DNA of 64,000 nucleotides from Bacillus tuaregi (GTDB lineage Bacteria; Bacillota; Bacilli; Bacillales; Cytobacillaceae): positions 3,211,102 through 3,275,101 of the forward strand of contig NZ_LT629731.1 of the NCBI RefSeq assembly GCF_900104575.1. Direction: 5' to 3'. Both the position numbers and the translations under genes were made by a program. The notes beneath the pieces were generated by a model, which saw only the letters and a program-made list of their open reading frames with translations, made no database searches and was not told the DNA's origin. Of this stretch, positions 1 through 64,000 are shown one piece after another (position 1 is the stretch's first letter; each line of letters opens with the position of its first letter).

Positions 1-358
1 CGATAACAGGAGTAACACCTAGAACCATACCACCGACAATTGGTGAGTGACGATAGGCATACAGTGCTCCTAGTAGTCCAATCAAAGCAATAATTGATGG
101 CAGAATATGGGCAAGAATAGCAACCGTTGCCCCTAGACTTCCTTTTACTTTATATCCAATATAGGCAGCCATTTTCGTTGCAATGGGACCCGGTAACGTA
201 TTGGCGAGCGCCAACACATCCCCAAACTCTTCTTCCGTCATCCATTTGTATTTTTTTACAACCTCATATTCTATTAATGGAATGGTTGAAGGTCCTCCTC
301 CAAATCCGGTTAAACCAGTGCGGGCAAATCCAATAGATAATTCAATATAAGGATTCAA
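1..358 (-). CDS. Chromate transporter, N-terminal part (runs off the window)
   Basis: Translation from a TTG at 358 gives a hydrophobic protein whose first 40 residues carry the GFGGGP and LANTLPGP motifs typical of the CHR chromate-transporter family, which moves chromate (or related oxyanions) across the membrane. A GAGGAG ribosome binding site lies 7 bases upstream of this TTG; a second in-frame TTG at 364 is too close to it. Only about 119 residues are present and the gene continues past the left edge. CHR proteins often come as two half-size genes, and this could be one. It follows GlcG on the same strand after a 103-base gap containing an inverted repeat, so it need not belong to the same operon. 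No GTATAC operator is seen in front of it. Confidence 0.85.
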   Translation of the reverse strand, partial: MNPYIELSIGFARTGLTGFGGGPSTIPLIEYEVVKKYKWMTEEEFGDVLALANTLPGPIATKMAAYIGYKVKGSLGATVAILAHILPSIIALIGLLGALYAYRHSPIVGGMVLGVTPVI

Positions 359-411
359 CCTCAATCTCCTCTTTTCTAAAAAGTTACTATTATTTAGTTA
401 GCTATTTAACA

Positions 412-453
412 AGGACCTCATTTCACCATTGAAGATAGAATGAATGAGGTCCT
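412..453. terminator. Inverted repeat between GlcG and the chromate transporter
   Basis: Eleven-base arms (AGGACCTCATT and its complement) are separated by about 20 bases just after the GlcG stop codon. No strong T-run follows on the minus strand, so termination would be weak. Confidence 0.4.
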
Positions 454-461
454 AGCTATTC

Positions 462-941
462 TTATTTCTTTATATCTGCATCAGTAATCACTTCATAACC
501 TTTGTCTGCCACTACAGCTTGCAAAGCTTTTAGGGCAGCAGTACCTACTGCCGTATCCTGTTCCCCATTACCGCCGCTTATGCCGACTCCGCCAACAACT
601 TCTCCGTTTACTACGATCGGGAAACCGCCAACGAAAATAGCGAATTTTCCGTCAAGCATATGCTGAATACCAAATGCTTCATTACCAGGTAATGCCGGAC
701 CATTTGGCTCTTTATTAAATAAATGTGTGGAACGCTTGTGACCAGCGGCCGTAAAAGCTTTCGCAATCGCAATTTCTGGACCTGTGATACGAGCTCCATT
801 CATTCTTTCTAACGCAATCACATACCCGCCATCGTCAACAATAGCAATGGTTTCTAATACATTGATTTCTTCAGATTTCTGCTTTGCAGCTTCAATCATT
901 ACTTTTGCTTCTTCTAATTCTAACTTTAAAGATGTCTTCAT
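462..941 (-). CDS. GlcG/HbpS-family (PF03928-type) protein
   Basis: A 159-residue protein of the GlcG/HbpS/PduO-C-terminal fold. It has the family's N-terminal helix, an IAIVDDGG-type strand near residue 33, and a glycine-rich FVGGFPIVVNGEVVGGVGISGG segment near residues 102-123. Members bind heme or corrinoids or have no proven activity, and they commonly sit in catabolic operons (glycolate, propanediol). It starts 28 bases after the aldehyde dehydrogenase stop with its own AGGAGAT site, so the two are probably cotranscribed. Within this island it could handle heme or act as a small accessory subunit; that role is inference from context only. Confidence 0.8.
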   Translation of the reverse strand: MKTSLKLELEEAKVMIEAAKQKSEEINVLETIAIVDDGGYVIALERMNGARITGPEIAIAKAFTAAGHKRSTHLFNKEPNGPALPGNEAFGIQHMLDGKFAIFVGGFPIVVNGEVVGGVGISGGNGEQDTAVGTAALKALQAVVADKGYEVITDADIKK

Positions 942-969
942 GTGTGATCTCCTCTATCCCTTTTGTTAA

Positions 970-2433
970 TTAATAGCCAACATAGACTGTTTTTACTTGA
1001 CTGAAAAATTCTAAACCAACTCTGCCGGATTCACGGAAAGTTGAAGTACTTGATTTTTTAACTCCACCAAATGGTGCATTCATTAGGTTTCCGGTTGTCG
1101 TACGATTTACTTTAACGGTTCCAGCTTGAATATCCTTTGTAAACTGATGGGCAGTCTTTAAGTTATTAGTAATAATAGAAGCGGATAAGCCATACTCTAC
1201 ATCATTAGCAATCTCTATTGCTTCCTCATACGAATTCACTTCAATAATAGCTATAACAGGCCCAAAGATTTCTTCTTTTGCAATTCTCATGCTAGAGCGA
1301 ACATCTGTAAAAATAGCCGGCTGAACAAAATAGCCTTTTTCGTACTCCCCGCTTGTCAGCTGTTCACCGCCATATACAAGGGTTGCACCATCTTCTTTAC
1401 CGATTTCAATATAGTTCAGAACATTCTTCAGCTGCTTTTCATTTGCTAACGGACCAATCTTTACACCGTTTTCAAAGCCATTGCCTACTTTTAAGGCTTT
1501 TGTTTTTTCAATTAACTTCTCAACATATGCATCTTTTACTTCCTTCATGACAATAACACGACTCGTGCCAGTACAAGCCTGACCTGTTAAAGAAAATCCG
1601 CCATTTACAGTCAAAGTAGCTGCCTGATCGACATCTGCATCATCCATAACGATAATAGGGTTTTTACCACCTAATTCCATTTGTAATCTAGTTGTAAAAG
1701 ATGATTTATGATGAATATCTTCACCCGCTCCAGTTGATCCTGTAAACGTTACAGCTTTAATCGCTGGATCTGTTACTAACAAATCTCCTACATCAGAAGC
1801 TTTCCCTGTTACTAGATTGATAACGCCTTTTGGAATACCTGCATTATGTAATGCCTCAACAAGACGTACAGCTATTAGAGGGGTATCTGATGAAGGTTTA
1901 AACACAACAGTATTACCTGTAATTAATGCAGGAGCAATCTTACGAGAAGGAATCGAAATAGGAAAATTCCAAGGAGTAATGACACTTATAACTCCAAGTG
2001 GTTCACGCTCAGTTGAAACTTTCATATTTGGATCATCATTTGGAAAGGTTTCTCCAGTAAAGGTTTGCCCTTCAACTGCGTAAAACCGTAGTGTTTGGGC
2101 TGAGCGTATGACTTCATTCTTAGCATCTGAAACATGCTTTCCTTCTTCTCGAGTCAATTCTTCAGCAAGAGCCTCAGCATTTTCTTCAAGGATATCTGCA
2201 GCTTTATTTAAGATGGCTGCACGCTTAGAAGGAGCAGTAGCCGCCCAGCTCGGAAATGCTTCAACAGCTGCATCAATCGCTTGCTTTACATCTTCTTCAT
2301 TAGAGGCTTGAAAAATCCCAACAATCTCTTCCTTATTAGCCGGATTGATATTGGTAAATGTTTTTTGACTTACAGATTCTGTCCATTCACCATTAATATA
2401 GTTGCTGAATGTTTCTACTTTTGTTGTAAGCAC
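970..2433 (-). CDS. NAD(P)-dependent aldehyde dehydrogenase
   Basis: A full-length 487-residue aldehyde dehydrogenase. Visible catalytic features are the TPWNFP motif (Asn156), Lys179 of the cofactor pocket, the GSTGAG turn at 232-237, the general base Glu253 in ELGGKNP and the nucleophile Cys287 in GQACTGT. It oxidises an aldehyde to an acid; overall similarity suggests the semialdehyde group (for example 2-oxoglutarate semialdehyde dehydrogenases), but the substrate cannot be read from sequence. The start is GTG with an AGGTGAT site. It lies downstream of the diiron oxidase and upstream of GlcG, so it could remove an aldehyde released by that oxidase or by the creatininase-like enzyme (inference). 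A terminator-like hairpin at 2483-2528 separates it from the oxidase gene. Confidence 0.93.
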   Translation of the reverse strand: MLTTKVETFSNYINGEWTESVSQKTFTNINPANKEEIVGIFQASNEEDVKQAIDAAVEAFPSWAATAPSKRAAILNKAADILEENAEALAEELTREEGKHVSDAKNEVIRSAQTLRFYAVEGQTFTGETFPNDDPNMKVSTEREPLGVISVITPWNFPISIPSRKIAPALITGNTVVFKPSSDTPLIAVRLVEALHNAGIPKGVINLVTGKASDVGDLLVTDPAIKAVTFTGSTGAGEDIHHKSSFTTRLQMELGGKNPIIVMDDADVDQAATLTVNGGFSLTGQACTGTSRVIVMKEVKDAYVEKLIEKTKALKVGNGFENGVKIGPLANEKQLKNVLNYIEIGKEDGATLVYGGEQLTSGEYEKGYFVQPAIFTDVRSSMRIAKEEIFGPVIAIIEVNSYEEAIEIANDVEYGLSASIITNNLKTAHQFTKDIQAGTVKVNRTTTGNLMNAPFGGVKKSSTSTFRESGRVGLEFFSQVKTVYVGY

Positions 2434-2482
2434 TCTATCACCTATTCCTTATTTATTATCACATAGCTTTATTTATAAAAAT

Positions 2483-2528
2483 GGGCCGTCATGTAGAATC
2501 TCGGTTAGAAGATTATATTTGACGGCCC
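2483..2528 (-). terminator. Hairpin after the HDO gene
   Basis: Perfect 9-bp arms (GGGCCGTCA / TGACGGCCC) with a 28-base loop, followed on the minus strand by ATTTTTA. It probably gives partial termination between the oxidase and the aldehyde dehydrogenase. Confidence 0.6.
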
Positions 2529-2571
2529 AGAAGGGGAAGACGTTAATCCCCCTCTTTAGTCATTACTTTAA

Positions 2572-3303
2572 TTATTTATTTTCTACTAAATTACCAAGGT
2601 CTTGCTCTAAGTATTCTCTGTATAGACCATCCATGTACATTCTTCTCATGTTTGCACCTACACGTACAATTTCAATACAACGTTGTTGTAATTCTGGAGT
2701 ATTCGCATGATCAAGAACAATCTTATAACCGCGCTCACCATGAATTTCGTCTGATACGATGTGAAGGTCAAAGAATTCGATTTCTTCATCTGTAAATCCG
2801 TATTGCTCACGTAATGCCGGAGTTTGCTTACGGTAGATATCTGGTACTTGAGATTCTAATCCTACTACTAGTGCTGCAGTTGCTACAACAAAATGTTCAC
2901 GTGCTGCAACTGAGTAGCACCAGCTTTGAAGACCTAGTGTTGTAGCAGCCATGTTTTTAGGATCTTGAACTCGTTCACGAGTTGTGCCACATGCTTCAGC
3001 AAAACGGATTAATAAATCTGTATGACGGTCTGCAGCGATTTCTTCTTCATACATATTTTGTAGAGTGAAGTCTTTTGCTGACTCATACTCAGGGATGTCT
3101 GGAGTATTGTGATAGATATATGCTAAGTAGTTTGCGAAAGGTCCTACATAGTGATAGTGGTTTTCAGCCCATCTAGCAAAGTGCTTTCTTTCTAATTTCC
3201 CTTCAGCCCAAGCCACTGTGAATGGAGCCTTTTGGCTGTGATTTCCTTTAATCGCTTCCTCTAATTCTTTACGGAATTCGTCTTTAGATAATAATTTAGT
3301 CAT
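2572..3303 (-). CDS. Heme-oxygenase-like diiron oxidase (HDO; TenA/PqqC/CADD-like)
   Basis: A 243-residue all-helical protein of the TenA/PqqC superfamily. Six ligands have the same spacing as the diiron site of Chlamydia CADD: Glu87, His94 (E-x6-H), Glu150, then His181, Asp185 and His188 (H-x3-D-x2-H). Cofactor-free PqqC and thiaminase TenA lack this set, so I infer an O2-activating iron enzyme such as UndA, BesC or CADD rather than a thiaminase. These cleave C-C bonds, desaturate or N-oxygenate small substrates and need external electrons; a ferredoxin is encoded two genes upstream. The start is the ATG after GAGGAGG, not the TTG 27 bases further upstream. Two GTATAC operators lie in its 230-base upstream region, so it probably has its own promoter. 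Confidence 0.85.
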   Translation of the reverse strand: MTKLLSKDEFRKELEEAIKGNHSQKAPFTVAWAEGKLERKHFARWAENHYHYVGPFANYLAYIYHNTPDIPEYESAKDFTLQNMYEEEIAADRHTDLLIRFAEACGTTRERVQDPKNMAATTLGLQSWCYSVAAREHFVVATAALVVGLESQVPDIYRKQTPALREQYGFTDEEIEFFDLHIVSDEIHGERGYKIVLDHANTPELQQRCIEIVRVGANMRRMYMDGLYREYLEQDLGNLVENK

Positions 3304-3362
3304 TACTTTTTCCTCCTCAATATTTACCAAGAATGTTATCTAATAATCTGGTATTTGATATT

Positions 3363-3373
3363 TTGTATACCAA
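3363..3373. promoter_or_regulatory. Putative FCD-GntR operator 1 (upstream of HDO)
   Basis: TTGTATACCAA, an imperfect palindrome around GTATAC, 60 bases upstream of the HDO start codon. It belongs to the set of seven described in the findings. Confidence 0.6.
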
Positions 3374-3434
3374 CCACCTTAGAATAAAAGTCTGAATATT
3401 TTTTTGTTTCAGTTTATCTTTTATTTTTTGGTAT

Positions 3435-3445
3435 TTGGTATACCG
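3435..3445. promoter_or_regulatory. Putative FCD-GntR operator 2 (upstream of HDO)
   Basis: TTGGTATACCG, 72 bases upstream of operator 1 (centre to centre), preceded by an extra GGTATT half-site. Paired sites at this spacing could allow DNA looping. Confidence 0.6.
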
Positions 3446-3532
3446 TTAACTAGATATTAAACTATATTTTCTAGTTTGTAAATAGTGTTTTCTAAATTTT
3501 TTAAAAATTTTAATTATTATCGATTCATGCTT

Positions 3533-4303
3533 CTACTTCACTACTTCTGCTTCTATTTTCATCAAAGTAACAAGTTCTGATGATAAATTATCCAATGCTT
3601 CCTCAACGATCTGCTCACCTATTTCCAAGCTTCCCTTCGTGGCATCACCAATACATCCGTTTTCAGTCATTTCTTCATAGGTATAAAACCCTTGAATCGC
3701 CTTCCCAGGTCTAAGTTGCTTCCATCTACCAGTTTCCTGAATTGCACCCTTTACAAGCTTCTCCTTACGTACAAGCTCAGGCGCTAAGTATAAAGCCTCT
3801 GAAACTTCACGCTCACAGCTGTGACCGAAAAGCTTGGATTCAACTAAACGTCCGATTGCATTCTTGGCTGACGCCGTTGTTTTAGCATAATAGACTTCAA
3901 CATCTAATTCATTTGACAAAGTCAATGATGCTAGACTCAAGGTTGATTGATTACCACCGTGAGAATTTAACAATAAAAATTTTTCAACTCCATGGTGTTT
4001 TAATGAGGATATCATATCCTTCAGGATAGCCATTAGGGTTTCCGGTCGCAGTGATATGGTACCCGGAAAATTCAAATGGTGCTGTGATACTCCCATATTA
4101 ATAGTCGGAGTGACAAGGGCATAAGGGTACATTCTCTCCCCCAGTTTTTTAGCCATTCTTTCCGCCAGTACAGCATCACAGCTTTCAACCATATGTGGAC
4201 CATGCTGCTCGTGTGCTCCTATCGGAATAATAACAAACTTCACATTTTGTAATGATTCCTTCACTTCTTCCCATGTCATAGCTGTTAAATCATAACAAGC
4301 CAT
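3533..4303 (-). CDS. Creatininase-family metal-dependent amidohydrolase
   Basis: A 256-residue creatininase-family protein. Metal-ligand motifs are visible: GAHEQHG with Glu32 and His34, Asp43, NSHGGN with His115, and HSCEREVS at 161-168, which matches the family's HAGExETS. Known members open the creatinine ring, deformylate an Fe(II)-dependent riboflavin/F420 precursor (ArfB), hydrolyse an inosose (IolN) or trim the mycofactocin peptide (MftE). The common theme is hydrolysis of a cyclic amide, formamide or peptide bond. No motif decides which applies here. It lies between the ferredoxin and the diiron oxidase on the same strand and has an operator (4361-4371) just upstream. Calling it creatininase itself would overreach. 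Confidence 0.88.
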   Translation of the reverse strand: MACYDLTAMTWEEVKESLQNVKFVIIPIGAHEQHGPHMVESCDAVLAERMAKKLGERMYPYALVTPTINMGVSQHHLNFPGTISLRPETLMAILKDMISSLKHHGVEKFLLLNSHGGNQSTLSLASLTLSNELDVEVYYAKTTASAKNAIGRLVESKLFGHSCEREVSEALYLAPELVRKEKLVKGAIQETGRWKQLRPGKAIQGFYTYEEMTENGCIGDATKGSLEIGEQIVEEALDNLSSELVTLMKIEAEVVK

Positions 4304-4360
4304 CTAATCACCTGCTTTTCTTTATTCATTCAATTCCAATTTAAATACCGAATCGGCATT

Positions 4361-4371
4361 TTGTATACCTA
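4361..4371. promoter_or_regulatory. Putative FCD-GntR operator 3 (upstream of the creatininase-like gene)
   Basis: TTGTATACCTA in the 79-base gap between the ferredoxin stop and the creatininase-like start. Its presence suggests a separate or internal promoter for the hydrolase. Confidence 0.55.
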
Positions 4372-4382
4372 ACTACCATGAA

Positions 4383-4712
4383 TTAAATTGATGATGATAA
4401 TTTTTTCTTAGGGGGATCAATTTTAATATTTTCCTGTGATATTTCAATATCTTGCTGAACAGTCATTTGGCATGTTAAGCGGTAGCCTTCAGTTAATTTG
4501 TCGCCGAGCATTTTTTCTTCCTTCCAATTTGGTGGCGTAACCCCATCTGCTCCATTAATTACCTGGCATACACATTTTGTACATCTGCCCATTCCACAAC
4601 CATATTTTAATTGAGGAAACTGACGAGTTCCGGCTAAAACAACCAGGTTGGCATTATCCTTTACCTCTTGTTCAACAACTGTTCCATCTACATGGAGGAT
4701 TACCTTTGGCAT
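4383..4712 (-). CDS. Plant-type [2Fe-2S] ferredoxin
   Basis: A 109-residue ferredoxin with cluster ligands Cys39, Cys44, Cys47 (C-x4-C-x2-C) and Cys81, embedded in the beta-grasp pattern of plant/adrenodoxin-type ferredoxins. Cys49 is an extra, non-ligand cysteine. It carries single electrons; no dedicated reductase gene is nearby, so a general flavoprotein would have to reduce it. It is first in a minus-strand series leading to the creatininase-like protein and the diiron oxidase, and is the most likely electron donor to that oxidase (inference). It is divergent from the 111-residue protein and shares the operator at 4877-4887. Confidence 0.88.
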   Translation of the reverse strand: MPKVILHVDGTVVEQEVKDNANLVVLAGTRQFPQLKYGCGMGRCTKCVCQVINGADGVTPPNWKEEKMLGDKLTEGYRLTCQMTVQQDIEISQENIKIDPPKKKLSSSI

Positions 4713-4876
4713 ACAATCGCCCCTTTATCATATTTTCTAAGTTTTTTGAAAACTAAGTTTATTATACTAGAATCTTTATGGAAAAGCAAAAACAACATGC
4801 GTATAGTATTATTTAAAAATTTTGAAAATTATATTGAATATTTGATAAACATCCATTAAACTAGTAAACAAGTAGT

Positions 4877-4887
4877 TTGGTATACAA
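4877..4887. promoter_or_regulatory. Putative FCD-GntR operator 4 (divergent intergenic region)
   Basis: TTGGTATACAA between the divergent ferredoxin and 111-residue genes, 164 and 80 bases from their starts. One site could control both directions. A TTGTACG / CGTACAA inverted repeat (4922-4943) lies further down in the leader of the 111-residue gene. Confidence 0.6.
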
Positions 4888-4967
4888 TATTCCAAGCTTT
4901 AATACCTGTTAACATTTTAAATTGTACGCCTGCTTACGTACAAAATTTTATCTTAAGGAGTGGTACT

Positions 4968-5303
4968 ATGGAAAAATACGCTGTCCTTACGAATAAGGAT
5001 ACTTTCCAAACTGTATTGGAGAATGATGCACTTGAATTAGTTGAAACATATCAATTCTATTTTTTCGATAGTCTTAAGGCAACTTACACGATCGCGAAAA
5101 TCGTTGATGACCATGCTAAAATTACCTTATATGAAAAATATGATGGTAAAGATTATATTAACAAAATTCATGTTAAATTTTTTGAAACATTCCCAACCAT
5201 TGAAGAAGCACGTGAGGAATTAAATGAAATCGTTAAGGCATCTGGAAATAGCGAGGATTCTCAGCATTCTAAATTAGTCAAAATCGAAAATGCCAATGTA
5301 TGA
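4968..5303 (+). CDS. Unrecognised 111-residue protein of the HDO island
   Basis: An ORF with a good AAGGAGTGG ribosome binding site and a perfect terminator behind it, so it is very likely a real, separately transcribed gene. The protein is acidic and soluble: no signal peptide, no membrane segment, no cysteine. It has alternating strand-like stretches around residues 40-80 and a helical segment (EEAREELNEIVKAS) near residues 75-95, which suggests a small alpha/beta fold. I do not recognise the family. Its promoter region shares an operator with the ferredoxin gene, so it is probably expressed with the oxidase and could be a regulatory or effector subunit; that is speculation. Confidence 0.8.
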   Translation: MEKYAVLTNKDTFQTVLENDALELVETYQFYFFDSLKATYTIAKIVDDHAKITLYEKYDGKDYINKIHVKFFETFPTIEEAREELNEIVKASGNSEDSQHSKLVKIENANV

Positions 5304-5318
5304 TGACTATTTTATCGT

Positions 5319-5351
5319 AATCCCGGAGAGAATACATATCTCTCCGGGATT
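5319..5351 (+). terminator. Terminator of the 111-residue gene
   Basis: A perfect 13-bp stem (AATCCCGGAGAGA and complement) with a 7-base loop, starting 15 bases after the stop codon and followed by ATATTTGTT. Confidence 0.85.
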
Positions 5352-5394
5352 ATATTTGTTATAAAACAACTAAACCTGGTCGATGACAAAAATA

Positions 5395-5418
5395 AACCGT
5401 CATATAGTGATGACGGTT
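5395..5418 (-). terminator. Terminator facing the 28-residue ORF
   Basis: A perfect 9-bp stem (AACCGTCAT / ATGACGGTT) with a 6-base loop. The minus-strand 3' side reads TTATTTTTG, so it would end a minus-strand transcript coming from the small ORF at 5437-5523. Confidence 0.7.
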
Positions 5419-5436
5419 ATAATAGGATTATATGTT

Positions 5437-5523
5437 TTAAAATTTTAATAATTTTCTTAAAAGCACTAACTTTTTCTCAGACTTTTCAACAGCTTTATGA
5501 GAACCGAATAAAAAGTTAAACAT
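5437..5523 (-). CDS. Possible 28-residue basic peptide
   Basis: A short ORF with a strong CGGAGG site 8 bases before its ATG and a well-formed terminator 18 bases after its stop. It encodes MFNFLFGSHKAVEKSEKKLV and eight more residues: a hydrophobic start followed by a lysine-rich amphipathic stretch. It lies between the 111-residue gene and the first permease, with an operator 66 bases upstream of its start. It could be a small membrane-associated peptide, a peptide substrate, or chance. No radical-SAM gene is present that would make it an obvious PQQ- or mycofactocin-like precursor. Confidence 0.45.
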   Translation of the reverse strand: MFNFLFGSHKAVEKSEKKLVLLRKLLKF

Positions 5524-5588
5524 AGCTCATACCTCCGAATATTCAATTAATATTATTTACATCTTGATTATACAATGTTTTTAGCAAA

Positions 5589-5599
5589 TTGTATACCAA
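5589..5599. promoter_or_regulatory. Putative FCD-GntR operator 5
   Basis: TTGTATACCAA, identical to operator 1, between the 28-residue ORF (minus) and the first permease (plus). Its centre is about 61 bases from operator 6. Confidence 0.6.
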
Positions 5600-5650
5600 A
5601 TGCTAAAATTTATGGTAAATTTATTAATAATTAACGCAAATATATCTATA

Positions 5651-5660
5651 TGGTATACCA
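5651..5660. promoter_or_regulatory. Putative FCD-GntR operator 6 (upstream of permease 1)
   Basis: TGGTATACCA, a perfect 10-bp palindrome 40 bases upstream of the permease start codon. It is the most symmetrical site of the set. Confidence 0.65.
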
Positions 5661-5699
5661 TGCGGATGTTTTCCATATTATAAGGATTAGGGTGATGTC

Positions 5700-7082
5700 A
5701 TGTTACGATTTCTTTTCTTATCTGCCATAACGCTATACTTACTATCTACTTTGTTTCCGCTTCTTAGTATCGGACCGTCTATATCGATTCTATGTCTTGT
5801 AATCGTCTTATGTACAATCGGGATAGTAAAAAAATTTGTAAGGATTCTAGGTAGCATTTTCCTGTTACTAGGCTTATTGCTGCTTTGGACGAGCGGTGCA
5901 GCTTGGAATGAATACATCCTTTCCTTTGGTTCCATGCTTGATCTTCTTACCCTGTTTACATTAGTACCTATATTAGGGATACCGATAAAATTGGGAGAAT
6001 ATAGTGAAGGAATAAAAACACTTATTCACAAAAAGGTTAAAACCACTGGAAAGCTATATATGTTAACTTCAGGAATCTCTTACTTTTTCAGTATCTTTAT
6101 GAATCTCGCAACACTCCCAATGACCTACTTTTCCATTAGACCCGCTCTCGATAGCTTTCCAATCAAACAGGAAAATCGTTTTTTAAGCAGGGCCATTACA
6201 CGTGGATTTGCCATGCCGCTATTGTGGGCACCGGTAACTCCTATTGTTGGAATTGTTGTCGGAATGACAGGTGTCAGCTGGCTTTCCATCCTTCCCTATG
6301 TTTTGCCGTTAAGCATTTTTGGATTATTACTGGACTGGTTTCTTGGCAGACAAAAATCTTCAACGAAAATAGAAGACCAGGTTTCGGCTTCGGTCTCCGA
6401 ATTAGCGGCAACCAAAGAGGATAGCAAAAAGGATTCTCCCGTACGAGTCCTGCAAATTTTACTAGCCATTGTCGTTTTTATTTTGGTTATTTCAACATTA
6501 GAAACCTTATTAGATTTTTCCTTTATCATTCTCGTCTCTTTATTAGTGATTCCATTTTCATTTGTTTGGGGTTTATTATTAAGAAAGGGCAATGATTTCT
6601 TTATTCAGTTGATTGATCATTTTAAGACCTTTACTGTGGGTATGAAGGATCAGTTCTTTATTTTCCTTTCTGCAGGTTTTTTAATCTCAACGATACAAGT
6701 CTCTCATGCGAATGAATATATAAATGAACGGACCCTTGATTTTATTCATGTTACAGGAGCAGAAGTTTTCATCATATTACTTCCGCTCATCCCTTTAGGT
6801 CTTGCTTTTGTCGGGCTTCACCCTGCCGTAAGTCTTTCTTTAATAGCTGGAGCCCTAAATCCAAGCCTTCTTGGGATTTCACCGTTTGTCCTAACCGTAG
6901 CGATGTTAACCGGAGCCGTTGCCTCCTTCCTTGTCGGTCCATATAATGCAACAATTGGGCTCATGTCGAATATCATTAAAGAAAGTTCCTTTAAAGTATC
7001 CAATTGGAATCTTGCCTATACAGGCTTATACGTTGGTTTAGCAATGGTTTACTTAATAGTATTAGAAATGATTATGTCCTAA
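5700..7082 (+). CDS. Polytopic membrane permease 1 of the HDO island
   Basis: A 460-residue, very hydrophobic protein with roughly 11-12 predicted membrane segments and a charged cytoplasmic loop near residues 215-245 (KSSTKIEDQ and following). The halves look duplicated, each with a glycine/proline-rich re-entrant-like stretch (PLLWAPVTPIVG near 180, VGLHPAVSLSLIAGALNPSLLG near 380). This layout resembles the ion-transporter superfamily of carboxylate/anion carriers, but I cannot place the family. The GGTGAT site before the ATG and a GTATAC palindrome 40 bases upstream support a regulated gene. It probably imports the island's substrate or exports a product. A strong bidirectional terminator follows. 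Confidence 0.8.
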   Translation: MLRFLFLSAITLYLLSTLFPLLSIGPSISILCLVIVLCTIGIVKKFVRILGSIFLLLGLLLLWTSGAAWNEYILSFGSMLDLLTLFTLVPILGIPIKLGEYSEGIKTLIHKKVKTTGKLYMLTSGISYFFSIFMNLATLPMTYFSIRPALDSFPIKQENRFLSRAITRGFAMPLLWAPVTPIVGIVVGMTGVSWLSILPYVLPLSIFGLLLDWFLGRQKSSTKIEDQVSASVSELAATKEDSKKDSPVRVLQILLAIVVFILVISTLETLLDFSFIILVSLLVIPFSFVWGLLLRKGNDFFIQLIDHFKTFTVGMKDQFFIFLSAGFLISTIQVSHANEYINERTLDFIHVTGAEVFIILLPLIPLGLAFVGLHPAVSLSLIAGALNPSLLGISPFVLTVAMLTGAVASFLVGPYNATIGLMSNIIKESSFKVSNWNLAYTGLYVGLAMVYLIVLEMIMS

Positions 7083-7086
7083 ATGA

Positions 7087-7129
7087 AAAAGGAACCCCCG
7101 GAGAAAAATCTTTTCTAGGGGTTCCTTTT
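7087..7129. terminator. Bidirectional terminator between convergent genes
   Basis: AAAAGGAACCCC and its complement form a 12-bp stem between permease 1 and the convergent reductase-like gene, with A- and T-runs suiting both strands. Confidence 0.85.
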
Positions 7130-7142
7130 GTAGTCCTTGCCA

Positions 7143-7832
7143 TCATTTTGACTTGGACAGCTGTATTTCCTTCACTATTTCCTTTGCAAAATGCCCAAGA
7201 GACCCATTACTGTAAGAGCGAATAACCTCGGGTGCAATGGATGTTAAAGCTCTTTTAACATATTCTGCGGACAGACCTTTTTCTGCAAAAATAGCCTCAA
7301 TCTCAATAGCTGCTTTTGCTGCATAGAAGGTAGCTAATTTATTGACCTGAACCAATCGATCCTCTTCATCTATCATGATTTGACCAAGCTTCTGGAATAA
7401 TTCTTCAATCGGCCCAGGCAATGGTGTTTCACTGATAAACAAAGCCTCACCGTGCTCAAACAAATCTCTCGCATGTCCCATAAATTTCACTCCAAAAACC
7501 GTTAATTGTGGAAAAGCACTGATAATCTCCTTGGAATTTAATGCCGTTGCCATATTCACAAGCATAACCTTCGTTAAGTCAAGTCCTTCTGAACGTAAAT
7601 TTTCTAAAAAGGGAGAAATATCCTTACCCGATAGCGCTAATATAAGAATATTAATTTCCGCTAAATCCTTCTTTTCAAGAATATATCCATTTTGAAATTG
7701 ATTAATAAATGTTTCTGACTTTTCCTTCGTAGGATGGTACACACCAATGTCCAATTGCTGCTGGTCCCATTGTTTCATTAATGCCGATCCTAATCTACCT
7801 ATTCCTACTAAGCCTACTTTATAATTCTCCAT
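7143..7832 (-). CDS. NAD(P)-binding oxidoreductase, pyrroline-5-carboxylate-reductase-like
   Basis: A 229-residue protein beginning with a Rossmann strand and the GxGxxGxA-like turn GIGRLGSA at residues 10-17, followed by a second strand ending near HPTKEK. The C-terminal half is helical, as in the P5C reductase/6-phosphogluconate dehydrogenase fold, but it is shorter than a typical ProC (about 270) and I cannot see the ProC signature, so proline synthesis is unlikely. It has a GGAGG site. It follows permease 2 on the same strand, but an imperfect hairpin with a T-run (7897-7937) lies between, so it may be transcribed partly from its own promoter. It has no GTATAC operator. Confidence 0.7.
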   Translation of the reverse strand: MENYKVGLVGIGRLGSALMKQWDQQQLDIGVYHPTKEKSETFINQFQNGYILEKKDLAEINILILALSGKDISPFLENLRSEGLDLTKVMLVNMATALNSKEIISAFPQLTVFGVKFMGHARDLFEHGEALFISETPLPGPIEELFQKLGQIMIDEEDRLVQVNKLATFYAAKAAIEIEAIFAEKGLSAEYVKRALTSIAPEVIRSYSNGSLGHFAKEIVKEIQLSKSK

Positions 7833-7896
7833 TTCATTACCTCCAATTTGTTAATCGATTATTCAAAACGTCCATATCTGTATAGGCAAAAAAAAT

Positions 7897-7937
7897 GGCT
7901 CCACCTCAAAATAATGAATATATTTTGGGTTAGAACC
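7897..7937 (-). terminator. Terminator between permease 2 and the reductase-like gene
   Basis: An imperfect 17-bp stem (inner CAAAATA / TATTTTG, outer GGTTC / GAGCC pairs) followed on the minus strand by ATTTTTTTT. Confidence 0.75.
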
Positions 7938-8001
7938 TGCAATATTTATGGTGATAGGATTATATAATAAGATTATGGATATTATTTTATTCTATTAGGT
8001 A

Positions 8002-9453
8002 CTACCAGATAATAATTGCGGCTAATGTGGAAAGGAAAAGTCCAACTATAACTGGAATAAAATTTCTTCGAGCTAACTCCATTGGCTGTAATTTCAAGAA
8101 ACCAGCAACGGCAACAAGTGAAGACCATGCAACAAGTGTTCCACCTGCCCAAATTGCGCCCATTTGTCCAATTGCTGCTAAAGTCGATGCATCCATACCT
8201 GCAGTCGCTAATGCACCAGATAATGCACCTGTTAATGGTAAACCGGAGAACCCCGATCCATCAAGACCAGTTATTAAGCCGACAATCAATAATCCGAAGC
8301 CAGCAAGGAATTCATTTTGCGGAACATAGGTCTGGGCTGCTTCAATCACATCGAATAGAAAAGCGGGCTTTGCTGCATCTTCTCCTAATGAGAGAATAGA
8401 ACCAGTAAAATCTGAACTACCCATAAAGAAGAAACCGGCAATTGGAATAACTGGCGCCATGGCACGAAAAGCAAATACAAAGCCATCTGTAATATGGTCA
8501 CTGACTTTATCCAATGCATGCATCCGATTAAATGCAAGCGTTGCCAAAATTAATAGTATTACCGCTACACCACCGATAAAAGCGGCCCCATCTCCACCTT
8601 CTAACCCTGTTCCACCAGAAAACTTATTTTGGAACATGTAAATCATAACACCAAGTAGCGATAACGGAACAAGAACAGAAAAGATTTTACCATACTTTTG
8701 TTTTCTTTGAACCATTACTGGATCTTCTTCCACTGCAGCTGCCATTTCATTTGCAGCATCAAAAAATACAGCTTCTTCTTCGTTGCTTTTTTCTGTTTTT
8801 GCACCTGAACTGGAGTTTTTATGTATGGCCTTATAATGTGACACATACACAATCACCAGTGCACTTAAACCAGTAATTAAAGAAAGGACTAATGCTTTAT
8901 CTGTTACCAAAGAGGTTTCTATACCTGCTGCTGTAGCGCTCAGCATTGGGGCTACCTGCATGATATAGTCGGAGGACAATGCCATCCCTTGTCCAGCAAT
9001 ACAAACAATACTGGCTGCAGCCATGACTGGTAGTCCAGCCTTTACAGCTGCAGGCACTAATAAAGCACAGATTAGTGGAACCGCAGGGGTTGGCCAAAAG
9101 AATAGCGAAATCACATACGTTACAACCATTAGAATAAGGTATGAAACATGACCATTAAGCATAATCTTCTGAATGGGGGCAACCATTTTCTGATCTGCTC
9201 CTAGATCTTTTAAAGCATTCAGCATCGCAATCATTAGTGATATGATCAAGAATATATTGAATAATTCTTTAGCCGCCACTAAATTTGCGTTAAAAACGCC
9301 TTGAAATCCTGAAACAATACTTCCTTTATATAAAGCTGCTACCAAAAAAGTTCCAACAAGTACCGGTAACACTACACCTTTTCTAAAGAGCATTGTAATC
9401 ACTACTGTCAAAGTCACAAGTACATAGATCCAATGTGCTAATGTTAGTTCCAT
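8002..9453 (-). CDS. Polytopic membrane permease 2 of the HDO island
   Basis: A 483-residue membrane protein with about 12 hydrophobic segments, a long acidic cytoplasmic loop near residues 215-250 (SGAKTEKSNEEEAVF), and a small-residue-rich stretch near 395-430 (GLDGSGFSGLPLTGALSGALA). The arrangement resembles carboxylate carriers of the DcuC/GntP/ion-transporter type, but I cannot assign a family confidently. It is not obviously homologous to permease 1. Its ATG follows a TAGGTGGAGG site. An operator (9517-9527) lies 64 bases upstream, between a possible -35 TTACAA and an AT-rich -10 region, a position suited to repression. The GntR regulator is the next gene upstream. Confidence 0.8.
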   Translation of the reverse strand: MELTLAHWIYVLVTLTVVITMLFRKGVVLPVLVGTFLVAALYKGSIVSGFQGVFNANLVAAKELFNIFLIISLMIAMLNALKDLGADQKMVAPIQKIMLNGHVSYLILMVVTYVISLFFWPTPAVPLICALLVPAAVKAGLPVMAAASIVCIAGQGMALSSDYIMQVAPMLSATAAGIETSLVTDKALVLSLITGLSALVIVYVSHYKAIHKNSSSGAKTEKSNEEEAVFFDAANEMAAAVEEDPVMVQRKQKYGKIFSVLVPLSLLGVMIYMFQNKFSGGTGLEGGDGAAFIGGVAVILLILATLAFNRMHALDKVSDHITDGFVFAFRAMAPVIPIAGFFFMGSSDFTGSILSLGEDAAKPAFLFDVIEAAQTYVPQNEFLAGFGLLIVGLITGLDGSGFSGLPLTGALSGALATAGMDASTLAAIGQMGAIWAGGTLVAWSSLVAVAGFLKLQPMELARRNFIPVIVGLFLSTLAAIIIW

Positions 9454-9516
9454 ATATTCCCTCCACCTACTATATTTGCTATTGCGATAAAAGATCTTGA
9501 TTTTTGCATTTAGTAT

Positions 9517-9527
9517 TTGGTATACCT
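9517..9527. promoter_or_regulatory. Putative FCD-GntR operator 7 (upstream of permease 2)
   Basis: TTGGTATACCT. On the minus strand it falls in the 17-base spacer between TTACAA and AATACT, a plausible SigA core promoter. Confidence 0.6.
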
Positions 9528-9778
9528 AAAAAGCTTGTAATCTAGCAAAAAAAAATTAGTTAATACCCCCTAACCCGAAAATAATAATAGGTCTGCACTC
9601 TTAACAGGTCATGTTGCCATCCTCCTTTTTCACTATAGACGTATTGGAAATACTATATCATTTATTTGAAGTATTGTGCAACAATTTTGAAAATTTTATA
9701 AATTAGATATTTTAAAACTTTAAGTTTGTCATCATCAGATAAATTTGCTACTATTCAACATAAGCTTTTTCTTTTTAG

Positions 9779-9825
9779 GTATAAGAAGCACCTTCCCTCC
9801 CTCCGGGTGATTCTTATACTTTTTT
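9779..9825 (+). terminator. Orphan plus-strand terminator; possible small RNA end
   Basis: A 14-bp stem with one mismatch (GTATAAGAAgCACC / GGTGaTTCTTATAC), a 13-base loop and then TTTTTT. No plus-strand gene ends here. The 575-base region 9454-10028 otherwise holds operator 7, AT-rich DNA and the GntR terminator, and I see no convincing ORF in it. The hairpin may end a small RNA. Confidence 0.65.
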
Positions 9826-9991
9826 CATGTAATGTTTTATAACATTTATATGTTTTTTATATTATAAAATATTAAAAATTGTCTGTATGTCGAAATCCGT
9901 CATCAAAAACCGCATATTTTATGACATTTTTTTCACTTTTACGTAATATTTCCTTACATTCGTATGGATGATATGGCAAATTAACGTAAAC

Positions 9992-10023
9992 AAAAAAGAA
10001 GAGCCTCGCAGCTCTTCTTTTTT
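9992..10023 (-). terminator. Terminator of the GntR gene
   Basis: A 13-bp stem (AAAAAAGAAGAGC and complement) with a 6-base loop, 5 bases beyond the GntR stop codon; the T-run forms part of the stem. Confidence 0.8.
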
Positions 10024-10028
10024 GTTCT

Positions 10029-10703
10029 TTAATCATTTTTATCATGATTAACAGCATCAATATACGCTTTCTTAGAATTTTCAATGTGGATTTTCGTAAG
10101 ATATTCAGCCATTTCTGTTTCCTGATTTATTATTGCCTTCATGATCTCTACATGTTCTCTCATTGACTGCTCAGGTCGACCTTCATTACGGTAACCAGTC
10201 TTTGCAAATGCACGAATATAATCTGATAATCCACTTAGCATTTCAAAAAGCTTTGAGTTTTTAGCGGAACTGTATAATAATTCATTCAATTCATTATGTA
10301 AAGCAGCATAATCCTTACTATTATGATCATTTAAATAACCTTCAACCTTTTCTATGCTGGCTTGAAACTTCTGCTTTAGCTCTTCATCTAGCTTTTGGAC
10401 AGCTAATTTAGCAGCTAGAACTTCTAAAGCTGATAAAACAGTAAAAACCTCCAATATTTCTTTTTCCGTAATATCAGCAACGATTACACCTTTGCGAGGA
10501 ACCGTTTTTACAAATCCTAGTGATTCTAAACGAAACAATGCTTCACGAATAGGTGTCCGGCTTATATTTAACTTTTCTGCCAATTCTCTCTCAACTAACC
10601 GGTCTCCTGCTTTTAGCTCCCCTTCAAGAATCAGATCCTTAAGGTGCAAGTAAGCTCTTTCTCGTATCGAGATTAGATTTTCCTCGGACCAATTTTTTGC
10701 CAC
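10029..10703 (-). CDS. GntR-family transcriptional regulator, FCD (FadR-like) subfamily
   Basis: A 224-residue regulator. Residues 10-75 form a winged helix with the recognition motif ISRTPIREALFRLESLGFV, and residues 85-215 form an all-helical FCD ligand domain with spaced histidines (about His143, His185 and His207) of the kind that bind a metal and an organic acid. It starts at GTG with a GAGGGGAGA site. FCD regulators usually bind short GT/AC-flanked palindromes and are released by a pathway metabolite. The seven GGTATACC-like sites in the adjacent island fit such an operator, so I infer it represses the island. No such site is seen in its own promoter, arguing against simple autoregulation. 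Confidence 0.92.
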   Translation of the reverse strand: MAKNWSEENLISIRERAYLHLKDLILEGELKAGDRLVERELAEKLNISRTPIREALFRLESLGFVKTVPRKGVIVADITEKEILEVFTVLSALEVLAAKLAVQKLDEELKQKFQASIEKVEGYLNDHNSKDYAALHNELNELLYSSAKNSKLFEMLSGLSDYIRAFAKTGYRNEGRPEQSMREHVEIMKAIINQETEMAEYLTKIHIENSKKAYIDAVNHDKND

Positions 10704-10738
10704 ATGTCTCCCCTCTTCCAGTTATATACATTATTAAA

Positions 10739-10767
10739 ATTATAGCTTACAGACTGGTTTAGTTCAA
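10739..10767 (-). promoter_or_regulatory. SigA promoter of the GntR gene
   Basis: TTGAAC (-35, 10767-10762), a 17-base spacer and TATAAT (-10, 10744-10739), 36 bases upstream of the GTG start. Confidence 0.7.
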
Positions 10768-10902
10768 TGATATTTCCAAAATGTTGATAGAATTCAACTT
10801 CAATCCTGTTGACAGTTTCATCTCACTCTAACTGTTCTAGGTGAAGGCAGACAAGCATATCTATTAATAGGATGATGTTTTTGATAGAGGGAGGAAGAAA
10901 AT

Positions 10903-11232
10903 ATGAAGCGCTTAGTCGGAGTATTCGTTATCCTTTTAATCCTATATGCCGTCTATTATGACTTAAGCGAAGGCACTCTTCCCGCTAGTTTTACCAAAGA
11001 AACAGCTGTAGATTCAGCAGCCAAACAGACCGAAGAAACGACATACTTTGAACAAAAGGTTGATGCAGGAGATACGGTTATTTCTATTATCGAAGACCAC
11101 CTCAATGAATCCATCTCAGTCCCCATTACAGAAGTGATAAATGATTTTAAAGAATTGAATAAAGGAGTTTCACCACAGGAAATTCAACAGGGTATGGTCT
11201 ATAAATTCCCTGACTACTCTAAAGCACATTAA
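10903..11232 (+). CDS. yqfZ: YqfZ-like membrane-anchored LysM-type protein
   Basis: A 109-residue protein with an N-terminal membrane anchor (VGVFVILLILYAVYY, residues 5-19), a linker and a LysM-like region from about residue 51 (QKVDAGDTVISIIEDHLN) that would face the cell wall. The position next to ispG matches yqfZ of B. subtilis. The GGGAGGAAGA site precedes the ATG. A TTGACA hexamer at about 10808 could be the -35 of its promoter. Function is unknown; peptidoglycan binding is inferred from the LysM similarity. Confidence 0.75.
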   Translation: MKRLVGVFVILLILYAVYYDLSEGTLPASFTKETAVDSAAKQTEETTYFEQKVDAGDTVISIIEDHLNESISVPITEVINDFKELNKGVSPQEIQQGMVYKFPDYSKAH

Positions 11233-11270
11233 ATAGTAGCATGCTGGAAAGAATCTACATATCAACTTCC

Positions 11271-11300
11271 TTGTCAATTTCCTATCTTCATTGCTACAAT
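11271..11300 (+). promoter_or_regulatory. SigA-type promoter upstream of ispG
   Basis: TTGTCA, an 18-base spacer and TACAAT, about 128 bases before the ispG start. Confidence 0.55.
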
Positions 11301-11428
11301 AAATATAGTCCTGTAAAATAAGGAGTAGAGGCTGTTTTGATTTATCAAGCTGCCCACACATGATTATTTTCAAAATCTAATCTACATTCATAACATTGAA
11401 CAGTGATTATTAAAGGAGCGAATCACCA

Positions 11429-12523
11429 TTGAGTGAAATGATACATCGTACGAAAACCCGACCTGTAAAAGTCGGTAATTTAACGATTGGCGGCAGTAAT
11501 GAGTTATTTATCCAAAGTATGACAACGACCAAAACACATGATGTTGAAGCAACGGTTGCCCAAATTCACCAACTTGAAGAGGCAGGCTGTCAGATTGTCC
11601 GTGTTGCCTGCCCTGACGAACGAGCAGCAAATGCCATATCAGAAATTAAAAAGCGCATCAATATCCCACTTGTCGTTGATATTCATTTTGACTATAAGCT
11701 TGCCTTAAAGGCGATCGAAGGCGGCGCGGATAAAATTCGTATTAACCCTGGTAATATCGGTAAACGAGAAAAGGTTGAAGCTGTAGTAAATGCAGCTAAA
11801 GCGAAAGGGATTCCGATTCGAATCGGAGTAAACGCAGGTTCACTGGAAAAACGCATTTTAGAAAAATACGGTTATCCTACTGCTGACGGTATGGTTGAGA
11901 GTGCACTCCATCATATAAAAATCCTTGAGGATTTAGATTTCCACGATATCATTGTATCGATGAAAGCATCAGATGTTCCGTTAGCGATTGAGGCGTACGA
12001 AAAAGCAGCAAAAGCCTTCGATTACCCTCTCCACCTTGGAATCACGGAATCTGGTACTTTGTTCGCTGGTACAGTCAAAAGCGCTGCTGGATTAGGCGCT
12101 ATTCTTAGCAAAGGAATTGGGAATACATTGCGTATTTCTTTAAGTGCCGATCCTGTTGAAGAGGTAAAGGTCGCTAGAGAGCTGTTAAAGGTATTCGGTC
12201 TTTCTTCCAATGCTGCAACATTGATTTCCTGCCCTACCTGCGGAAGAATAGAGATTGATTTAATCAGCATTGCGAATGAAGTGGAAGAGTATATTCAAAA
12301 AATTAAAGCTCCAATCAAGGTTGCTGTCCTTGGCTGTGCCGTTAACGGTCCTGGAGAGGCCCGTGAAGCGGACATCGGCATTGCGGGAGCTCGCGGTGAA
12401 GGTCTCTTATTCCGTAAAGGCGAAATAGTCCGGAAGGTTCCAGAAGAAACTCTTGTAGAGGAGTTAAAAAAGGAAATAGACCAAATCGCGGAAGAATATT
12501 TTGCTAATCAGGCTACAAAGTAA
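11429..12523 (+). CDS. ispG: 4-hydroxy-3-methylbut-2-en-1-yl diphosphate synthase
   Basis: A 364-residue IspG. It converts MEcPP to HMBPP in the MEP isoprenoid pathway using a [4Fe-4S] cluster; the ligands are visible as CPTCGR (two Cys near 269-272) and GCAVNGPGE (Cys near 304). The TIM-barrel part includes the [10 protein letters not shown] and INPGNIG segments. It starts at TTG after AAAGGAG (spacing 10); an ATG nine bases later is the alternative. The last enzyme of the pathway, IspH, is encoded 6.3 kb downstream, as in B. subtilis. Confidence 0.97.
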
Positions 12524-12541
12524 AAAAGTGTAATCATTCAT

Positions 12542-12582
12542 AAAGGAGAAGCCAAGTACACCAGGTACAAGGCTTCTCCTTT
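12542..12582. terminator. Bidirectional terminator between ispG and yqfX
   Basis: AAAGGAGAAGCC / GGCTTCTCCTTT stem with a 17-base loop, followed by TTTTT on the plus strand. Confidence 0.85.
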
Positions 12583-12607
12583 TTTCTCTTAAGCGATAAC
12601 CGCTTTA

Positions 12608-12991
12608 TTAAAAAAACGGGAGGATAAACATACCGAGAATAAGAGAAATAGCGCCAATCGTAATTGCCCAAGAACCAGTTCTAGCTCCTTTTGCGCGAGC
12701 AATAAAACCAAGAACAATACCTGCTGCTCCGAATAATACTGGAAATACAAACAGGGACAGGATTGAAAGAGCGATAGCCGCTAACCCAATGCCAGTACCG
12801 CCCTCCGCTCGAGCTTCATTTTTATCACCAGTACGCTCGTTCAACCTCATCGAAGTCGGTGCTGCGATTTCAGCTGCTGTTTCTTCTCGATAGTTTTGTT
12901 CGCCAAAATTATCTACGCCATACAACTGACCGTCATTTTGTTCTTTTTGCAATTCCTGATTACCTACATTATTTGGGTCTAGATCTGCCAT
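12608..12991 (-). CDS. yqfX: YqfX-like small membrane protein (DUF4190-type)
   Basis: A 127-residue protein with a charged, glutamine/asparagine-rich N-terminal half and two C-terminal membrane segments (about residues 68-93 and 105-127) separated by a short RAKGARTGSW loop. The GIVLGFIARAKG-x-SWAITIGAISLILG pattern is typical of DUF4190-like proteins. Position between ispG and zur matches yqfX. Function unknown. Confidence 0.75.
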   Translation of the reverse strand: MADLDPNNVGNQELQKEQNDGQLYGVDNFGEQNYREETAAEIAAPTSMRLNERTGDKNEARAEGGTGIGLAAIALSILSLFVFPVLFGAAGIVLGFIARAKGARTGSWAITIGAISLILGMFILPFF

Positions 12992-13158
12992 TATGATCCC
13001 CCACTCTCTTCATGCATTGTAAATCCAAGCTTAAGCTATTTACCTGTCTCATCCCATGACCCTTTTTGCTAAGTGTCTTTGATAAGACATTTACTATTGT
13101 GTGCTAAAATGAGATTTTCACTATAACAATGTTTGACTAGATTGGATTATTAAGGACA

Positions 13159-13196
13159 AAAAAGCAAGCATCGTTTACATATCGATGCTTGCTTTT
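13159..13196 (-). terminator. Terminator of the zinc-uptake operon
   Basis: A 14-bp stem AAAAGCAAGCATCG / CGATGCTTGCTTTT just beyond the zur stop codon. Confidence 0.85.
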
Positions 13197-13201
13197 CTCC
13201 C

Positions 13202-13615
13202 TTATGATGAACAGGTCGGGCAACGACCGTATATTTCAAATTTATGACCTGAGATGTCATATCCCTTTAAATTATCAGTCAGAATATTCATGGGACAGGT
13301 CTCAATTTCCTTAGTTGTGCCACAATCTAAGCATATAAAGTGATGATGATGCTCATGATGCGAACAGGTTAAGCGAAAGTGCTTTTCTCCTGACAGCTCA
13401 GTCATTTCAACCAGCCCAAGCTCTACAAATAATGATAAATTCCGATAAATGGTATCAAAGCTTAATCCTGGATATTGGTCTTTCAATTTGTCCAAAACAT
13501 CTTTAGCTGTTAAATACTTATTATGATCAGCAAATAGCTGAAGCATTTCCTCTCTTTTTCCCGTATGCTTATAGCCCTTTTCCTTCAATATCGTCATTGC
13601 TTGATCGACATTCAT
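13202..13615 (-). CDS. zur: Zinc uptake regulator, Fur family
   Basis: A 137-residue Fur-family repressor. It has an N-terminal winged helix (about residues 1-80), the [14 protein letters not shown] metal-binding segment and two CxxC pairs (CLDCG, CPTC) that hold the structural zinc. Binding of a second zinc lets Zur repress zinc-uptake genes. I place the start at the ATG of MNVDQAM, which matches the family N-terminus; the longer frame would extend back into adcB. It is last in the adcC-adcB-zur operon, whose leader carries a Zur-box-like site, so the operon is probably autoregulated. Confidence 0.95.
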
Positions 13616-13629
13616 CCTAATCCACCCCT

Positions 13630-14472
13630 TTATACCACAGCTTTCACAATCCACTTTTTTGCTAAAATCGACAGGATTAATATTAATACCGAAATCATGA
13701 CAATCGTTCCACCCGGTGCCAAATCTAGATAATAGGAGATGAATAATCCACCTAAAACAGCGGTCTCACCAAACAAGATGGAATAAAAGATGGTCTGCTT
13801 AAAGCCGTTGGCGAGACGAATCGCCGCCGCAACAGGCAATGTCATAAGTGCAGAAACCAACAGCACTCCCACCACTCTCATCGACGCTGCAATCACAAGT
13901 GCAACCATGACAATAAAAATCAGATGCAGACCCTTTGTCGGCAGGCCGGACGCTTTCGCATGCTCCTCATCAAAGGAAATTAAGAATAATTCTTTATATA
14001 AGAAAAAAATAATGGCAATAACAAAGATACTAATGATAAAAATTAACCATAAATCGGCTCTGCTGACAGCCGATACACTTCCAAATAAATAACTGAACAG
14101 GTCGGTATTAAACCCATCTGCAAGTGAAATAAAAATAACGCTTAATCCAATCCCGCCAGAAAGAATAATCGGGATTGCCAGCTCTTGATAATGCTTATAG
14201 ACGGTCCTCAGCTTTTCGATAAATAATGAGCCCGCAACAGAAAAGGCCATCCCCATATAAATCGGACTCAAGGAGCCGGCAGCCAAGAACTTTTTCTCAA
14301 GTAACAGACTAGCAGCTATTCCAGCAAGCGTAACATGACTAAGTGCGTCTGCAATTAAAGACAGCCTTCTAACCACAACAAATACACCAATTAAAGGTGC
14401 TATAATTCCAATAATAACGCCTGTTAGAAAGGCATTTTGTAAAAATTCATACTGAAAAATTCCTGCAATCAT
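13630..14472 (-). CDS. adcB: Zinc ABC transporter permease
   Basis: A 280-residue permease of the ABC-3 family with 8-9 membrane segments. It shows the typical [25 protein letters not shown] region near residues 28-52, which contacts the ATPase. It works with AdcC (overlapping by 4 bases upstream). The cognate zinc-binding lipoprotein (AdcA/ZnuA) is not in this operon and must be encoded elsewhere. Confidence 0.93.
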
Positions 14473-15260
14473 GAATTTCCCCCTCCATGATTATGTTCAT
14501 GGGCATGATCATGGGTTAATAAATGGAGATCATAGCCATAAAAAGCACCTAAGCCATTTTTATTCTGTTCCTCAAATTCATGGGTATTTCCATGAAAATG
14601 TAAATGCTTATTTAAACAAGCAACATGTGTCACTTTGTCAGTAATGGTTCCAATATCATGGGTAACCAGCATTAAAGTTATACCAAGGCGCTTATTTAAA
14701 TCACCAAGCATTTCATAGAAAGAACGGACATTTTGCGCATCAACCCCTACTGTCGGTTCATCAAGAATCAAGAGCTCCGGTTTACTAACAAGCGACCTTG
14801 CTATAAATACCCTCTGTTGCTGTCCTCCTGACAGTTCGCCAATATTGCGCTTGATAAAAGGCAAGAGTCCAACTGAATCAATAGCTTCTACAATCGTATC
14901 ATGATCTTCCTTCTTTAATCGACGAAACAGGCCGACTTTTTTCGTTAAACCACTTTTAACCACTTCATAAACCGTTGCCGGGAATCCCGTATTAAATGAA
15001 TTAGCTTTTTGTGACACAAAGCCAATCCGCTCCCATTCCTTAAATCGGCTGATATCATGGTCAAAAAGCTTAATCTCCCCTTGCTGCGTTTTTAATAGCC
15101 CAAGGATAAGCTTTAGCAGAGTCGATTTTCCCGAACCATTTGGCCCGACAATTCCCAGAAAAGAACCCTTCTCTACGGTAAGATTAATATCCTCTAGTAC
15201 ATATTCCCTTTCATAACGGTAGGAAAGACCGCTTATCTGTATGATAAACTTATTATTCAT
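14469..15260 (-). CDS. adcC: Zinc ABC transporter ATP-binding protein
   Basis: A 263-residue ABC ATPase: Walker A GPNGSGKST near 38-46, Q-loop FVSQK, signature LSGGQQQRV near 144, Walker B LLILDEP, and the H-loop THD. A histidine-rich tail ([20 protein letters not shown]) ends the protein, consistent with zinc handling. It energises AdcB. The gene is first in the operon behind a Zur-box-like element. Confidence 0.95.
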   Translation of the reverse strand: MNNKFIIQISGLSYRYEREYVLEDINLTVEKGSFLGIVGPNGSGKSTLLKLILGLLKTQQGEIKLFDHDISRFKEWERIGFVSQKANSFNTGFPATVYEVVKSGLTKKVGLFRRLKKEDHDTIVEAIDSVGLLPFIKRNIGELSGGQQQRVFIARSLVSKPELLILDEPTVGVDAQNVRSFYEMLGDLNKRLGITLMLVTHDIGTITDKVTHVACLNKHLHFHGNTHEFEEQNKNGLGAFYGYDLHLLTHDHAHEHNHGGGNS

Positions 15261-15269
15261 TACATCACC

Positions 15270-15294
15270 TAAATTCCGAAATCATTCCGATTTA
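15270..15294 (-). promoter_or_regulatory. Putative Zur box upstream of adcC
   Basis: An inverted-repeat element with TAAATCGGAAT and AATTTA arms around GATTTC, 10 bases upstream of the adcC start. It resembles the Bacillus Zur box (TAAATCGTAAT arms) with a few changes. Confidence 0.55.
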
Positions 15295-15395
15295 GAGTAT
15301 ACAAGAACCACCTAAAAAAGTAAAGGAAGGAGTCCTCACAGTCTAGTCACTCATCCCGCACCCCCATCATATTTTATCAATAGAGGAGTGATAAA

Positions 15396-15650
15396 ATGAG
15401 GATATTTGCTAGCATCATCAATCAAAAAATAAATAGTATCACAGCAGAAGAATTATTAAGATACGCTAAGATTTTTAAAATCTCCATAACTGGGGCACAG
15501 GCAGCTCAAATAGCAAAATACCTGCGAGGAAGACAGGTCAATATTTTTGATGATCGAGAGCGTGCTATCCTAGTTAAGGAAATTGCCAGAACGGCAGGAG
15601 TGGAGACAGCTCGGGAAGTTAATCGGTTATTTCTAGAATTAATGAAATGA
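15396..15650 (+). CDS. yqfT: YqfT (DUF2624 family) protein
   Basis: An 84-residue, mostly helical protein (SITAEELLRYAKIFKISIT, residues 14-32) matching the DUF2624 family found at this place in Bacillus genomes. An AGAGGAG site lies before the ATG. Expression during sporulation has been reported for many such small genes, but nothing here shows that. Function unknown. Confidence 0.75.
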   Translation: MRIFASIINQKINSITAEELLRYAKIFKISITGAQAAQIAKYLRGRQVNIFDDRERAILVKEIARTAGVETAREVNRLFLELMK

Positions 15651-15656
15651 ATAAAA

Positions 15657-15682
15657 CCAGGCACATATTTTATCGTGCCTGG
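15657..15682. terminator. Bidirectional terminator between yqfT and nfo
   Basis: CCAGGCAC / GTGCCTGG stem with a 10-base AT loop, flanked by AAAA and TTATTTTTTT. Confidence 0.85.
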
Positions 15683-15692
15683 ACTTATTTTT

Positions 15693-16589
15693 TTAAGCTT
15701 CACTTACGATATCGCGGAGCAAATGTTCATTAAAGGTTTTGTTTCTAAGCATAGCAATCTCATGCTTGTACGGTGGTTTTTTATTATCTTTATCCTCACC
15801 AACGAAAGGAGTCTCAAGAATTTTTGGTACCTCTGTTAATTGAGGGTGATGCACAACATAGTTTAGTGCCTTAAAGCCAATATTACCATAGCCGATATTT
15901 TCATGACGGTCTTTTCTTGATCCCTGGACATTTTTACTGTCATTGATATGCAGGACCTTTAAGCGGTCAATCCCGATAATATGATCAAACTCATTCAATA
16001 CACCATCAAAGTCCTCCATAATGTTATATCCAGCGTCATGCGTATGACAAGTATCAAAACAAATAGAAAGCTTATCATTATGGGTAACTCCGTCAATGAT
16101 CATGGCTAACTCTTCGAAAGACCTTCCACACTCAGAGCCTTTGCCAGCCATCGTCTCAAGGGCAATTTGAACCTGCTCATCTCCAGTTAATACTTCATTT
16201 AAACCTTCAATAATTTTTTTTATTCCTACCTCTGACCCTTCCTTGACATGTGCACCTGGGTGAAGAACGATTTGTGTAGCACCAATCGCTTCTGTGCGGT
16301 CTATTTCTGTTCTCAGGAAATTGACACCAAGTTCAAAGGTTGCGGGATTTACTGCATTACCTATATTTATGATATACGGAGCATGGACGATAATTTCATT
16401 TATACCGTTTTCTTCCATATGTTTTCTACCTGCTTCGATATTTAAGTCCTCAATTTTTTTCCTTCTTGTATTTTGTGGTGCACCAGTATAAATCATAAAT
16501 GTATTAGATCCGTATGAAACCGCTTCTTCACTTGCTGCCAAAAGCATTTTCTTTCCACTCATGGATACATGAGAACCAATTTTTAACAT
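15693..16589 (-). CDS. nfo: Endonuclease IV (AP endonuclease)
   Basis: A 298-residue TIM-barrel DNA repair enzyme that cuts 5' to abasic sites. Zinc-ligand motifs are visible: HAPY near residue 69, LHPGAH near 110, ALETMAG with Glu near 144, [11 protein letters not shown] near 178-188 and HINDSK near 216. It sits directly downstream of cshB (19-base gap), as in B. subtilis, and was recognised by these motifs and by length (about 297). Confidence 0.96.
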
Positions 16590-16608
16590 TCACACTCTCC
16601 CCTTGCTC

Positions 16609-17922
16609 TTACTTTTTCTTTTGCAGTCTTTTCTGTCGCTTTTTAAAGTTTTCTGTTTCATGCTGAATTTTCTTTTTATAGCCAGGCTTTACCTTTTTTG
16701 GCTTTTGGAATAGAGATTTTGCTTTTAAATCAATCTCATCAACTTGTTTTTTCCGTTTTTTCCGCTTATTTCGATCTTCCAATTCAACCCATTCTTTATT
16801 TTGAAAATCAGCATTTTTAAATTCAATGCCCATCTTCTCTAATCGATTTAACGCATCCTCATCAGAATCCTCATAAATCGATAAAGCAATACCGGAGTAG
16901 CCTGCACGTGCGGTTCTACCCACCCGGTGGATATAGAAATCAAGGTCCGTTGGAAGCTCATAATTAATGACATGACTGATTCCTTGAATATCAATTCCAC
17001 GAGCTGCTAAATCAGTAGCTACAATGTATTGATACTCCAAATCAACAATTTGCTTCATCATTTTTTTTCGTTCCCGCGGTGATAAATCACCATGGATTCG
17101 ACCCACTTTAAGGCCCTTTGCCATTAGCCCATCCGCCACTTCGTCTGCCTTTTTCTTTGTATTGGTAAAGACAATAGCTAAATAAGGATTAAAATGAAGC
17201 AATGCCTGATGTACCAGCACAACCTTGTTTCGATGCTTTGCGGGCAGCAAATAATGATCAATTGCAGCAGCTGTTACCTGCTTAGGTTCAACATGAATAT
17301 ATTTAGGATTCTCCAAATATTTCTTCATAAATGGCTTTAGTTTCTCGGGAATGGTAGCCGAGAAAATTAACATTTGCAGATTCTTAGGCATTCTAGCAGC
17401 AATATAATCAACATCCGTCAGAAATCCCATATCAAGCATGATATCTGCTTCATCAATAACAAGCATTTCAGCAGTATGGACAACTAATGCCTGCTCCTTC
17501 ACTAAATCACTAATCCTACCTGGCGTTCCAATGACAATTTGCGGCTGGTTCTTCAGCTTCTCAATCGTTCGCTGCTTGTCCGTACCACCAATAAATAAAC
17601 GGACTGATATCTCCTGACCCTCAGGGCAGTGCTGAGCGACTTTTAACGTTTCATGGTAAATTTGTGTGGCTAACTCCCTTGTCGGTGCAGTAAAAATTGC
17701 CTGCACTTCCTGACGTTCCGGTTCGATACTGTGAAGGACCGGCAGGACATACGCATGTGTCTTACCTGTTCCAGTTTGGGATTGACCAATTGCACTTTCT
17801 TTTTTTAACACAGTCGGGATAATTCTCTCTTGAATCTCAGTCGGCTCATAAAAGCCAAGTTCTTTTACAGCTTCTATAATAAACGGTTTTAAGTTAAAAC
17901 GCTCAAATTTTGTCTCATTCAT
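16609..17922 (-). CDS. cshB: DEAD-box RNA helicase CshB
   Basis: A 437-residue helicase with the Q motif (LKPFIIEAVKELGFYEPTEIQ), SQTGTGKT (Walker A near 54-61), VIDEADIMLD, FSATIP and HRVGRTARAG motifs in order, and a strongly basic tail (KKRKKQVDEID and on) typical of cold-shock RNA helicases that work on ribosome assembly or mRNA. Synteny with nfo, yqfQ and ispH supports cshB. Confidence 0.94.
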   Translation of the reverse strand: MNETKFERFNLKPFIIEAVKELGFYEPTEIQERIIPTVLKKESAIGQSQTGTGKTHAYVLPVLHSIEPERQEVQAIFTAPTRELATQIYHETLKVAQHCPEGQEISVRLFIGGTDKQRTIEKLKNQPQIVIGTPGRISDLVKEQALVVHTAEMLVIDEADIMLDMGFLTDVDYIAARMPKNLQMLIFSATIPEKLKPFMKKYLENPKYIHVEPKQVTAAAIDHYLLPAKHRNKVVLVHQALLHFNPYLAIVFTNTKKKADEVADGLMAKGLKVGRIHGDLSPRERKKMMKQIVDLEYQYIVATDLAARGIDIQGISHVINYELPTDLDFYIHRVGRTARAGYSGIALSIYEDSDEDALNRLEKMGIEFKNADFQNKEWVELEDRNKRKKRKKQVDEIDLKAKSLFQKPKKVKPGYKKKIQHETENFKKRQKRLQKKK

Positions 17923-18170
17923 TTATATTAACTCCTTTAAATTAAGGGCCATTTTCCAACATTATTGCCAAAACCCTGTCAAATTAGCCTGTTATAACCA
18001 TCATAATATTATAATCAATTTTAACAAGAATAACCACCCTTTGTTGAAGCAACCATTTCTCCGCATATATCCTAAGCAAAATAGACAGAGATGAATATGA
18101 TATAAGTGATTGTAAGAACTTATCGAAATAACGAGCTTGATTATGACGTTAAGAAGGGAGGCACTGCAAT

Positions 18171-18701
18171 ATGATGCCTAGATATCGTTTTCCAACGCGA
18201 ACAGGGATGCCCCCCCACTATTTTAATCCATACGGAAGACCGCCAATTCATCCCAGGATGGGGATGTATCCACAAATGCAACAAAGAGGTGGTATTCTTT
18301 CCAGGCTGCTTGGAAGGGGAGCACAGACTGGTGCTGCTCCACACAGAGCTTTAGGTGCATTCGGACCACAACAGGCAGGCGGTGGAGGTTCTTTTCTTAA
18401 AGCATTGACAAACCCTTCTTCCCTAAACAGCATGTTATCCAATACACAGAAGGTTCTAAGCACAGCCCAACAGGTTGGTCCAATTGTGCAGCAGTATGGC
18501 CCGATTGTTAAGAATCTACCAACTCTATGGAAGCTGTACAGAGGTTTCAAGGACGCACCAGAATTCAATCAAACTGAAGAGGAATCGAATGGAGAGCAGA
18601 AAGATATTGATGCAGATATGGATATGGATATGGATATCGAAATAGAATCTACCTCAGCCAAACAAGAACCATTACCATCAACACCCAAACTGTATATCTA
18701 A
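18171..18701 (+). CDS. yqfQ: YqfQ/VrrA-family protein
   Basis: A 176-residue protein with a proline/methionine/arginine-rich N-terminus (residues 1-40), a glycine-rich linker, a conserved central helix region (about 75-130, SFLKALTNPSSLNSMLSNTQ) and an acidic tail. It matches YqfQ, called VrrA in the B. cereus group where its gene holds a variable-number repeat. A short hexamer repeat is also present here, in the acidic tail. GGGAGGCACTGCAAT precedes the first ATG; a second ATG follows at once. Probably spore- or membrane-associated; function unknown. Confidence 0.8.
   Translation: MMPRYRFPTRTGMPPHYFNPYGRPPIHPRMGMYPQMQQRGGILSRLLGRGAQTGAAPHRALGAFGPQQAGGGGSFLKALTNPSSLNSMLSNTQKVLSTAQQVGPIVQQYGPIVKNLPTLWKLYRGFKDAPEFNQTEEESNGEQKDIDADMDMDMDIEIESTSAKQEPLPSTPKLYI
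18616..18639 (+). repeat. GATATG hexamer tandem repeat in yqfQ
   Basis: Three GATATG units plus a GATATC unit encode the DMDMDMDI stretch. Slippage would change the protein length in steps of two residues. Confidence 0.8.
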
Positions 18702-18702
18702 T

Positions 18703-18731
18703 AAAAGGATGCTGGAAACAGCATCTTTTTC
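18703..18731 (+). terminator. yqfQ terminator
   Basis: GATGCTG / CAGCATC stem with a GAAA tetraloop and TTTTT tail. Confidence 0.85.
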
Positions 18732-18786
18732 ATTTAAGCTAAAATCATCTCATTTTCACACGACAGCTGCTTGATTTTGGTTTTGC

Positions 18787-18792
18787 TATAAT
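18787..18792 (+). promoter_or_regulatory. Extended -10 promoter of ispH
   Basis: TGCTATAAT (extended -10 form) 52 bases upstream of the ispH ATG; no good -35 is seen at the usual distance. Confidence 0.5.
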
Positions 18793-18844
18793 AATCATTG
18801 TTGACTATAATGAATGAGAAAGAAGCTGACTGGGAGGATCGGAG

Positions 18845-19786
18845 ATGAATGTAATAAAAATTGCCCCGCGCGGCTATTGCTATGGTGTCGTCGATGCTAT
18901 GGTTATCGCCCGCAATGCGGCCTTAGATAAATCGTTACCACGTCCTATTTATATTTTAGGCATGATTGTCCATAATAAACATATTACTGATGCCTTTGAA
19001 GAGGAAGGCATTATTACGTTAGACGGCAAAAATAGAAGAGAAATACTTGAGAAGGTAGACAGCGGAACTGTCATCTTCACTGCACACGGAGTGTCTCCTG
19101 AAGTCAAGGAGCTTGCCAAACAAAAAGGCCTTGTGACAATCGATGCAACCTGCCCGGATGTGACAAAAACACATGACTTAATCCGAGAAAAAGAAAAAGA
19201 AGGGTACACGGTTATCTATATTGGAAAAAGAAATCATCCTGAGCCAGAAGGTGCAGTTGGGATTGCCCCACATATCGTTCATTTAGTTGAAAACGTGCAG
19301 GATGTCGAAAACTTAACCCTTCAAGCAGAGAAAATAATTGTCACCAACCAAACCACCATGAGTCAATGGGACGTTAAACATGTGATGGATAAAATTAAAG
19401 AACAGTATCCACACGCAGAATTCCATAACGAGATTTGTCTTGCTACACAAATCAGACAAGAGGCTGTGGCCGAGCAAGCTGGAGAAGCAGATGTCTTAAT
19501 TGTTGTTGGCGATCCGCGCAGTAATAATTCAAACCGTCTTGCCCAGGTATCAGAAGAAATCGCCCATACAAGGGCCTATCGGATTGCCGATATTACTGAG
19601 CTTGATATTGATTGGATTAAAGACGCTAAAACCGTTGCCGTCACGGCCGGCGCCTCTACACCAACGCCCATTACAAAAGAAGTGATAGGCTTCTTAGAAA
19701 AATTTGACTCGTCAGATCCTTCAACCTGGGTTAAAGAAAATAAAGTCCCGTTAACTAAAATACTACCTAAAGTTAAACAGAGTTAA
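18845..19786 (+). CDS. ispH: 4-hydroxy-3-methylbut-2-enyl diphosphate reductase
   Basis: A 313-residue IspH that reduces HMBPP to IPP and DMAPP, the last MEP-pathway step. Cluster cysteines sit in GYCYGV (Cys12), ATCPDVT (near 99) and [10 protein letters not shown] (near 199). The long eubacterial form with the C-terminal TILPKVKQS tail fits Bacillus. The GGGAGGATCGGAG site precedes ATG. Confidence 0.97.
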
Positions 19787-19792
19787 TGTATA

Positions 19793-19832
19793 AAAAAGCG
19801 GCCGTATGGAGAAAACCATACCGCCGCTTTTT
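19793..19832. terminator. Bidirectional terminator between ispH and yqfO
   Basis: AAAAAGCGGC-GTATGG / CCATAC-GCCGCTTTTT, a 16-bp stem with one interruption. Confidence 0.85.
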
Positions 19833-19842
19833 GATTTATTAT

Positions 19843-20958
19843 TTAGACAAACTGAAAGGGCTCCGTTACCTTTTCAGAAGGAAAAACGGATACATTATAG
19901 CCCTTTTCCTGGCACTTGATTGTCAAATAACGAGTGACTCCCTGTTTCATTACCTTCTCAACATTGTGGCCAGGGTCTATTACATTTAAGCCCATCATCA
20001 TGGCATCATGGGCAACATGGTAGTATAAATCACCAGTTATGTACACATCTGCACCCTTAAATTTAGCGGATGATATGTATTTATTTCCATCCCCACCCAG
20101 AACGGCAACCTTTTTCACCTTGGCTCCCAAATCTCCAACGACACGAAGCGCTGGCACGTCAAGAGCTTGTTTCACAAACTGAGCAAACTCCCCTAATGTT
20201 GTTTCCTCTATTTCACCTACTCTGCCAAGTCCCAGACTTTCACCCTTGTTCTCTAACGGATAAATATCGTAGGCAACCTCCTCGTACGGGTGCGCCTTTA
20301 ACATCGCCTGAATGACTCTTCGTTCTAAATAATCTGGAAAAATGGTTTCGATTCTTTCTTCACTTACCTCTTCCAACTGTCCTGTTTGGCCAAGATGGGG
20401 ATTAGCGGTCTCTCCCGGAAGAAACTGCCCCATACCTGCTGTTGAAAATAAACAATGACTATAGTTCCCGATTGCCCCTGCGCCAGCATTGCCAATTGCC
20501 TCTTTCACTTTCCCGCTGTCTTCAATAGGGACAAATACAACCAATTTTTTTAATTTTGCTTCATAGGTCGGAGCAAGCACCTCTGTATGGGTCAGCTGCA
20601 GTGCTTCTGCTAATAAGTCATTCACCCCGCCATTTGCCACATCAAGATTGGTATGCGCCGCATAAACAGCAATTTCATGCTTTAACAGCTTTTCAATCAT
20701 TCTTCCCGGTAGCTTATCCGTTGTTATATTTTGTAAGGGTCTGTAAATGAGCGGATGGTGGGCAATAATCAAGTCTACTTTTTTTTCAATTGCTTCATCC
20801 ACTACATCTTCTAGAACATCCAGTGCAATCATAACCCGTTCAACAGGCTTATTTAAGCGGCCAATTTGTAAGCCTATTTTATCACCCTCCATAGCTAATT
20901 GCTTTGGAGCAAATGCCTCAAATAATTGAATGATTTCATGTCCATTAACCTTCTTCAT
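19843..20958 (-). CDS. yqfO: Nif3-like dinuclear metal protein YqfO
   Basis: A 371-residue Nif3/DUF34 protein with the metal motif AHHPLIYRPL (near 64-73), HTNLD (near 97), and the C-terminal ITGDLYYHVAH (near 320). The middle third is a PII-like inserted domain, as in Bacillus YqfO. It is sometimes annotated GTP cyclohydrolase I type 2 or an NIF3 hydrolase; the reaction is uncertain. It overlaps trmK by 14 bases and is translationally linked to it. Confidence 0.92.
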   Translation of the reverse strand: MKKVNGHEIIQLFEAFAPKQLAMEGDKIGLQIGRLNKPVERVMIALDVLEDVVDEAIEKKVDLIIAHHPLIYRPLQNITTDKLPGRMIEKLLKHEIAVYAAHTNLDVANGGVNDLLAEALQLTHTEVLAPTYEAKLKKLVVFVPIEDSGKVKEAIGNAGAGAIGNYSHCLFSTAGMGQFLPGETANPHLGQTGQLEEVSEERIETIFPDYLERRVIQAMLKAHPYEEVAYDIYPLENKGESLGLGRVGEIEETTLGEFAQFVKQALDVPALRVVGDLGAKVKKVAVLGGDGNKYISSAKFKGADVYITGDLYYHVAHDAMMMGLNVIDPGHNVEKVMKQGVTRYLTIKCQEKGYNVSVFPSEKVTEPFQFV

Positions 20959-21664
20959 TTTCTAGTACCTCCTCTGCCAACGATATTTTTCTTATCAGTT
21001 CTTCTTTTTTCAGTCTGTTTTCCGGGGTATCTGATGCATGCTCAAGCTTAGCTAGGATAGACTTCCAGTTTTTACTCTCGGCCTTCCATTTCTTTTTAAA
21101 AATCTCGTTACACTCATCCAGTAAAAATGGACCAAATAATAAACCCTTTTCGAGATTTTTCTGATAGGCAGATTGTTCATCTCCCTGTTCGGCAACAAGT
21201 ACCTCATAAATTTTTCCGTCTTCCTCAATAATTTCCTCGGAGATTAGTACCCAGCCGTTTTCCATTAACCAGACTCGAATCGAAATGGCACTTATATTCG
21301 GCTGTAAGATTAGCCTTTTCACATCAACTAGCTTATCCTTGCCTTTTTCAAGGATACTGGCAATCAATGCTCCTCCCATACCAGCAATCGTGATACAATC
21401 GACCTCACCCACTTCTATCACATCTAATCCGTCTCCTTTTCGGACGGAAATCTGATCAATTAGCCCTTCTTCTTCAACCTGTCTTTTAGCAGACTGAAAG
21501 GGACCTTCCACAACCTCCCCGGCCACAGCCCATGCCACAATCCCTTTTTGGACGACATGGCATGGTAAATAAGCATGGTCCGAACCAATATCTGCTAATC
21601 TATATCCGTGCGGTATGTATTTTGTCACAGTCTCTAAACGGTATGATAATTTCTCACTATTCAT
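20945..21664 (-). CDS. trmK: tRNA (adenine-N1-)-methyltransferase, position 22
   Basis: A 239-residue SAM-dependent methyltransferase. ADIGSDHAYLP (residues 24-34) is the SAM-binding motif I, and CITIAGMGG (near 95) is the characteristic TrmK motif. It makes m1A22 in tRNA. It is first of the trmK-yqfO pair and sits after cccA, as in B. subtilis. Confidence 0.95.
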   Translation of the reverse strand: MNSEKLSYRLETVTKYIPHGYRLADIGSDHAYLPCHVVQKGIVAWAVAGEVVEGPFQSAKRQVEEEGLIDQISVRKGDGLDVIEVGEVDCITIAGMGGALIASILEKGKDKLVDVKRLILQPNISAISIRVWLMENGWVLISEEIIEEDGKIYEVLVAEQGDEQSAYQKNLEKGLLFGPFLLDECNEIFKKKWKAESKNWKSILAKLEHASDTPENRLKKEELIRKISLAEEVLENEEG

Positions 21665-21788
21665 TCCTTCACCACTAACTCTATTTATTCGTTTTATCGA
21701 CAGCCTAATAGGTCTTTCCTGTTAAGTATAAAAAAAGTCCCCTGCATATGCAAAGGACAAAAGGAAAAATTAACGAATCAATATAATC

Positions 21789-22154
21789 TTATTTTAAACC
21801 AGCCAGCCATTCAGCCATTTCACCAGCTTTTTCTGCCGGAACTAAGCCTGGAGGCATGGAACCCTTACCATTTGTAACGATATCAGCAATTTCATCTGTA
21901 GACATTCTGTCACCAACACCCTTTAAGGCAGGCCCCACTCCGCCCTGGTATTGATCACCGTGACAGTTGATACAGTTCTGCTTATAGATATCCTCCGGAT
22001 TTGAAGCTACTTCTTCTGTCTTCTCCTCGCCGCCACCTTCAAGTTCGGCCGCTAACTCTTTTGAATCTCCAATACCTTTGAATGAAAGAAGAAACATTGC
22101 TAATACCCCGACAACCATAATCGTAATAAACGGTATAATCGGATTACGATTCAT
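21789..22154 (-). CDS. cccA: Membrane-anchored cytochrome c-550
   Basis: A 121-residue protein: an N-terminal membrane anchor (IIPFITIMVVGVLAMFLLSF), an acidic linker, then a small cytochrome c domain with the heme motif CINCH and an axial methionine in GKGSMPPG. It carries electrons on the outer face of the membrane. The start is the ATG after GGGGAGGG; the upstream in-frame ATG lacks a binding site. In B. subtilis cccA follows sigA directly; here about 2.2 kb intervenes. Confidence 0.94.
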   Translation of the reverse strand: MNRNPIIPFITIMVVGVLAMFLLSFKGIGDSKELAAELEGGGEEKTEEVASNPEDIYKQNCINCHGDQYQGGVGPALKGVGDRMSTDEIADIVTNGKGSMPPGLVPAEKAGEMAEWLAGLK

Positions 22155-22287
22155 AAGATTACCCTCCCCTATGTACAAACTTTTTAACTAATTAATATAT
22201 TTAAACAATTTCTATTTTACTCGAAAACCAGCAGAAGTAAAAGACCTTATATCAAACTTTGTCAAATTTAGTTGCTAAAAAAAATAA

Positions 22288-22313
22288 AATCTTCATCCAT
22301 TTAGATGAAGATT
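22288..22313 (-). terminator. Terminator of the acyl-CoA dehydrogenase gene
   Basis: AATCTTCATC / GATGAAGATT stem followed on the minus strand by TTATTTTTTTT. Confidence 0.85.
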
Positions 22314-22348
22314 CAGGATTTTCGAGAGAATCATTCTCATATATTCCG

Positions 22349-23494
22349 TTAGCAGCCAATTGATCTTGCAATCACCATATGCTGAATTTCTGAGGTTCCC
22401 TCACCTATTTCTGTTAATTTTGCATCACGCATATATCTTTCCACATGATAATCCTTCATATAACCATAGCCGCCGTGGATTTGGACCGCCTGATCTGTAA
22501 CTTCCATACATATCTTTGAGGCATATAATTTACAGATTGCCGCTTCTTTAGTAAAGGGTCTTCCTGCATCCTTCAGCCAAGCAGCTTTGTAAACACTATT
22601 TCTTGCTAATTCAATTTTCATAGCCATTTCCGCCAGTTTAAATTGTATAGCTTGGAAAGTGCCAATGGATTGACCAAATTGCTTTCTTCCTTTTGCATAA
22701 TTTAGTGCTCTCTCATAGGCTGCCTGTGCAATCCCAACAGCCATAGCCCCAATCCCAATTCTTCCGCCGTCAAGGGTAGCCAGAAATTGCTTAAAGCCTT
22801 CACCTTTTTTTCCTAACAGTTGTTTTGTCGAAACATGAACATCATCAAAAATCAGCTCGGTTGTATTTGACGCATGCAACCCCATTTTTTCATAAGAATC
22901 ACGAATGGTAAAACCGGGAGAATCTGTCGGGACAATAATGGCACTTATTTCTTTTTTACCATTGCTTTTGCCAGTAACGGCTGTAATAGCTACAAATTTT
23001 GCATAGCTTGCATTGGTAATAAAACATTTATTTCCATTAATAATGTATTCACCATTTTTCTCGACTGCCTTTGTCTCCGTTCCACCTGCATCAGAGCCCG
23101 CACCAGGCTCTGTTAAACCAAACGAGCCAAAGCTGACTCCCGTACATAGAGGAATTAAATATCTTTGTTTTTGTTCCTCAGTACCAAAATAATAAAGCGG
23201 AGCACCGCCTAAAGAAATATGTGCGGAATAGGTGATACCCGTTGCCCCACAGGCACGGCTTAATTCTTCGGTTACTATCGCAAAACTGATGGTATCAGCT
23301 CCAGCACCACCGTATTTTTCAGGGAATGGCAGCCCCATCATACCAAGCTTTGTCAATTTTTGAAACACGTCAATCGGGAAGCTGTGTTGACGATCTCTTT
23401 CCAGCGCACCTGGCGCCACCTCTTCATCAGCAAATTCTTTTATCATTTTTTTAATCATTAGCTGTTCTGCGGTTAAATCAAAATTCATAACCAT
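22349..23494 (-). CDS. Acyl-CoA dehydrogenase
   Basis: A 381-residue flavoenzyme with the acyl-CoA dehydrogenase signatures GSFGLTEPGAGSDAGG (near 127-142) and GGYGYMKDYHVERYMRDAKLTEIGEGTSEIQ at the C-terminal end. The catalytic glutamate is the Glu of EGTSE near 367, the position used by short/medium-chain enzymes. It introduces the alpha-beta double bond in acyl-CoA oxidation. It is a single gene with its own terminator, inserted between cccA and the sigA end; no other fatty-acid gene is nearby. Chain length cannot be told. Confidence 0.95.
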   Translation of the reverse strand: MVMNFDLTAEQLMIKKMIKEFADEEVAPGALERDRQHSFPIDVFQKLTKLGMMGLPFPEKYGGAGADTISFAIVTEELSRACGATGITYSAHISLGGAPLYYFGTEEQKQRYLIPLCTGVSFGSFGLTEPGAGSDAGGTETKAVEKNGEYIINGNKCFITNASYAKFVAITAVTGKSNGKKEISAIIVPTDSPGFTIRDSYEKMGLHASNTTELIFDDVHVSTKQLLGKKGEGFKQFLATLDGGRIGIGAMAVGIAQAAYERALNYAKGRKQFGQSIGTFQAIQFKLAEMAMKIELARNSVYKAAWLKDAGRPFTKEAAICKLYASKICMEVTDQAVQIHGGYGYMKDYHVERYMRDAKLTEIGEGTSEIQHMVIARSIGC

Positions 23495-23561
23495 CCCCCC
23501 AATGATATGAATTTCTATCCCCCATACAATAATATGTTATTAAGAAGGAGGTCATGAATAT

Positions 23562-23744
23562 CAAATTCGCCCGTCGAATTTACGTCCGGATTTTTATCGA
23601 GCTCGCTCGATAAACTATCTTTAAAAAATCCGTGACAGAGGCTTAACTTCATTCAGCCGGGGTTTGAACCCCCACTGAATCGAAGAACCATTTGCATTCA
23701 TCCCCCACTTGTAGAAGTAGAGGACTTCTGCTGAATGAAGTTAA
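23562..23744. repeat. Structured dispersed repeat, copy A
   Basis: About 183 bp, matching copy B at 63236-63425 along its whole length. It contains several inverted repeats: TTATCGAG / CTCGATAA around a CTCG loop, GGGGTT / AACCCC, CCACTT-type arms around GTAG, and 15-base outer arms TTAACTTCATTCAGC / GCTGAATGAAGTTAA enclosing the right half. The right end (TTAA) supplies the stop codon of the adjacent membrane protein gene. It could be a MITE-like element or a structured RNA; no protein gene is inside. Confidence 0.85.
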
Positions 23745-24271
23745 AACAGTTTGTCACTGAATAAGGCGAGACTTAATAAAAAGAGTCCCAATATCCCAGA
23801 CAAAGTAAAATGGAGCTGCTTAAACCTCCAGCCACCTGCCAGCCACATGATACAATTCAATCCTAATACGATATAAAGCACCAGTAAATTTTCTGGAAGT
23901 AAAGCTAAGGTTAATTTTACAGATGAAAATAATACCACTAAGGCCGTCACAATTAGGGGGATTTGGAAAAGTAGTCCTTTCTTCTTAAATAAAAATGTTA
24001 GATAAATGCCCATTAATATCAAAATGATGGAAAACACCAATTGCAAAATGAAAGATAATTCAGTAAAATATAATATAATCATAATAATAGGGATAAATAG
24101 AGGTAATAAGAGTTCTTTTTTCAACCAATGGGATTTTTTACTTTTTTCTTCTATGCCATTTCCTTCTGTATAGATGGCAAGTAAAAAGTCACAATAATGC
24201 TCAGGAAGTAAACGGTTTTTCTTCCAATATGTAATTTCATTAATAATAATTTGTTTCCTGCTATCCTGCAT
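23741..24271 (-). CDS. Unrecognised membrane protein with about five membrane segments
   Basis: A 176-residue protein: a soluble N-terminal part (QDSRKQIIINEITYWKKNRLLPEHYCDFLLAIY) followed by about five hydrophobic segments from residue 55 on. I start at the ATG preceded by AGGATGTGAG rather than the TTG 39 bases upstream. I do not recognise the family; the N-terminal WKKxxLLPxxYCDFLLAIYTEG pattern resembles Bacillus membrane proteins of unknown function. It ends inside the terminal arm of repeat copy A, so its present C-terminus may have been set by the repeat's arrival. It stands between sigA and the acyl-CoA dehydrogenase. Confidence 0.75.
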   Translation of the reverse strand: MQDSRKQIIINEITYWKKNRLLPEHYCDFLLAIYTEGNGIEEKSKKSHWLKKELLLPLFIPIIMIILYFTELSFILQLVFSIILILMGIYLTFLFKKKGLLFQIPLIVTALVVLFSSVKLTLALLPENLLVLYIVLGLNCIMWLAGGWRFKQLHFTLSGILGLFLLSLALFSDKLF

Positions 24272-24308
24272 GAGCTCACATCCTATTTCTGTAACAAATA
24301 CTTTAAGC

Positions 24309-24350
24309 AAAAAAAATAGTTCACCTCTATTGTAAGAAGTAAACTATTTT
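24309..24350. terminator. Terminator after sigA
   Basis: AAAATAGTT-AC / GT-AACTATTTT stem with a 14-base loop, just beyond the sigA stop codon. Confidence 0.7.
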
Positions 24351-24359
24351 ATGGCTAGC

Positions 24360-25484
24360 CTATTCTAAAAAGTCTTTCAATCTTTTGCTTCTGCTAGGAT
24401 GTCTCAGTTTCCTTAGAGCCTTTGCTTCAATTTGACGAATACGTTCACGTGTTACACCAAATACTTTTCCAACTTCCTCAAGCGTACGTGTTCGCCCATC
24501 ATCAAGGCCGAAACGAAGTCGCAATACATTTTCTTCACGATCAGTCAACGTATCTAGCACATCTTCCAGCTGTTCTTTTAATAATTCATATGCTGCATGC
24601 TCCGATGGAGAAGTTGCCTCATGATCTTCAATGAAATCTCCAAGATGTGAATCATCCTCTTCACCAATTGGTGTTTCAAGTGAAACGGGCTCTTGAGCAA
24701 TTTTTAAAATTTCTCTTACCTTTTCTGGAGGTAAATCCATATCTTCACCAATTTCTTCCGGTGTCGGTTCGCGCCCTAAGTCCTGTAATAGCTGTCTTTG
24801 TACACGAACAAGCTTATTGATGGTTTCCACCATATGAACTGGAATACGAATGGTTCTTGCTTGGTCAGCAATTGCTCTCGTGATTGCTTGACGAATCCAC
24901 CAGGTGGCATACGTACTGAATTTAAAGCCTTTACGATAATCAAATTTCTCAACGGCTTTAATTAGACCCATGTTGCCTTCCTGGATCAGATCTAAAAACA
25001 GCATTCCACGACCAACATATCTTTTGGCAATACTCACAACAAGACGAAGATTCGCTTCAGCCAATCGTCTCTTTGCTTCTTCATCACCCTGTTCAATTCG
25101 TAAGGCAAGGTTTACTTCTTCCTCAGCGGAAAGAAGATCCACACGACCAATTTCTTTAAGATACATACGTACAGGGTCATTTATTTTAACTCCAGGGGGA
25201 ACACTTAAGTCATTTAAATCAAATTCCTCTTCATTTTTTGACAATTCCTTAATATTAGGGTCTTCTTCTTCACTATCGCCAACTAGTTCAACCCCATTGT
25301 CACCAAGGAGCTCATAAAATTCATCCATTTGATGGGAATCTAGTTCAAAGGTAGCTAATTTTTCCGCAATATCATCATAGGCAAGGACACCTGTCTTTTT
25401 TCCTAATAATGTTAACTGTTCTTTCACCTGCTCTAGGGTCAATTCTGATTCAACCTCTTTTGAACGAGCCGATTTTTCAGCCAT
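24360..25484 (-). CDS. sigA: Primary sigma factor SigA
   Basis: A 374-residue housekeeping sigma factor. Region 1.2 ([16 protein letters not shown] near 105), region 2 ([25 protein letters not shown], then [21 protein letters not shown]), region 3 and region 4 ([21 protein letters not shown]) are complete. It directs RNA polymerase to TTGACA/TATAAT promoters like those annotated here. The start is the ATG after GGAAGGAGGGGG. It follows dnaG by 33 bases, the classical dnaG-sigA operon. Confidence 0.98.
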
Positions 25485-25517
25485 TTGTCCCCCTCCTTCC
25501 AAAAATCAAAGAAACCA

Positions 25518-27326
25518 TTATAAAGTTTTACGAATTTGTTGAATCTCTGCTAAGAGAGCGACAGCCTTTTGGATATCCTTTTGACGGTCTGCTTCTCGCA
25601 GTTCTGCCTCTTTTTCCTTTATCTTTAACACTTTTTGATATTTCAACACCTGTTTGATATAATCATTTAATTCCTGATCTGATATTTCTTCATTTATTGG
25701 CATCATTTCAATATCGACAACGATTCTCCTCAGTTTCTCATCATGAATATAATCCAAAAACGAATTAAAATCAGGCTGATGATTTTTTTCATAAAAACCA
25801 TATAAATAAGTTATGATGGCCTGGTGTTCATCAATATTAAAGGCTTTGCCCTCCATCAGCTCTTGTACCTTATAGGTCACATCAATATCCCGCAGCATAT
25901 GTGCAATCAAAAATCTTTCTGCATTATGATATGCCGGCTTGATTCGTTCTACTTTTCTTGGAATAACCGACGGATTTTGTACCGGTGGATTTTGATGCCT
26001 CTGAACTTGGTGGCTATTCTTCGAATATTGCCTTTCCTGCTCTTTTAACGCCTCAAGTGATAAATTAAATTCATCTGCTAGCTGGCGTAAATAAAGGTCT
26101 TTTTCCACAGCCTTCTCAAGACGGCTGATTTCCTGTAATACTTTTTCTATATAAAGGAGTCGATCTCCTTCATTTTGTAGATTTTTCCCTTTACGATAGT
26201 AGAGCATTTTAAAGCTCATAAAGGTCATACTTGAATGAATGATATCTTGACGAAATTTTTCTGCTCCATAGCTTTTCACATATTCATCAGGATCCATTCC
26301 ATCTGGCATTACGGCAACACTCACCTGCAAGTTGGCATCGTGCAGCATTTTTCCAGCTCGAAAGGCAGCCTCAATTCCTGCGGAATCAGAGTCATAGCAA
26401 AGGGTTACAGTTTGCACATTTTTCTTTAGAATCGATACGTGCTCTTCTGTTAAAGATGTTCCCATTGTGGCTATGCCGTTTTCAACGCCAGAACGATCAG
26501 CAGCAATAACATCTGCAAACCCCTCGAATAAGATGGCCTGTTGCAACTTTCTCATTGTCGGTCTTGCCAAATGATAGTTGTATAAAATTTTACTTTTATT
26601 GAAGATTGCTGTTTCGGGACTATTTAAATATTTGGGCGACTGTGCCCCTAAGGCTCTCCCGGAAAAAGCAATCGTTTCTCCATTTCTGTCAAAAATAGGA
26701 AACATAATTCGATTCCGAAACCGATCGAAATAGCTTCCATCCTGCTCTCTTTTAATAATCAAGCCTGCCTTTTCCATTAATGTAGGTTGAAAGTTTTTAT
26801 TGGTTAAGAATTTTACATCAAAATCCCAAGAATCGAGAGAATAACCAATTTGAAACTTATCAATGGAATCGGAGGTAAAGCCTCGCTCAAGCAAATATTC
26901 TAATGCATGCTGACCTTCCTTTGTGTTTACAAGCAAATGATGATAAAATTTACGTAATAAATTATGAGCTTCAATCATTTGCCTTGCTTCGTCGGAAAGT
27001 GTATTAGGTTTGCTTAAAGTAGATATGCTCATTCCAAGATCAATATTCGCATTTTGTGCCAGTTTTATTGCTGCTTCCTGGAAGGAAAGGCCTTCAATCT
27101 GCATTAAAAAAGAAAACACATTACCTCCTGCACCGCAGCCAAAGCAATGATAGACTTGTTTTTCAACTGAAACGGAAAATGATGGAGAGTTTTCATTATG
27201 AAAAGGACATAGACCGGTATAATTTCGACCCTGCTTTTTTAACTGTACAAATTCACTGATGACATCCACAATATCTGATGCCTGCCTAATCTGATTAAGC
27301 GTTTCTTCGGCAATCCGATCTGACAT
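25518..27326 (-). CDS. dnaG: DNA primase
   Basis: A 602-residue primase: an N-terminal CHC2 zinc finger (CPFHNENSPSFSVSVEKQVY then HCFGCGAGGN), a TOPRIM catalytic core with FEGFADVIAA (near 260) and CYDSDSAGIEAA (near 307), and a C-terminal DnaB-interacting helical domain. It makes RNA primers at the fork. GGAGGTG precedes ATG. The usual upstream partner yqxD is only a decayed remnant here. Confidence 0.98.
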   Translation of the reverse strand: MSDRIAEETLNQIRQASDIVDVISEFVQLKKQGRNYTGLCPFHNENSPSFSVSVEKQVYHCFGCGAGGNVFSFLMQIEGLSFQEAAIKLAQNANIDLGMSISTLSKPNTLSDEARQMIEAHNLLRKFYHHLLVNTKEGQHALEYLLERGFTSDSIDKFQIGYSLDSWDFDVKFLTNKNFQPTLMEKAGLIIKREQDGSYFDRFRNRIMFPIFDRNGETIAFSGRALGAQSPKYLNSPETAIFNKSKILYNYHLARPTMRKLQQAILFEGFADVIAADRSGVENGIATMGTSLTEEHVSILKKNVQTVTLCYDSDSAGIEAAFRAGKMLHDANLQVSVAVMPDGMDPDEYVKSYGAEKFRQDIIHSSMTFMSFKMLYYRKGKNLQNEGDRLLYIEKVLQEISRLEKAVEKDLYLRQLADEFNLSLEALKEQERQYSKNSHQVQRHQNPPVQNPSVIPRKVERIKPAYHNAERFLIAHMLRDIDVTYKVQELMEGKAFNIDEHQAIITYLYGFYEKNHQPDFNSFLDYIHDEKLRRIVVDIEMMPINEEISDQELNDYIKQVLKYQKVLKIKEKEAELREADRQKDIQKAVALLAEIQQIRKTL

Positions 27327-27369
27327 GTGAACACCTCCGTTTACTTTATGAGGTATTCGTCAAAAATTA

Positions 27370-27632
27370 TTAAATTCCTGCAATTTTAGACAAAATCTTC
27401 GATAATTCTTTAATAAATCTCATCATTCCTCATATTATTAGGTTTCAGACCTTTTCCATAAATAATCTTCTCCGAATCTCTACAGATCAATACCTCATAT
27501 TTATAGCTGTAGGAATGAAGCATTTCTATCCCTTTTTACATCAGTTATTTCGACAATTTCCTTTTAAACGGGACAAGAACAGCGGCAGCCAAAATAATTG
27601 GTTTACCTAATGTACTAATTATTCTACATCAC
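27370..27632 (-). pseudogene. yqxD: Decayed remnant of yqxD (UPF0178 family)
   Basis: Translated in shifting frames, this intergenic DNA still reads CPV-stop-KEIVEIT near 27550-27580 (family: VDADACPVKxEI), YGKGLKP near 27445 (family: KGPKP), and FIKELSKILSKIAGI-stop ending at 27370. These N- and C-terminal family motifs appear in the right order and strand, immediately upstream of dnaG where yqxD belongs. About 260 bases remain of an expected 450, with stops and frameshifts, so no full protein can be made. Confidence 0.75.
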
Positions 27633-27782
27633 TCCGCATATTCCTTCTTTATAGGAATAACTTTTCAATTAAGCGCTTGTCGAATTTTTTATAGCAGTAG
27701 ACTTGACTTCTCACTTTAAATAGTTTATTCCTTGAAGTGAAAGTCTAAACCTAAATTACCTACATTTTTATCACAATTTTTT

Positions 27783-27788
27783 ATTATA
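27783..27788 (-). promoter_or_regulatory. Possible -10 of the dnaG-sigA operon promoter
   Basis: TATAAT on the minus strand, with a weak TGCAAA 16 bases upstream. It is the best SigA-like site in the 590 bases between ppsR and dnaG, which otherwise hold the yqxD remnant and AT-rich DNA. Confidence 0.35.
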
Positions 27789-27897
27789 GTATAAAACCTT
27801 GATATTTGCATTAGTTTTTTTAAAAAAATAAAAAAACAACATATATTTCTTGAAACTTCAGGCATTTCGCATAATATAACATACTAATAAAAAAAGA

Positions 27898-27922
27898 ATA
27901 GCACATAAGGAATATGCGCTAT
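27898..27922 (-). terminator. ppsR terminator
   Basis: ATAGCGCATA / TATGTGCTAT stem (one G-U pair), then TTCTTTTTTTATT on the minus strand. Confidence 0.8.
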
Positions 27923-28737
27923 CCAGTAGTCAGATTTTTTTGATATATATTATGAATAATATTAGCTGTCTCTTCTACCGCTTTATTGGTTACATCAATA
28001 ACTGGACAACCAATCCGCTCTACAAGTTTTTCAAAGTATTGTAATTCTTCGTTAATCCGCTCTACTTTAGCATAGGTTGCATCATCATTTAGTCCTAATG
28101 TGCGCAATCGTTCTCTACGAATCCCGTTTAATTTTTCCGGACTAATCTTTAAACCAAAGCATTTCTTTGGAGATATGGTAAATAATTCATCTGGAGGGTC
28201 CACTTCTGGAACAATCGGTACATTTGCCACTTTTATTCTTCTGTGGGCTAAAAATTGAGATAGAGGCGTCTTTGAAGTCCTTGAAACACCAATGAGGACT
28301 AGATCAGCCTTTATAATTCCTCTAGGATCTCGACCATCGTCATACTTTACAGCAAACTCAATTGCTTCCACCTTTTTAAAATACTCCTCATCCAGCTTAT
28401 GAATGAGACCAGGTTCAAATAAAGGTGCCTTCCCAGTCAAGACCTGTATCTGGTCAATGAGAGGACCAATTATATCATAGGCTACAATCCCAGCTTTGGC
28501 AGCAGCCTCTCGCATATACTGTCGTATTTCCGGTCTGACAAGGGTAAAAACGATCATTCCGTCCTCATATTTGGTTAATGAAATCACTTCGTCTACATTT
28601 GTTTCATCCTCAACAAATGGAAATCGCTTTATTATGATATCACTGCCGTCGAATTGGCTTAAAGCTGCTTTAGTGACGAGTTCAGCCGTTTCTCCCACTG
28701 AGTCGGATACCACATAGATGACCGGCATTTTGCTCAT
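27919..28737 (-). CDS. ppsR: PEP synthase / pyruvate phosphate dikinase regulatory protein
   Basis: A 272-residue DUF299 bifunctional kinase/pyrophosphorylase (YqfL in B. subtilis). The P-loop-like GVSRTSKTP motif (near 150-158) binds the nucleotide, and [11 protein letters not shown] starts the protein. It phosphorylates and dephosphorylates PpdK or PpsA to control gluconeogenic flow. It sits immediately downstream of ccpN, the gluconeogenesis repressor; the pairing is known in Bacillus, where the two act together. Confidence 0.94.
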
Positions 28738-28780
28738 CCATTACTCATCCCTTCTTTATATCAGTCAAGCATAGTATTTC

Positions 28781-29404
28781 CTACCTATCCTCAGCTAAAG
28801 CAACTAAAGCCTTGGCAATATTTGTTTTCGTAATTCTACCGATTACTTCAAAACCTTTGTCAACTTCTCTCACAACAGGCATAGCATCAATCTGTTTTTC
28901 AATTAACTTTTTTGCAATATCAATTAATAGGTCTTCACGGAAACACATTGTAATATTAGGCATTCTTGTCATAATGATATTAACAGGCAGGCTTGATAAT
29001 TCCTGCTTTCCAAGACTTGCTCTCAATAAGTCCTTCCTCGACAATACTCCAACTAGCATTGAATGCTGATCCACCACAAAAAGTGTCCCTACATCCTCTA
29101 AAAACATCGTTACAATCGCATCATAGACGGAAACACCTTCATTGATGACAACCGGAATAGATTGATAATCCTTCACATATAACTTTTGTAAATTTTCCGT
29201 TAGAAGCTGGACACCAGTCTTTCCAGTATAAAAATATCCTACACGGGGTCTTGCATCTAAATAACCCGCCATAGTCAAAATGGCAAGATCTGGTCTTAAG
29301 GTTGCCCTTGTTAGATTAAGCTGATCTGCAATATTTTCTCCTGTAATCGGTCCATTTTCTTTAACGATTTCTAATATTTGTTCTTGACGCTTATTAAGTT
29401 CTAT
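28781..29404 (-). CDS. ccpN: Catabolite repressor CcpN, with a non-standard start
   Basis: The frame encodes IELNKRQEQILEIVKENG (winged helix, residues 1-60), then two CBS domains (about 65-130 and 135-200; VLSRKDLLRAS is typical). CcpN represses gluconeogenic genes on sugar. From memory B. subtilis CcpN begins MSTIELNKRQ. Here the aligned codons are GTG TGA ACA ATA GAA: the would-be second codon is a stop, and no ATG, GTG or TTG follows in frame until the TTG at 29278, inside the DNA-binding domain. AGGTGG lies 8 bases before ATA, so I list the ATA as start, with doubt. Either a rare start codon is used, or the gene is damaged or misread at one base. Confidence 0.75.
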   Translation of the reverse strand: MELNKRQEQILEIVKENGPITGENIADQLNLTRATLRPDLAILTMAGYLDARPRVGYFYTGKTGVQLLTENLQKLYVKDYQSIPVVINEGVSVYDAIVTMFLEDVGTLFVVDQHSMLVGVLSRKDLLRASLGKQELSSLPVNIIMTRMPNITMCFREDLLIDIAKKLIEKQIDAMPVVREVDKGFEVIGRITKTNIAKALVALAEDR

Positions 29405-29537
29405 TGTTCACACCACCTATCATGCCCAGTTAATCCATAATAATGCTATACTATTACATAATTATTATATACTATTTTCCAGAAATGAAAAGTCACTCTC
29501 TGCTTTATCATTATAGGTTTTAGCAATCAGATTATGT

Positions 29538-29581
29538 AAAAAGACAAAAAGAGCCAAATTCAACAGGCCCTCTTGTCTTTT
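29538..29581 (-). terminator. glyQS terminator
   Basis: AAAAAGACAA-AGAG-CC / GG-CCTCT-TGTCTTTT stem right after the glyS stop codon. Confidence 0.75.
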
Positions 29582-29607
29582 ATTGTGGAAAAAATACGTT
29601 TTCTTTA

Positions 29608-31680
29608 TTACTTCACAATGATTTGATTCACATTAGCAAACTTATTAATCAGCTGTGCAAGCATCCCCATTTGGCTAAGACGATTTAGTTTTACCGCTTC
29701 ATCCTCTGCCATAACCATCGTATGATCAAAGTATTGATTGATTTCAGGTCGCATAGAGACAAGTGCAGTAAAATAATCTGCCTCTGTCATACTACTACTT
29801 GCCAATTGAGCCTTAACTTCCTCATATTTCTCATACAATTTGTGCTCTTCATTGTTCTCAAACAGATTCTTTTGAATCTCACTAATTACCTCAGCCTTTG
29901 CAGCAATATTTAATACCCTGCTTAATGCTTCAATATTTTCTTTAAAATCAGCCTCTACTCTCATTTCTTCGAGCACTTGTGCTCTTCTAACAAGCGAGCT
30001 TATTACACCAATATGACTTCCTAATACAGCATCAATTAAATCATAGCGGATTCCTTTTTCCTGCAGCAGATGCTTTAAGCGTAGTTTAAAGAAAGCCATT
30101 AATTCCTGTTTAATATCCTCAGGTGCTCCTTTTAATACTCCTTCTGCCTCTAGTAACGATAATGATTGTAATAGAATTTCTTCTAGCTCAATCTGCCATT
30201 CTTTTTGTAGCAATATTTGCACAACACCTGTTGCCTGTCGTCTTAATGCATAAGGATCCTGAGAACCGCTTGGTATTTGGCCAATGGCAAAAAAGGAAGT
30301 AATCGTATCGACTTTTTCTGCAACAGACAAAACAGCTCCAACCTCCGTGGATGGTACCTGATCATCCGCGTTACGTGGCATATAATGCTCGTTAATGGCC
30401 AGTGAGACTTCCTCTGACTCTCCTTTTTGACGAGCATATTTCTCGCCCATGTAACCTTGTAATTCAGGGAACTCATAGACCATATTGGTAACTAAGTCAA
30501 ATTTGCAAATCTCAGCGGCACGGTCAGCGTTTTCTTTTTGCTCAGCTGCATAATGAAGCTTATCACTAAGCAGATTAGTCAAACGTCTTACTCTTGCCAC
30601 CTTATCTGCCAATGTGCCAATTTCTTCATGATAGACAATTGATTTCAATTTAGTTAAGGCTTGATCAATTGGCATTTTTTGATCTTCACGATAGAAAAAG
30701 TCTGCATCAGAAAGCCTTGCCCGCAATACTTTTTCATTTCCTCTTGCCACATTCTCTAGGAACTCTTCTCCGCCATTTCGCACTGTAACAAAGTATGGCA
30801 GAAGCTCTCCCGTTTTTGCTTTAACTGGAAAATAACGCTGATGCTCCTTCATGGAAGTAATGAGTACTTCCTCAGGCAATTCGAGGAACTCCTCTTCAAA
30901 TTTTCCGAATAACGCTGTCGGATATTCTACAAGGTTATTAACTTCCTCAAGCAAATCTTGGTCAACCGGAATATCCCAGCCGTTTTCTTCTTCCAGTTTT
31001 TTCAGCTGTTCAAGAATCATTTGCTTTCGTTTTTGCGGGTCTGCAATGACAAATTGCTTAGCCAAATCTTGTTCATAATTTGCAGGCTCGAAAAATTCGA
31101 GTTCAGTACCAAGAAAACGATGACCTTGACTTTGACGCCCAGTTTCCACATTAGTGATGGTAAAAGGAATCACCTCTTGACCAAATAAGGCAGCAAGCCA
31201 TTTGATTGGTCTAATATAGCGAAGATCATTATCTGCCCAGCGCATATTTTTAGGGAAGTTCAGACTGGTCACTAGGTCTTTCAATTCTGGTAGTAAAGCA
31301 AAGGTTTCCTGACCTTCAATAAACTTTTTAACATGTGCATACTCTACACCATTTATTTCTTTGAAGTAAATATCATCAACAGTCATACCTTGCCCTCGGC
31401 TAAAGCCAATGGCAGCCTTCGACCATTCACCCGCTTCATTTAAGGCAATCTTTTTCGCCGGACCCTTTGCCTCCTCATGAATATCCGCCTGCGCTTGGGC
31501 TACATCCTTTACTAGAACGGTTATACGGCGCGGCGTCGAGAATGCTTTCAGCTCACGATATTGTATTTGCTTTGCTTCAAGCCATGATTGAACCTTCTCT
31601 GCCAGCTGATTCATTGAATTCGTCACAAAACGGGCAGGCATTTCTTCTAAACCAATTTCAAGCAAAATATCTTTAGTCAC
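29608..31680 (-). CDS. glyS: Glycyl-tRNA synthetase beta subunit
   Basis: A 690-residue beta subunit of the alpha2beta2 bacterial enzyme. It begins [19 protein letters not shown] and contains the HD-like and DALR-like C-terminal regions that bind tRNA-Gly. It overlaps glyQ by 8 bases, giving coupled translation. The operon is controlled by the T-box upstream of glyQ. Confidence 0.97.
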
Positions 31681-32563
31681 GACTCTTTTCCTCCTTTGCC
31701 TTTAAGATTGGGAAACCAAGCTTTTCTCTTTCCTCATAAAACGTTTTAGCAATTTTACGAGCAAGGCTACGGCAGCGTGCCAAGTAACCAGTTCTTTCGG
31801 TAACGGAAATCGCACCTCTTGCATCCAGCAAATTAAATGTATGTGAGCATTTTAGTACATAATCATACGCCGGATGTACAAGTCCCTCTTCCATTTGTCG
31901 ATGTGCTTCTTTCTCATAAATATTAAATAGGTTAAACAGCATCTCTTGATCAGATGTTTCAAAAGTATATTTTGAATGCTCATATTCAGGCTGACCAAAT
32001 ATGTCTCGAACGGTAAAACCATCTGTCCACTCAAGGTCGAATACATTTTCCTTATCTTGTATGTAGGATGCAAGACGTTCAATACCATACGTAATTTCAA
32101 CAGAAACAGGCTTACATTCCAAACCCCCTACCTGCTGGAAGTAGGTAAATTGAGTGATTTCCATCCCGTCAAGCCAAACCTCCCAGCCTAGTCCAGCACA
32201 TCCAAGCGATGGATTTTCCCAGTTATCCTCTACAAAGCGAATATCATGCTTTAATGGATCAATGCCAAGCGCCTGTAAAGACTCTAAATAGAGTTCTTGA
32301 ATATTGTCGGGTGATGGCTTCATTATGACTTGAAATTGATGATGCTGATACAGACGGTTAGGATTTTCGCCATATCGACCATCTGCCGGACGACGAGATG
32401 GTTCCACATAGGCCACATTCCAAGGCTCAGGACCAATCGCCCGCAGAAATGTGTAAGGGCTCATCGTTCCTGCTCCTTTTTCTGTGTCATATGCCTGCAT
32501 TAAGATACACCCTTGTTCAGACCAATGCTTTTGCAACGTTAGAATCATGTTTTGAATATTCAT
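31673..32563 (-). CDS. glyQ: Glycyl-tRNA synthetase alpha subunit
   Basis: A 296-residue catalytic alpha subunit ([19 protein letters not shown] start, [19 protein letters not shown] near 35, [13 protein letters not shown] near 262). It forms glycyl-adenylate. The start chosen is the ATG after GGAGGTGTCC; the frame stays open further upstream only because it runs through the T-box terminator. Confidence 0.97.
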
Positions 32564-32599
32564 TGGACACCTCCAAAATATTTTTCTTTCCCAACACAA

Positions 32600-32835
32600 A
32601 AAACTCTCGTCTCTATGCTGGAAATAGCATAGGGACGAGAGTTTTACCCGCGGTTCCACCCTATTTGCTCACCATTGGTAAGCCACTTTTATTAGTGTCA
32701 AAAGACACGTTATGTTGCTCAGGAACGCCCTTCCTTAACCTTCTATATCCGGCTTTCACTGTCCCGAATTCGCTTCAATAGAGGAGAGTTAAGTACTCCT
32801 TTCCTTCACTGCAACTTATATAAGATGATTTTCTA
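32600..32835 (-). ncRNA. Glycine T-box leader of glyQS
   Basis: The glyQ leader contains the T-box core TGGAACCGCGG (32658-32648), complementary to an uncharged tRNA-Gly acceptor end, upstream of an intrinsic terminator. The region before it folds into the Stem I part of the leader (for example TTAACTCTCCTC near 32790). Uncharged tRNA would stabilise the antiterminator and allow glyQS transcription. The gene content makes glycine the evident specificity; I did not pin down the specifier codon. Confidence 0.92.
32602..32643 (-). terminator. T-box terminator hairpin
   Basis: AACTCTCGTC-CTATGCT / AGCATAG-GACGAGAGTT, about 17 bp, ending in TTTTTTG ahead of glyQ. Confidence 0.9.
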
Positions 32836-32841
32836 CCATGA

Positions 32842-32870
32842 ATCATAGCGGAAACAGAATTAGTTGTCAA
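32842..32870 (-). promoter_or_regulatory. SigA promoter of glyQS
   Basis: TTGACA (32870-32865), 17-base spacer, TATGAT (32847-32842). The -35 hexamer overlaps the last codons and stop of recO. Confidence 0.85.
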
Positions 32871-33612
32871 CTTTCAGGGAGTCAAGCTGGTCAAGAAATT
32901 TTTTTGATTTCAAATACAAACCAGAATATTCATCATAATAACTATCAATGACTCTCTTTAGCTCAACTTTTGTTTCAGACTTAATTGAAATATTGCCAAG
33001 CCGACTGATGTCAATACAATAAAAAGTAAAGAGAAGCTTCACTGTTGCAGGTGAAATTTTCAGATGATAGGGATCCTTATTAAGACAGCGGTGACAGAGG
33101 ATACCGCCTTCTCTAATTGAAAAGGAAAACCTACCTTCATTGCTGCCACAAATGACACAGTGATTTAAGGTTGGATAAAGCCCTAAGCTGTTCAGCATTT
33201 TCATTTCATAGATATTCTTAATAATATCCGCATCATAGCCTTCATTGATAAAATTTAAGGCTTGATACAGCAGTTCAAATAGATATGGGTTTGTTTTCTT
33301 CTCCTCTGTACACTTATCGGTTAATTCAACAATATAACTAGCATAGGCAGTTAGAAATATATCCTCTTTAATTGCACGTAAAGAGGCAATCATCTCCCCC
33401 TGCTGCAGACTTCCCAAACCATGACCCTTCTGCACTAAAAAATACCCATATGTAAAAGGCTGAGTGATGGCAGCCAGCCTGCTTTTGGGTTTCTTAGCTC
33501 CGTTTGCCATCACGCCAAATTTTCCCCATTCACGAGTATAAAGTGTGACAATTTTATTTGTTTCACCATAATCAGTTGTTCGAAGGACAATCCCTTCGCA
33601 TTTTTGCAACAT
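32860..33612 (-). CDS. recO: DNA repair protein RecO
   Basis: A 250-residue RecO, the mediator that loads RecA with RecR. The N-terminal OB fold ([20 protein letters not shown]) and the CxxC...CHRC zinc site (CVICGSNEG near 148, LCHRC near 166) are visible. I use the ATG of MLQKCEG, matching the family; the ORF extends 9 codons further with no ribosome binding site. It follows yqzL. Confidence 0.94.
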
Positions 33613-33641
33613 CTGTACACCATCCCAATTAGGAGGCAAAC

Positions 33642-33785
33642 TTACATAATTGGAAAATCTAATTCAATTAGCTCATCGTCCTGACTTACGGGTATTTCTT
33701 GATTCTCCTTTTCCAATTCCTTAAAAAGAAGATATGTGTCAATATTACCTGTTTGCGAAAACACCTTCCAAGTAAAATCTAACAT
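33642..33785 (-). CDS. yqzL: YqzL small protein
   Basis: A 47-residue [23 protein letters not shown] and on, ending LIELDFPIM. It is the short conserved YqzL protein that lies between recO and era in Bacillus. An AAAGGTGGG site precedes its ATG, and the recO start lies 30 bases after its stop. Function unknown. Confidence 0.9.
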
Positions 33786-33953
33786 TGAAAACCCACCTTT
33801 CCATTGTTGGACTAGCTATTATTTATTCCAATCCTTATCTATATATTTGCCTGTCTTTCGAATATCATAAGTCGAAAATTTTGTTAAATATAACATGGAT
33901 AATCGATGGAACCAATGATCACTCCAGTGAAGGTGATTTATTCAGCTTTGCTG

Positions 33954-34874
33954 TTAATATTCATCTTCCCTAAAGCCATAATCCCTCAGCTGTGAGGCTT
34001 TGTTACGCCAGTCCTTTTGAACCTTTACCCATAGCTCCAAAAACACCTTTGAGCCGAGTAAATTCTCAATATCACCTCTTGCGCGTTTTCCGATTTCCTT
34101 CAGCATCTTACCCTGTTTTCCAATGATGATGCCCTTTTGCGAATCTCGTTCAATAATGATTGTTGCCATCACATGCACTAAATCTTGGTCTTGTTTTCGC
34201 TCCATTTTCTCAATAACAACAGCGAGGGAGTGAGGAATCTCTTCTCTCGTGAGATGGAGAGCTTTTTCCCTAATCAGTTCTGCCACAATAAATCTTTCCG
34301 GGTGGTCTGTCACTTGATCGGCCGGATAATACATTGGTCCCTCAGGAAGATAATTCTTAACCTGTGTTAATAAGGTTTCAACATTATTTCCTTCAAGAGC
34401 AGAAATTGGAATAATTTCTGCAAATTGGTATTTTTCCTTATAGGATTCAATCACCGTTAATAGCTTGTCAGGATGGATACGATCAATTTTATTAATGATT
34501 AAGAATATGGGCGTTTTAATCGATTGGAATTTCTCTAAAATAAATTCTTCTCCCCTGCCATACCCTTCCTCGGCATTTACCATAAAAAGAATTAAGTCTA
34601 CTTCTTTTAATGTATTTTGAGCTACCTTCATCATAAAATCGCCTAGCTTGTGCTTTGGCTTATGAATTCCTGGAGTATCAATAAAGATGTATTGTGTATC
34701 ATTCGTTGTTAATACTCCTTGAACTTTATTTCTCGTTGTCTGCGGCTTATCACTCATAATGGCGATTTTTTGCCCGATAACACGATTAATAAATGTGGAT
34801 TTACCTACATTGGGTCTACCAATAATGGATATAAACCCTGATTTAAATACTGGTTCTTTTATTTCTTTATTCAT
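33954..34874 (-). CDS. era: GTPase Era
   Basis: A 306-residue Era: G1 GRPNVGKST (near 19-27), G3 DTPG, G4 NKID, then a C-terminal KH domain ([22 protein letters not shown]). It binds 16S rRNA in 30S assembly. TCGGAGGAC precedes the ATG; this site is inside the end of the decayed cdd gene, whose stop overlaps the era start by 8 bases. Confidence 0.98.
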
Positions 34875-35022
34875 TTAAGTCCTCCGAAGAAAATGCTCCT
34901 GGCAACCGTTCTTTAACAGTTAATTGCAGGATATCTTCATTTAAATTTGTGAGTATAAAATTTCGAATCGTTATATATGTTTTATTCCGTGCTTTATTTC
35001 ATTTCTGCAATTAATTCTTCAC
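34867..35022 (-). pseudogene. cdd: Remnant of cytidine deaminase (cdd)
   Basis: A GGAGAAGA site leads into DNA that, with frameshifts, reads EELIAE...(K)AR-KTYI..SKF (the start of Cdd) and then joins directly, near 34955, to ILTNLNEDILQLTVKERLPG and AFSSEDLNE-stop (the Cdd C-terminus). The zinc and catalytic motifs (CAE, PCGACRQ) are missing. About 156 bases are left of roughly 400: an internal deletion plus small indels. The position between dgkA and era is the ancestral cdd position in B. subtilis. Confidence 0.85.
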
Positions 35023-35179
35023 TCTTCTCCTTCTTCACCTTTATCAATCATATATTTGATGACCACCGCTTCTTATTATTTTACCCCATTCTTATTAAAA
35101 TTTCATTGCTTATCAGGAATTCGTTATTAATTAATTTGAATTTTCTAATAATATCTCTATTGCTTTTTTCATACAAAAA

Positions 35180-35219
35180 AACGCAGGCTGCAAAGGACAA
35201 ATGCGCCTTTACCTACGTT
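35180..35219 (-). terminator. Terminator after dgkA
   Basis: AACGTAGG / CCTGCGTT outer stem with AAAGG / CCTTT inside, followed by TTTTTTTG; it starts at the dgkA stop codon, so era is probably expressed from a promoter beyond this point. Confidence 0.8.
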
Positions 35220-35592
35220 AGAACATTTTTGGTAAAAAAATAATACAACCGATTAGCACAGAAATCAAGGCGTAGATTAACACCGCTCCAGCTGCAATAT
35301 CTTTAGCTTGTTTGGCAAGTGGGTGGTATTCTTCAGTGATAAGGTCGACTACTCTTTCAACAGCCGTATTCATCAGCTCAAACGAAAGCATGCCACCGAT
35401 AGCCAAAACAATGACTAACCACTCAAAGCTAGAGATTTCATATAGAAATCCAAGTACGGTAACGGACAGTGCCACTGTCAGATGAATTTTCAGATTTCGT
35501 TCTCTTATTAAAGAATGAAAAATTCCTTCAATGGCAAAACCAAATGACCGCATAAGTCCCCCTCTTCGTCTACCGTTGTAGCCCGAATTCAT
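35218..35592 (-). CDS. dgkA: Undecaprenol/diacylglycerol kinase
   Basis: A 124-residue three-helix membrane kinase with the conserved ERNLKIH (near 31-37) and [13 protein letters not shown] (near 71-83) motifs. The Bacillus enzyme phosphorylates undecaprenol. It overlaps ybeY by 23 bases. A second ATG 13 codons in (MRSFGF, with GAGGGGG before it) is an equally good start. Confidence 0.92.
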
Positions 35593-36040
35593 CTAGGATA
35601 TCCTTTTGTCTTGAAAACATTTTTTTCTCATCTTCCACTGTTTCATGATCATATCCTAACAGATGCAAAAATCCGTGGACGGCAAGAAAACCAAGCTCTC
35701 TGATAAAAGAATGTCCATATTCATCGGCCTGCTCTCTTGCCTTCGCTAATGAAATAATAATATCGCCTAAGACCCGCGGCATATCGCCTCCAACTAATGG
35801 TATTTCCCCTTCACCGAGCTCTTCCATAGCAAAGGAAATAACATCTGTCGGACGATCCTTATCTCTATATTCCCGGTTAATCTGCTGTATCCGATCATTT
35901 GTGACAAAGGTGACAGATAACTCACTATTTTCTTCGACCGCTTCCTTATTGGCAGCAAAAAATAGTAGCTTCTCAAGCCTTTCTAGGTCCTCTGCTGTCA
36001 GTTCATTTGTTTCGTCAATAAAATCAATCATTATACTCAT
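35570..36040 (-). CDS. ybeY: Endoribonuclease YbeY
   Basis: A 156-residue metalloprotein with the [11 protein letters not shown] motif (H-x3-H-x5-H, near 119-129) holding the catalytic zinc. It acts in 16S rRNA 3' processing and ribosome quality control. It overlaps pgpH by 4 bases. Confidence 0.95.
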
Positions 36041-38181
36041 GCATGCTTCACCTTCTGCTTTGACATTTCTGGATATTCGATCCGCGAATGGAAAATCCCT
36101 TTAAGAGTTTCACATAGCGCATTAGCGACCTTATCCAATTCTTTTAGTGTAATATCACATTCATTAAACTGATTATCCTGAAGTCTGTCAGCAATAATCT
36201 TTCTTACGAGTTCTTCAATTTGTTCTGGCGTCGGCTGTGTCATCGACCGAACCGCCGCTTCAACACTATCGGCAATCCCCACAATGGCTGATTCCTTCGT
36301 TTGTGCTTTCGGTCCCGGATATCGGTATTCCTCCTCATTCACCTCTGCACCACTTTGCTTCACCTTATGATAAAAATACTTTAACAGTGTTGTACCATGG
36401 TGCTGCTCTGCAATATCAACGATTTCCCTTGGCATACGATGGGACCTCAGCATTTCAGCTCCATCTGTGGCATGAGCAATAATGATATTTTTACTCATAT
36501 TAGGCGGTATACGGTCATGTGGGTTTTCAATATTCAATTGATTTTCAATAAAAAACTGTGGCCTTTTTGTTTTACCAATATCGTGATAATAGGCCCCTAC
36601 CCTTGCGAGTAATCCATTCGCACCAATGGTTTCACAAGCACTTTCAGCTAGATTTGCCACCATTACACTATGATGATAGGTTCCAGGTGTTTCCGTAAGG
36701 ATTTTCTTTAATAATGGATGATTCGGATTAGAAAGCTCAATCAGTCTCATCGTTGACAGAATACCAAACCCAGCTTCAAAGAACGGCAGGAGACCGATTG
36801 TTAATACAGCAGAGAAAATACCTGATATTAGACCGATCACAACCGTAATCATATATTCCTGAAGATCATACTGTGCATTTCTTAAAAACACAAGCGATAA
36901 AATCACAACGACATTGGCTGCCGCTACAAATAACCCTGCCTTAAAAATATTTGAGCGACGTTGATTGCTTAAAAATAAAATACCTGCTAAACCGCTGCAT
37001 AGAATATAGATACCAACTGACACATGCAACGAGCCGGTTACTCCTTCATTGAACATAATACTCCCACAAATAGCCATAATCATCGTAAAAATGATCGCCA
37101 GTTTCTCATCGATTAAAATTTTCATCAGCAATGCACCCACAGCTGCTGGGAAGATAAAGGCAATATCGGCAATATCGAGAGCATAAAGGAAACTAATTGT
37201 TTTCATGAGAAAGATTGACAAAAGGAAAATCAAGCTGAATAGCAACAAATAGGTTTGCTTTTGCTCCTTTTTCACCTCCAAATTATAAAAATAAAAATAT
37301 AATACTGTTAAACAGACCATAATAAGTAAAGCTAAACCGATAAAAGGTTCTTTCGACCGATCATTATCAAGCATCCCGGCAAGCTCTAATTGTCGGTACA
37401 CATCACGATTTATTAATTGGTTTTCTTCAACAATAATTTGACCTTCCAGTATTTTTACCGGTTCAACATTTTCGACAGCCTGCTGACGCATTTCTTCGGT
37501 TGCTTCCGGATCATAAAACTCATTTGGAATAATTGCATACCTTCCTAACTGGATGGCTGCATTTTTTAAATCAAGATTTAAATCTGTATATTTTAATTCC
37601 TCTTCTACCTTCTTCTTAGCATTTTCCACTTCATGTGTGGGAATGCGATTGTTCATAATCATATTTATCGCCGTGATAGCCAGATCCCTGGCAATCATTA
37701 ACTCATCCTTTGAAGATACAACCAGACTGGTTAAGACGGAATCCGGAATATCCTTCGTCACATCTACGGTTAATTTTTCCTTCAACAGCTTTAATTTTTC
37801 TTCTTTAGATGGGAGGGTTTCATTCTCAAAGAGACCCTCTTTCTGCTTCTTTTTTATGTCATTATTAACCTCTGTAGCAGCGTCAAAGATTGATGATATC
37901 AAATCAATACGGTTCTCTGAGATGGATTTATTTAATACGTAGACATCCTGAACCTGTTCTTCGGCATCTTTTCTTTTCGCTGCAGTACTTTCTTTGTCCT
38001 CAATCGTTATCGGCGAGCGAATGGTTTGATTTGCAATTGAAAACAAACGAATATCCAGCTTCTCAGGCTTCACATTGCTATACATAGATATATAAAGGAC
38101 AATGCCAAGTAATACAAATAAGAGGATCCGGAAAAACTTCATATTCAAAAGCCTTCTAATTTTCGATAAGTGCTGCTGCAT
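36037..38181 (-). CDS. pgpH: Cyclic-di-AMP phosphodiesterase PgpH
   Basis: A 714-residue 7TM-HD protein: an N-terminal membrane helix, a large extracellular domain (about 45-270), seven membrane helices (about 285-490) and a cytoplasmic HD domain with [11 protein letters not shown] and [11 protein letters not shown] that hydrolyses c-di-AMP to pApA. It begins the pgpH-ybeY-dgkA run. Confidence 0.96.
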
Positions 38182-38390
38182 CGTTTCTCTATTCCTCCTC
38201 TAAAACATTACTTTAACGGTACGCTAATCCATTATTATCTATGACTATGTAAAAATGATAACAGTTTTTGACTCCTCTTTCATCCTTTTCTAATAAAACA
38301 AGTCCGATAAAAATGGAATTATTAGTTATTTTATCCATTATTATCTTTTCATAAGCTTTATTCCTTATTTTATTACATTAATGGGAAAAA

Positions 38391-38416
38391 TTGCCGCTCG
38401 GTATTCCGAACGGCAA
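38391..38416 (-). terminator. phoH terminator
   Basis: TTGCCG-TCGG / CCGA-CGGCAA stem with a 4-base loop and TTTTT tail. The rest of the 257-base phoH-pgpH gap shows nothing I can name. Confidence 0.85.
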
Positions 38417-38438
38417 GTTAGTACAAAGAATGAACAGC

Positions 38439-39398
38439 TTATTCTTTCGTTTCATATGCTTGAATGATTTTTGCAACTAGAGGATGACGGACAACATCAC
38501 TTTGCTCAAGATAAATAAATCGAAGACCTTGAACATCATGAAGTACCTCCTCAGCAATTTTTAATCCAGATGTTACTCCCTTAGGTAAATCAATCTGTGT
38601 TTTGTCACCAGTAATAACCATTTTTGAACCAAATCCTAGTCTAGTTAAAAACATCTTCATTTGAGCCATGGTTGTGTTTTGGGCTTCATCTAAAATCACA
38701 TAAGCATCATCAAGGGTTCTTCCCCTCATATAAGCAAGAGGAGCAATTTCAATTATCCCACGCTCCATTAACCGCTGAGTATGCTCTGTGCCAAGAATAT
38801 CATGTAACGCGTCATACAACGGTCTTAAATAAGGGTCAACCTTCTCTTTTAAATCACCTGGTAAAAAACCCAAGCTTTCTCCAGCCTCTACAGCCGGTCG
38901 AGTTAAAATGATCCTTTTCACCTGTCCGCTTTTTAAGGCAGTCACTGCCATCACAACAGCTAAATAGGTCTTTCCTGTTCCGGCAGGACCAATCCCAAAG
39001 ACTAAATCATTTTTCTTCATGGCTGAAATATAATGTCGCTGCCCAATCGTCTTAACTCGAATTGATTTTCCCTTCGCGTTTTTGGCAATTTCTTCTTCAA
39101 ATAAATCCTTAAAATAGTCGAGTGTTCCCTTTTTTGCCATTTGAATGGCATATATGACATCCCGCCCGCTGATGCTGATTCCTTTTCTAATCACATATAA
39201 TAATGCTTCGAGAATATCGCTAACTAGTTCTACATGTTCAAGATCACCAGAGACATACACTGTTTCTCCTCTAGTAATAATAGACACATTAAGCTCCTGC
39301 TCGAGCACCTTAAGATTCGCATCTGCATTACCAATTAAGGCGATTGCTTCATTTGAATTCTTTAATTGAACATTCATCGTTTTTAAATCTTCTGTCAT
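38439..39398 (-). CDS. phoH: PhoH-family ATPase
   Basis: A 319-residue PhoH: an N-terminal KH-like region, then P-loop GPAGTGKTYLA (near 132) and Walker B VILDEAQN. Likely an RNA-linked ATPase. It overlaps yqfD by 4 bases. Confidence 0.95.
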   Translation of the reverse strand: MTEDLKTMNVQLKNSNEAIALIGNADANLKVLEQELNVSIITRGETVYVSGDLEHVELVSDILEALLYVIRKGISISGRDVIYAIQMAKKGTLDYFKDLFEEEIAKNAKGKSIRVKTIGQRHYISAMKKNDLVFGIGPAGTGKTYLAVVMAVTALKSGQVKRIILTRPAVEAGESLGFLPGDLKEKVDPYLRPLYDALHDILGTEHTQRLMERGIIEIAPLAYMRGRTLDDAYVILDEAQNTTMAQMKMFLTRLGFGSKMVITGDKTQIDLPKGVTSGLKIAEEVLHDVQGLRFIYLEQSDVVRHPLVAKIIQAYETKE

Positions 39399-40588
39399 TC
39401 TGACTCTCCTTGGATAATTGGTTGTCCTTCTGCTATATTTTCGATAATTTGGAAATGTATTGATAAGGTTACTTTACCATTGTCTAATGATTGACGCAAA
39501 ATTTTTTCTCCTTTTATCTTAGCATCCTCAGATAAGCGGTTTTTTATATCAAGCTTAGCCATTTCTTTTGCCACTCGAAAGGCTTCTTCCTTTGAATATA
39601 TCCTTGTCTCAACTTCTCTATCACGATGGGTTTCATGAACAAATGAAAGCGGAAGCTTCCATTTTAAAAATTGAATGTTTTTTTCATTTGTTTCTGTTTC
39701 ATATTCCTTAAACTCGACCTTGCCAAATCCCCAAAGCGGAATTTTCACATCAGCAGCTTTTAAATAGTATTTCCGTTTTTCATTTCCATTGAAAACTTGA
39801 AACGTACTTTTTAATGGCAATTCAACATCAGAACGATACCACGTTTCCCCCCAGATTTCTCCTCTAGCAGGGACTTGTACATTCTGGCCTTCTTTTCCAA
39901 TCAATCCCGAAACAAGCAGCTGGCCTGCATCCACGCTATCATGAATATTAACTACAGCCTGGCCTTCTTCAACGAACATGTCAACAATCACGGCCTTTTT
40001 TTTCGCAACCAGATTTTGTGGACTTAAATATTCAGGCTGTTTCGGCTCATTTTTCTCTACAACCTGAAGATGATAGGTTGTCCCTTGTAATTCAACACCA
40101 ACCCAGGTAATTTCCTCTACATTGTTTGTTAATTGACGCTGTATCGCTTCGACATTCTCAACAAATAGTTGAAGTCTGCCAACCTTCACACCCATTTTAT
40201 CCAGTTCCTTATGAATTTTATATTCTGTTGCTGGGTCAGCACCTTTTACCTGGATGCCCCAAATCATATTCGATAAGAGCAGAATGATAAAAATGAATAA
40301 AATGGCACCTACAAGAAACCCACTGTTATGGAGGAGCCTTTTCAACAGGAAAGGAAATCCTTCCCGTTTAAAGAAGGATACTTTCAAGCCGCTGCCTCTG
40401 ACATACTTCCTAAATTCCTTCACATCGGTTAATTTGATTTTAAATGTAATCGATTCAACACCTTGACGCCTTACATGCCAAATATTCAAACCGTTACGGG
40501 TTAATGTGTTTAATAATCGTTCAAGACCCTTGCCGCTTATTTTTACTGTGATGATTCCAGAAAAGAAAATGATCCATCGGTTCTTCAT
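39395..40588 (-). CDS. yqfD: Sporulation protein YqfD
   Basis: A 397-residue YqfD: an N-terminal cytoplasmic domain (about 1-90), one membrane helix (GFLVGAILFIFIILLLSNMIWG, near 92-113) and a large extracytoplasmic domain. It is made under SigE in the mother cell in B. subtilis and is needed for sporulation. GGGGGAGGA precedes ATG. A small repeat lies between yqfC and this gene. Confidence 0.93.
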   Translation of the reverse strand: MKNRWIIFFSGIITVKISGKGLERLLNTLTRNGLNIWHVRRQGVESITFKIKLTDVKEFRKYVRGSGLKVSFFKREGFPFLLKRLLHNSGFLVGAILFIFIILLLSNMIWGIQVKGADPATEYKIHKELDKMGVKVGRLQLFVENVEAIQRQLTNNVEEITWVGVELQGTTYHLQVVEKNEPKQPEYLSPQNLVAKKKAVIVDMFVEEGQAVVNIHDSVDAGQLLVSGLIGKEGQNVQVPARGEIWGETWYRSDVELPLKSTFQVFNGNEKRKYYLKAADVKIPLWGFGKVEFKEYETETNEKNIQFLKWKLPLSFVHETHRDREVETRIYSKEEAFRVAKEMAKLDIKNRLSEDAKIKGEKILRQSLDNGKVTLSIHFQIIENIAEGQPIIQGESE

Positions 40589-40621
40589 GCCTGTCCTCCC
40601 CCAAATTTACTTGCGATAAAG

Positions 40622-40689
40622 GAGGCACTTGACAGGTGCCTCTACTGGACCCACAGGATGCGGGTAATACTGACATCGTCACAGGATGC
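40622..40689. repeat. Small hairpin/direct-repeat insertion between yqfC and yqfD
   Basis: GAGGCAC / GTGCCTC hairpin (40622-40642), then ACCC-ACAGGATGC-GGGT and a second CACAGGATGC at 40680, 28 bases after the first (start to start). The block has a higher GC content than its surroundings and resembles interspersed CACAGGATG-type repeats of Bacillaceae. Confidence 0.55.
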
Positions 40690-40702
40690 AAGTTCGTAGT
40701 CC

Positions 40703-40987
40703 TTATTCATGCAAATATATCACTTGGTCTATTTTTCCTTCTAGCAGGATTTCTTCGGGCATTATGGCTTTAATGACAAATGCTTTCCCTTTTATTAATA
40801 GCTGCCCCTGTTTTAAAAGCAGTCTAAGCTCATTATCTGAAAAGGTAATTAAACCACGATGGTTTTCAATATAGATATGTATATGTCCAATCATCGTAAT
40901 CCGGGGTAGATCCATCATGACATCCTGAGGAAGCTCCATATTTTTAGTCACCCAATTGCGGAGGTATTGTCCCCACTTTTTCGCCAT
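40703..40987 (-). CDS. yqfC: Sporulation protein YqfC
   Basis: A 94-residue YqfC with a beta-rich core (ITMIGHIHIYIENHRGLITF). SigE-dependent and required for sporulation with YqfD in B. subtilis. Its GGGGG ribosome binding site is inside the 3' arm of the hairpin at 40989-41040, with a T-run filling the gap to ATG. Confidence 0.9.
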   Translation of the reverse strand: MAKKWGQYLRNWVTKNMELPQDVMMDLPRITMIGHIHIYIENHRGLITFSDNELRLLLKQGQLLIKGKAFVIKAIMPEEILLEGKIDQVIYLHE

Positions 40988-40988
40988 A

Positions 40989-41040
40989 AAAAAAAGAACC
41001 CCCTTTCATCTCATATGTATGAAATGAAACAGAGTTCTAG
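40989..41040 (-). terminator. Hairpin with T-run touching the yqfC start
   Basis: AGAACTC / GGGTTCT outer pairs and TTTCAT / ATGAAA inner pairs, followed by eight T residues directly before the yqfC ATG. It may end the floA operon and also cover the yqfC ribosome binding site. A CATACATA in the loop resembles a SigE -10, without a clear -35. Confidence 0.5.
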
Positions 41041-41067
41041 CACCATTTTTTGTCTCCAGGCTTGTGA

Positions 41068-41544
41068 CTAGCTTCTAGCTTTTCGCCTTTGATATGGATT
41101 CTTAGCACGAGGAGGTCCAAGAATTTCAGCCCAAATCACGGCATCCACAAGTGTTTTTTCTTGTACTTTTATTTCTGGCTCTCTTTTCTCTTCACTTATT
41201 GTATCTTTAACTGCAATCTGCGGTGTTCCTGATTTAATATTCTGCTTACCAGAATGCTGTGTACCGGTTTCTTTGAATTGGTTCACCACTTGTTTCTTTT
41301 CCTCATAAACCTCTGCCATTTTTTTAACAGGAGCCTTTTCCTCATCTGACAAAGTACTCGTCATTTCCTTGAAGATTTCTTTCATCTCATCAAACGGATT
41401 GCTCGGCCCCGCTGTTTTTCTTGATGGTGTATGCGGGCTTCTCTGTCTTTGGTTTTCAGCTGCCTTTTTCCTATTTTTAAACAGAGATGACAAGGCGGCA
41501 ACTAATATAATGATAATAAAAGGATTATCAAAGAGTATTTCCAA
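41068..41544 (-). CDS. yqfB: YqfB-position membrane-anchored protein
   Basis: A 158-residue protein: an N-terminal hydrophobic anchor (FIIIILVAALSSLF) and a long charged, low-complexity cytoplasmic tail ending AEILGPPRAKNPYQRRKARS. It follows floA in the operon and is assigned to yqfB by position only. Function unknown; an association with flotillin microdomains is plausible. Confidence 0.65.
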   Translation of the reverse strand: MEILFDNPFIIIILVAALSSLFKNRKKAAENQRQRSPHTPSRKTAGPSNPFDEMKEIFKEMTSTLSDEEKAPVKKMAEVYEEKKQVVNQFKETGTQHSGKQNIKSGTPQIAVKDTISEEKREPEIKVQEKTLVDAVIWAEILGPPRAKNPYQRRKARS

Positions 41545-41584
41545 TTGTGGAACCTCCTTTCTGCTGATTCCTTGGCATCAGCAT

Positions 41585-42586
41585 CTATTCCTTTTTATTT
41601 TTACCGTCTTTAGGACCGGACATTTTCCCAATAGATTCCCGCATATCTGTATCAGCTGTGATATTTTGCAGGTTCATATAATCCATAACACCTAAATTAC
41701 CTGAACGAAGTGCTTCCGCCATAGCAAGTGGGACCGTTGCCTCTGATTCAACAACCTTTGCTCTCATTTCTTCTACCCTTGCTCTCATTTCCTGCTCCTT
41801 AGCTACAGCCATCGCTCGACGCTCTTCAGCTTTGGCCTGGGCAATATTCTTATCAGCATCCGCCTGCTCCATCTGTAGGTGCGCACCGATATTTTTACCG
41901 ATATCCACATCAGCGATGTCAATCGATAATATTTCAAAGGCTGTACCAGAATCTAACCCTTTTGCAAGGACTGTTTGTGAAATCATATCTGGATTTTCTA
42001 ATACTTTCGTATGGTGTTCAGAAGAACCAATGGTGGAAATAACCCCTTCCCCAACACGGGCTATTATCGTTTCTTCCCCAGCACCACCGACAAGCCGGTC
42101 AATATTTGCTCTAACCGTGATTCTAGCTTTCGCTTTTACTTCAATGCCATTCATAGCCATCCCTGCAATAAATGGTGTTTCAATTACTTTTGGATTAACG
42201 CTCATTTGTACAGCCTCTAATACGTCTCTTCCTGCCAAATCAATGGCTGCACAGCGCTCGAACAGTAATTCAATATTCGCACGGTGTGCGGCAATCAAAG
42301 CATTAACCACCCTGTCCACATTACCGCCTGCTAGGTAATGGCTCTCAAGTTGATTCGTTGTTACATTAATTCCTGCCTTATGCGCTTTAATTAGCGGGTT
42401 AATAACCCTGCTTGGAATAACCCTTCTTAACCTCATTCCAATTAGGGTAAAAATACTCACTCGTACTCCAGCTGCAAGGGCTGAAATCCAAAGCATTACC
42501 GGGACAAAGGTAAATAAAATCGCTAACAAAATAATCCCTATTACAACGGCCACAATTAAAAATGCTGATCCTGCTGATATAACCAT
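41585..42586 (-). CDS. floA: Flotillin-like protein FloA
   Basis: A 333-residue FloA (YqfA): an N-terminal membrane hairpin (about 1-45), a PHB/SPFH-like domain and an alanine/glutamate-rich coiled coil (about 235-290, [22 protein letters not shown]). It scaffolds membrane microdomains. It lies 14 bases after yqeZ, under the SigW promoter. Confidence 0.97.
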
Positions 42587-42600
42587 AAAAACCCTCCTTA

Positions 42601-43377
42601 TTATTCTCTATCTTTATTTACTATTTCTCTTACAACTATTCTTGACCCTTCCGTTTTCACTACTTTTACTTGAGAGCCTTTAGCAATAAATTCTCCTTCA
42701 GATACCACATCAATTCGTTCTTCACCAATAACAACCATACCTGAAGGACGTAAATCAGTTAAACAGGTACCGACAACTCCCACCAGTTCTGTTCTATTTT
42801 GATTAGATACATAGCCTTGTTCCGTGCTTGTAGAATCAGTTAGGATTAATTTCTTGAAAAATTTCATTTTTTTATCATACACCTTTATCATAACCACGCA
42901 GGCTAGAATAGAAATTGAAAATGCAATAAGTAATGAAATACCCATTTGAACAAAATTATTTCCAGCAAGGAAAAAACTAGCCAAAAAGGCTCCGAAACCA
43001 AAAATACCAATAATTCCTCCTGGTAAAACTAATTCCAATAAAATAAGGATAATTCCGGTCGCAAATAAAATGACGGCTGTAATCCCTGCCGAGCCGATAA
43101 CAATATGACCATAAAAAAACAGGAGAAACGCTAAAATCCCCACTATTCCAGGGAGTCCAATTCTAGGAGTAAATAATTCAACGACAAAGCCTAAAAACCC
43201 AATTGTAAGTAAAATGGTTATGACAATTGGCTCGGTTGTAAAAAAGGCAAGTTGCTCTAAAATGCCACCGTTTATTTGACCATCTCCTTTCATCATTGAA
43301 GCACTAACACCGGCTGGAATTGAAAGCAGAATAAAAGCGGACAGGCCCCATAACAATCCGACATGACGGCTAAGCAT
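42601..43377 (-). CDS. yqeZ: NfeD-family protein YqeZ, short form lacking the protease domain
   Basis: A 258-residue protein: signal peptide ([22 protein letters not shown]), 5-6 membrane segments (about 48-170) and a C-terminal OB-fold NfeD domain (about 185-258, [19 protein letters not shown]). B. subtilis YqeZ is about 435 residues because a ClpP-like serine protease domain sits between signal peptide and membrane part. Here the signal peptide runs into the membrane part after only about 20 residues, so the protease domain is absent. It is first in the yqeZ-floA-yqfB operon. Confidence 0.9.
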
Positions 43378-43416
43378 ATACTATCCTCCTCCCTATCTTA
43401 ACACCCTAAGGATATT

Positions 43417-43442
43417 TACGTTTCATGTTCAAAAAAGTTTCA
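43417..43442 (-). promoter_or_regulatory. SigW promoter of yqeZ-floA-yqfB
   Basis: TGAAAC (43442-43437), 16-base spacer, CGTA (43420-43417): an exact match to the SigW consensus. The same operon is SigW-controlled in B. subtilis (envelope stress). Confidence 0.9.
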
Positions 43443-43466
43443 CTTTCATAGTATATGGAAAAAATT

Positions 43467-43494
43467 AAAAAGACTGCAGTAACTGCAGTCTTTT
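43467..43494 (-). terminator. Terminator of the rpsU-yqeY operon
   Basis: AAAAGACTGC / GCAGTCTTTT stem with a 7-base loop after yqeY. Confidence 0.8.
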
Positions 43495-43518
43495 AACCAT
43501 CATCATGTAAGATTATTG

Positions 43519-43962
43519 TTATGAAAGGTGTTGTTGTACAAGTTTATTTACAAGTGATCCATCTGCTTTGCCCTTTACCTTCGGCATCACTGCTGACATC
43601 ACTTTTCCCATTTCTGCTTTTGATGAAGCACCCGTTTCTAAAATAGCCTGTTTGACAATTTCAGTTACTTCCTCTTCAGATAGCTGCTCAGGCATATATA
43701 ATTCTACGTACTGTAATTCAGTACGGATTTTTTCTGCGAGATCTTCACGACCAGCTTTTTCAAATTCATGGAGGGAGTCCTTGCGTTGTTTAACTTCACG
43801 TGAAAGGACATTTACTTCTTCTTCTTCAGATAGCTCTGACCCAAGCTTGATGGCTTCATTTTGAATAGAAGCTTTTATCATGCGGATAGTCGTAAGCTTA
43901 TCTTTTTCTTTGTTTTTCATCGCTTGCTTTATATCAGAATTTAAACGTTCGAGAAGACTCAT
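43519..43962 (-). CDS. yqeY: YqeY (GatB/YqeY domain) protein
   Basis: A 147-residue helical protein of the GatB/YqeY family, whose fold resembles the tRNA-binding tail domain of GatB. It begins [20 protein letters not shown]. Cotranscribed with rpsU (15-base gap). Likely tRNA-related; not proven. Confidence 0.94.
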
Positions 43963-43977
43963 GAATTACACCCTCTC

Positions 43978-44151
43978 TTAGAACTTACGTTTTCTTGCAG
44001 CTTCAGACTTCTTCTTACGCTTAACGCTAGGTTTTTCATAAAATTCGCGCTTTCTAGCTTCTTGAATAGTACCAGATTTAGAAACAGTACGTTTGAAGCG
44101 TCGAAGAGCATCTTCAAGCGATTCGTTTTTACGAACGACAGTTTTAGACAT
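43978..44151 (-). CDS. rpsU: Ribosomal protein bS21
   Basis: A 57-residue S21 ([20 protein letters not shown]..., basic [14 protein letters not shown] tail). The start is the ATG after GGGAGGGAAAGAGA; the frame is open further upstream without meaning. It has its own SigA promoter. Confidence 0.97.
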
Positions 44152-44190
44152 TCTCTTTCCCTCCCTCCGAGCACAACACACTTACATCAA

Positions 44191-44205
44191 TCCATGGAAA
44201 TTCCA
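44191..44205. promoter_or_regulatory. Palindrome at the start of the rpsU transcript
   Basis: CATGGAA-A-TTCCATG, 7-base arms, about 3-17 bases after the expected transcription start. It could be an operator or a 5' stem that regulates S21. Confidence 0.5.
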
Positions 44206-44214
44206 TGTACTTTG

Positions 44215-44243
44215 CAATTATAATATATCAAAGAAACTAGGTC
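44215..44243 (-). promoter_or_regulatory. SigA promoter of rpsU-yqeY
   Basis: TTGACC (44243-44238), 17-base spacer, TATAAT (44220-44215). Confidence 0.85.
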
Positions 44244-44329
44244 AACTGTAATTCGTACTGACTTGTATCGATTATTTAATTTCCAATCATAAGCTAGATG
44301 GATTTCACGAGCAAGAGAGACCGACAAGT

Positions 44330-44440
44330 TTAGTTTTTCCCAATAATTTTGACGCTGGCACTGGCTCCAATCCTTGCTGCACCAGCATCAATCATATTTT
44401 TTACATCCTCTGCTGTTCTAATTCCTCCAGAAGCAAAAAG
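44330..44440 (-). pseudogene. deoC: C-terminal stub of deoxyribose-phosphate aldolase (deoC)
   Basis: Minus-strand translation between mtaB and rpsU gives FASGGIRTAEDVKNM, IDAGAARIGASASVKIIGKN and then a stop. This is the conserved DeoC end (KASGGIRT, AGAxRIGASxG). Everything upstream, including the catalytic lysines, is gone: the frame begins at a GTCTAGAC palindrome only about 25 bases after the mtaB stop. About 36 codons remain of some 220. Confidence 0.88.
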
Positions 44441-44475
44441 AAGCTGTCTAGACAGCTCCTTTTCTCTCAGTATTA

Positions 44476-45825
44476 TTATACTGCCTCATTTTTTATTTCT
44501 GAATCCTCAAGGACACGAACAAATTCCCCTTCATTGTATGGGTAACCTGCTCTTGCTATTTTGACCTTAACAATTTCACCGACCATGTCTTCCGTAGCAG
44601 GGAAGACAACCTTTAAATAATTGTCAGTATAACCAACGTATAAGCCTTGATTTGCTTCTTCCTTGAATTCCTCTTCAGGAATTACCTCTAATACTTCGCC
44701 TTCAAATTTAGAGGCATATTCTTTTGCCAGCTGATCTGATAAGGAAATCAAACGGTGAACACGTTCATTTTTCACGTCCTCATCTACCTGGTCCTCCATT
44801 CTGGCCGCTGGAGTGCCTGTCCGTTTTGAATATGGAAAGACGTGTAGCTCAGAAAATTGATGCTCCTTGACAAATTGATAGGTTTCCATAAATTCCTCTT
44901 CTGATTCACCTGGGAAACCAACAATAACATCGGACGTAACAGCTAAATCTGGCATGATTTCTCGTAATTTCCTTAATCTTTCCGCAAAGGAGGCCATTGT
45001 ATATTTTCTTCGCATTCTCTTTAATACAGTGTCTGATCCAGATTGAAGTGGGATATGCAAATGTCTGACAATCACATTTGAGTTCTTAATGACATCAATG
45101 ACTTCATCAGATATTTGACTGGCCTCAATCGAAGAGATTCTAAGACGCTTTAATCCGTTGACATTGGCTTCTAAATCACTTAATAGCATAGCGAGGTTAT
45201 AATCCTTTAAATCTTCTCCATAACCGCCTGTATGAATTCCAGTTAACACAATTTCCTTGTAGCCTGCATCAACAAGCTGCTGTGCCTGGTGAATGACTTC
45301 CTTAGGGTCACGGGAACGCATTAAACCTCTTGCCCATGGAATAATACAAAATGTACAGAAGTTATTACAGCCTTCTTGGATTTTCAATGAAGCCCGTGTG
45401 CGATCGGTAAAGGAAGGTACATCCAATTCTTCATAAACACGACTCTTCATAATATTTCCAACTGCATTGATTGGCTGACGTTCTTCCTTATATTGGTTAA
45501 TATATTCAAGCATTTTCACACGATCCTGTGTTCCAATGACAATGTCTACACCTGGTATCGCCATAATTTCAGCTGGTGACGTTTGTGCATAGCAGCCTGT
45601 TACACAAATAACAGCATCAGGATTTTTTCTGATTGCCCGTCGAATAACCTGACGACTTTTTTTATCGCCGGTATTAGTTACTGTACAAGTATTGATAATA
45701 TAAACATCTGATCTTGCTTCAAAATCTACACGCTCATAGCCTTCTTGTTTAAATAATTGCCAAATGGCCTCTGTTTCATAGTGATTTACTTTACAGCCAA
45801 GTGTATGGAATGCAACTGTTTGCAT
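44476..45825 (-). CDS. mtaB: tRNA t6A37 methylthiotransferase MtaB
   Basis: A 449-residue radical-SAM methylthiotransferase: N-terminal UPF0004 domain (TLGCKVNHYETEA, TCTVTN, CVTGCYAQ cysteines), radical SAM motif GCNNFCTFCIIPWARG (C-x3-C-x2-C), and C-terminal TRAM domain. It turns t6A37 into ms2t6A37. It begins 2 bases after rsmE. Confidence 0.97.
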   Translation of the reverse strand: MQTVAFHTLGCKVNHYETEAIWQLFKQEGYERVDFEARSDVYIINTCTVTNTGDKKSRQVIRRAIRKNPDAVICVTGCYAQTSPAEIMAIPGVDIVIGTQDRVKMLEYINQYKEERQPINAVGNIMKSRVYEELDVPSFTDRTRASLKIQEGCNNFCTFCIIPWARGLMRSRDPKEVIHQAQQLVDAGYKEIVLTGIHTGGYGEDLKDYNLAMLLSDLEANVNGLKRLRISSIEASQISDEVIDVIKNSNVIVRHLHIPLQSGSDTVLKRMRRKYTMASFAERLRKLREIMPDLAVTSDVIVGFPGESEEEFMETYQFVKEHQFSELHVFPYSKRTGTPAARMEDQVDEDVKNERVHRLISLSDQLAKEYASKFEGEVLEVIPEEEFKEEANQGLYVGYTDNYLKVVFPATEDMVGEIVKVKIARAGYPYNEGEFVRVLEDSEIKNEAV

Positions 45826-45827
45826 TA

Positions 45828-46583
45828 TTAATTCACCTCGAGTAATTCTAATTGATATGATACCGCAGATAGCAGGTATAGCGGGGCTGTTTCTGTCCGC
45901 AGTATTCTTGGTCCCAGCCCACAGGGATGAAAGCCGTCTGCTTTCAGCTTCTCCACTTCATTATCCGTTAAGCCGCCTTCCGGTCCGAACACAATAAGTA
46001 AAGAGCCGCCTTTTTCCAAGCCTTTTAAGCTGGATACAAGCGCTGTAACCTCGCCTTGTCTTGCTTCCTCCTCGTATGCCACTAATTTTACATCATATGA
46101 CTTTGCATCCTTTAGAAGTGCTGAGAGATTAACAGGCTCTGTAATTTCAGGGATGACGGTACGATGAGATTGCTCAGCAGCTTCCTTTGCAATTTTTTTC
46201 CACCTAGTAATTTTTTTATCTGCTTTTTTTCCATCCCATTTCACGACAGAACGATCTGCAGTAAAAGGGATAAACTTTGCTGCACCAAGCTCGGTTCCTT
46301 TTTGAATAATCCACTCCATCTTATCCCCTTTAGGCAGGCCGCTCACGATTGTCACTGTGACAGGCAATTCAACCGACTCTTCCTTCCATTGTATAACGCT
46401 AGCTGTCACTTGGTCAGTGGAAATTTCTGCAATTGAACAGAGAGCGGTTCTCTGATCATCACTTACACAGATGATTTCATCCTTTTCTTTCATTCTCATC
46501 ACCTTGGAAATATGATGACAATCCTCTCCAGTGATAAAAAAACAATTATTATCTGTTGAATAGGAAGCAAAATATCGCTGCAT
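45828..46583 (-). CDS. rsmE: 16S rRNA m3U1498 methyltransferase
   Basis: A 251-residue SPOUT methyltransferase with the knot motifs LLIVFGPEGGLTDNEVE (near 198) and LGPRILRTETAPL (near 223). It methylates U1498 of 16S rRNA. It is linked to mtaB. Confidence 0.95.
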   Translation of the reverse strand: MQRYFASYSTDNNCFFITGEDCHHISKVMRMKEKDEIICVSDDQRTALCSIAEISTDQVTASVIQWKEESVELPVTVTIVSGLPKGDKMEWIIQKGTELGAAKFIPFTADRSVVKWDGKKADKKITRWKKIAKEAAEQSHRTVIPEITEPVNLSALLKDAKSYDVKLVAYEEEARQGEVTALVSSLKGLEKGGSLLIVFGPEGGLTDNEVEKLKADGFHPCGLGPRILRTETAPLYLLSAVSYQLELLEVN

Positions 46584-46674
46584 CCCTCGAGCACCATCCT
46601 TATATAAAATGAAAGCGGCTGAAGTCTATAGAATATCAAGCCCTCTACAAATAAATCATTTTACCGCAAAACAA

Positions 46675-46712
46675 TTAAAAAGGGCGTGTGGAAATTAACA
46701 CTTAGCCCCTTT
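46675..46712 (-). terminator. Hairpin after prmA
   Basis: AAAAAGGG-GC / GC-CCTTTTT type stem with a T-run on the minus strand, between prmA and rsmE; it probably causes partial termination of the dnaK operon. Confidence 0.65.
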
Positions 46713-46719
46713 TTTTCAT

Positions 46720-47658
46720 TTATTTTCTTTTTGCAATAAAGGCAACCCAGTCCTCCATATAAAGTGTTTCTTCAATTTCAAAACCAGCACCTTCAATGGA
46801 TTCTCTTACTTGGTCCTTTTTTTGTTTGATAATACCGGCTGTGACAAAATAGCCGCCCTCTTTCACACATTTAGCAGCATCATCTGTAAAGCGCAAAATC
46901 ACTTCGGCAAGAATATTAGCCACGATGACATCTGCCTTCGTGTCGATTCCTTCTAGTAAATTGTTTTGTCGGACCTCAACGATCTCGTGCACCTTATTAA
47001 GCTTTAAATTTAATCTGGCAGATTGAACCGCTACCTCATCTAAATCTAAAGCCGTCACCTTTTCAGCACCTAACATAGCTGCGGCAATGCTTAAAACACC
47101 TGAGCCTGTTCCAACATCGATGACAGTGTCAGCTTTTTTTACAATCCGCTCGAGGGCTTGAATGCTCATAACCGTCGTTGGGTGTGTTCCTGTACCAAAG
47201 GCCATACCCGGGTCTAACTCAATGATTAGCTCATCACTACTTACAGGTGTATATTCTTCCCAAGTAGGTACAATCGTAAAATACTTAGAAATTTTCACGG
47301 GATGATAATACTTTTTCCATGCCGTTGCCCATTCTTCTTCGTGAACCTCCGAGAGAGAAACACTATTTTTTCCAATGTCTATATTATAGATAATCAAATT
47401 ATTGATTGCCTCTTTGATTTCCTCAACCGTTTCACCTAAAAAGCTATTAATCGGTAAATAAGCTTTTATAATAACGCCTTCCTCAGGGTAATCTTTCGGA
47501 TTTAGCTGGTAGATTTCGCCGAAACGATCTTCCCTTTCCTTCACAAGTTCTACCGGGTCTTCAATGACCACACCGCTCGCACCTGCTTCGTGCAGAATGT
47601 TGGAAATCGGTTCAATTGCTTCATTTGTTGTATGAATACTGATTTCTGACCATTTCAA
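46720..47658 (-). CDS. prmA: Ribosomal protein L11 methyltransferase
   Basis: A 312-residue PrmA: N-terminal L11-binding domain ([20 protein letters not shown]) and SAM-binding core [20 protein letters not shown] (near 179). It trimethylates L11. I use the TTG 9 bases after TAGGAG, which gives the family's usual length; another TTG lies three codons upstream. Confidence 0.94.
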
Positions 47659-47676
47659 CGCTACCAACTCCTAATA

Positions 47677-48813
47677 TTATTCACCCTTGAACGCTCTTCT
47701 TACTTTTCCGAAAAAGCCTTCCTCTTGGTCATCCTTTGGAACCGCTCCGCTGATTTCAGCAAATTCCTGCAGTAATTGTCTCTGTTTCTCCGTTAGCTTT
47801 GTTGGGGTAATAACCTTTACAATAATATGCTGGTCCCCGACCCCACGTCCGCGGACATTAGGAACTCCTTTTCCTCTTAAGCGGAATTTGGTCCCTGTTT
47901 GCGTTCCACTTGGCACTTTAAGCTTCACTTTTCCATGCATGGTAGGAACTTCTATTTCATCACCAAGTGCTGCCTGTGCAAATGTGATTGGCATCTCACA
48001 GTAAATATCATCTCCGTCACGTTCGAAAAATTCATGTGAACGAATATGGAAGACAACATACAAATCACCCGCTGGTCCACCGTTAGTACCTGGTTCACCT
48101 TGTCCGGATACGCGTAATTGCTGTCCATCATCAATACCTGCTGGAATTTTGATGGATATTTTCCGGCGCTTTTTCACTTTCCCAGTACCGCCGCAAGTAG
48201 AACATTTATGTTTTATTTCTTGACCTGTTCCATGACAATAGTTACATACCCGTCTATTTACAATTCTGCCAAACGGCGTATTTTGTTCAATATTTAATTG
48301 CCCTGTTCCATGACAATGTGAACACGTCTCAGGCTTCGTCCCCTTTTTAGCCCCGGAACCATTACATGTTTCACAGTTTTCCTCACGTGGGATTTCAATT
48401 TCTGTCTCTTTTCCGAATACAGCATCTTCAAAAGATAATGTCATCGTGTATTGTAAATCAGCACCCTGTCTTGGTGCATTTGGATCACGCCGTCTACCGC
48501 CGCCCCCGCCGCCAAAAAAGGTGCTAAAAATATCCTCGAAGCCGCCAAAGCCACCAAAGTCTCCACCGCCGCCGAAACCACCAAACCCTTGATTTGGATC
48601 GGTATGACCAAACTGATCATAGTGGGAGCGTTTTTGATCATCACTTAATACTTCATAGGCTTCTTTGATTTCTTTAAATTTGTCTTCTGCACCTGGATCT
48701 TTATTGATATCCGGATGATATTGCTTTGAAAGCTTCCGGTACGCCTTCTTAATTTCATCTTTTGATGCACTTTTACTTACGCCAAGTACCTCATAGTAAT
48801 CCCTTTTATCCAT
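47677..48813 (-). CDS. dnaJ: Chaperone DnaJ
   Basis: A 378-residue type I J-protein: J domain with [15 protein letters not shown] (HPD motif), G/F-rich region (about 75-110), four CxxCxGxG zinc repeats (about 145-215) and C-terminal client-binding domains. It stimulates the DnaK ATPase. Start at the third in-frame ATG, correctly spaced from GGGGAG. Confidence 0.97.
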
Positions 48814-48899
48814 CATTGCCACTCCCCGAGTCTTTTCACATGAAAATTATTGTAGCATTTCTCTGTGGGTAATATCAATTATTTTTAGATGAGTAAAAT

Positions 48900-48936
48900 A
48901 AAAGTCAAAGCCAAGTAAGACCTGACTTTGACTTTT
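48900..48936 (-). terminator. Hairpin between dnaK and dnaJ
   Basis: AAAAGTCAAAG / CTTTGACTTTT stem with T-rich flank. A second inverted repeat, CCAAGCCA / TGGCTTGG, lies at about 48967-49003 directly after the dnaK stop. Both could reduce dnaJ expression or stabilise the dnaK message. Confidence 0.75.
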
Positions 48937-49014
48937 AGTTCATCATATTATTTTGTCTATCACTCCAAGCCATCCAGTCCTATATCACAAGTGTGGCTTG
49001 GCAAAAGACTATAA

Positions 49015-51466
<2,452 letters not shown>

Positions 51467-51573
51467 TTGTCACCTCCTCAAAAGGATTTATTAGTTTCTA
51501 AATAAATTAATATATGAAAACATATTGAAAGGGATGGAAATGGCTTATTCCACCCTTAACAATATTTCCACGT

Positions 51574-52605
51574 CTATTTCATTTGATACAACTTAGTTAA
51601 GACTGTAGATAAGTCATGGGATAACAATTGCATTAAACTAATCACTCTGGAATATTCCATTCTCGTTGGTCCAAGAATGGCAATGGAGCCCAACTGCTCT
51701 TTGCCAATTGAATAGGATGCCGTAATAAAACTGCAATCCTCCAAGGCTGAATTAACATTTTCACGACCAATTTTAACATGTATACCACTTGGATTTTTAC
51801 GAATAATCTCATAAAAATCCTTTTCCTGATCAATTAAGTCCAGTAGGTTACGAACTTTCTCAATGTCGTGAAACTCAGGCTGGTTTAGCATATTCGTTTT
51901 ACCGCTAAAGAATAGCTTTTCATTATGCGATACCTTTAAGGAATCACCAATGATATTCAGCATAATATCATAGTTTTCAATGTGGCGGCGCAGTAGAGCA
52001 GCAATTTCCAGAAATAATTTATTGTTTAAGCTGTCAAGCGGTACCCCAGCCAGACGCTCATTTAAAATATTGACCGTCTTCTCAAGATCACTTGCATTCA
52101 TCGATTCAGGCAAATGGAATATTTTATTTTCCACATGACCTGTATCAGTTACAATGATAGCCACTGCTGTTTCTTGATTCAGTGGAACGATTTGAATTTT
52201 GCGTAATTTATTTTCCCTCACAGCAGGACCAAGTACAATAGCTGTATAATTCGTAAGCTCAGATAGGATTTTTGCTGATTTTTGCACAATTTTTTCCATT
52301 TCATAGATCCGTTCAGCAAAAACCGATTTTACTTTATGGATATCTTGAAAATTTAGCTTCTGCGGCGAAAGTAAATGATCGACATAATATCGATAACCTT
52401 TTTCAGACGGTATTCTACCGGAAGATGTATGTGTTTTTTCAATAAATCCCAATTCTTCTAAGTCTGCCATTTCATTACGAATTGTGGCTGAACTGAAAGA
52501 TATCTCATCCTTTTTTGCCAAGCTTCTAGATCCAACCGGTTGGGCGTAATGGATGAAATCATCAACGATCACTTGCAGAATAAGCAGTTGTCGATCCGTT
52601 AACAT
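51574..52605 (-). CDS. hrcA: Heat-inducible repressor HrcA
   Basis: A 343-residue HrcA with an N-terminal winged helix ([17 protein letters not shown] to about 90) and GAF-like domain. It represses the operon at CIRCE with help from GroEL. The start at ATG TTA ACG follows GAGGTGATGAAT and gives 343 residues, the B. subtilis length. Confidence 0.97.
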
Positions 52606-52619
52606 ATTCATCACCTCTG

Positions 52620-52646
52620 TTAGCACTCATAACTTGCGAGTGCTAA
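52620..52646 (-). promoter_or_regulatory. CIRCE operator
   Basis: TTAGCACTC, nine bases, GAGTGCTAA: a perfect CIRCE element, just upstream of hrcA. Confidence 0.98.
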
Positions 52647-52656
52647 TTCTAATATT

Positions 52657-52686
52657 AAAATATCAAATATAAGGGCAGAATGTCAA
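52657..52686 (-). promoter_or_regulatory. SigA promoter of the hrcA-dnaK operon
   Basis: TTGACA (52686-52681), 18-base spacer, TATTTT (52662-52657); CIRCE lies just downstream at the expected transcript start. Confidence 0.75.
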
Positions 52687-52729
52687 TATAAATACAACTT
52701 CTGCTAAAAGCAATATTTACTCTTCTTTC

Positions 52730-53863
52730 CTATAAAAATGCCTGAAAAACCTCGTTTCCTAAAAAACGGCCCCGTTTTGTTAGATATATATGGTTATGAC
52801 TTATTTGTAGCAATTTTTTATTTATGAGCATTTCAATTTCTTGATTAAAGATTTCAAGCGGATTCTGTCCAAATTTGGCTTGAAAACGACTAATGGAAAC
52901 ACCTTTTATCTTTCGCAACCCAAGAAACATCTCTTCTTCCCACATTTCTTTTTCACTCAGCTTGTTTTCCTCAATAATGGGGAGCATACCCTCTTCAAGT
53001 GGAGTCATGTATTTTTTCAATGGACCGTAATTGGACCGTCGGACTCCGTTCAAATAGCTATGGGCACCGGCACCAAAACCAAAATAATGTTCATTATTCC
53101 AATAGGTTAAATTATGAATGCTTTCAAAGCCTTTTTTAGCAAAATTGCTTATCTCATATTGATGGTATCCATGTTTTTCCATTTGCTCAATTAGTATTTC
53201 GTACATAGCTGCCTCTTCATCCTCTTCAGGTACATGCAGCTTTCCCTTTTGCATCAGCTGATAAAAGATTGTTTTCGGCTCAATAATCAATGAATACCCT
53301 GAAAAATGGGTTGTTTCCAGAGTAAATGCCGTTTGTAAGGTTTCATTAAATTCAGCTATGGTTTGACCAGGCAACCCGTACATTAAATCGAGACTAATAT
53401 TTTGAAACCCAGCCTTTCTTGCTGCTTCAACGGAGTGAAATACATCCTCCGCTTTATGAACTCTACCTATTTTCTTCAGCAGTTCTTCGTTAAAGGATTG
53501 GACACCAAAGCTAAGCCGGTTCACACCCGAGTTATTTAGTATTTTTAGCTTTTCAAAGGATAAATCTCCAGGGTTAGCTTCAAACGTAAATTCAACTCTA
53601 TCAGCGAATGGAATATGTTCACGAATAATGAAGCATAATCTTTCCAGTTGGCTTTCGTTTAAGGCGGTGGGTGTTCCTCCCCCAACAAAAACGGTTTGAA
53701 TCTTCGATTCAGGTAGCTCAGAGAGTGTTATTATTATTTCCTTTTCAAGTGCAGTTAAGTACTCATCCACTGGCTGTCCCTTTAAAAAAACCTTATTAAA
53801 ATCACAGTAATGACATATATGCTCACAAAATGGGATGTGTATATATGCAGCTTTTATCATCAT
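52730..53863 (-). CDS. hemW: Heme chaperone HemW
   Basis: A 377-residue radical-SAM protein with FCEHICHYCDF (C-x3-C-x2-C). It has the shorter HemW form without the N-terminal extension of true coproporphyrinogen dehydrogenase HemN. It is thought to deliver heme to apoproteins. It is the usual neighbour of hrcA and lepA. Confidence 0.95.
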   Translation of the reverse strand: MMIKAAYIHIPFCEHICHYCDFNKVFLKGQPVDEYLTALEKEIIITLSELPESKIQTVFVGGGTPTALNESQLERLCFIIREHIPFADRVEFTFEANPGDLSFEKLKILNNSGVNRLSFGVQSFNEELLKKIGRVHKAEDVFHSVEAARKAGFQNISLDLMYGLPGQTIAEFNETLQTAFTLETTHFSGYSLIIEPKTIFYQLMQKGKLHVPEEDEEAAMYEILIEQMEKHGYHQYEISNFAKKGFESIHNLTYWNNEHYFGFGAGAHSYLNGVRRSNYGPLKKYMTPLEEGMLPIIEENKLSEKEMWEEEMFLGLRKIKGVSISRFQAKFGQNPLEIFNQEIEMLINKKLLQISHNHIYLTKRGRFLGNEVFQAFL

Positions 53864-53948
53864 GCTACTCTCCTTAATATATGAAAAAGAGGCTAATGAC
53901 TCTCCAAATCATGAAGACCACCAGACCTCTCTCGGATTATTCTGTTTA

Positions 53949-55787
53949 CTATTTCTTTGAGTTAGAGCTATCGTCCATCTTCAAAACAGCCATAAAAGCC
54001 TCCTGAGGCACTTCAACGGACCCAACCTGCTTCATCCGTTTTTTACCCTCTTTTTGCTTTTCCAATAGCTTACGTTTACGGGAAATATCGCCCCCATAAC
54101 ATTTAGCTAACACGTTTTTACCGATAGATTTTATATTTGTTCTTGCAATAATTTTTTGTCCTACTGCGGCTTGTACCGGTACCTCAAACTGCTGACGTGG
54201 AATAAGCTCCTTCAGCTTTTCAACAATAACCTTACCACGATCATACGCAAAATCTTTATGTACGATAAAGCTTAATGCATCGACCTTTTCACCATTCAAT
54301 AGAATATCCATTTTTACAAGTTTAGACGGCTTATAGCCAATTAATTCATAATCAAAGGAAGCATAACCCTTTGTACTTGATTTTAACTGATCAAAGAAAT
54401 CATACACAATTTCTGAAAGGGGAATTTCATAAATGATAGCTACACGAGATTCATCCATATAGTCCATATTCAAAAAATTTCCGCGTTTGCTTTGACAAAG
54501 CTCCATAATTGTACCAACATAATCGTTCGGTGCCATCATAGTTGCTTTAACATATGGCTCTTCAATTCTGTCAATTTTTTGTGGATCCGGCATTTCAGAA
54601 GGATTACTTACACTCACGTTCGAACCATCTGTCATAACCACATCATAAATAACACTTGGCGCCGTTGTAATTAAATCAATTTTAAATTCACGCTCAATCC
54701 GTTCCTGGATAATTTCCATATGCAGGAGACCTAAAAATCCGCAGCGGAAACCAAAGCCCAGTGCCTGTGATGTTTCTGGCTCAAATTGAAGCGCCGAATC
54801 ATTTAATTGAAGCTTTTCAAGTGCTTCACGCAAATCATTGAAGCGGGCGTTATCAATTGGATATAAACCGCAGTATACCATTGGGTTTAGCTTTCTATAC
54901 CCTGGTAAGGATTCTGTTGCCCCATTTTTAGCATTGGTAATCGTATCACCAACTCGAGTGTCGCCGACATTTTTAATGGAGGCAGCTAAATATCCGACAT
55001 CACCTACTGTTAGTTCATCAACAGCACAGGCTCTTGGATTATAAACACCAATTTCAGTTACTTCAAACTCTTTATTTGTCGCCATCATTTTTATTTTATC
55101 GCCGACTTTAACAGTACCGTCCACAATTCGGATATAGACTACAACTCCGCGATAGGCATCATAAAGTGAATCAAAAATCAAAGCCTTTAAAGGAGCATCG
55201 GGATCACCGGTTGGTGCCGGTACTTTTTCAACGATTTGCTCAAGAATTTCTTCAATACCGATACCCGCTTTAGCAGAAGCTAACACTGCATCAGAGGCAT
55301 CCAAACCAATGACATCCTCAATTTCTTGTCTAACCCGTTCAGGATCTGCACTTGGTAAATCAATTTTATTAATAACCGGAACAATTTCCAAATCATTATC
55401 TAATGCCAAATATACATTTGCTAATGTTTGAGCCTCAATTCCCTGTGCAGCATCTACGACAAGTATGGCACCTTCACATGCCGCAAGACTTCGGGACACT
55501 TCATAGGTAAAGTCTACGTGTCCTGGAGTATCTATTAAATGGAAGGTATAAATTTCTCCATCCTTAGCCTGATATTTCAGCTGGACAGAATTTAATTTAA
55601 TCGTAATTCCTCTTTCTCGTTCTAAATCCATAGAATCAAGGAGCTGATCCTTCATTTCACGTTTTGTTAATGCATTCGTTTTTTCTAAAATCCTATCTGC
55701 CAATGTCGATTTTCCATGGTCGATATGAGCGATGATGGAGAAATTACGAATTTTTTCTTGCCTTTTTAGCCTAGCTTCTCTGTTCAT
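53949..55787 (-). CDS. lepA: Elongation factor 4
   Basis: A 612-residue GTPase: G1 [10 protein letters not shown]3 DTPGHVDF, G4 NKIDLP, EF-G-like domains, and the LepA-specific C-terminal domain ([20 protein letters not shown]). It acts on stalled or pretranslocation ribosomes. The ATG, correctly spaced from AGGAGTG, gives the B. subtilis length. Confidence 0.98.
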
Positions 55788-55895
55788 ATCGTTCACTCCT
55801 ACTAAACTTCCACTTTTGCACTATTTTTGATTATAACAGCAGGAAACCGAAGATTCAATCATGGTTTACTGTCTACTTCAAGAGTGTTCGCCATA

Positions 55896-56243
55896 CTATT
55901 TTTCGCCAGTAAACAGACCGGTTATTAGTTGAATGATTTTCTCTGTTGCGAAGGATAGAGCCCCCGCCAGATTTTTACCTAAAGAGGAAAAAAAATTAAA
56001 GGCCTTCATTTCTTCCAGTTCCTTTTTTTTCTTCTCTAAATCATGACTAGAGACATCCTTACCAAGAATAGAAGCCTCTAATTCACCATCTGCACTTTCC
56101 TTTAGTGTAAAGGCTCCATTGAATTGGTCATTCGAATACCCCTTCATGTTTTGAATCCCGACATTTGCTTGCTCCATTCCAAATAGAACAGAGACAAACA
56201 TAAGAGCTGCTATTAGCATCGATTTTAGCATAAACATTTTCAT
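55896..56243 (-). CDS. yqxA: YqxA (DUF3679) protein
   Basis: A 115-residue protein with an N-terminal hydrophobic/signal segment (SMLIAALMFVSVLFGMEQA) and a second hydrophobic helix near the end. It lies between spoIIP and lepA as in B. subtilis, 17 bases after spoIIP. Function unknown. Confidence 0.88.
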   Translation of the reverse strand: MKMFMLKSMLIAALMFVSVLFGMEQANVGIQNMKGYSNDQFNGAFTLKESADGELEASILGKDVSSHDLEKKKKELEEMKAFNFFSSLGKNLAGALSFATEKIIQLITGLFTGEK

Positions 56244-56260
56244 TACCGGTCACTCACTTT

Positions 56261-57457
56261 CTAGCTTTCGTTTACTGGACCTTCTCCATCAACCTTTTCT
56301 GCCTGCCAATAGTATTCACTAATAACATCTGCCAAAACCTCGGCCGAATTATAGAGTTCTTCAAAGGTATTATCCACACCGCCAAATTCTACAAGTATGG
56401 CTTTTTCAGATAAATCCTGATTAAACTTTCCATTTGTTCCGGCTCCCTTTTTCGTAAATACGCCCCGGCTTAAACCGATATATTTTTGATCAAGCATTTC
56501 TTGAAGTTCATTAGCAAAGGTCAGGTTTTTTTCGTAGTTCGCATGCTCTCCGCCCACAATAAAAGCCAGCTTCGCATACGATTTACCATTCATTTCCTTT
56601 GTTGTATCCTTTTTACGGCGGGAATCACGATGGATATCAATTAAATAGTTTAAATCGCGATTCTCTGTTACAGCAGCCTCTACTACCGCTCTTGATTCTT
56701 GATAGGATTGCGCATAATTCAAGCCTTTGTTGGTTAAATTTGCCTGCACATCGGTCTTATCAACAACCGTACCAACCCCTCTTTTTTCCAGCTCTTCCTT
56801 CAGCTTGTCCCCAATATTTGTCACATTTAATTGAGAATGAAACGCCATATTCGGGTCTGTTACACCCTTCAAGTGTGGGAGAAAGGATTCACGATTATGG
56901 GTAAAATACACATAAACCACTTTACGGTCCCCAGTCGTATTAGGCGGTACATCAGCATCTTGTCTAGCTTGTCCATCAATCTCTTCCGTATTTTGCAGGG
57001 CTGCTTCCTTCTCTGCCTGTAAGACTTCAAGCGGCGGTGCAGATTCTATCGGCATATTTGTATAGTCAGTTCCTTCTCCAGCGACTAGTATTTGTGTATC
57101 AAATAATGAAAAAGCCGGAAGTTCCCTGCCCAATAAGCTACGGGGATCATCAAGATTAACATTGGTCGAAAGCTTAAATAAATATTGAGCAGGTTCTGGT
57201 GCTGGACTAGATTCCGGCAATCCTCGTAAGAAATAATGATTTTCCCAGCCAATTAAATGATAGAGCATATCTCCTGTTATATTTGTTGCGGCAGAATGCA
57301 CAGATGATGACGCCGGCCGGTATTCTGGTTTCAAAACCGTCAAGAGCCCACTGATTAGGAAAATAAATAGAAGAAAGCCAATAAATCCTGCTGTCACCTT
57401 TAGCAAACTAGTCCCTTTAACGGTTATCATCATCTGACCTGATTTGATAAATTTCAC
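56261..57457 (-). CDS. spoIIP: Stage II sporulation protein P
   Basis: A 398-residue SpoIIP: membrane anchor (AGFIGFLLFIFLISGLLTVL) and an extracytoplasmic amidase/endopeptidase domain with YVYFTHNRESFLP and DIHRDSRRKKDTT (catalytic His/Arg region) and VEFGGVDNT. With SpoIID and SpoIIM it degrades septal peptidoglycan for engulfment. I start at the GTG spaced from GAGAGGTGG. Confidence 0.94.
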   Translation of the reverse strand: MKFIKSGQMMITVKGTSLLKVTAGFIGFLLFIFLISGLLTVLKPEYRPASSSVHSAATNITGDMLYHLIGWENHYFLRGLPESSPAPEPAQYLFKLSTNVNLDDPRSLLGRELPAFSLFDTQILVAGEGTDYTNMPIESAPPLEVLQAEKEAALQNTEEIDGQARQDADVPPNTTGDRKVVYVYFTHNRESFLPHLKGVTDPNMAFHSQLNVTNIGDKLKEELEKRGVGTVVDKTDVQANLTNKGLNYAQSYQESRAVVEAAVTENRDLNYLIDIHRDSRRKKDTTKEMNGKSYAKLAFIVGGEHANYEKNLTFANELQEMLDQKYIGLSRGVFTKKGAGTNGKFNQDLSEKAILVEFGGVDNTFEELYNSAEVLADVISEYYWQAEKVDGEGPVNES

Positions 57458-57568
57458 TTGTTCCACCTCTCCCAAGCAAGTCTACTAAATCATATGTAGT
57501 TGCTAGATTAGGTAGAACGAAAACTTTTTGTGCGAAAGTCCCTTGGAGGAGATGAAATCGACTAAAAA

Positions 57569-57587
57569 CCGCCACAATTTGTGGCGG
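57569..57587 (-). terminator. gpr terminator
   Basis: CCGCCAC / GTGGCGG stem with a 5-base loop and a TTTTTAG tail, 9 bases past the gpr stop. Confidence 0.85.
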
Positions 57588-57595
57588 CTGCTTCT

Positions 57596-58714
57596 TTATC
57601 TTGTATAGAAACCGGCATTCTCCTGGTTAATAGAGCCGTGTAAACTGGCATTCAGTCCATTCGCCAATAGATTAGCCATGTCTTCGATAAAAACATCAAC
57701 CTCTTTCGGAGTGACCATCAAGTTATGCCCAAGCGGTGCCAATACCTCATAAATTAATTTTCGCTTTTCTTCATCCTCAAGTGTTCCCACCATGCCCAGA
57801 AAAGTTTTTCGATGCTGCTCCTCAGGTAAATCTTCATCTGTCAGCTTCTTACGTTTTCCAAAGGTCATACCTGCCGGTGCTAATGCCCGTGAAGGACGGT
57901 TCCCTTCACGGAGTTCTTTACCAAAATGCTTCAGAATAAAGTCGATTGTATCGCTTGTAATGGAAACCGCATCCACCACTGTGGGTACACCGATAGCAAA
58001 AGTTGGAATTCCTAGTGTTTCTTTACTGATCTCTTTACGTTTATTCCCTACTCCCGAACCGGGGTGAATACCTGTGTCGGAAATCTGAATCGTTGAGTTA
58101 ACCCTTTCAATAGACCTTGATGCTAGCGCATCAATGGCAATGACAAAATCAGGCTTCGTTTTTTCAACCACTCCAAAAATAATATCGCTCGTTTCAATTC
58201 CTGTCAGACCCATAACACCTGGAGCAAGGGCGCTAACAGGACGAAAACCCTCTTCAACACTTTCAGGCTGAAGCTTATATAGATGTCTTGTCACAAGGAT
58301 ATTTTCACAGACCTGTGGACCTAATGCATCTGGAGTTACATTCCAGTTACCAAGTCCTACTATTAAACAAGAGGCATTTTCCTTAATTCCATTTTGTTTT
58401 AAAAAGTGAGAGAATTCTCTTGCAAAAACTTCCTCTACCTTTTTTTGCAGCTCCGTATCACTTTGTCTAATTCCTACTACTTCAATCGTTAAGTATTTTC
58501 CTTCTTTTTTACCAATAACATTTTCTCCTTCTTTCGTCACTTCGACAAAGGATACTTTTATATCATTTTCTTCCTTTTCTTTAATAATAACCCCTTCAAT
58601 GTGGGAAAGATCCTCTTGGTCACTGATATTCTTCTCATTAAGGACCATCTCCCTTGCTTCAATGGCAAGATCTGTACGAACAGAATATTGACTTAAATCA
58701 ATGGATTCCTTCAA
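57596..58714 (-). CDS. gpr: Germination protease GPR
   Basis: A 372-residue aspartic-type protease that degrades SASP spore proteins on germination. The short propeptide before [12 protein letters not shown] matches the autoprocessed zymogen. It starts at TTG with AGGGGGG. It is made in the forespore; a SigG promoter could not be assigned. Confidence 0.96.
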
Positions 58715-58801
58715 AACAATCCCCCCTACTCATTTATTAATATCTTTGCCGAAAAAATGGAAATCATTCAATATCTTCCTTCTCATAAGGAAACCTATAT
58801 C

Positions 58802-58850
58802 AAATTCTCCCGTCGAATTTGCGTCCGAATTACCTGAGCTCGATAAATAA
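58802..58850. repeat. Structured dispersed repeat, fragment (copy C)
   Basis: Matches only the left ~50 bases of copies A and B (CAAATTC-CCCGTC-AATTTGCGTCC, then GAGCTCGATAAATAA), between gpr and rpsT. The right half with the 15-base arms is missing. The rest of the 287-base gap holds the rpsT promoter. Confidence 0.75.
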
Positions 58851-58895
58851 CAATATTTGGAGGGTGGGAATCAATCGTAAAAAAAAGAAGTAGTA

Positions 58896-58924
58896 TTGCA
58901 ATCTTGACCTGTATTTGATAAAAT
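58896..58924 (+). promoter_or_regulatory. SigA promoter of rpsT
   Basis: TTGCAA, 17-base spacer, TAAAAT, about 78 bases upstream of the rpsT start; the leader could hold an S20-responsive element but I see no clear one. Confidence 0.6.
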
Positions 58925-59001
58925 ATCTTTTGTTGCAATTGGTTATTAGATGCAAAATCGAGTTCATATAATCTCGATGTTTTTCTTAGGAGGTGAACCG
59001 A

Positions 59002-59268
59002 ATGCCAAATATTAAATCAGCTATCAAACGTGTTAAAACAACTGAAAAAAGAAATGCGCAAAACAATACGATTAAATCTGATATGCGTACTGCTGTGAAA
59101 AAAGTAGAAGCAGCAGTTGTGAATAGCGATGCTACTGCAGCTACAAGCACTTATGCAGATGCCGCACGTAAATTAGACAAGGCAGCTGCAAAAGGACTTA
59201 TCCATAAAAATGCTGCTTCAAGAAAGAAAGCACGTCTAATGAAAAAATTAAACTCTTTAAATGCATAA
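59002..59268 (+). CDS. rpsT: Ribosomal protein bS20
   Basis: An 88-residue S20 ([20 protein letters not shown]). Start at the ATG after AGGAGGTGAACCGA. Plus strand, opposite to its neighbours, as in B. subtilis. Confidence 0.98.
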
Positions 59269-59275
59269 TTGATAT

Positions 59276-59308
59276 AAAAAGGCTGTTCCCTTTGGGAACA
59301 GCCTTTTT
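59276..59308. terminator. Bidirectional terminator between rpsT and holA
   Basis: A 15-bp stem AAAAAGGCTGTTCCC and complement around TTT. Confidence 0.9.
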
Positions 59309-60329
59309 ATACCGGGTCTTTTAATTTGAGTAAAAATAATTCTATCAGCATTTCTTTATTCATTTTACCCGTTTTCATCTGATAATCTGCCTCTGCTAAT
59401 TGTTTCATAATTCGAAGCAATTCTTTCTCAGCAAACTTTTGGGCTTGTCCTGCAGCCAGCTTCACACGAAATGGATGGACTTTCAAATGAGTAGCTATTT
59501 GCTTTTGTCCATAGCCTCGCTTGGCCAGCTCCTTGACCTGATAAATCAGGCGGAACTGATTGGTAATAACGGCCAATATTTTAATTGGTTCTTCATTGAG
59601 TTTTAAAAGGTCATAATAAATGCGTAAGGCATCTTCAATGTTTCGCGAGACAATCTTATCAACTAATGTAAAAATATTCTGCTCTAATGAACGTGAAACA
59701 AGAAGGTCAACCGTTTTTGCATCAATGGTTAACCCTTTCCCAATATACAAGGCAATCTTGTCTATTTCACTTGTAAGCATAAATAAATTTGTCCCCACAA
59801 GAGTTAGCATTAGCTCTGCTGCCTCAGGCTCAATGGTAACTCCATTATATTCAGCTCTGGAGCGAATCCATTTTTTCAACTCAGCCTCGGATAGTTTATT
59901 GGCTTCAAACGTAATCGCATTTTTCTTTAACTCTTTTGTCAGCTTTTTTCGGTCATCCAATTTTTCATAAGGCGCCACAAAAACAACAATTGAATACGGT
60001 GCAGGCTCTTTTATATAAGCCTCAAGCCTTGCCAAATTATGTTCAACCTTTTCCTTTGTTTTCTCGGAAGTTAGAAAATGCGGATTATGTAAAAAAAGCA
60101 GCTTTCTTTCCCCCATAAAGGGAAATGTTTCAGCATCCTCTAGCGCTAATTCTATCGGCGTTTCCCCAAGGTCGTAGCTGGATAAATTAAACTCAGTCTC
60201 TTCCTCATGAAGCACTTGATTAATAAGGAGCTGTTTTGTTTCGTTAATGAGAAACGACTCTTTTCCAGCTAATAAATAAACAAGTCCAAAATCTTTCCTT
60301 TTTATCGACTTCCACAATTCAAAAATCAT
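59307..60329 (-). CDS. holA: DNA polymerase III delta subunit
   Basis: A 340-residue delta subunit (YqeN) of the clamp loader: AAA+-like fold beginning MIFELWKSIKRKDFGLVYLL and a helical C-terminal collar domain. It opens the beta clamp. GGAGCGAGGAAT precedes this ATG. Confidence 0.94.
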   Translation of the reverse strand: MIFELWKSIKRKDFGLVYLLAGKESFLINETKQLLINQVLHEEETEFNLSSYDLGETPIELALEDAETFPFMGERKLLFLHNPHFLTSEKTKEKVEHNLARLEAYIKEPAPYSIVVFVAPYEKLDDRKKLTKELKKNAITFEANKLSEAELKKWIRSRAEYNGVTIEPEAAELMLTLVGTNLFMLTSEIDKIALYIGKGLTIDAKTVDLLVSRSLEQNIFTLVDKIVSRNIEDALRIYYDLLKLNEEPIKILAVITNQFRLIYQVKELAKRGYGQKQIATHLKVHPFRVKLAAGQAQKFAEKELLRIMKQLAEADYQMKTGKMNKEMLIELFLLKLKDPV

Positions 60330-60636
60330 ATTCCTCGCTCCGATCAATTTCCAACTATCATCTACCTATATCGTAAAGAAGCAAAGGAGATTTGACAAGT
60401 AATCCAAAGGAATTGGTACTACCTAAAAGCACCAATTCCTAATCTATATTGAACGCCAGCCCTTAAGTCCTAGGAAACATAAAGGCTTGACGGTATCACG
60501 ATACTTTTATTTTGACCTGCAGAATTTCATATATTAGTGACAACTGTTGTCAGTTAAGGAAGTGTATTGATTGAGGTGTAGATTTTTTCTTTCCAATCGC
60601 TTATACTATTATCAGAATATTAGGGGGGGGAAAATT

Positions 60637-60771
60637 GTGAACGAATTTGAACAAAATGTCCAAAGTAAACGTAATGATGCAATCGATTCAGGGGTAGGCT
60701 TTATTGTTTCATTCGGATTTTTCGCAACATTATTTATTATCGCAACTGTTATTCAATTCATTGGATCCTAA
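60637..60771 (+). CDS. yqzM: YqzM small membrane protein
   Basis: A 44-residue protein (NEFEQNVQSKRNDAIDSGVG, then one membrane helix SFGFFATLFIIATVIQFIG). It starts at GTG after GGGGGGGGAAAATT. Same size and place as B. subtilis YqzM. Function unknown. The roughly 300 bases between the holA start and this gene otherwise show nothing I can name. Confidence 0.88.
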   Translation: MNEFEQNVQSKRNDAIDSGVGFIVSFGFFATLFIIATVIQFIGS

Positions 60772-60791
60772 TATTACATAGCTTCCAATCA

Positions 60792-60818
60792 AGAGACTAC
60801 ATGTAGTAGTCTCTTTTC
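60792..60818 (+). terminator. yqzM terminator
   Basis: AGAGACTAC / GTAGTCTCT stem with a 5-base loop, then TTTCTTTT. Confidence 0.8.
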
Positions 60819-60836
60819 TTTTGTTATATCCATATC

Positions 60837-63152
60837 TTATGGGTTATGAACAGAAAAGGTGCCTGCCTCTTTTTTGAATGTGTAAGTAATTGCCCCATTT
60901 ACATCTGTTCTAAATACTCTTATTTTCCTTTTTTCTAACCGCTCCATGACATCAGGATGTGGATGACGGAAGTTGTTCTTCTTCCCAACAGAAATAACAG
61001 CCACTCTTGGTGATAATTGATTAATAAAAGCCTCCGTTGTGGATGTTTTACTGCCATGATGCCCAATTTTTAAAACATCAACAGAAAGGCGTGGATACTT
61101 CTTAATAAGTCTTGCTTCACCTTCCTTTTCTAAATCTCCGGTAAACAGCCAAGAAACACCTCCAAGTACGGTATATAGGACAACCGATCCATTATTCCCT
61201 GATTCATTACTCTTTTCCTGCGGTGACAATATATAAAACTGATTTTCATCCACCTGCCAGCTGTCCCCATCATGTGCATAATGTATCGCTGTTTTCTTTT
61301 TTCTTGCCATTTGAATAAGCTCAAGCTCCATTACACTTTTTTCTTGTATATCAGGGAGCACCATTTCACGGATTCTTAATTCCTTTAGGACTGCTTTCGC
61401 ACCACCTGCGTGATCTGTATCTCCATGTGACAAGATTAGTTTATCAATGGTAGTGACTCCTTTACTCTTTAAAAAAGGTACTACCGTATCCTCCCCTGTC
61501 TCATAACCATCCCTTTCCTGCCACGGCTCTCTTTCAAACGGAATATTCCCTCCGGTATCAATAAGATAATGTCCTTTTCCATAAGGAAGTCTAATATAAA
61601 TACAATCTCCCTGACCAACATCTAAAAAGGTAACCTCTCCTATTGATGAAGCTGCCATCACCGTGTATTGACATAAAAAAAGGAAGAAGGGCAGTAAAAA
61701 AATAATGAATTTCTGTACTCCCTTCCCACCCTTTTCCCATAAAATTAGAAAAATAACAACGCCCCAGCAATAAAGGAAAAGGAATGCTTGATTTGGCCTT
61801 CCTAATACAACTGTATTGAGGGGCAATAAAGAAATCTTTTCTGCTACTGTGTTAGTTAAAAGGATTATGCCATTTAACGGAATGAGAATAGGATTAACGA
61901 TACTACCCAAACATAAATGAAGCACAAACCCAAACAATACATATGGCAGGATAATCAGATTAAAAAGTGGAATGTAAAGAAGATTTACGAACAAAGTGAT
62001 AATGGAGAATTCGAAGAAGAAATACAGTAATAATGGCGCCGAAATAAGCATCGACAGAAATGAAGTAGATAGTAAAAGCGTAACAGGATGGCTATGTCTT
62101 TTTAGTAAATGAATACTTGAAATCAGTAATGTGAAGGTAACAAGATATGATAGCTGAAAACCAATATGATAAATCGATAATGGAGATATGAGGAGATACA
62201 GAAGAAATGTAAGACTGATTACATCTAATGATTGTAGCTGATGACCCTTCCCCCAACGTTTTCCAATCAGTAGCAGCATGGTCATGAGGACCGCACGATT
62301 TATCGAAGGAGAAGCACCCGTTAGAATACAATAAATAGGTAAACACAGGATTAAGATAACAATACTTTTTTCTCGGGTGATTCCAATGCGAAGCAAGCAA
62401 AAGTTGACAATGGCTACAATGATAGCAATGTGGAGGCCTGAAATGGCTAGTAAATGGACAAGACCAAGGTCTCGATAATGATCCATTGTGTCCGAGGAAA
62501 GTAAATCACTTGTACCAAAGAGGAGAGCAGCAGCCAATGGAATGGTTTCTGCTGGAAAATAGGCTTGTAAATAATGAATTCCAGCTTGCCGAAGCTTCCT
62601 TAAGCTTGTTAACAGGGTAGGATCCTGCTTGCAGGCGGTGACATTGATTTGGTCCGGCTCCAGAATCCAATGGATTCGATTATGCTTTAAATAGACTTTA
62701 TAATCGAAGGCATTCTTATTTGTTGCAGTGGAAGGTTCTTTAAGGTTTCCTTTCACAGTACAGATTGTACCTGGCGCTAATTGTTCTAATAATCGTTTTT
62801 CATCTTCTGTCCGAATCCGATATTTCAGCAAGAGATTTTCTGATCTTCTGCGGTCAGCTACCTTCATTGTCAAACGATCTCCGTCTATATCGACCAGTTC
62901 ATTAATAAAGAGCTCAAAGCTCTCTTCATTTCCAGTTAAATTTGTTTTGTTATGGGCAAGCTCTATTTCAGCTCGAATGAAAAAAACAGCAAACAAACAA
63001 ATCCCTGCCAACACTTGAACAAAACGATATTTTTTGACCTTAATAAGAAATATTAAATAGAAGCAAAAAAGAACTAAAAATATAGGGATGCTTTGAAATG
63101 AAGCCATAATCCCTAAAAAACCAATGATAGCAAAAAAGATAGTCTGATTCAT
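60837..63152 (-). CDS. comEC: DNA uptake channel ComEC
   Basis: A 771-residue competence protein: N-terminal membrane and OB-like region, ten-odd membrane helices including LGLVHLLAISGLHIAI (ComEC motif, near 228) and a C-terminal metallo-beta-lactamase-like nuclease domain with ILSHGDTDHAGG (near 568). It moves single-stranded DNA into the cell. The length (B. subtilis about 776) shows it is intact. It is separated from comEB by repeat copy B. Confidence 0.96.
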   Translation of the reverse strand: MNQTIFFAIIGFLGIMASFQSIPIFLVLFCFYLIFLIKVKKYRFVQVLAGICLFAVFFIRAEIELAHNKTNLTGNEESFELFINELVDIDGDRLTMKVADRRRSENLLLKYRIRTEDEKRLLEQLAPGTICTVKGNLKEPSTATNKNAFDYKVYLKHNRIHWILEPDQINVTACKQDPTLLTSLRKLRQAGIHYLQAYFPAETIPLAAALLFGTSDLLSSDTMDHYRDLGLVHLLAISGLHIAIIVAIVNFCLLRIGITREKSIVILILCLPIYCILTGASPSINRAVLMTMLLLIGKRWGKGHQLQSLDVISLTFLLYLLISPLSIYHIGFQLSYLVTFTLLISSIHLLKRHSHPVTLLLSTSFLSMLISAPLLLYFFFEFSIITLFVNLLYIPLFNLIILPYVLFGFVLHLCLGSIVNPILIPLNGIILLTNTVAEKISLLPLNTVVLGRPNQAFLFLYCWGVVIFLILWEKGGKGVQKFIIFLLPFFLFLCQYTVMAASSIGEVTFLDVGQGDCIYIRLPYGKGHYLIDTGGNIPFEREPWQERDGYETGEDTVVPFLKSKGVTTIDKLILSHGDTDHAGGAKAVLKELRIREMVLPDIQEKSVMELELIQMARKKKTAIHYAHDGDSWQVDENQFYILSPQEKSNESGNNGSVVLYTVLGGVSWLFTGDLEKEGEARLIKKYPRLSVDVLKIGHHGSKTSTTEAFINQLSPRVAVISVGKKNNFRHPHPDVMERLEKRKIRVFRTDVNGAITYTFKKEAGTFSVHNP

Positions 63153-63235
63153 ATGTTAGGTCTCCTCAAGCATACGGAGCTTGTTTCATATTGATTCTGT
63201 ACATGACAGTCATTCAGGAACAAGGCTCCGTATAA

Positions 63236-63425
63236 GCAAATTCGCCCGTCAAATTTGCGTCCGGATTTTTATCGAGTTCGCTCGATAAGCTACCTTAAAA
63301 AAATCGCATGACTCGCCGGAGGCTTAACTTCATTCAGCCAGGGTTTGAACCCCCACTGAATCGAAGTACCATTTGCCTTCATCCCCCACTTGTAGAAGTG
63401 GAGGATGAAGGCTGAATGAAGTTAA
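63236..63425. repeat. Structured dispersed repeat, copy B
   Basis: About 190 bp, matching copy A throughout, with conserved inverted repeats. In this copy the inner arm reads CTTCATCC-CACTT / AAGTGG-GGATGAAG around GTAG and is better paired than in copy A. It fills most of the 282 bases between comEB and comEC. Confidence 0.9.
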
Positions 63426-63434
63426 ATCGTACAG

Positions 63435-63863
63435 CTACGATTCTTTTTTAGGAAGGTGAACCACTTCAATATCCTTTAAAAAGATGTCATTCCACTTGTT
63501 CGGATAGGCATCCCGATAAACAATTCTAGCTATTCCTGATTGTGCGAGTGTCTTTGCACACTTTTCACATGGTTCATGTGTAACATAGGCAGTTGCACCT
63601 TTTAACAGCCCTCTATCAGCATGCAGAACTGCATTCTCTTCAGCGTGGAGTGTACGAATACATCTTCCTTGCTCATTAATTAAACAGCCGACATCCTCAC
63701 AATGGTCATGACCATGAATGGAACCATTGTAGCCAGTTGAGGCAATATGCTTGTCCTTTACAATCACACAGCCGACATGAAGCCTAGGACATGTAGAGCG
63801 TGTCCCAACCTCTTCTGCAATATCAAGAAAATAGTTATCCCAGCTTTTTCTTCTCATTGTCAT
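63435..63863 (-). CDS. comEB: dCMP deaminase-like ComEB
   Basis: A 142-residue zinc deaminase: LHAEENAVLHA (HAE) near 70 and EPCEKCAKTL (PCxxC) near 99. It converts dCMP to dUMP; within the comE operon its competence role is dispensable in B. subtilis. A tract GCVIVKDKHIASTGYNG is typical. It stays intact while the salvage genes cdd and deoC are lost. Confidence 0.95.
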   Translation of the reverse strand: MTMRRKSWDNYFLDIAEEVGTRSTCPRLHVGCVIVKDKHIASTGYNGSIHGHDHCEDVGCLINEQGRCIRTLHAEENAVLHADRGLLKGATAYVTHEPCEKCAKTLAQSGIARIVYRDAYPNKWNDIFLKDIEVVHLPKKES

Positions 63864-63959
63864 GATTGTTTTTCTCCTTTTACTAATGACTCTGATTACA
63901 GCCTTGCTAATAAACGAATTCGTTCATAATTGTATCATGACTGATAGACATAGACTATC

Positions 63960-64000
63960 CTAGTAAACAGAAATATGCTCCTTCAATTTTTCAAATGTTT
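63960..64000 (-). CDS. comEA: ComEA C-terminal end (partial)
   Basis: The last 12 codons read TFEKLKEHISVY-stop, the expected end of the helix-hairpin-helix DNA receptor ComEA, directly upstream of comEB. The rest lies beyond the window. Confidence 0.75.
   Translation of the reverse strand, partial: TFEKLKEHISVY

Follow-up and report, generated by a model that had tools for sequence, protein, structure and literature searches.

A conserved cluster of genes for a heme-oxygenase-like diiron oxidase, ferredoxins and carriers in Bacillus tuaregi: a candidate catabolic regulon

A tested function is on record for about a dozen heme-oxygenase-like diiron oxidases (HDOs), which act mostly in the biosynthesis of natural products and cofactors (PMC13108848). 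The parts of this 2026 review on which we draw treat the superfamily (UndA, BesC, CADD, SznF, HrmI, PolF, AetD, FlcD, MboA) as biosynthetic, in keeping with the original prediction for the present locus, which had placed the known HDOs in biosynthesis; these parts name neither a catabolic HDO nor a ferredoxin partner. According to the sections used here, MboA from mangotoxin biosynthesis depends on a dedicated reductase of the MboB type that uses NAD(P)H, flavin and Fe2S2 (PMC13185094), and Tyr27 of CADD is, in the portion consulted, the sacrificial active-site tyrosine (PMC11965152). In contrast, the HDO described below lies among carriers, an aldehyde dehydrogenase (ALDH), a GntR regulator and two ferredoxins, and we found no described pathway of such a kind in the open-access literature.

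The window analysed here is a stretch of 64,000 nucleotides from Bacillus tuaregi (RefSeq GCF_900104575.1, contig NZ_LT629731.1, positions 3,211,102 to 3,275,101). All genes named in the original prediction, i.e. HDO, [2Fe-2S] ferredoxin, creatininase-family hydrolase, ALDH, HbpS-like protein, ProC-like protein, two carriers and FCD-GntR, are present where it had placed them, as judged from the list of open reading frames and from Pfam and NCBIfam profile scores. The observation is thus confirmed, and the cluster is bigger than first described:

462..941, minus strand: HbpS/GlcG-like protein (PF03928, 122.6 bits)
970..2433, minus strand: ALDH (Pfam, 576.3 bits)
2572..3303, minus strand: HDO, start placed at ATG
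3365..3370: putative operator core GTATAC (TTTTGTATACCAAC), upstream of HDO
3438..3443: putative operator core GTATAC (TTTGGTATACCGTT), upstream of HDO
3533..4303, minus strand: creatininase-family hydrolase (PF02633, 214.9 bits; cut-off 31.3)
4363..4368: putative operator core GTATAC (TTTTGTATACCTAA), upstream of hydrolase
4383..4712, minus strand: [2Fe-2S] ferredoxin 1 (Fer2, 40.6 bits)
4880..4885: putative operator core GTATAC (TTTGGTATACAATA), between ferredoxin 1 and small protein
4968..5303, plus strand: conserved small protein of ~110 aa (ORF; relatives by tblastn)
5591..5596: putative operator core GTATAC (AATTGTATACCAAA), upstream of carrier 1
5653..5658: putative operator core GTATAC (TGGTATACCA), upstream of carrier 1
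5700..7082, plus strand: membrane carrier 1 (no Pfam match)
7143..7832, minus strand: ProC-like NAD(P)-binding protein (F420_oxidored, 27.5 bits)
8002..9453, minus strand: membrane carrier 2 (no Pfam match)
9520..9525: putative operator core GTATAC (TTTGGTATACCTAA), upstream of carrier 2
10029..10703, minus strand: FCD-family GntR regulator 1 (FCD, 73.7 bits)
L115:10623-11303, left of the window: second FCD-GntR

The listed ORF of the HDO opens at TTG (3330), and the ATG start was adopted instead. Directly left of the window (L115) lie two CHR-family genes, the second GntR and a second ferredoxin. The first reading of the sequence had overlooked the ~110-aa ORF (4968-5303, plus strand), these four genes beyond the left edge and the operators; nor did it foresee the small protein, a reductase, the second ferredoxin or exporters from oxyanion-type families.

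For comparison we used 71 Bacillota loci (so labelled from titles and gene order) and 58 Proteobacterial loci, nearly all from Burkholderiales, in which the HDO retains ~70% identity. From 507 confirmed relatives the best 80 were taken, which gave the 71 Bacillota loci and nine of the Proteobacterial loci, some of them from a set of 193 genomes of the family; the sample is therefore biased to high similarity. The other Proteobacterial loci comprise three of six plasmid matches, six of seven Burkholderiales positives (the seventh being the L106 genome) and 40 of a further 70 positives, another four of these 70 being already in the set. HDO, ALDH, HbpS-like protein and hydrolase were found in all 71 Bacillota loci, always in the order HDO-ALDH-HbpS, accompanied by ferredoxin 1 (70 loci), carrier 2 (70), the small protein (69) and ferredoxin 2 (68). 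The Proteobacterial cluster retains the HDO, the ferredoxins, the small protein, ALDH, HbpS-like protein, a carrier and the operator core, and lacks the creatininase.

That these genes form one linked, co-occurring unit is borne out both by the neighborhoods of relatives and by matches across genome sets. Lists of matches to the HDO, the small protein and the creatininase, compared by eye, contain the identical 50 of the 193 family genomes, and the HDO and the small protein occur in the same six of 72,556 plasmid records. Among 220 Burkholderiales genomes seven are HDO-positive, and the five with the small protein are all among them; in one Burkholderiales family 62 of 250 genomes are positive. 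The coincidence of the same 50 genomes, together with the excess of operators over Markov shuffles described below, indicates linkage above chance. Gene content, linkage, co-occurrence, conservation of metal and Fe-S ligands, predicted fold and a common operator are what the analysis shows.

The HDO matches PF14518 with 119.1 bits (cut-off 28.9). The full ligand set of the original prediction (E87, H94, E150, H181, D185 and H188, i.e. three His and three carboxylates) holds, and is invariant in 21/21 aligned relatives down to 34% identity; together with a predicted heme-oxygenase-like alpha-helical fold, it would place the protein in the HDO superfamily. The predicted fold is closest to CADD, PqqC and UndA, while the closest solved relatives by sequence are CADD and NePabS (best E 2.4e-22). 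This proximity would suit a CADD-type p-aminobenzoate (pABA) synthase, PqqC or thiaminase, with neighbors unrelated to its activity. However, the protein scores 96.4 bits against the CADD subfamily TIGR04305 (cut-off 200) and 51.7 bits against the PqqC model (cut-off 240), and the position of the sacrificial Tyr27 is occupied by Thr (phmmer alignment, counted by hand). The HDO is moreover accompanied by the same linked genes in both phyla, and we regard this explanation as highly improbable. The position of Lys152, the amine donor of CADD, is taken by Gln, and a nearly invariant Lys159 adjoins it. PF03070 is matched with 45.7 bits (cut-off 22), a comparison at the level of the sequence family rather than of the TenA catalytic cysteine, and no TenA model appears in the NCBIfam list for the HDO.

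The ferredoxin cysteines are retained in 79/79 and 76/76 sequences, the CX4CX2C...C arrangement of ferredoxin 1 in 79/79 relatives of 86-199 aa. Artificial mediators can, as far as the consulted parts of the literature go, support other HDOs, a counterpoint to the need for a ferredoxin. A reductase with Fer2, FAD and NAD domains is encoded in 50/58 Proteobacterial loci (domains checked on one), and a pyridine-nucleotide FAD reductase lies near some Bacillota clusters, while no gene for a flavin/2Fe-2S reductase was seen in the window's own cluster. The small protein has no match above the cut-off in Pfam or NCBIfam, and its predicted structure (pLDDT 86.0) shows no clear match to solved folds. 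Gene layouts are those of an ORF script that undercounts short and overlapped genes: in the Proteobacterial loci it called the HDO in 55/58 and the small protein in 31/58, whereas tblastn on the same stretches found them in 58 and 54. With 69/71 Bacillota stretches positive, tblastn failed to find the small protein in two Bacillota and four Proteobacterial stretches. It is probably a dedicated part of the HDO system.

Most transcription units are preceded by a palindromic putative operator, T[TG]GTATAC[AC]A, placed before the HDO, the hydrolase, the ferredoxin/small protein pair, both carriers and the gene of an aspartate dehydrogenase (AspDH)-like protein. The pattern occurs 459 times in the 71 Bacillota loci as against 3-7 times in five Markov shuffles, and shows no excess over the whole of its own genome. 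In Proteobacterial loci the GTATAC core precedes the HDO in 53/55 and the carrier in 43/50 cases. Such a common operator fits an FCD-GntR, which may bind it.

The hydrolase retains E32, H34, D43 and H115 in 72/72 aligned sequences, with Gly at H115+2. It scores below the cut-offs both for creatininase proper (TIGR04448, 106.8 versus 235 bits) and for mycofactocin MftE (105.2 versus 172 bits). Its predicted linkage to the HDO stood in all 71 Bacillota loci and failed in Proteobacteria, where no close creatininase is found in the 58 stretches; distant members of the family (28-45% identity) occur elsewhere in three of four genomes searched. Some of these loci carry a GGT-like Ntn hydrolase gene beside the HDO (12/58; one gene checked by Pfam), an amidase (8/58) or an alpha/beta hydrolase (2/58). 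One explanation, near to the original prediction, takes the substrate to be an amide acid, either cyclic or linear, which the HDO would hydroxylate beside the nitrogen to give an aldehyde and an amide, the latter being split by the creatininase-family, GGT-like or amidase-type enzyme. The constancy of the creatininase family, with GTATACAA upstream of its gene in 66/71 Bacillota loci, and the recurrence of other hydrolases speak for it, as do OCD-like, ProC-like and RidA-like genes and the hydantoin-racemase-like and hydantoinase-like ORFs (named by eye) that adjoin distant HDOs of 34-39% identity. Against this, the GGT-like, amidase and alpha/beta-hydrolase genes are all absent from the stretch read in 36/58 Proteobacterial loci, and the recruitment of hydrolases from four unrelated families suggests an optional side step; we find this explanation unlikely.

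The ALDH is closest in NCBIfam to the models of alpha-ketoglutaric semialdehyde and 2,5-dioxovalerate dehydrogenases, both under cut-off (604.3 bits versus 770 for the former). It was called in 52/58 Proteobacterial loci, the exceptions being the L114, L144, L146, L201, L218 and L221 stretches, and directly follows the HDO in only 28/55 loci with a called HDO, so some clusters may do without the aldehyde step. The HbpS-like protein, called in 48/58 Proteobacterial loci, has EfgA and NahX among its PDB relatives by sequence. EfgA acts on formaldehyde by binding or sensing it. The ProC-like gene, found in 33/71 Bacillota loci, scores 26.9 bits against pyrroline-5-carboxylate reductase ProC (cut-off 196.75). 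An AspDH-like gene, outside the window, occurs in 53/71; the one scored (L041:2209-3015) matches the aspartate dehydrogenase subfamily PRK13303 with 237.4 bits (cut-off 177) and falls slightly under the cut-off for NadX (204 versus 206.55).

A Pfam search that admitted E values up to 10, with filters that discard many weak matches, gave no match for either carrier, and uptake rather than export is an assumption, as they match no characterized family. Carrier 1 is found in 68/71 Bacillota loci and in 0/11 Proteobacterial loci counted, carrier 2 in 70/71 and 50/58, respectively, with 52% and 51% identity to the L033 and L141 carriers, L033 being the locus of the laboratory strain Cupriavidus metallidurans CH34. 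CHR-family genes (two checked by models) occur in 65/71 Bacillota loci, in 56 as a pair directly after HDO-ALDH-HbpS. A TauE/SafE-like gene occurs in 39/58 Proteobacterial loci (BLAST to one of them, 45-87% identity; two confirmed as PF01925), adjoining the carrier or GntR gene in 38/39 and preceded by the operator core in 34/39, a count that is not independent since this gene often lies in a divergent region common to the carrier.

It is tempting to read these exporters as a sign of sulfonate degradation, a specific form of the catabolic explanation. TauD and SsuD hydroxylate sulfonates, with collapse of the product, using other cofactors. Likewise, the HDO would hydroxylate the sulfonate-bearing carbon to give an aldehyde and sulfite, the ALDH would oxidize the aldehyde, and TauE/SafE (Proteobacteria) or CHR (Bacillota) would export the sulfite; in the amino-acid case, a route such as that from homocysteate via aspartate semialdehyde and aspartate to oxaloacetate would also explain the AspDH-like gene. 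A gene for the sulfite dehydrogenase SorA lies 0.6-1.3 kb from the HDO in 7/58 Proteobacterial loci (the one scored, L141:6959-8191, reaches 697.3 bits; cut-off 600), and an SsuA-like binding protein lies near three loci (one scored 75.2 bits, cut-off 163.5). However, SorA is never preceded by the operator core (0/7) and its seven loci resemble one clade, TauE/SafE and CHR proteins transport other anions too, and six of 71 Bacillota stretches lack CHR genes, two of them (L088 by Pfam, L089 by eye) with a TerC-like gene nearby. Moreover, no known desulfonation genes were noticed by inspection, and the amide hydrolases are left unexplained. We therefore advance this reading only tentatively, as a possibility. 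Just as tentative is its fullest form, in which the HDO with two ferredoxins and a dedicated ~110-aa subunit would be a desulfonating oxygenase. A small sulfonate with a carboxyl group, perhaps an amino acid, would be split at its C-S bond to yield a semialdehyde and sulfite, and soil Bacillaceae and Burkholderiales would have this pathway in common.

The explanation we favor, and consider fairly probable, is the more general one of a catabolic regulon with a multicomponent, ferredoxin-driven HDO oxygenase that produces an aldehyde. The catabolic role proposed originally stands in part, as the carriers and the ALDH beside the GntR point to breakdown; the substrate is possibly a small acid, possibly sulfur-containing. 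In the proposed scheme, the FCD-GntR regulator(s) would act at T[TG]GTATAC[AC]A in response to the substrate or an intermediate, and carrier 2 would import a small, probably anionic, compound. The HDO, assisted by the ~110-aa protein, would receive electrons from two small [2Fe-2S] ferredoxins, which would in turn be reduced by the flavin/2Fe-2S reductase that most clusters in Proteobacteria encode or by the pyridine-nucleotide FAD reductase found near some Bacillota clusters. The HDO would activate O2 and oxidatively cleave or hydroxylate the substrate to an aldehyde, which the ALDH would convert to an acid and the HbpS-like protein, by a guess from EfgA, may bind or sense. Handling of the nitrogen part would fall to an amide hydrolase, here of the creatininase family, together with an aspartate-dehydrogenase-like or ornithine-cyclodeaminase-like enzyme in relatives.

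If true, the known roles of the superfamily would be broadened by an HDO that works in catabolism and has ferredoxins, an accessory protein and a regulator of its own. Such an enzyme would offer a system in which to study electron delivery to HDOs, and the cluster would mark a breakdown route in 50/193 genomes of the family and 62/250 of one Burkholderiales family. With its operator and its strictly co-occurring genes, the cluster lends itself directly to testing of the proposal. Sulfonate catabolism is known with TauE/SafE and SorAB. The cluster resembles it in the exporter family and in the sulfite dehydrogenase gene near the HDO in seven loci, and differs in that the oxygenase would be an HDO, for which we found no description in the literature. 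The Proteobacterial clusters, with their Fer2-FAD-NAD reductase, recall the redox partner of MboA, but the window's cluster shows no such reductase, and the MboA/MboB system is biosynthetic, with neither small ferredoxins nor a small protein mentioned in the sections used (PMC13185094). The p-aminobenzoate synthases CADD and NePabS are closest by sequence and fold, but our HDO has Thr for Tyr and scores under the CADD cut-off. Finally, bacterial multicomponent monooxygenases combine a diiron oxygenase of ferritin-like fold with a 2Fe-2S carrier, a reductase and a small accessory protein. The same types of parts are found here, with an accessory protein that has no clear match among solved folds and an oxygenase that would be heme-oxygenase-like rather than ferritin-like.

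The cluster lies in a 4.86 Mb genome. The original prediction named its genes correctly and missed one, a small open reading frame of about 110 aa, and the cluster continues beyond the left edge of the window. Its parts are as follows.

Between 462 and 10703, (-) strand: genes for an HbpS/GlcG-like protein, an aldehyde dehydrogenase (ALDH), the heme-oxygenase-like diiron oxidase (HDO), a creatininase-family hydrolase, a [2Fe-2S] ferredoxin, a ProC-like protein, membrane carrier 2 and an FCD-GntR regulator
Between 462 and 10703, (+) strand: the small ORF of about 110 aa and membrane carrier 1
L115 (the locus extending past the left edge):10204-12466, same strand, just left of the window, continuing the cluster: two short transporters of the CHR (chromate-transporter-like) family, a second FCD-GntR and a second [2Fe-2S] ferredoxin
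Other flank of the cluster: a short ORF, then ispG (both named by eye)

The linkage of these genes is very well conserved. In 71 Bacillota loci, which together with 9 Proteobacterial ones are the best 80 of 507 confirmed relatives, HDO, ALDH, the HbpS-like protein and the hydrolase are each found in all 71, carrier 2, ferredoxin 1 and GntR each in 70, the small protein in 69 (tblastn finds it missing from L103 and L105), carrier 1 and ferredoxin 2 each in 68, the CHR genes in 65, and AspDH-like, ProC-like and RidA-like genes in 53, 33 and 32, respectively. The order HDO-ALDH-HbpS is kept in 71/71 loci, with the CHR pair directly after it in 56. Within the family, HDO occurs in 50 of 193 genomes, and separate searches with the small protein and the hydrolase match exactly these 50 (lists compared by eye). 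One Bacillota-type cluster (L043) stands in a record titled Chryseobacterium sp. ISL-80, a title that is probably wrong.

HDOs about 67-73% identical are encoded in Cupriavidus, Caballeronia, Paraburkholderia, other Burkholderiales and Crenalkalicoccus roseus (L114). According to a script that reads ORF layout, the 58 Proteobacterial loci contain HDO (55), ALDH (52), ferredoxin 1, carrier 2 and a flavin/2Fe-2S reductase (50 each), ferredoxin 2 (49), HbpS-like and GntR genes (48 each), TauE/SafE (39), the small protein (31), an ornithine-cyclodeaminase-like (OCD-like) gene (27), an amidase (8) and SorA (7), and neither creatininase nor CHR (0/58 each); a GGT-like gene is present in 12/58. Tblastn on the same 58 stretches finds HDO in all and the small protein in 54, with L146, L191, L195 and L218 lacking it. 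Among 72,556 plasmid records, HDO and the small protein each match six, the identical six; in Burkholderiales (samples of 220 and 300 genomes) the small protein occurs in 5/220 genomes, all five among the 7 HDO-positive ones.

The clusters also share an operator-like palindrome, T[TG]GTATAC[AC]A. The Bacillota loci (71) contain 459 copies, 404 of them outside known genes, versus 3-7 in five Markov shuffles. The nearest gene is carrier 1 for 103 sites, HDO for 80, the small protein for 66, ferredoxin 2 for 54, the hydrolase for 37, carrier 2 for 29 and AspDH for 20, while 48 have no known gene start in reach. The window contains four exact copies, against 0.21 expected and at most 2 in any shuffle. 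Relaxing the pattern to 14 bases with as many as two mismatches gives 12 matches there versus 7.89 expected, which is not significant. The GTATAC core occurs seven times in the first 13 kb of the window, always upstream of cluster genes, versus four times in the other 51 kb. In Proteobacterial loci it is present in the 220 bases upstream of HDO (53/55), carrier 2 (43/50), TauE (34/39), ferredoxin 1 (26/50) and GntR (22/48), and never of the reductase (0/50) or SorA (0/7). Since the core is common to the cluster genes, we infer that GntR would bind the palindrome. The host genome as a whole has no excess of it, and the eight places read elsewhere are all inside ORFs; thus, the regulon may not extend beyond the cluster.

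Two ferredoxins adjoin HDO, and reductase genes accompany it in both phyla: most Proteobacterial clusters have one for a Fer2-FAD-NAD reductase, and the stretches of 11/71 Bacillota loci include one for a pyridine-nucleotide FAD reductase. Judged by this gene content, the diiron oxidase therefore looks like a multi-turnover oxygenase. Its product would be an aldehyde, because ALDH is present in 71/71 and 52/58 loci; the ALDH gene directly follows HDO in every Bacillota locus, but in just 28/55 Proteobacterial ones. The solved relatives of the HbpS-like protein include EfgA, reportedly a formaldehyde sensor, and by this analogy we would guess at a role with the aldehyde. In L123:1504-3322, a more distant HDO (44% identity) again has an HbpS-like frame and a GntR-like ORF after it and also neighbours a Rieske-type ORF (named by eye); this arrangement suggests that the HDO/HbpS pairing predates the present cluster. 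The small protein matched no family in our searches; its predicted structure is a good model, mostly beta with one long helix, for which fold comparison found no clear match. Since this protein is almost always found together with HDO, it is likely to act as a subunit or effector.

The hints to the substrate point in different directions. TauE/SafE in Proteobacteria and CHR in Bacillota, both exporters, are part of the same cluster, and SorA lies 0.6-1.3 kb from HDO in seven loci, which suggests that sulfite is released from a sulfonate. We consider this possible, though rather doubtful: both exporter families are broad in specificity, the operator is missing before SorA, and six Bacillota stretches lack CHR, two of them having a TerC-like gene after ferredoxin 2:

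L088:13978-14745, TerC-family gene (Pfam)
L089:14148-14912, TerC-family gene (by eye)

Amide hydrolases of four families and the AspDH-like, OCD-like, ProC-like and RidA-like genes point to nitrogen instead. An amino-acid sulfonate would unite both hints, although this is our construction and not a result. Near RidA, six loci (L041, L046, L050, L053, L055, L059) have hydroxypyruvate-isomerase-like and tartronate-semialdehyde-reductase-like genes (by eye); in L041 we noticed no glyoxylate carboligase. A NIF3/DUF34-like protein paired with a membrane protein of about 375 aa without NCBIfam match (L035:16807-18975, L217:2168-4383) lies near the cluster in eight Bacillota loci, and a pair resembling it (by eye) in six Proteobacterial ones. 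HDOs of 34-39% identity in L124, L125 and L139 adjoin hydantoinase-like, hydantoin-racemase-like and NMT1-type binding-protein ORFs (by eye), possibly representing further catabolic clusters.

A search by terms of the open-access literature found neither the cluster nor a desulfonating HDO described; in a 2026 review of HDOs, the only catabolism that a term search turns up is that of heme, and neither 'ferredoxin' nor 'degrad' gives a match. The HDO itself belongs to a known superfamily; the novelty lies in its setting, which appears to be catabolic and fed by ferredoxins and has its own small protein and operator. The nearest precedent for an HDO with its own redox partner is MboA/MboB, according to its authors maybe the first characterised dedicated pair of this kind.
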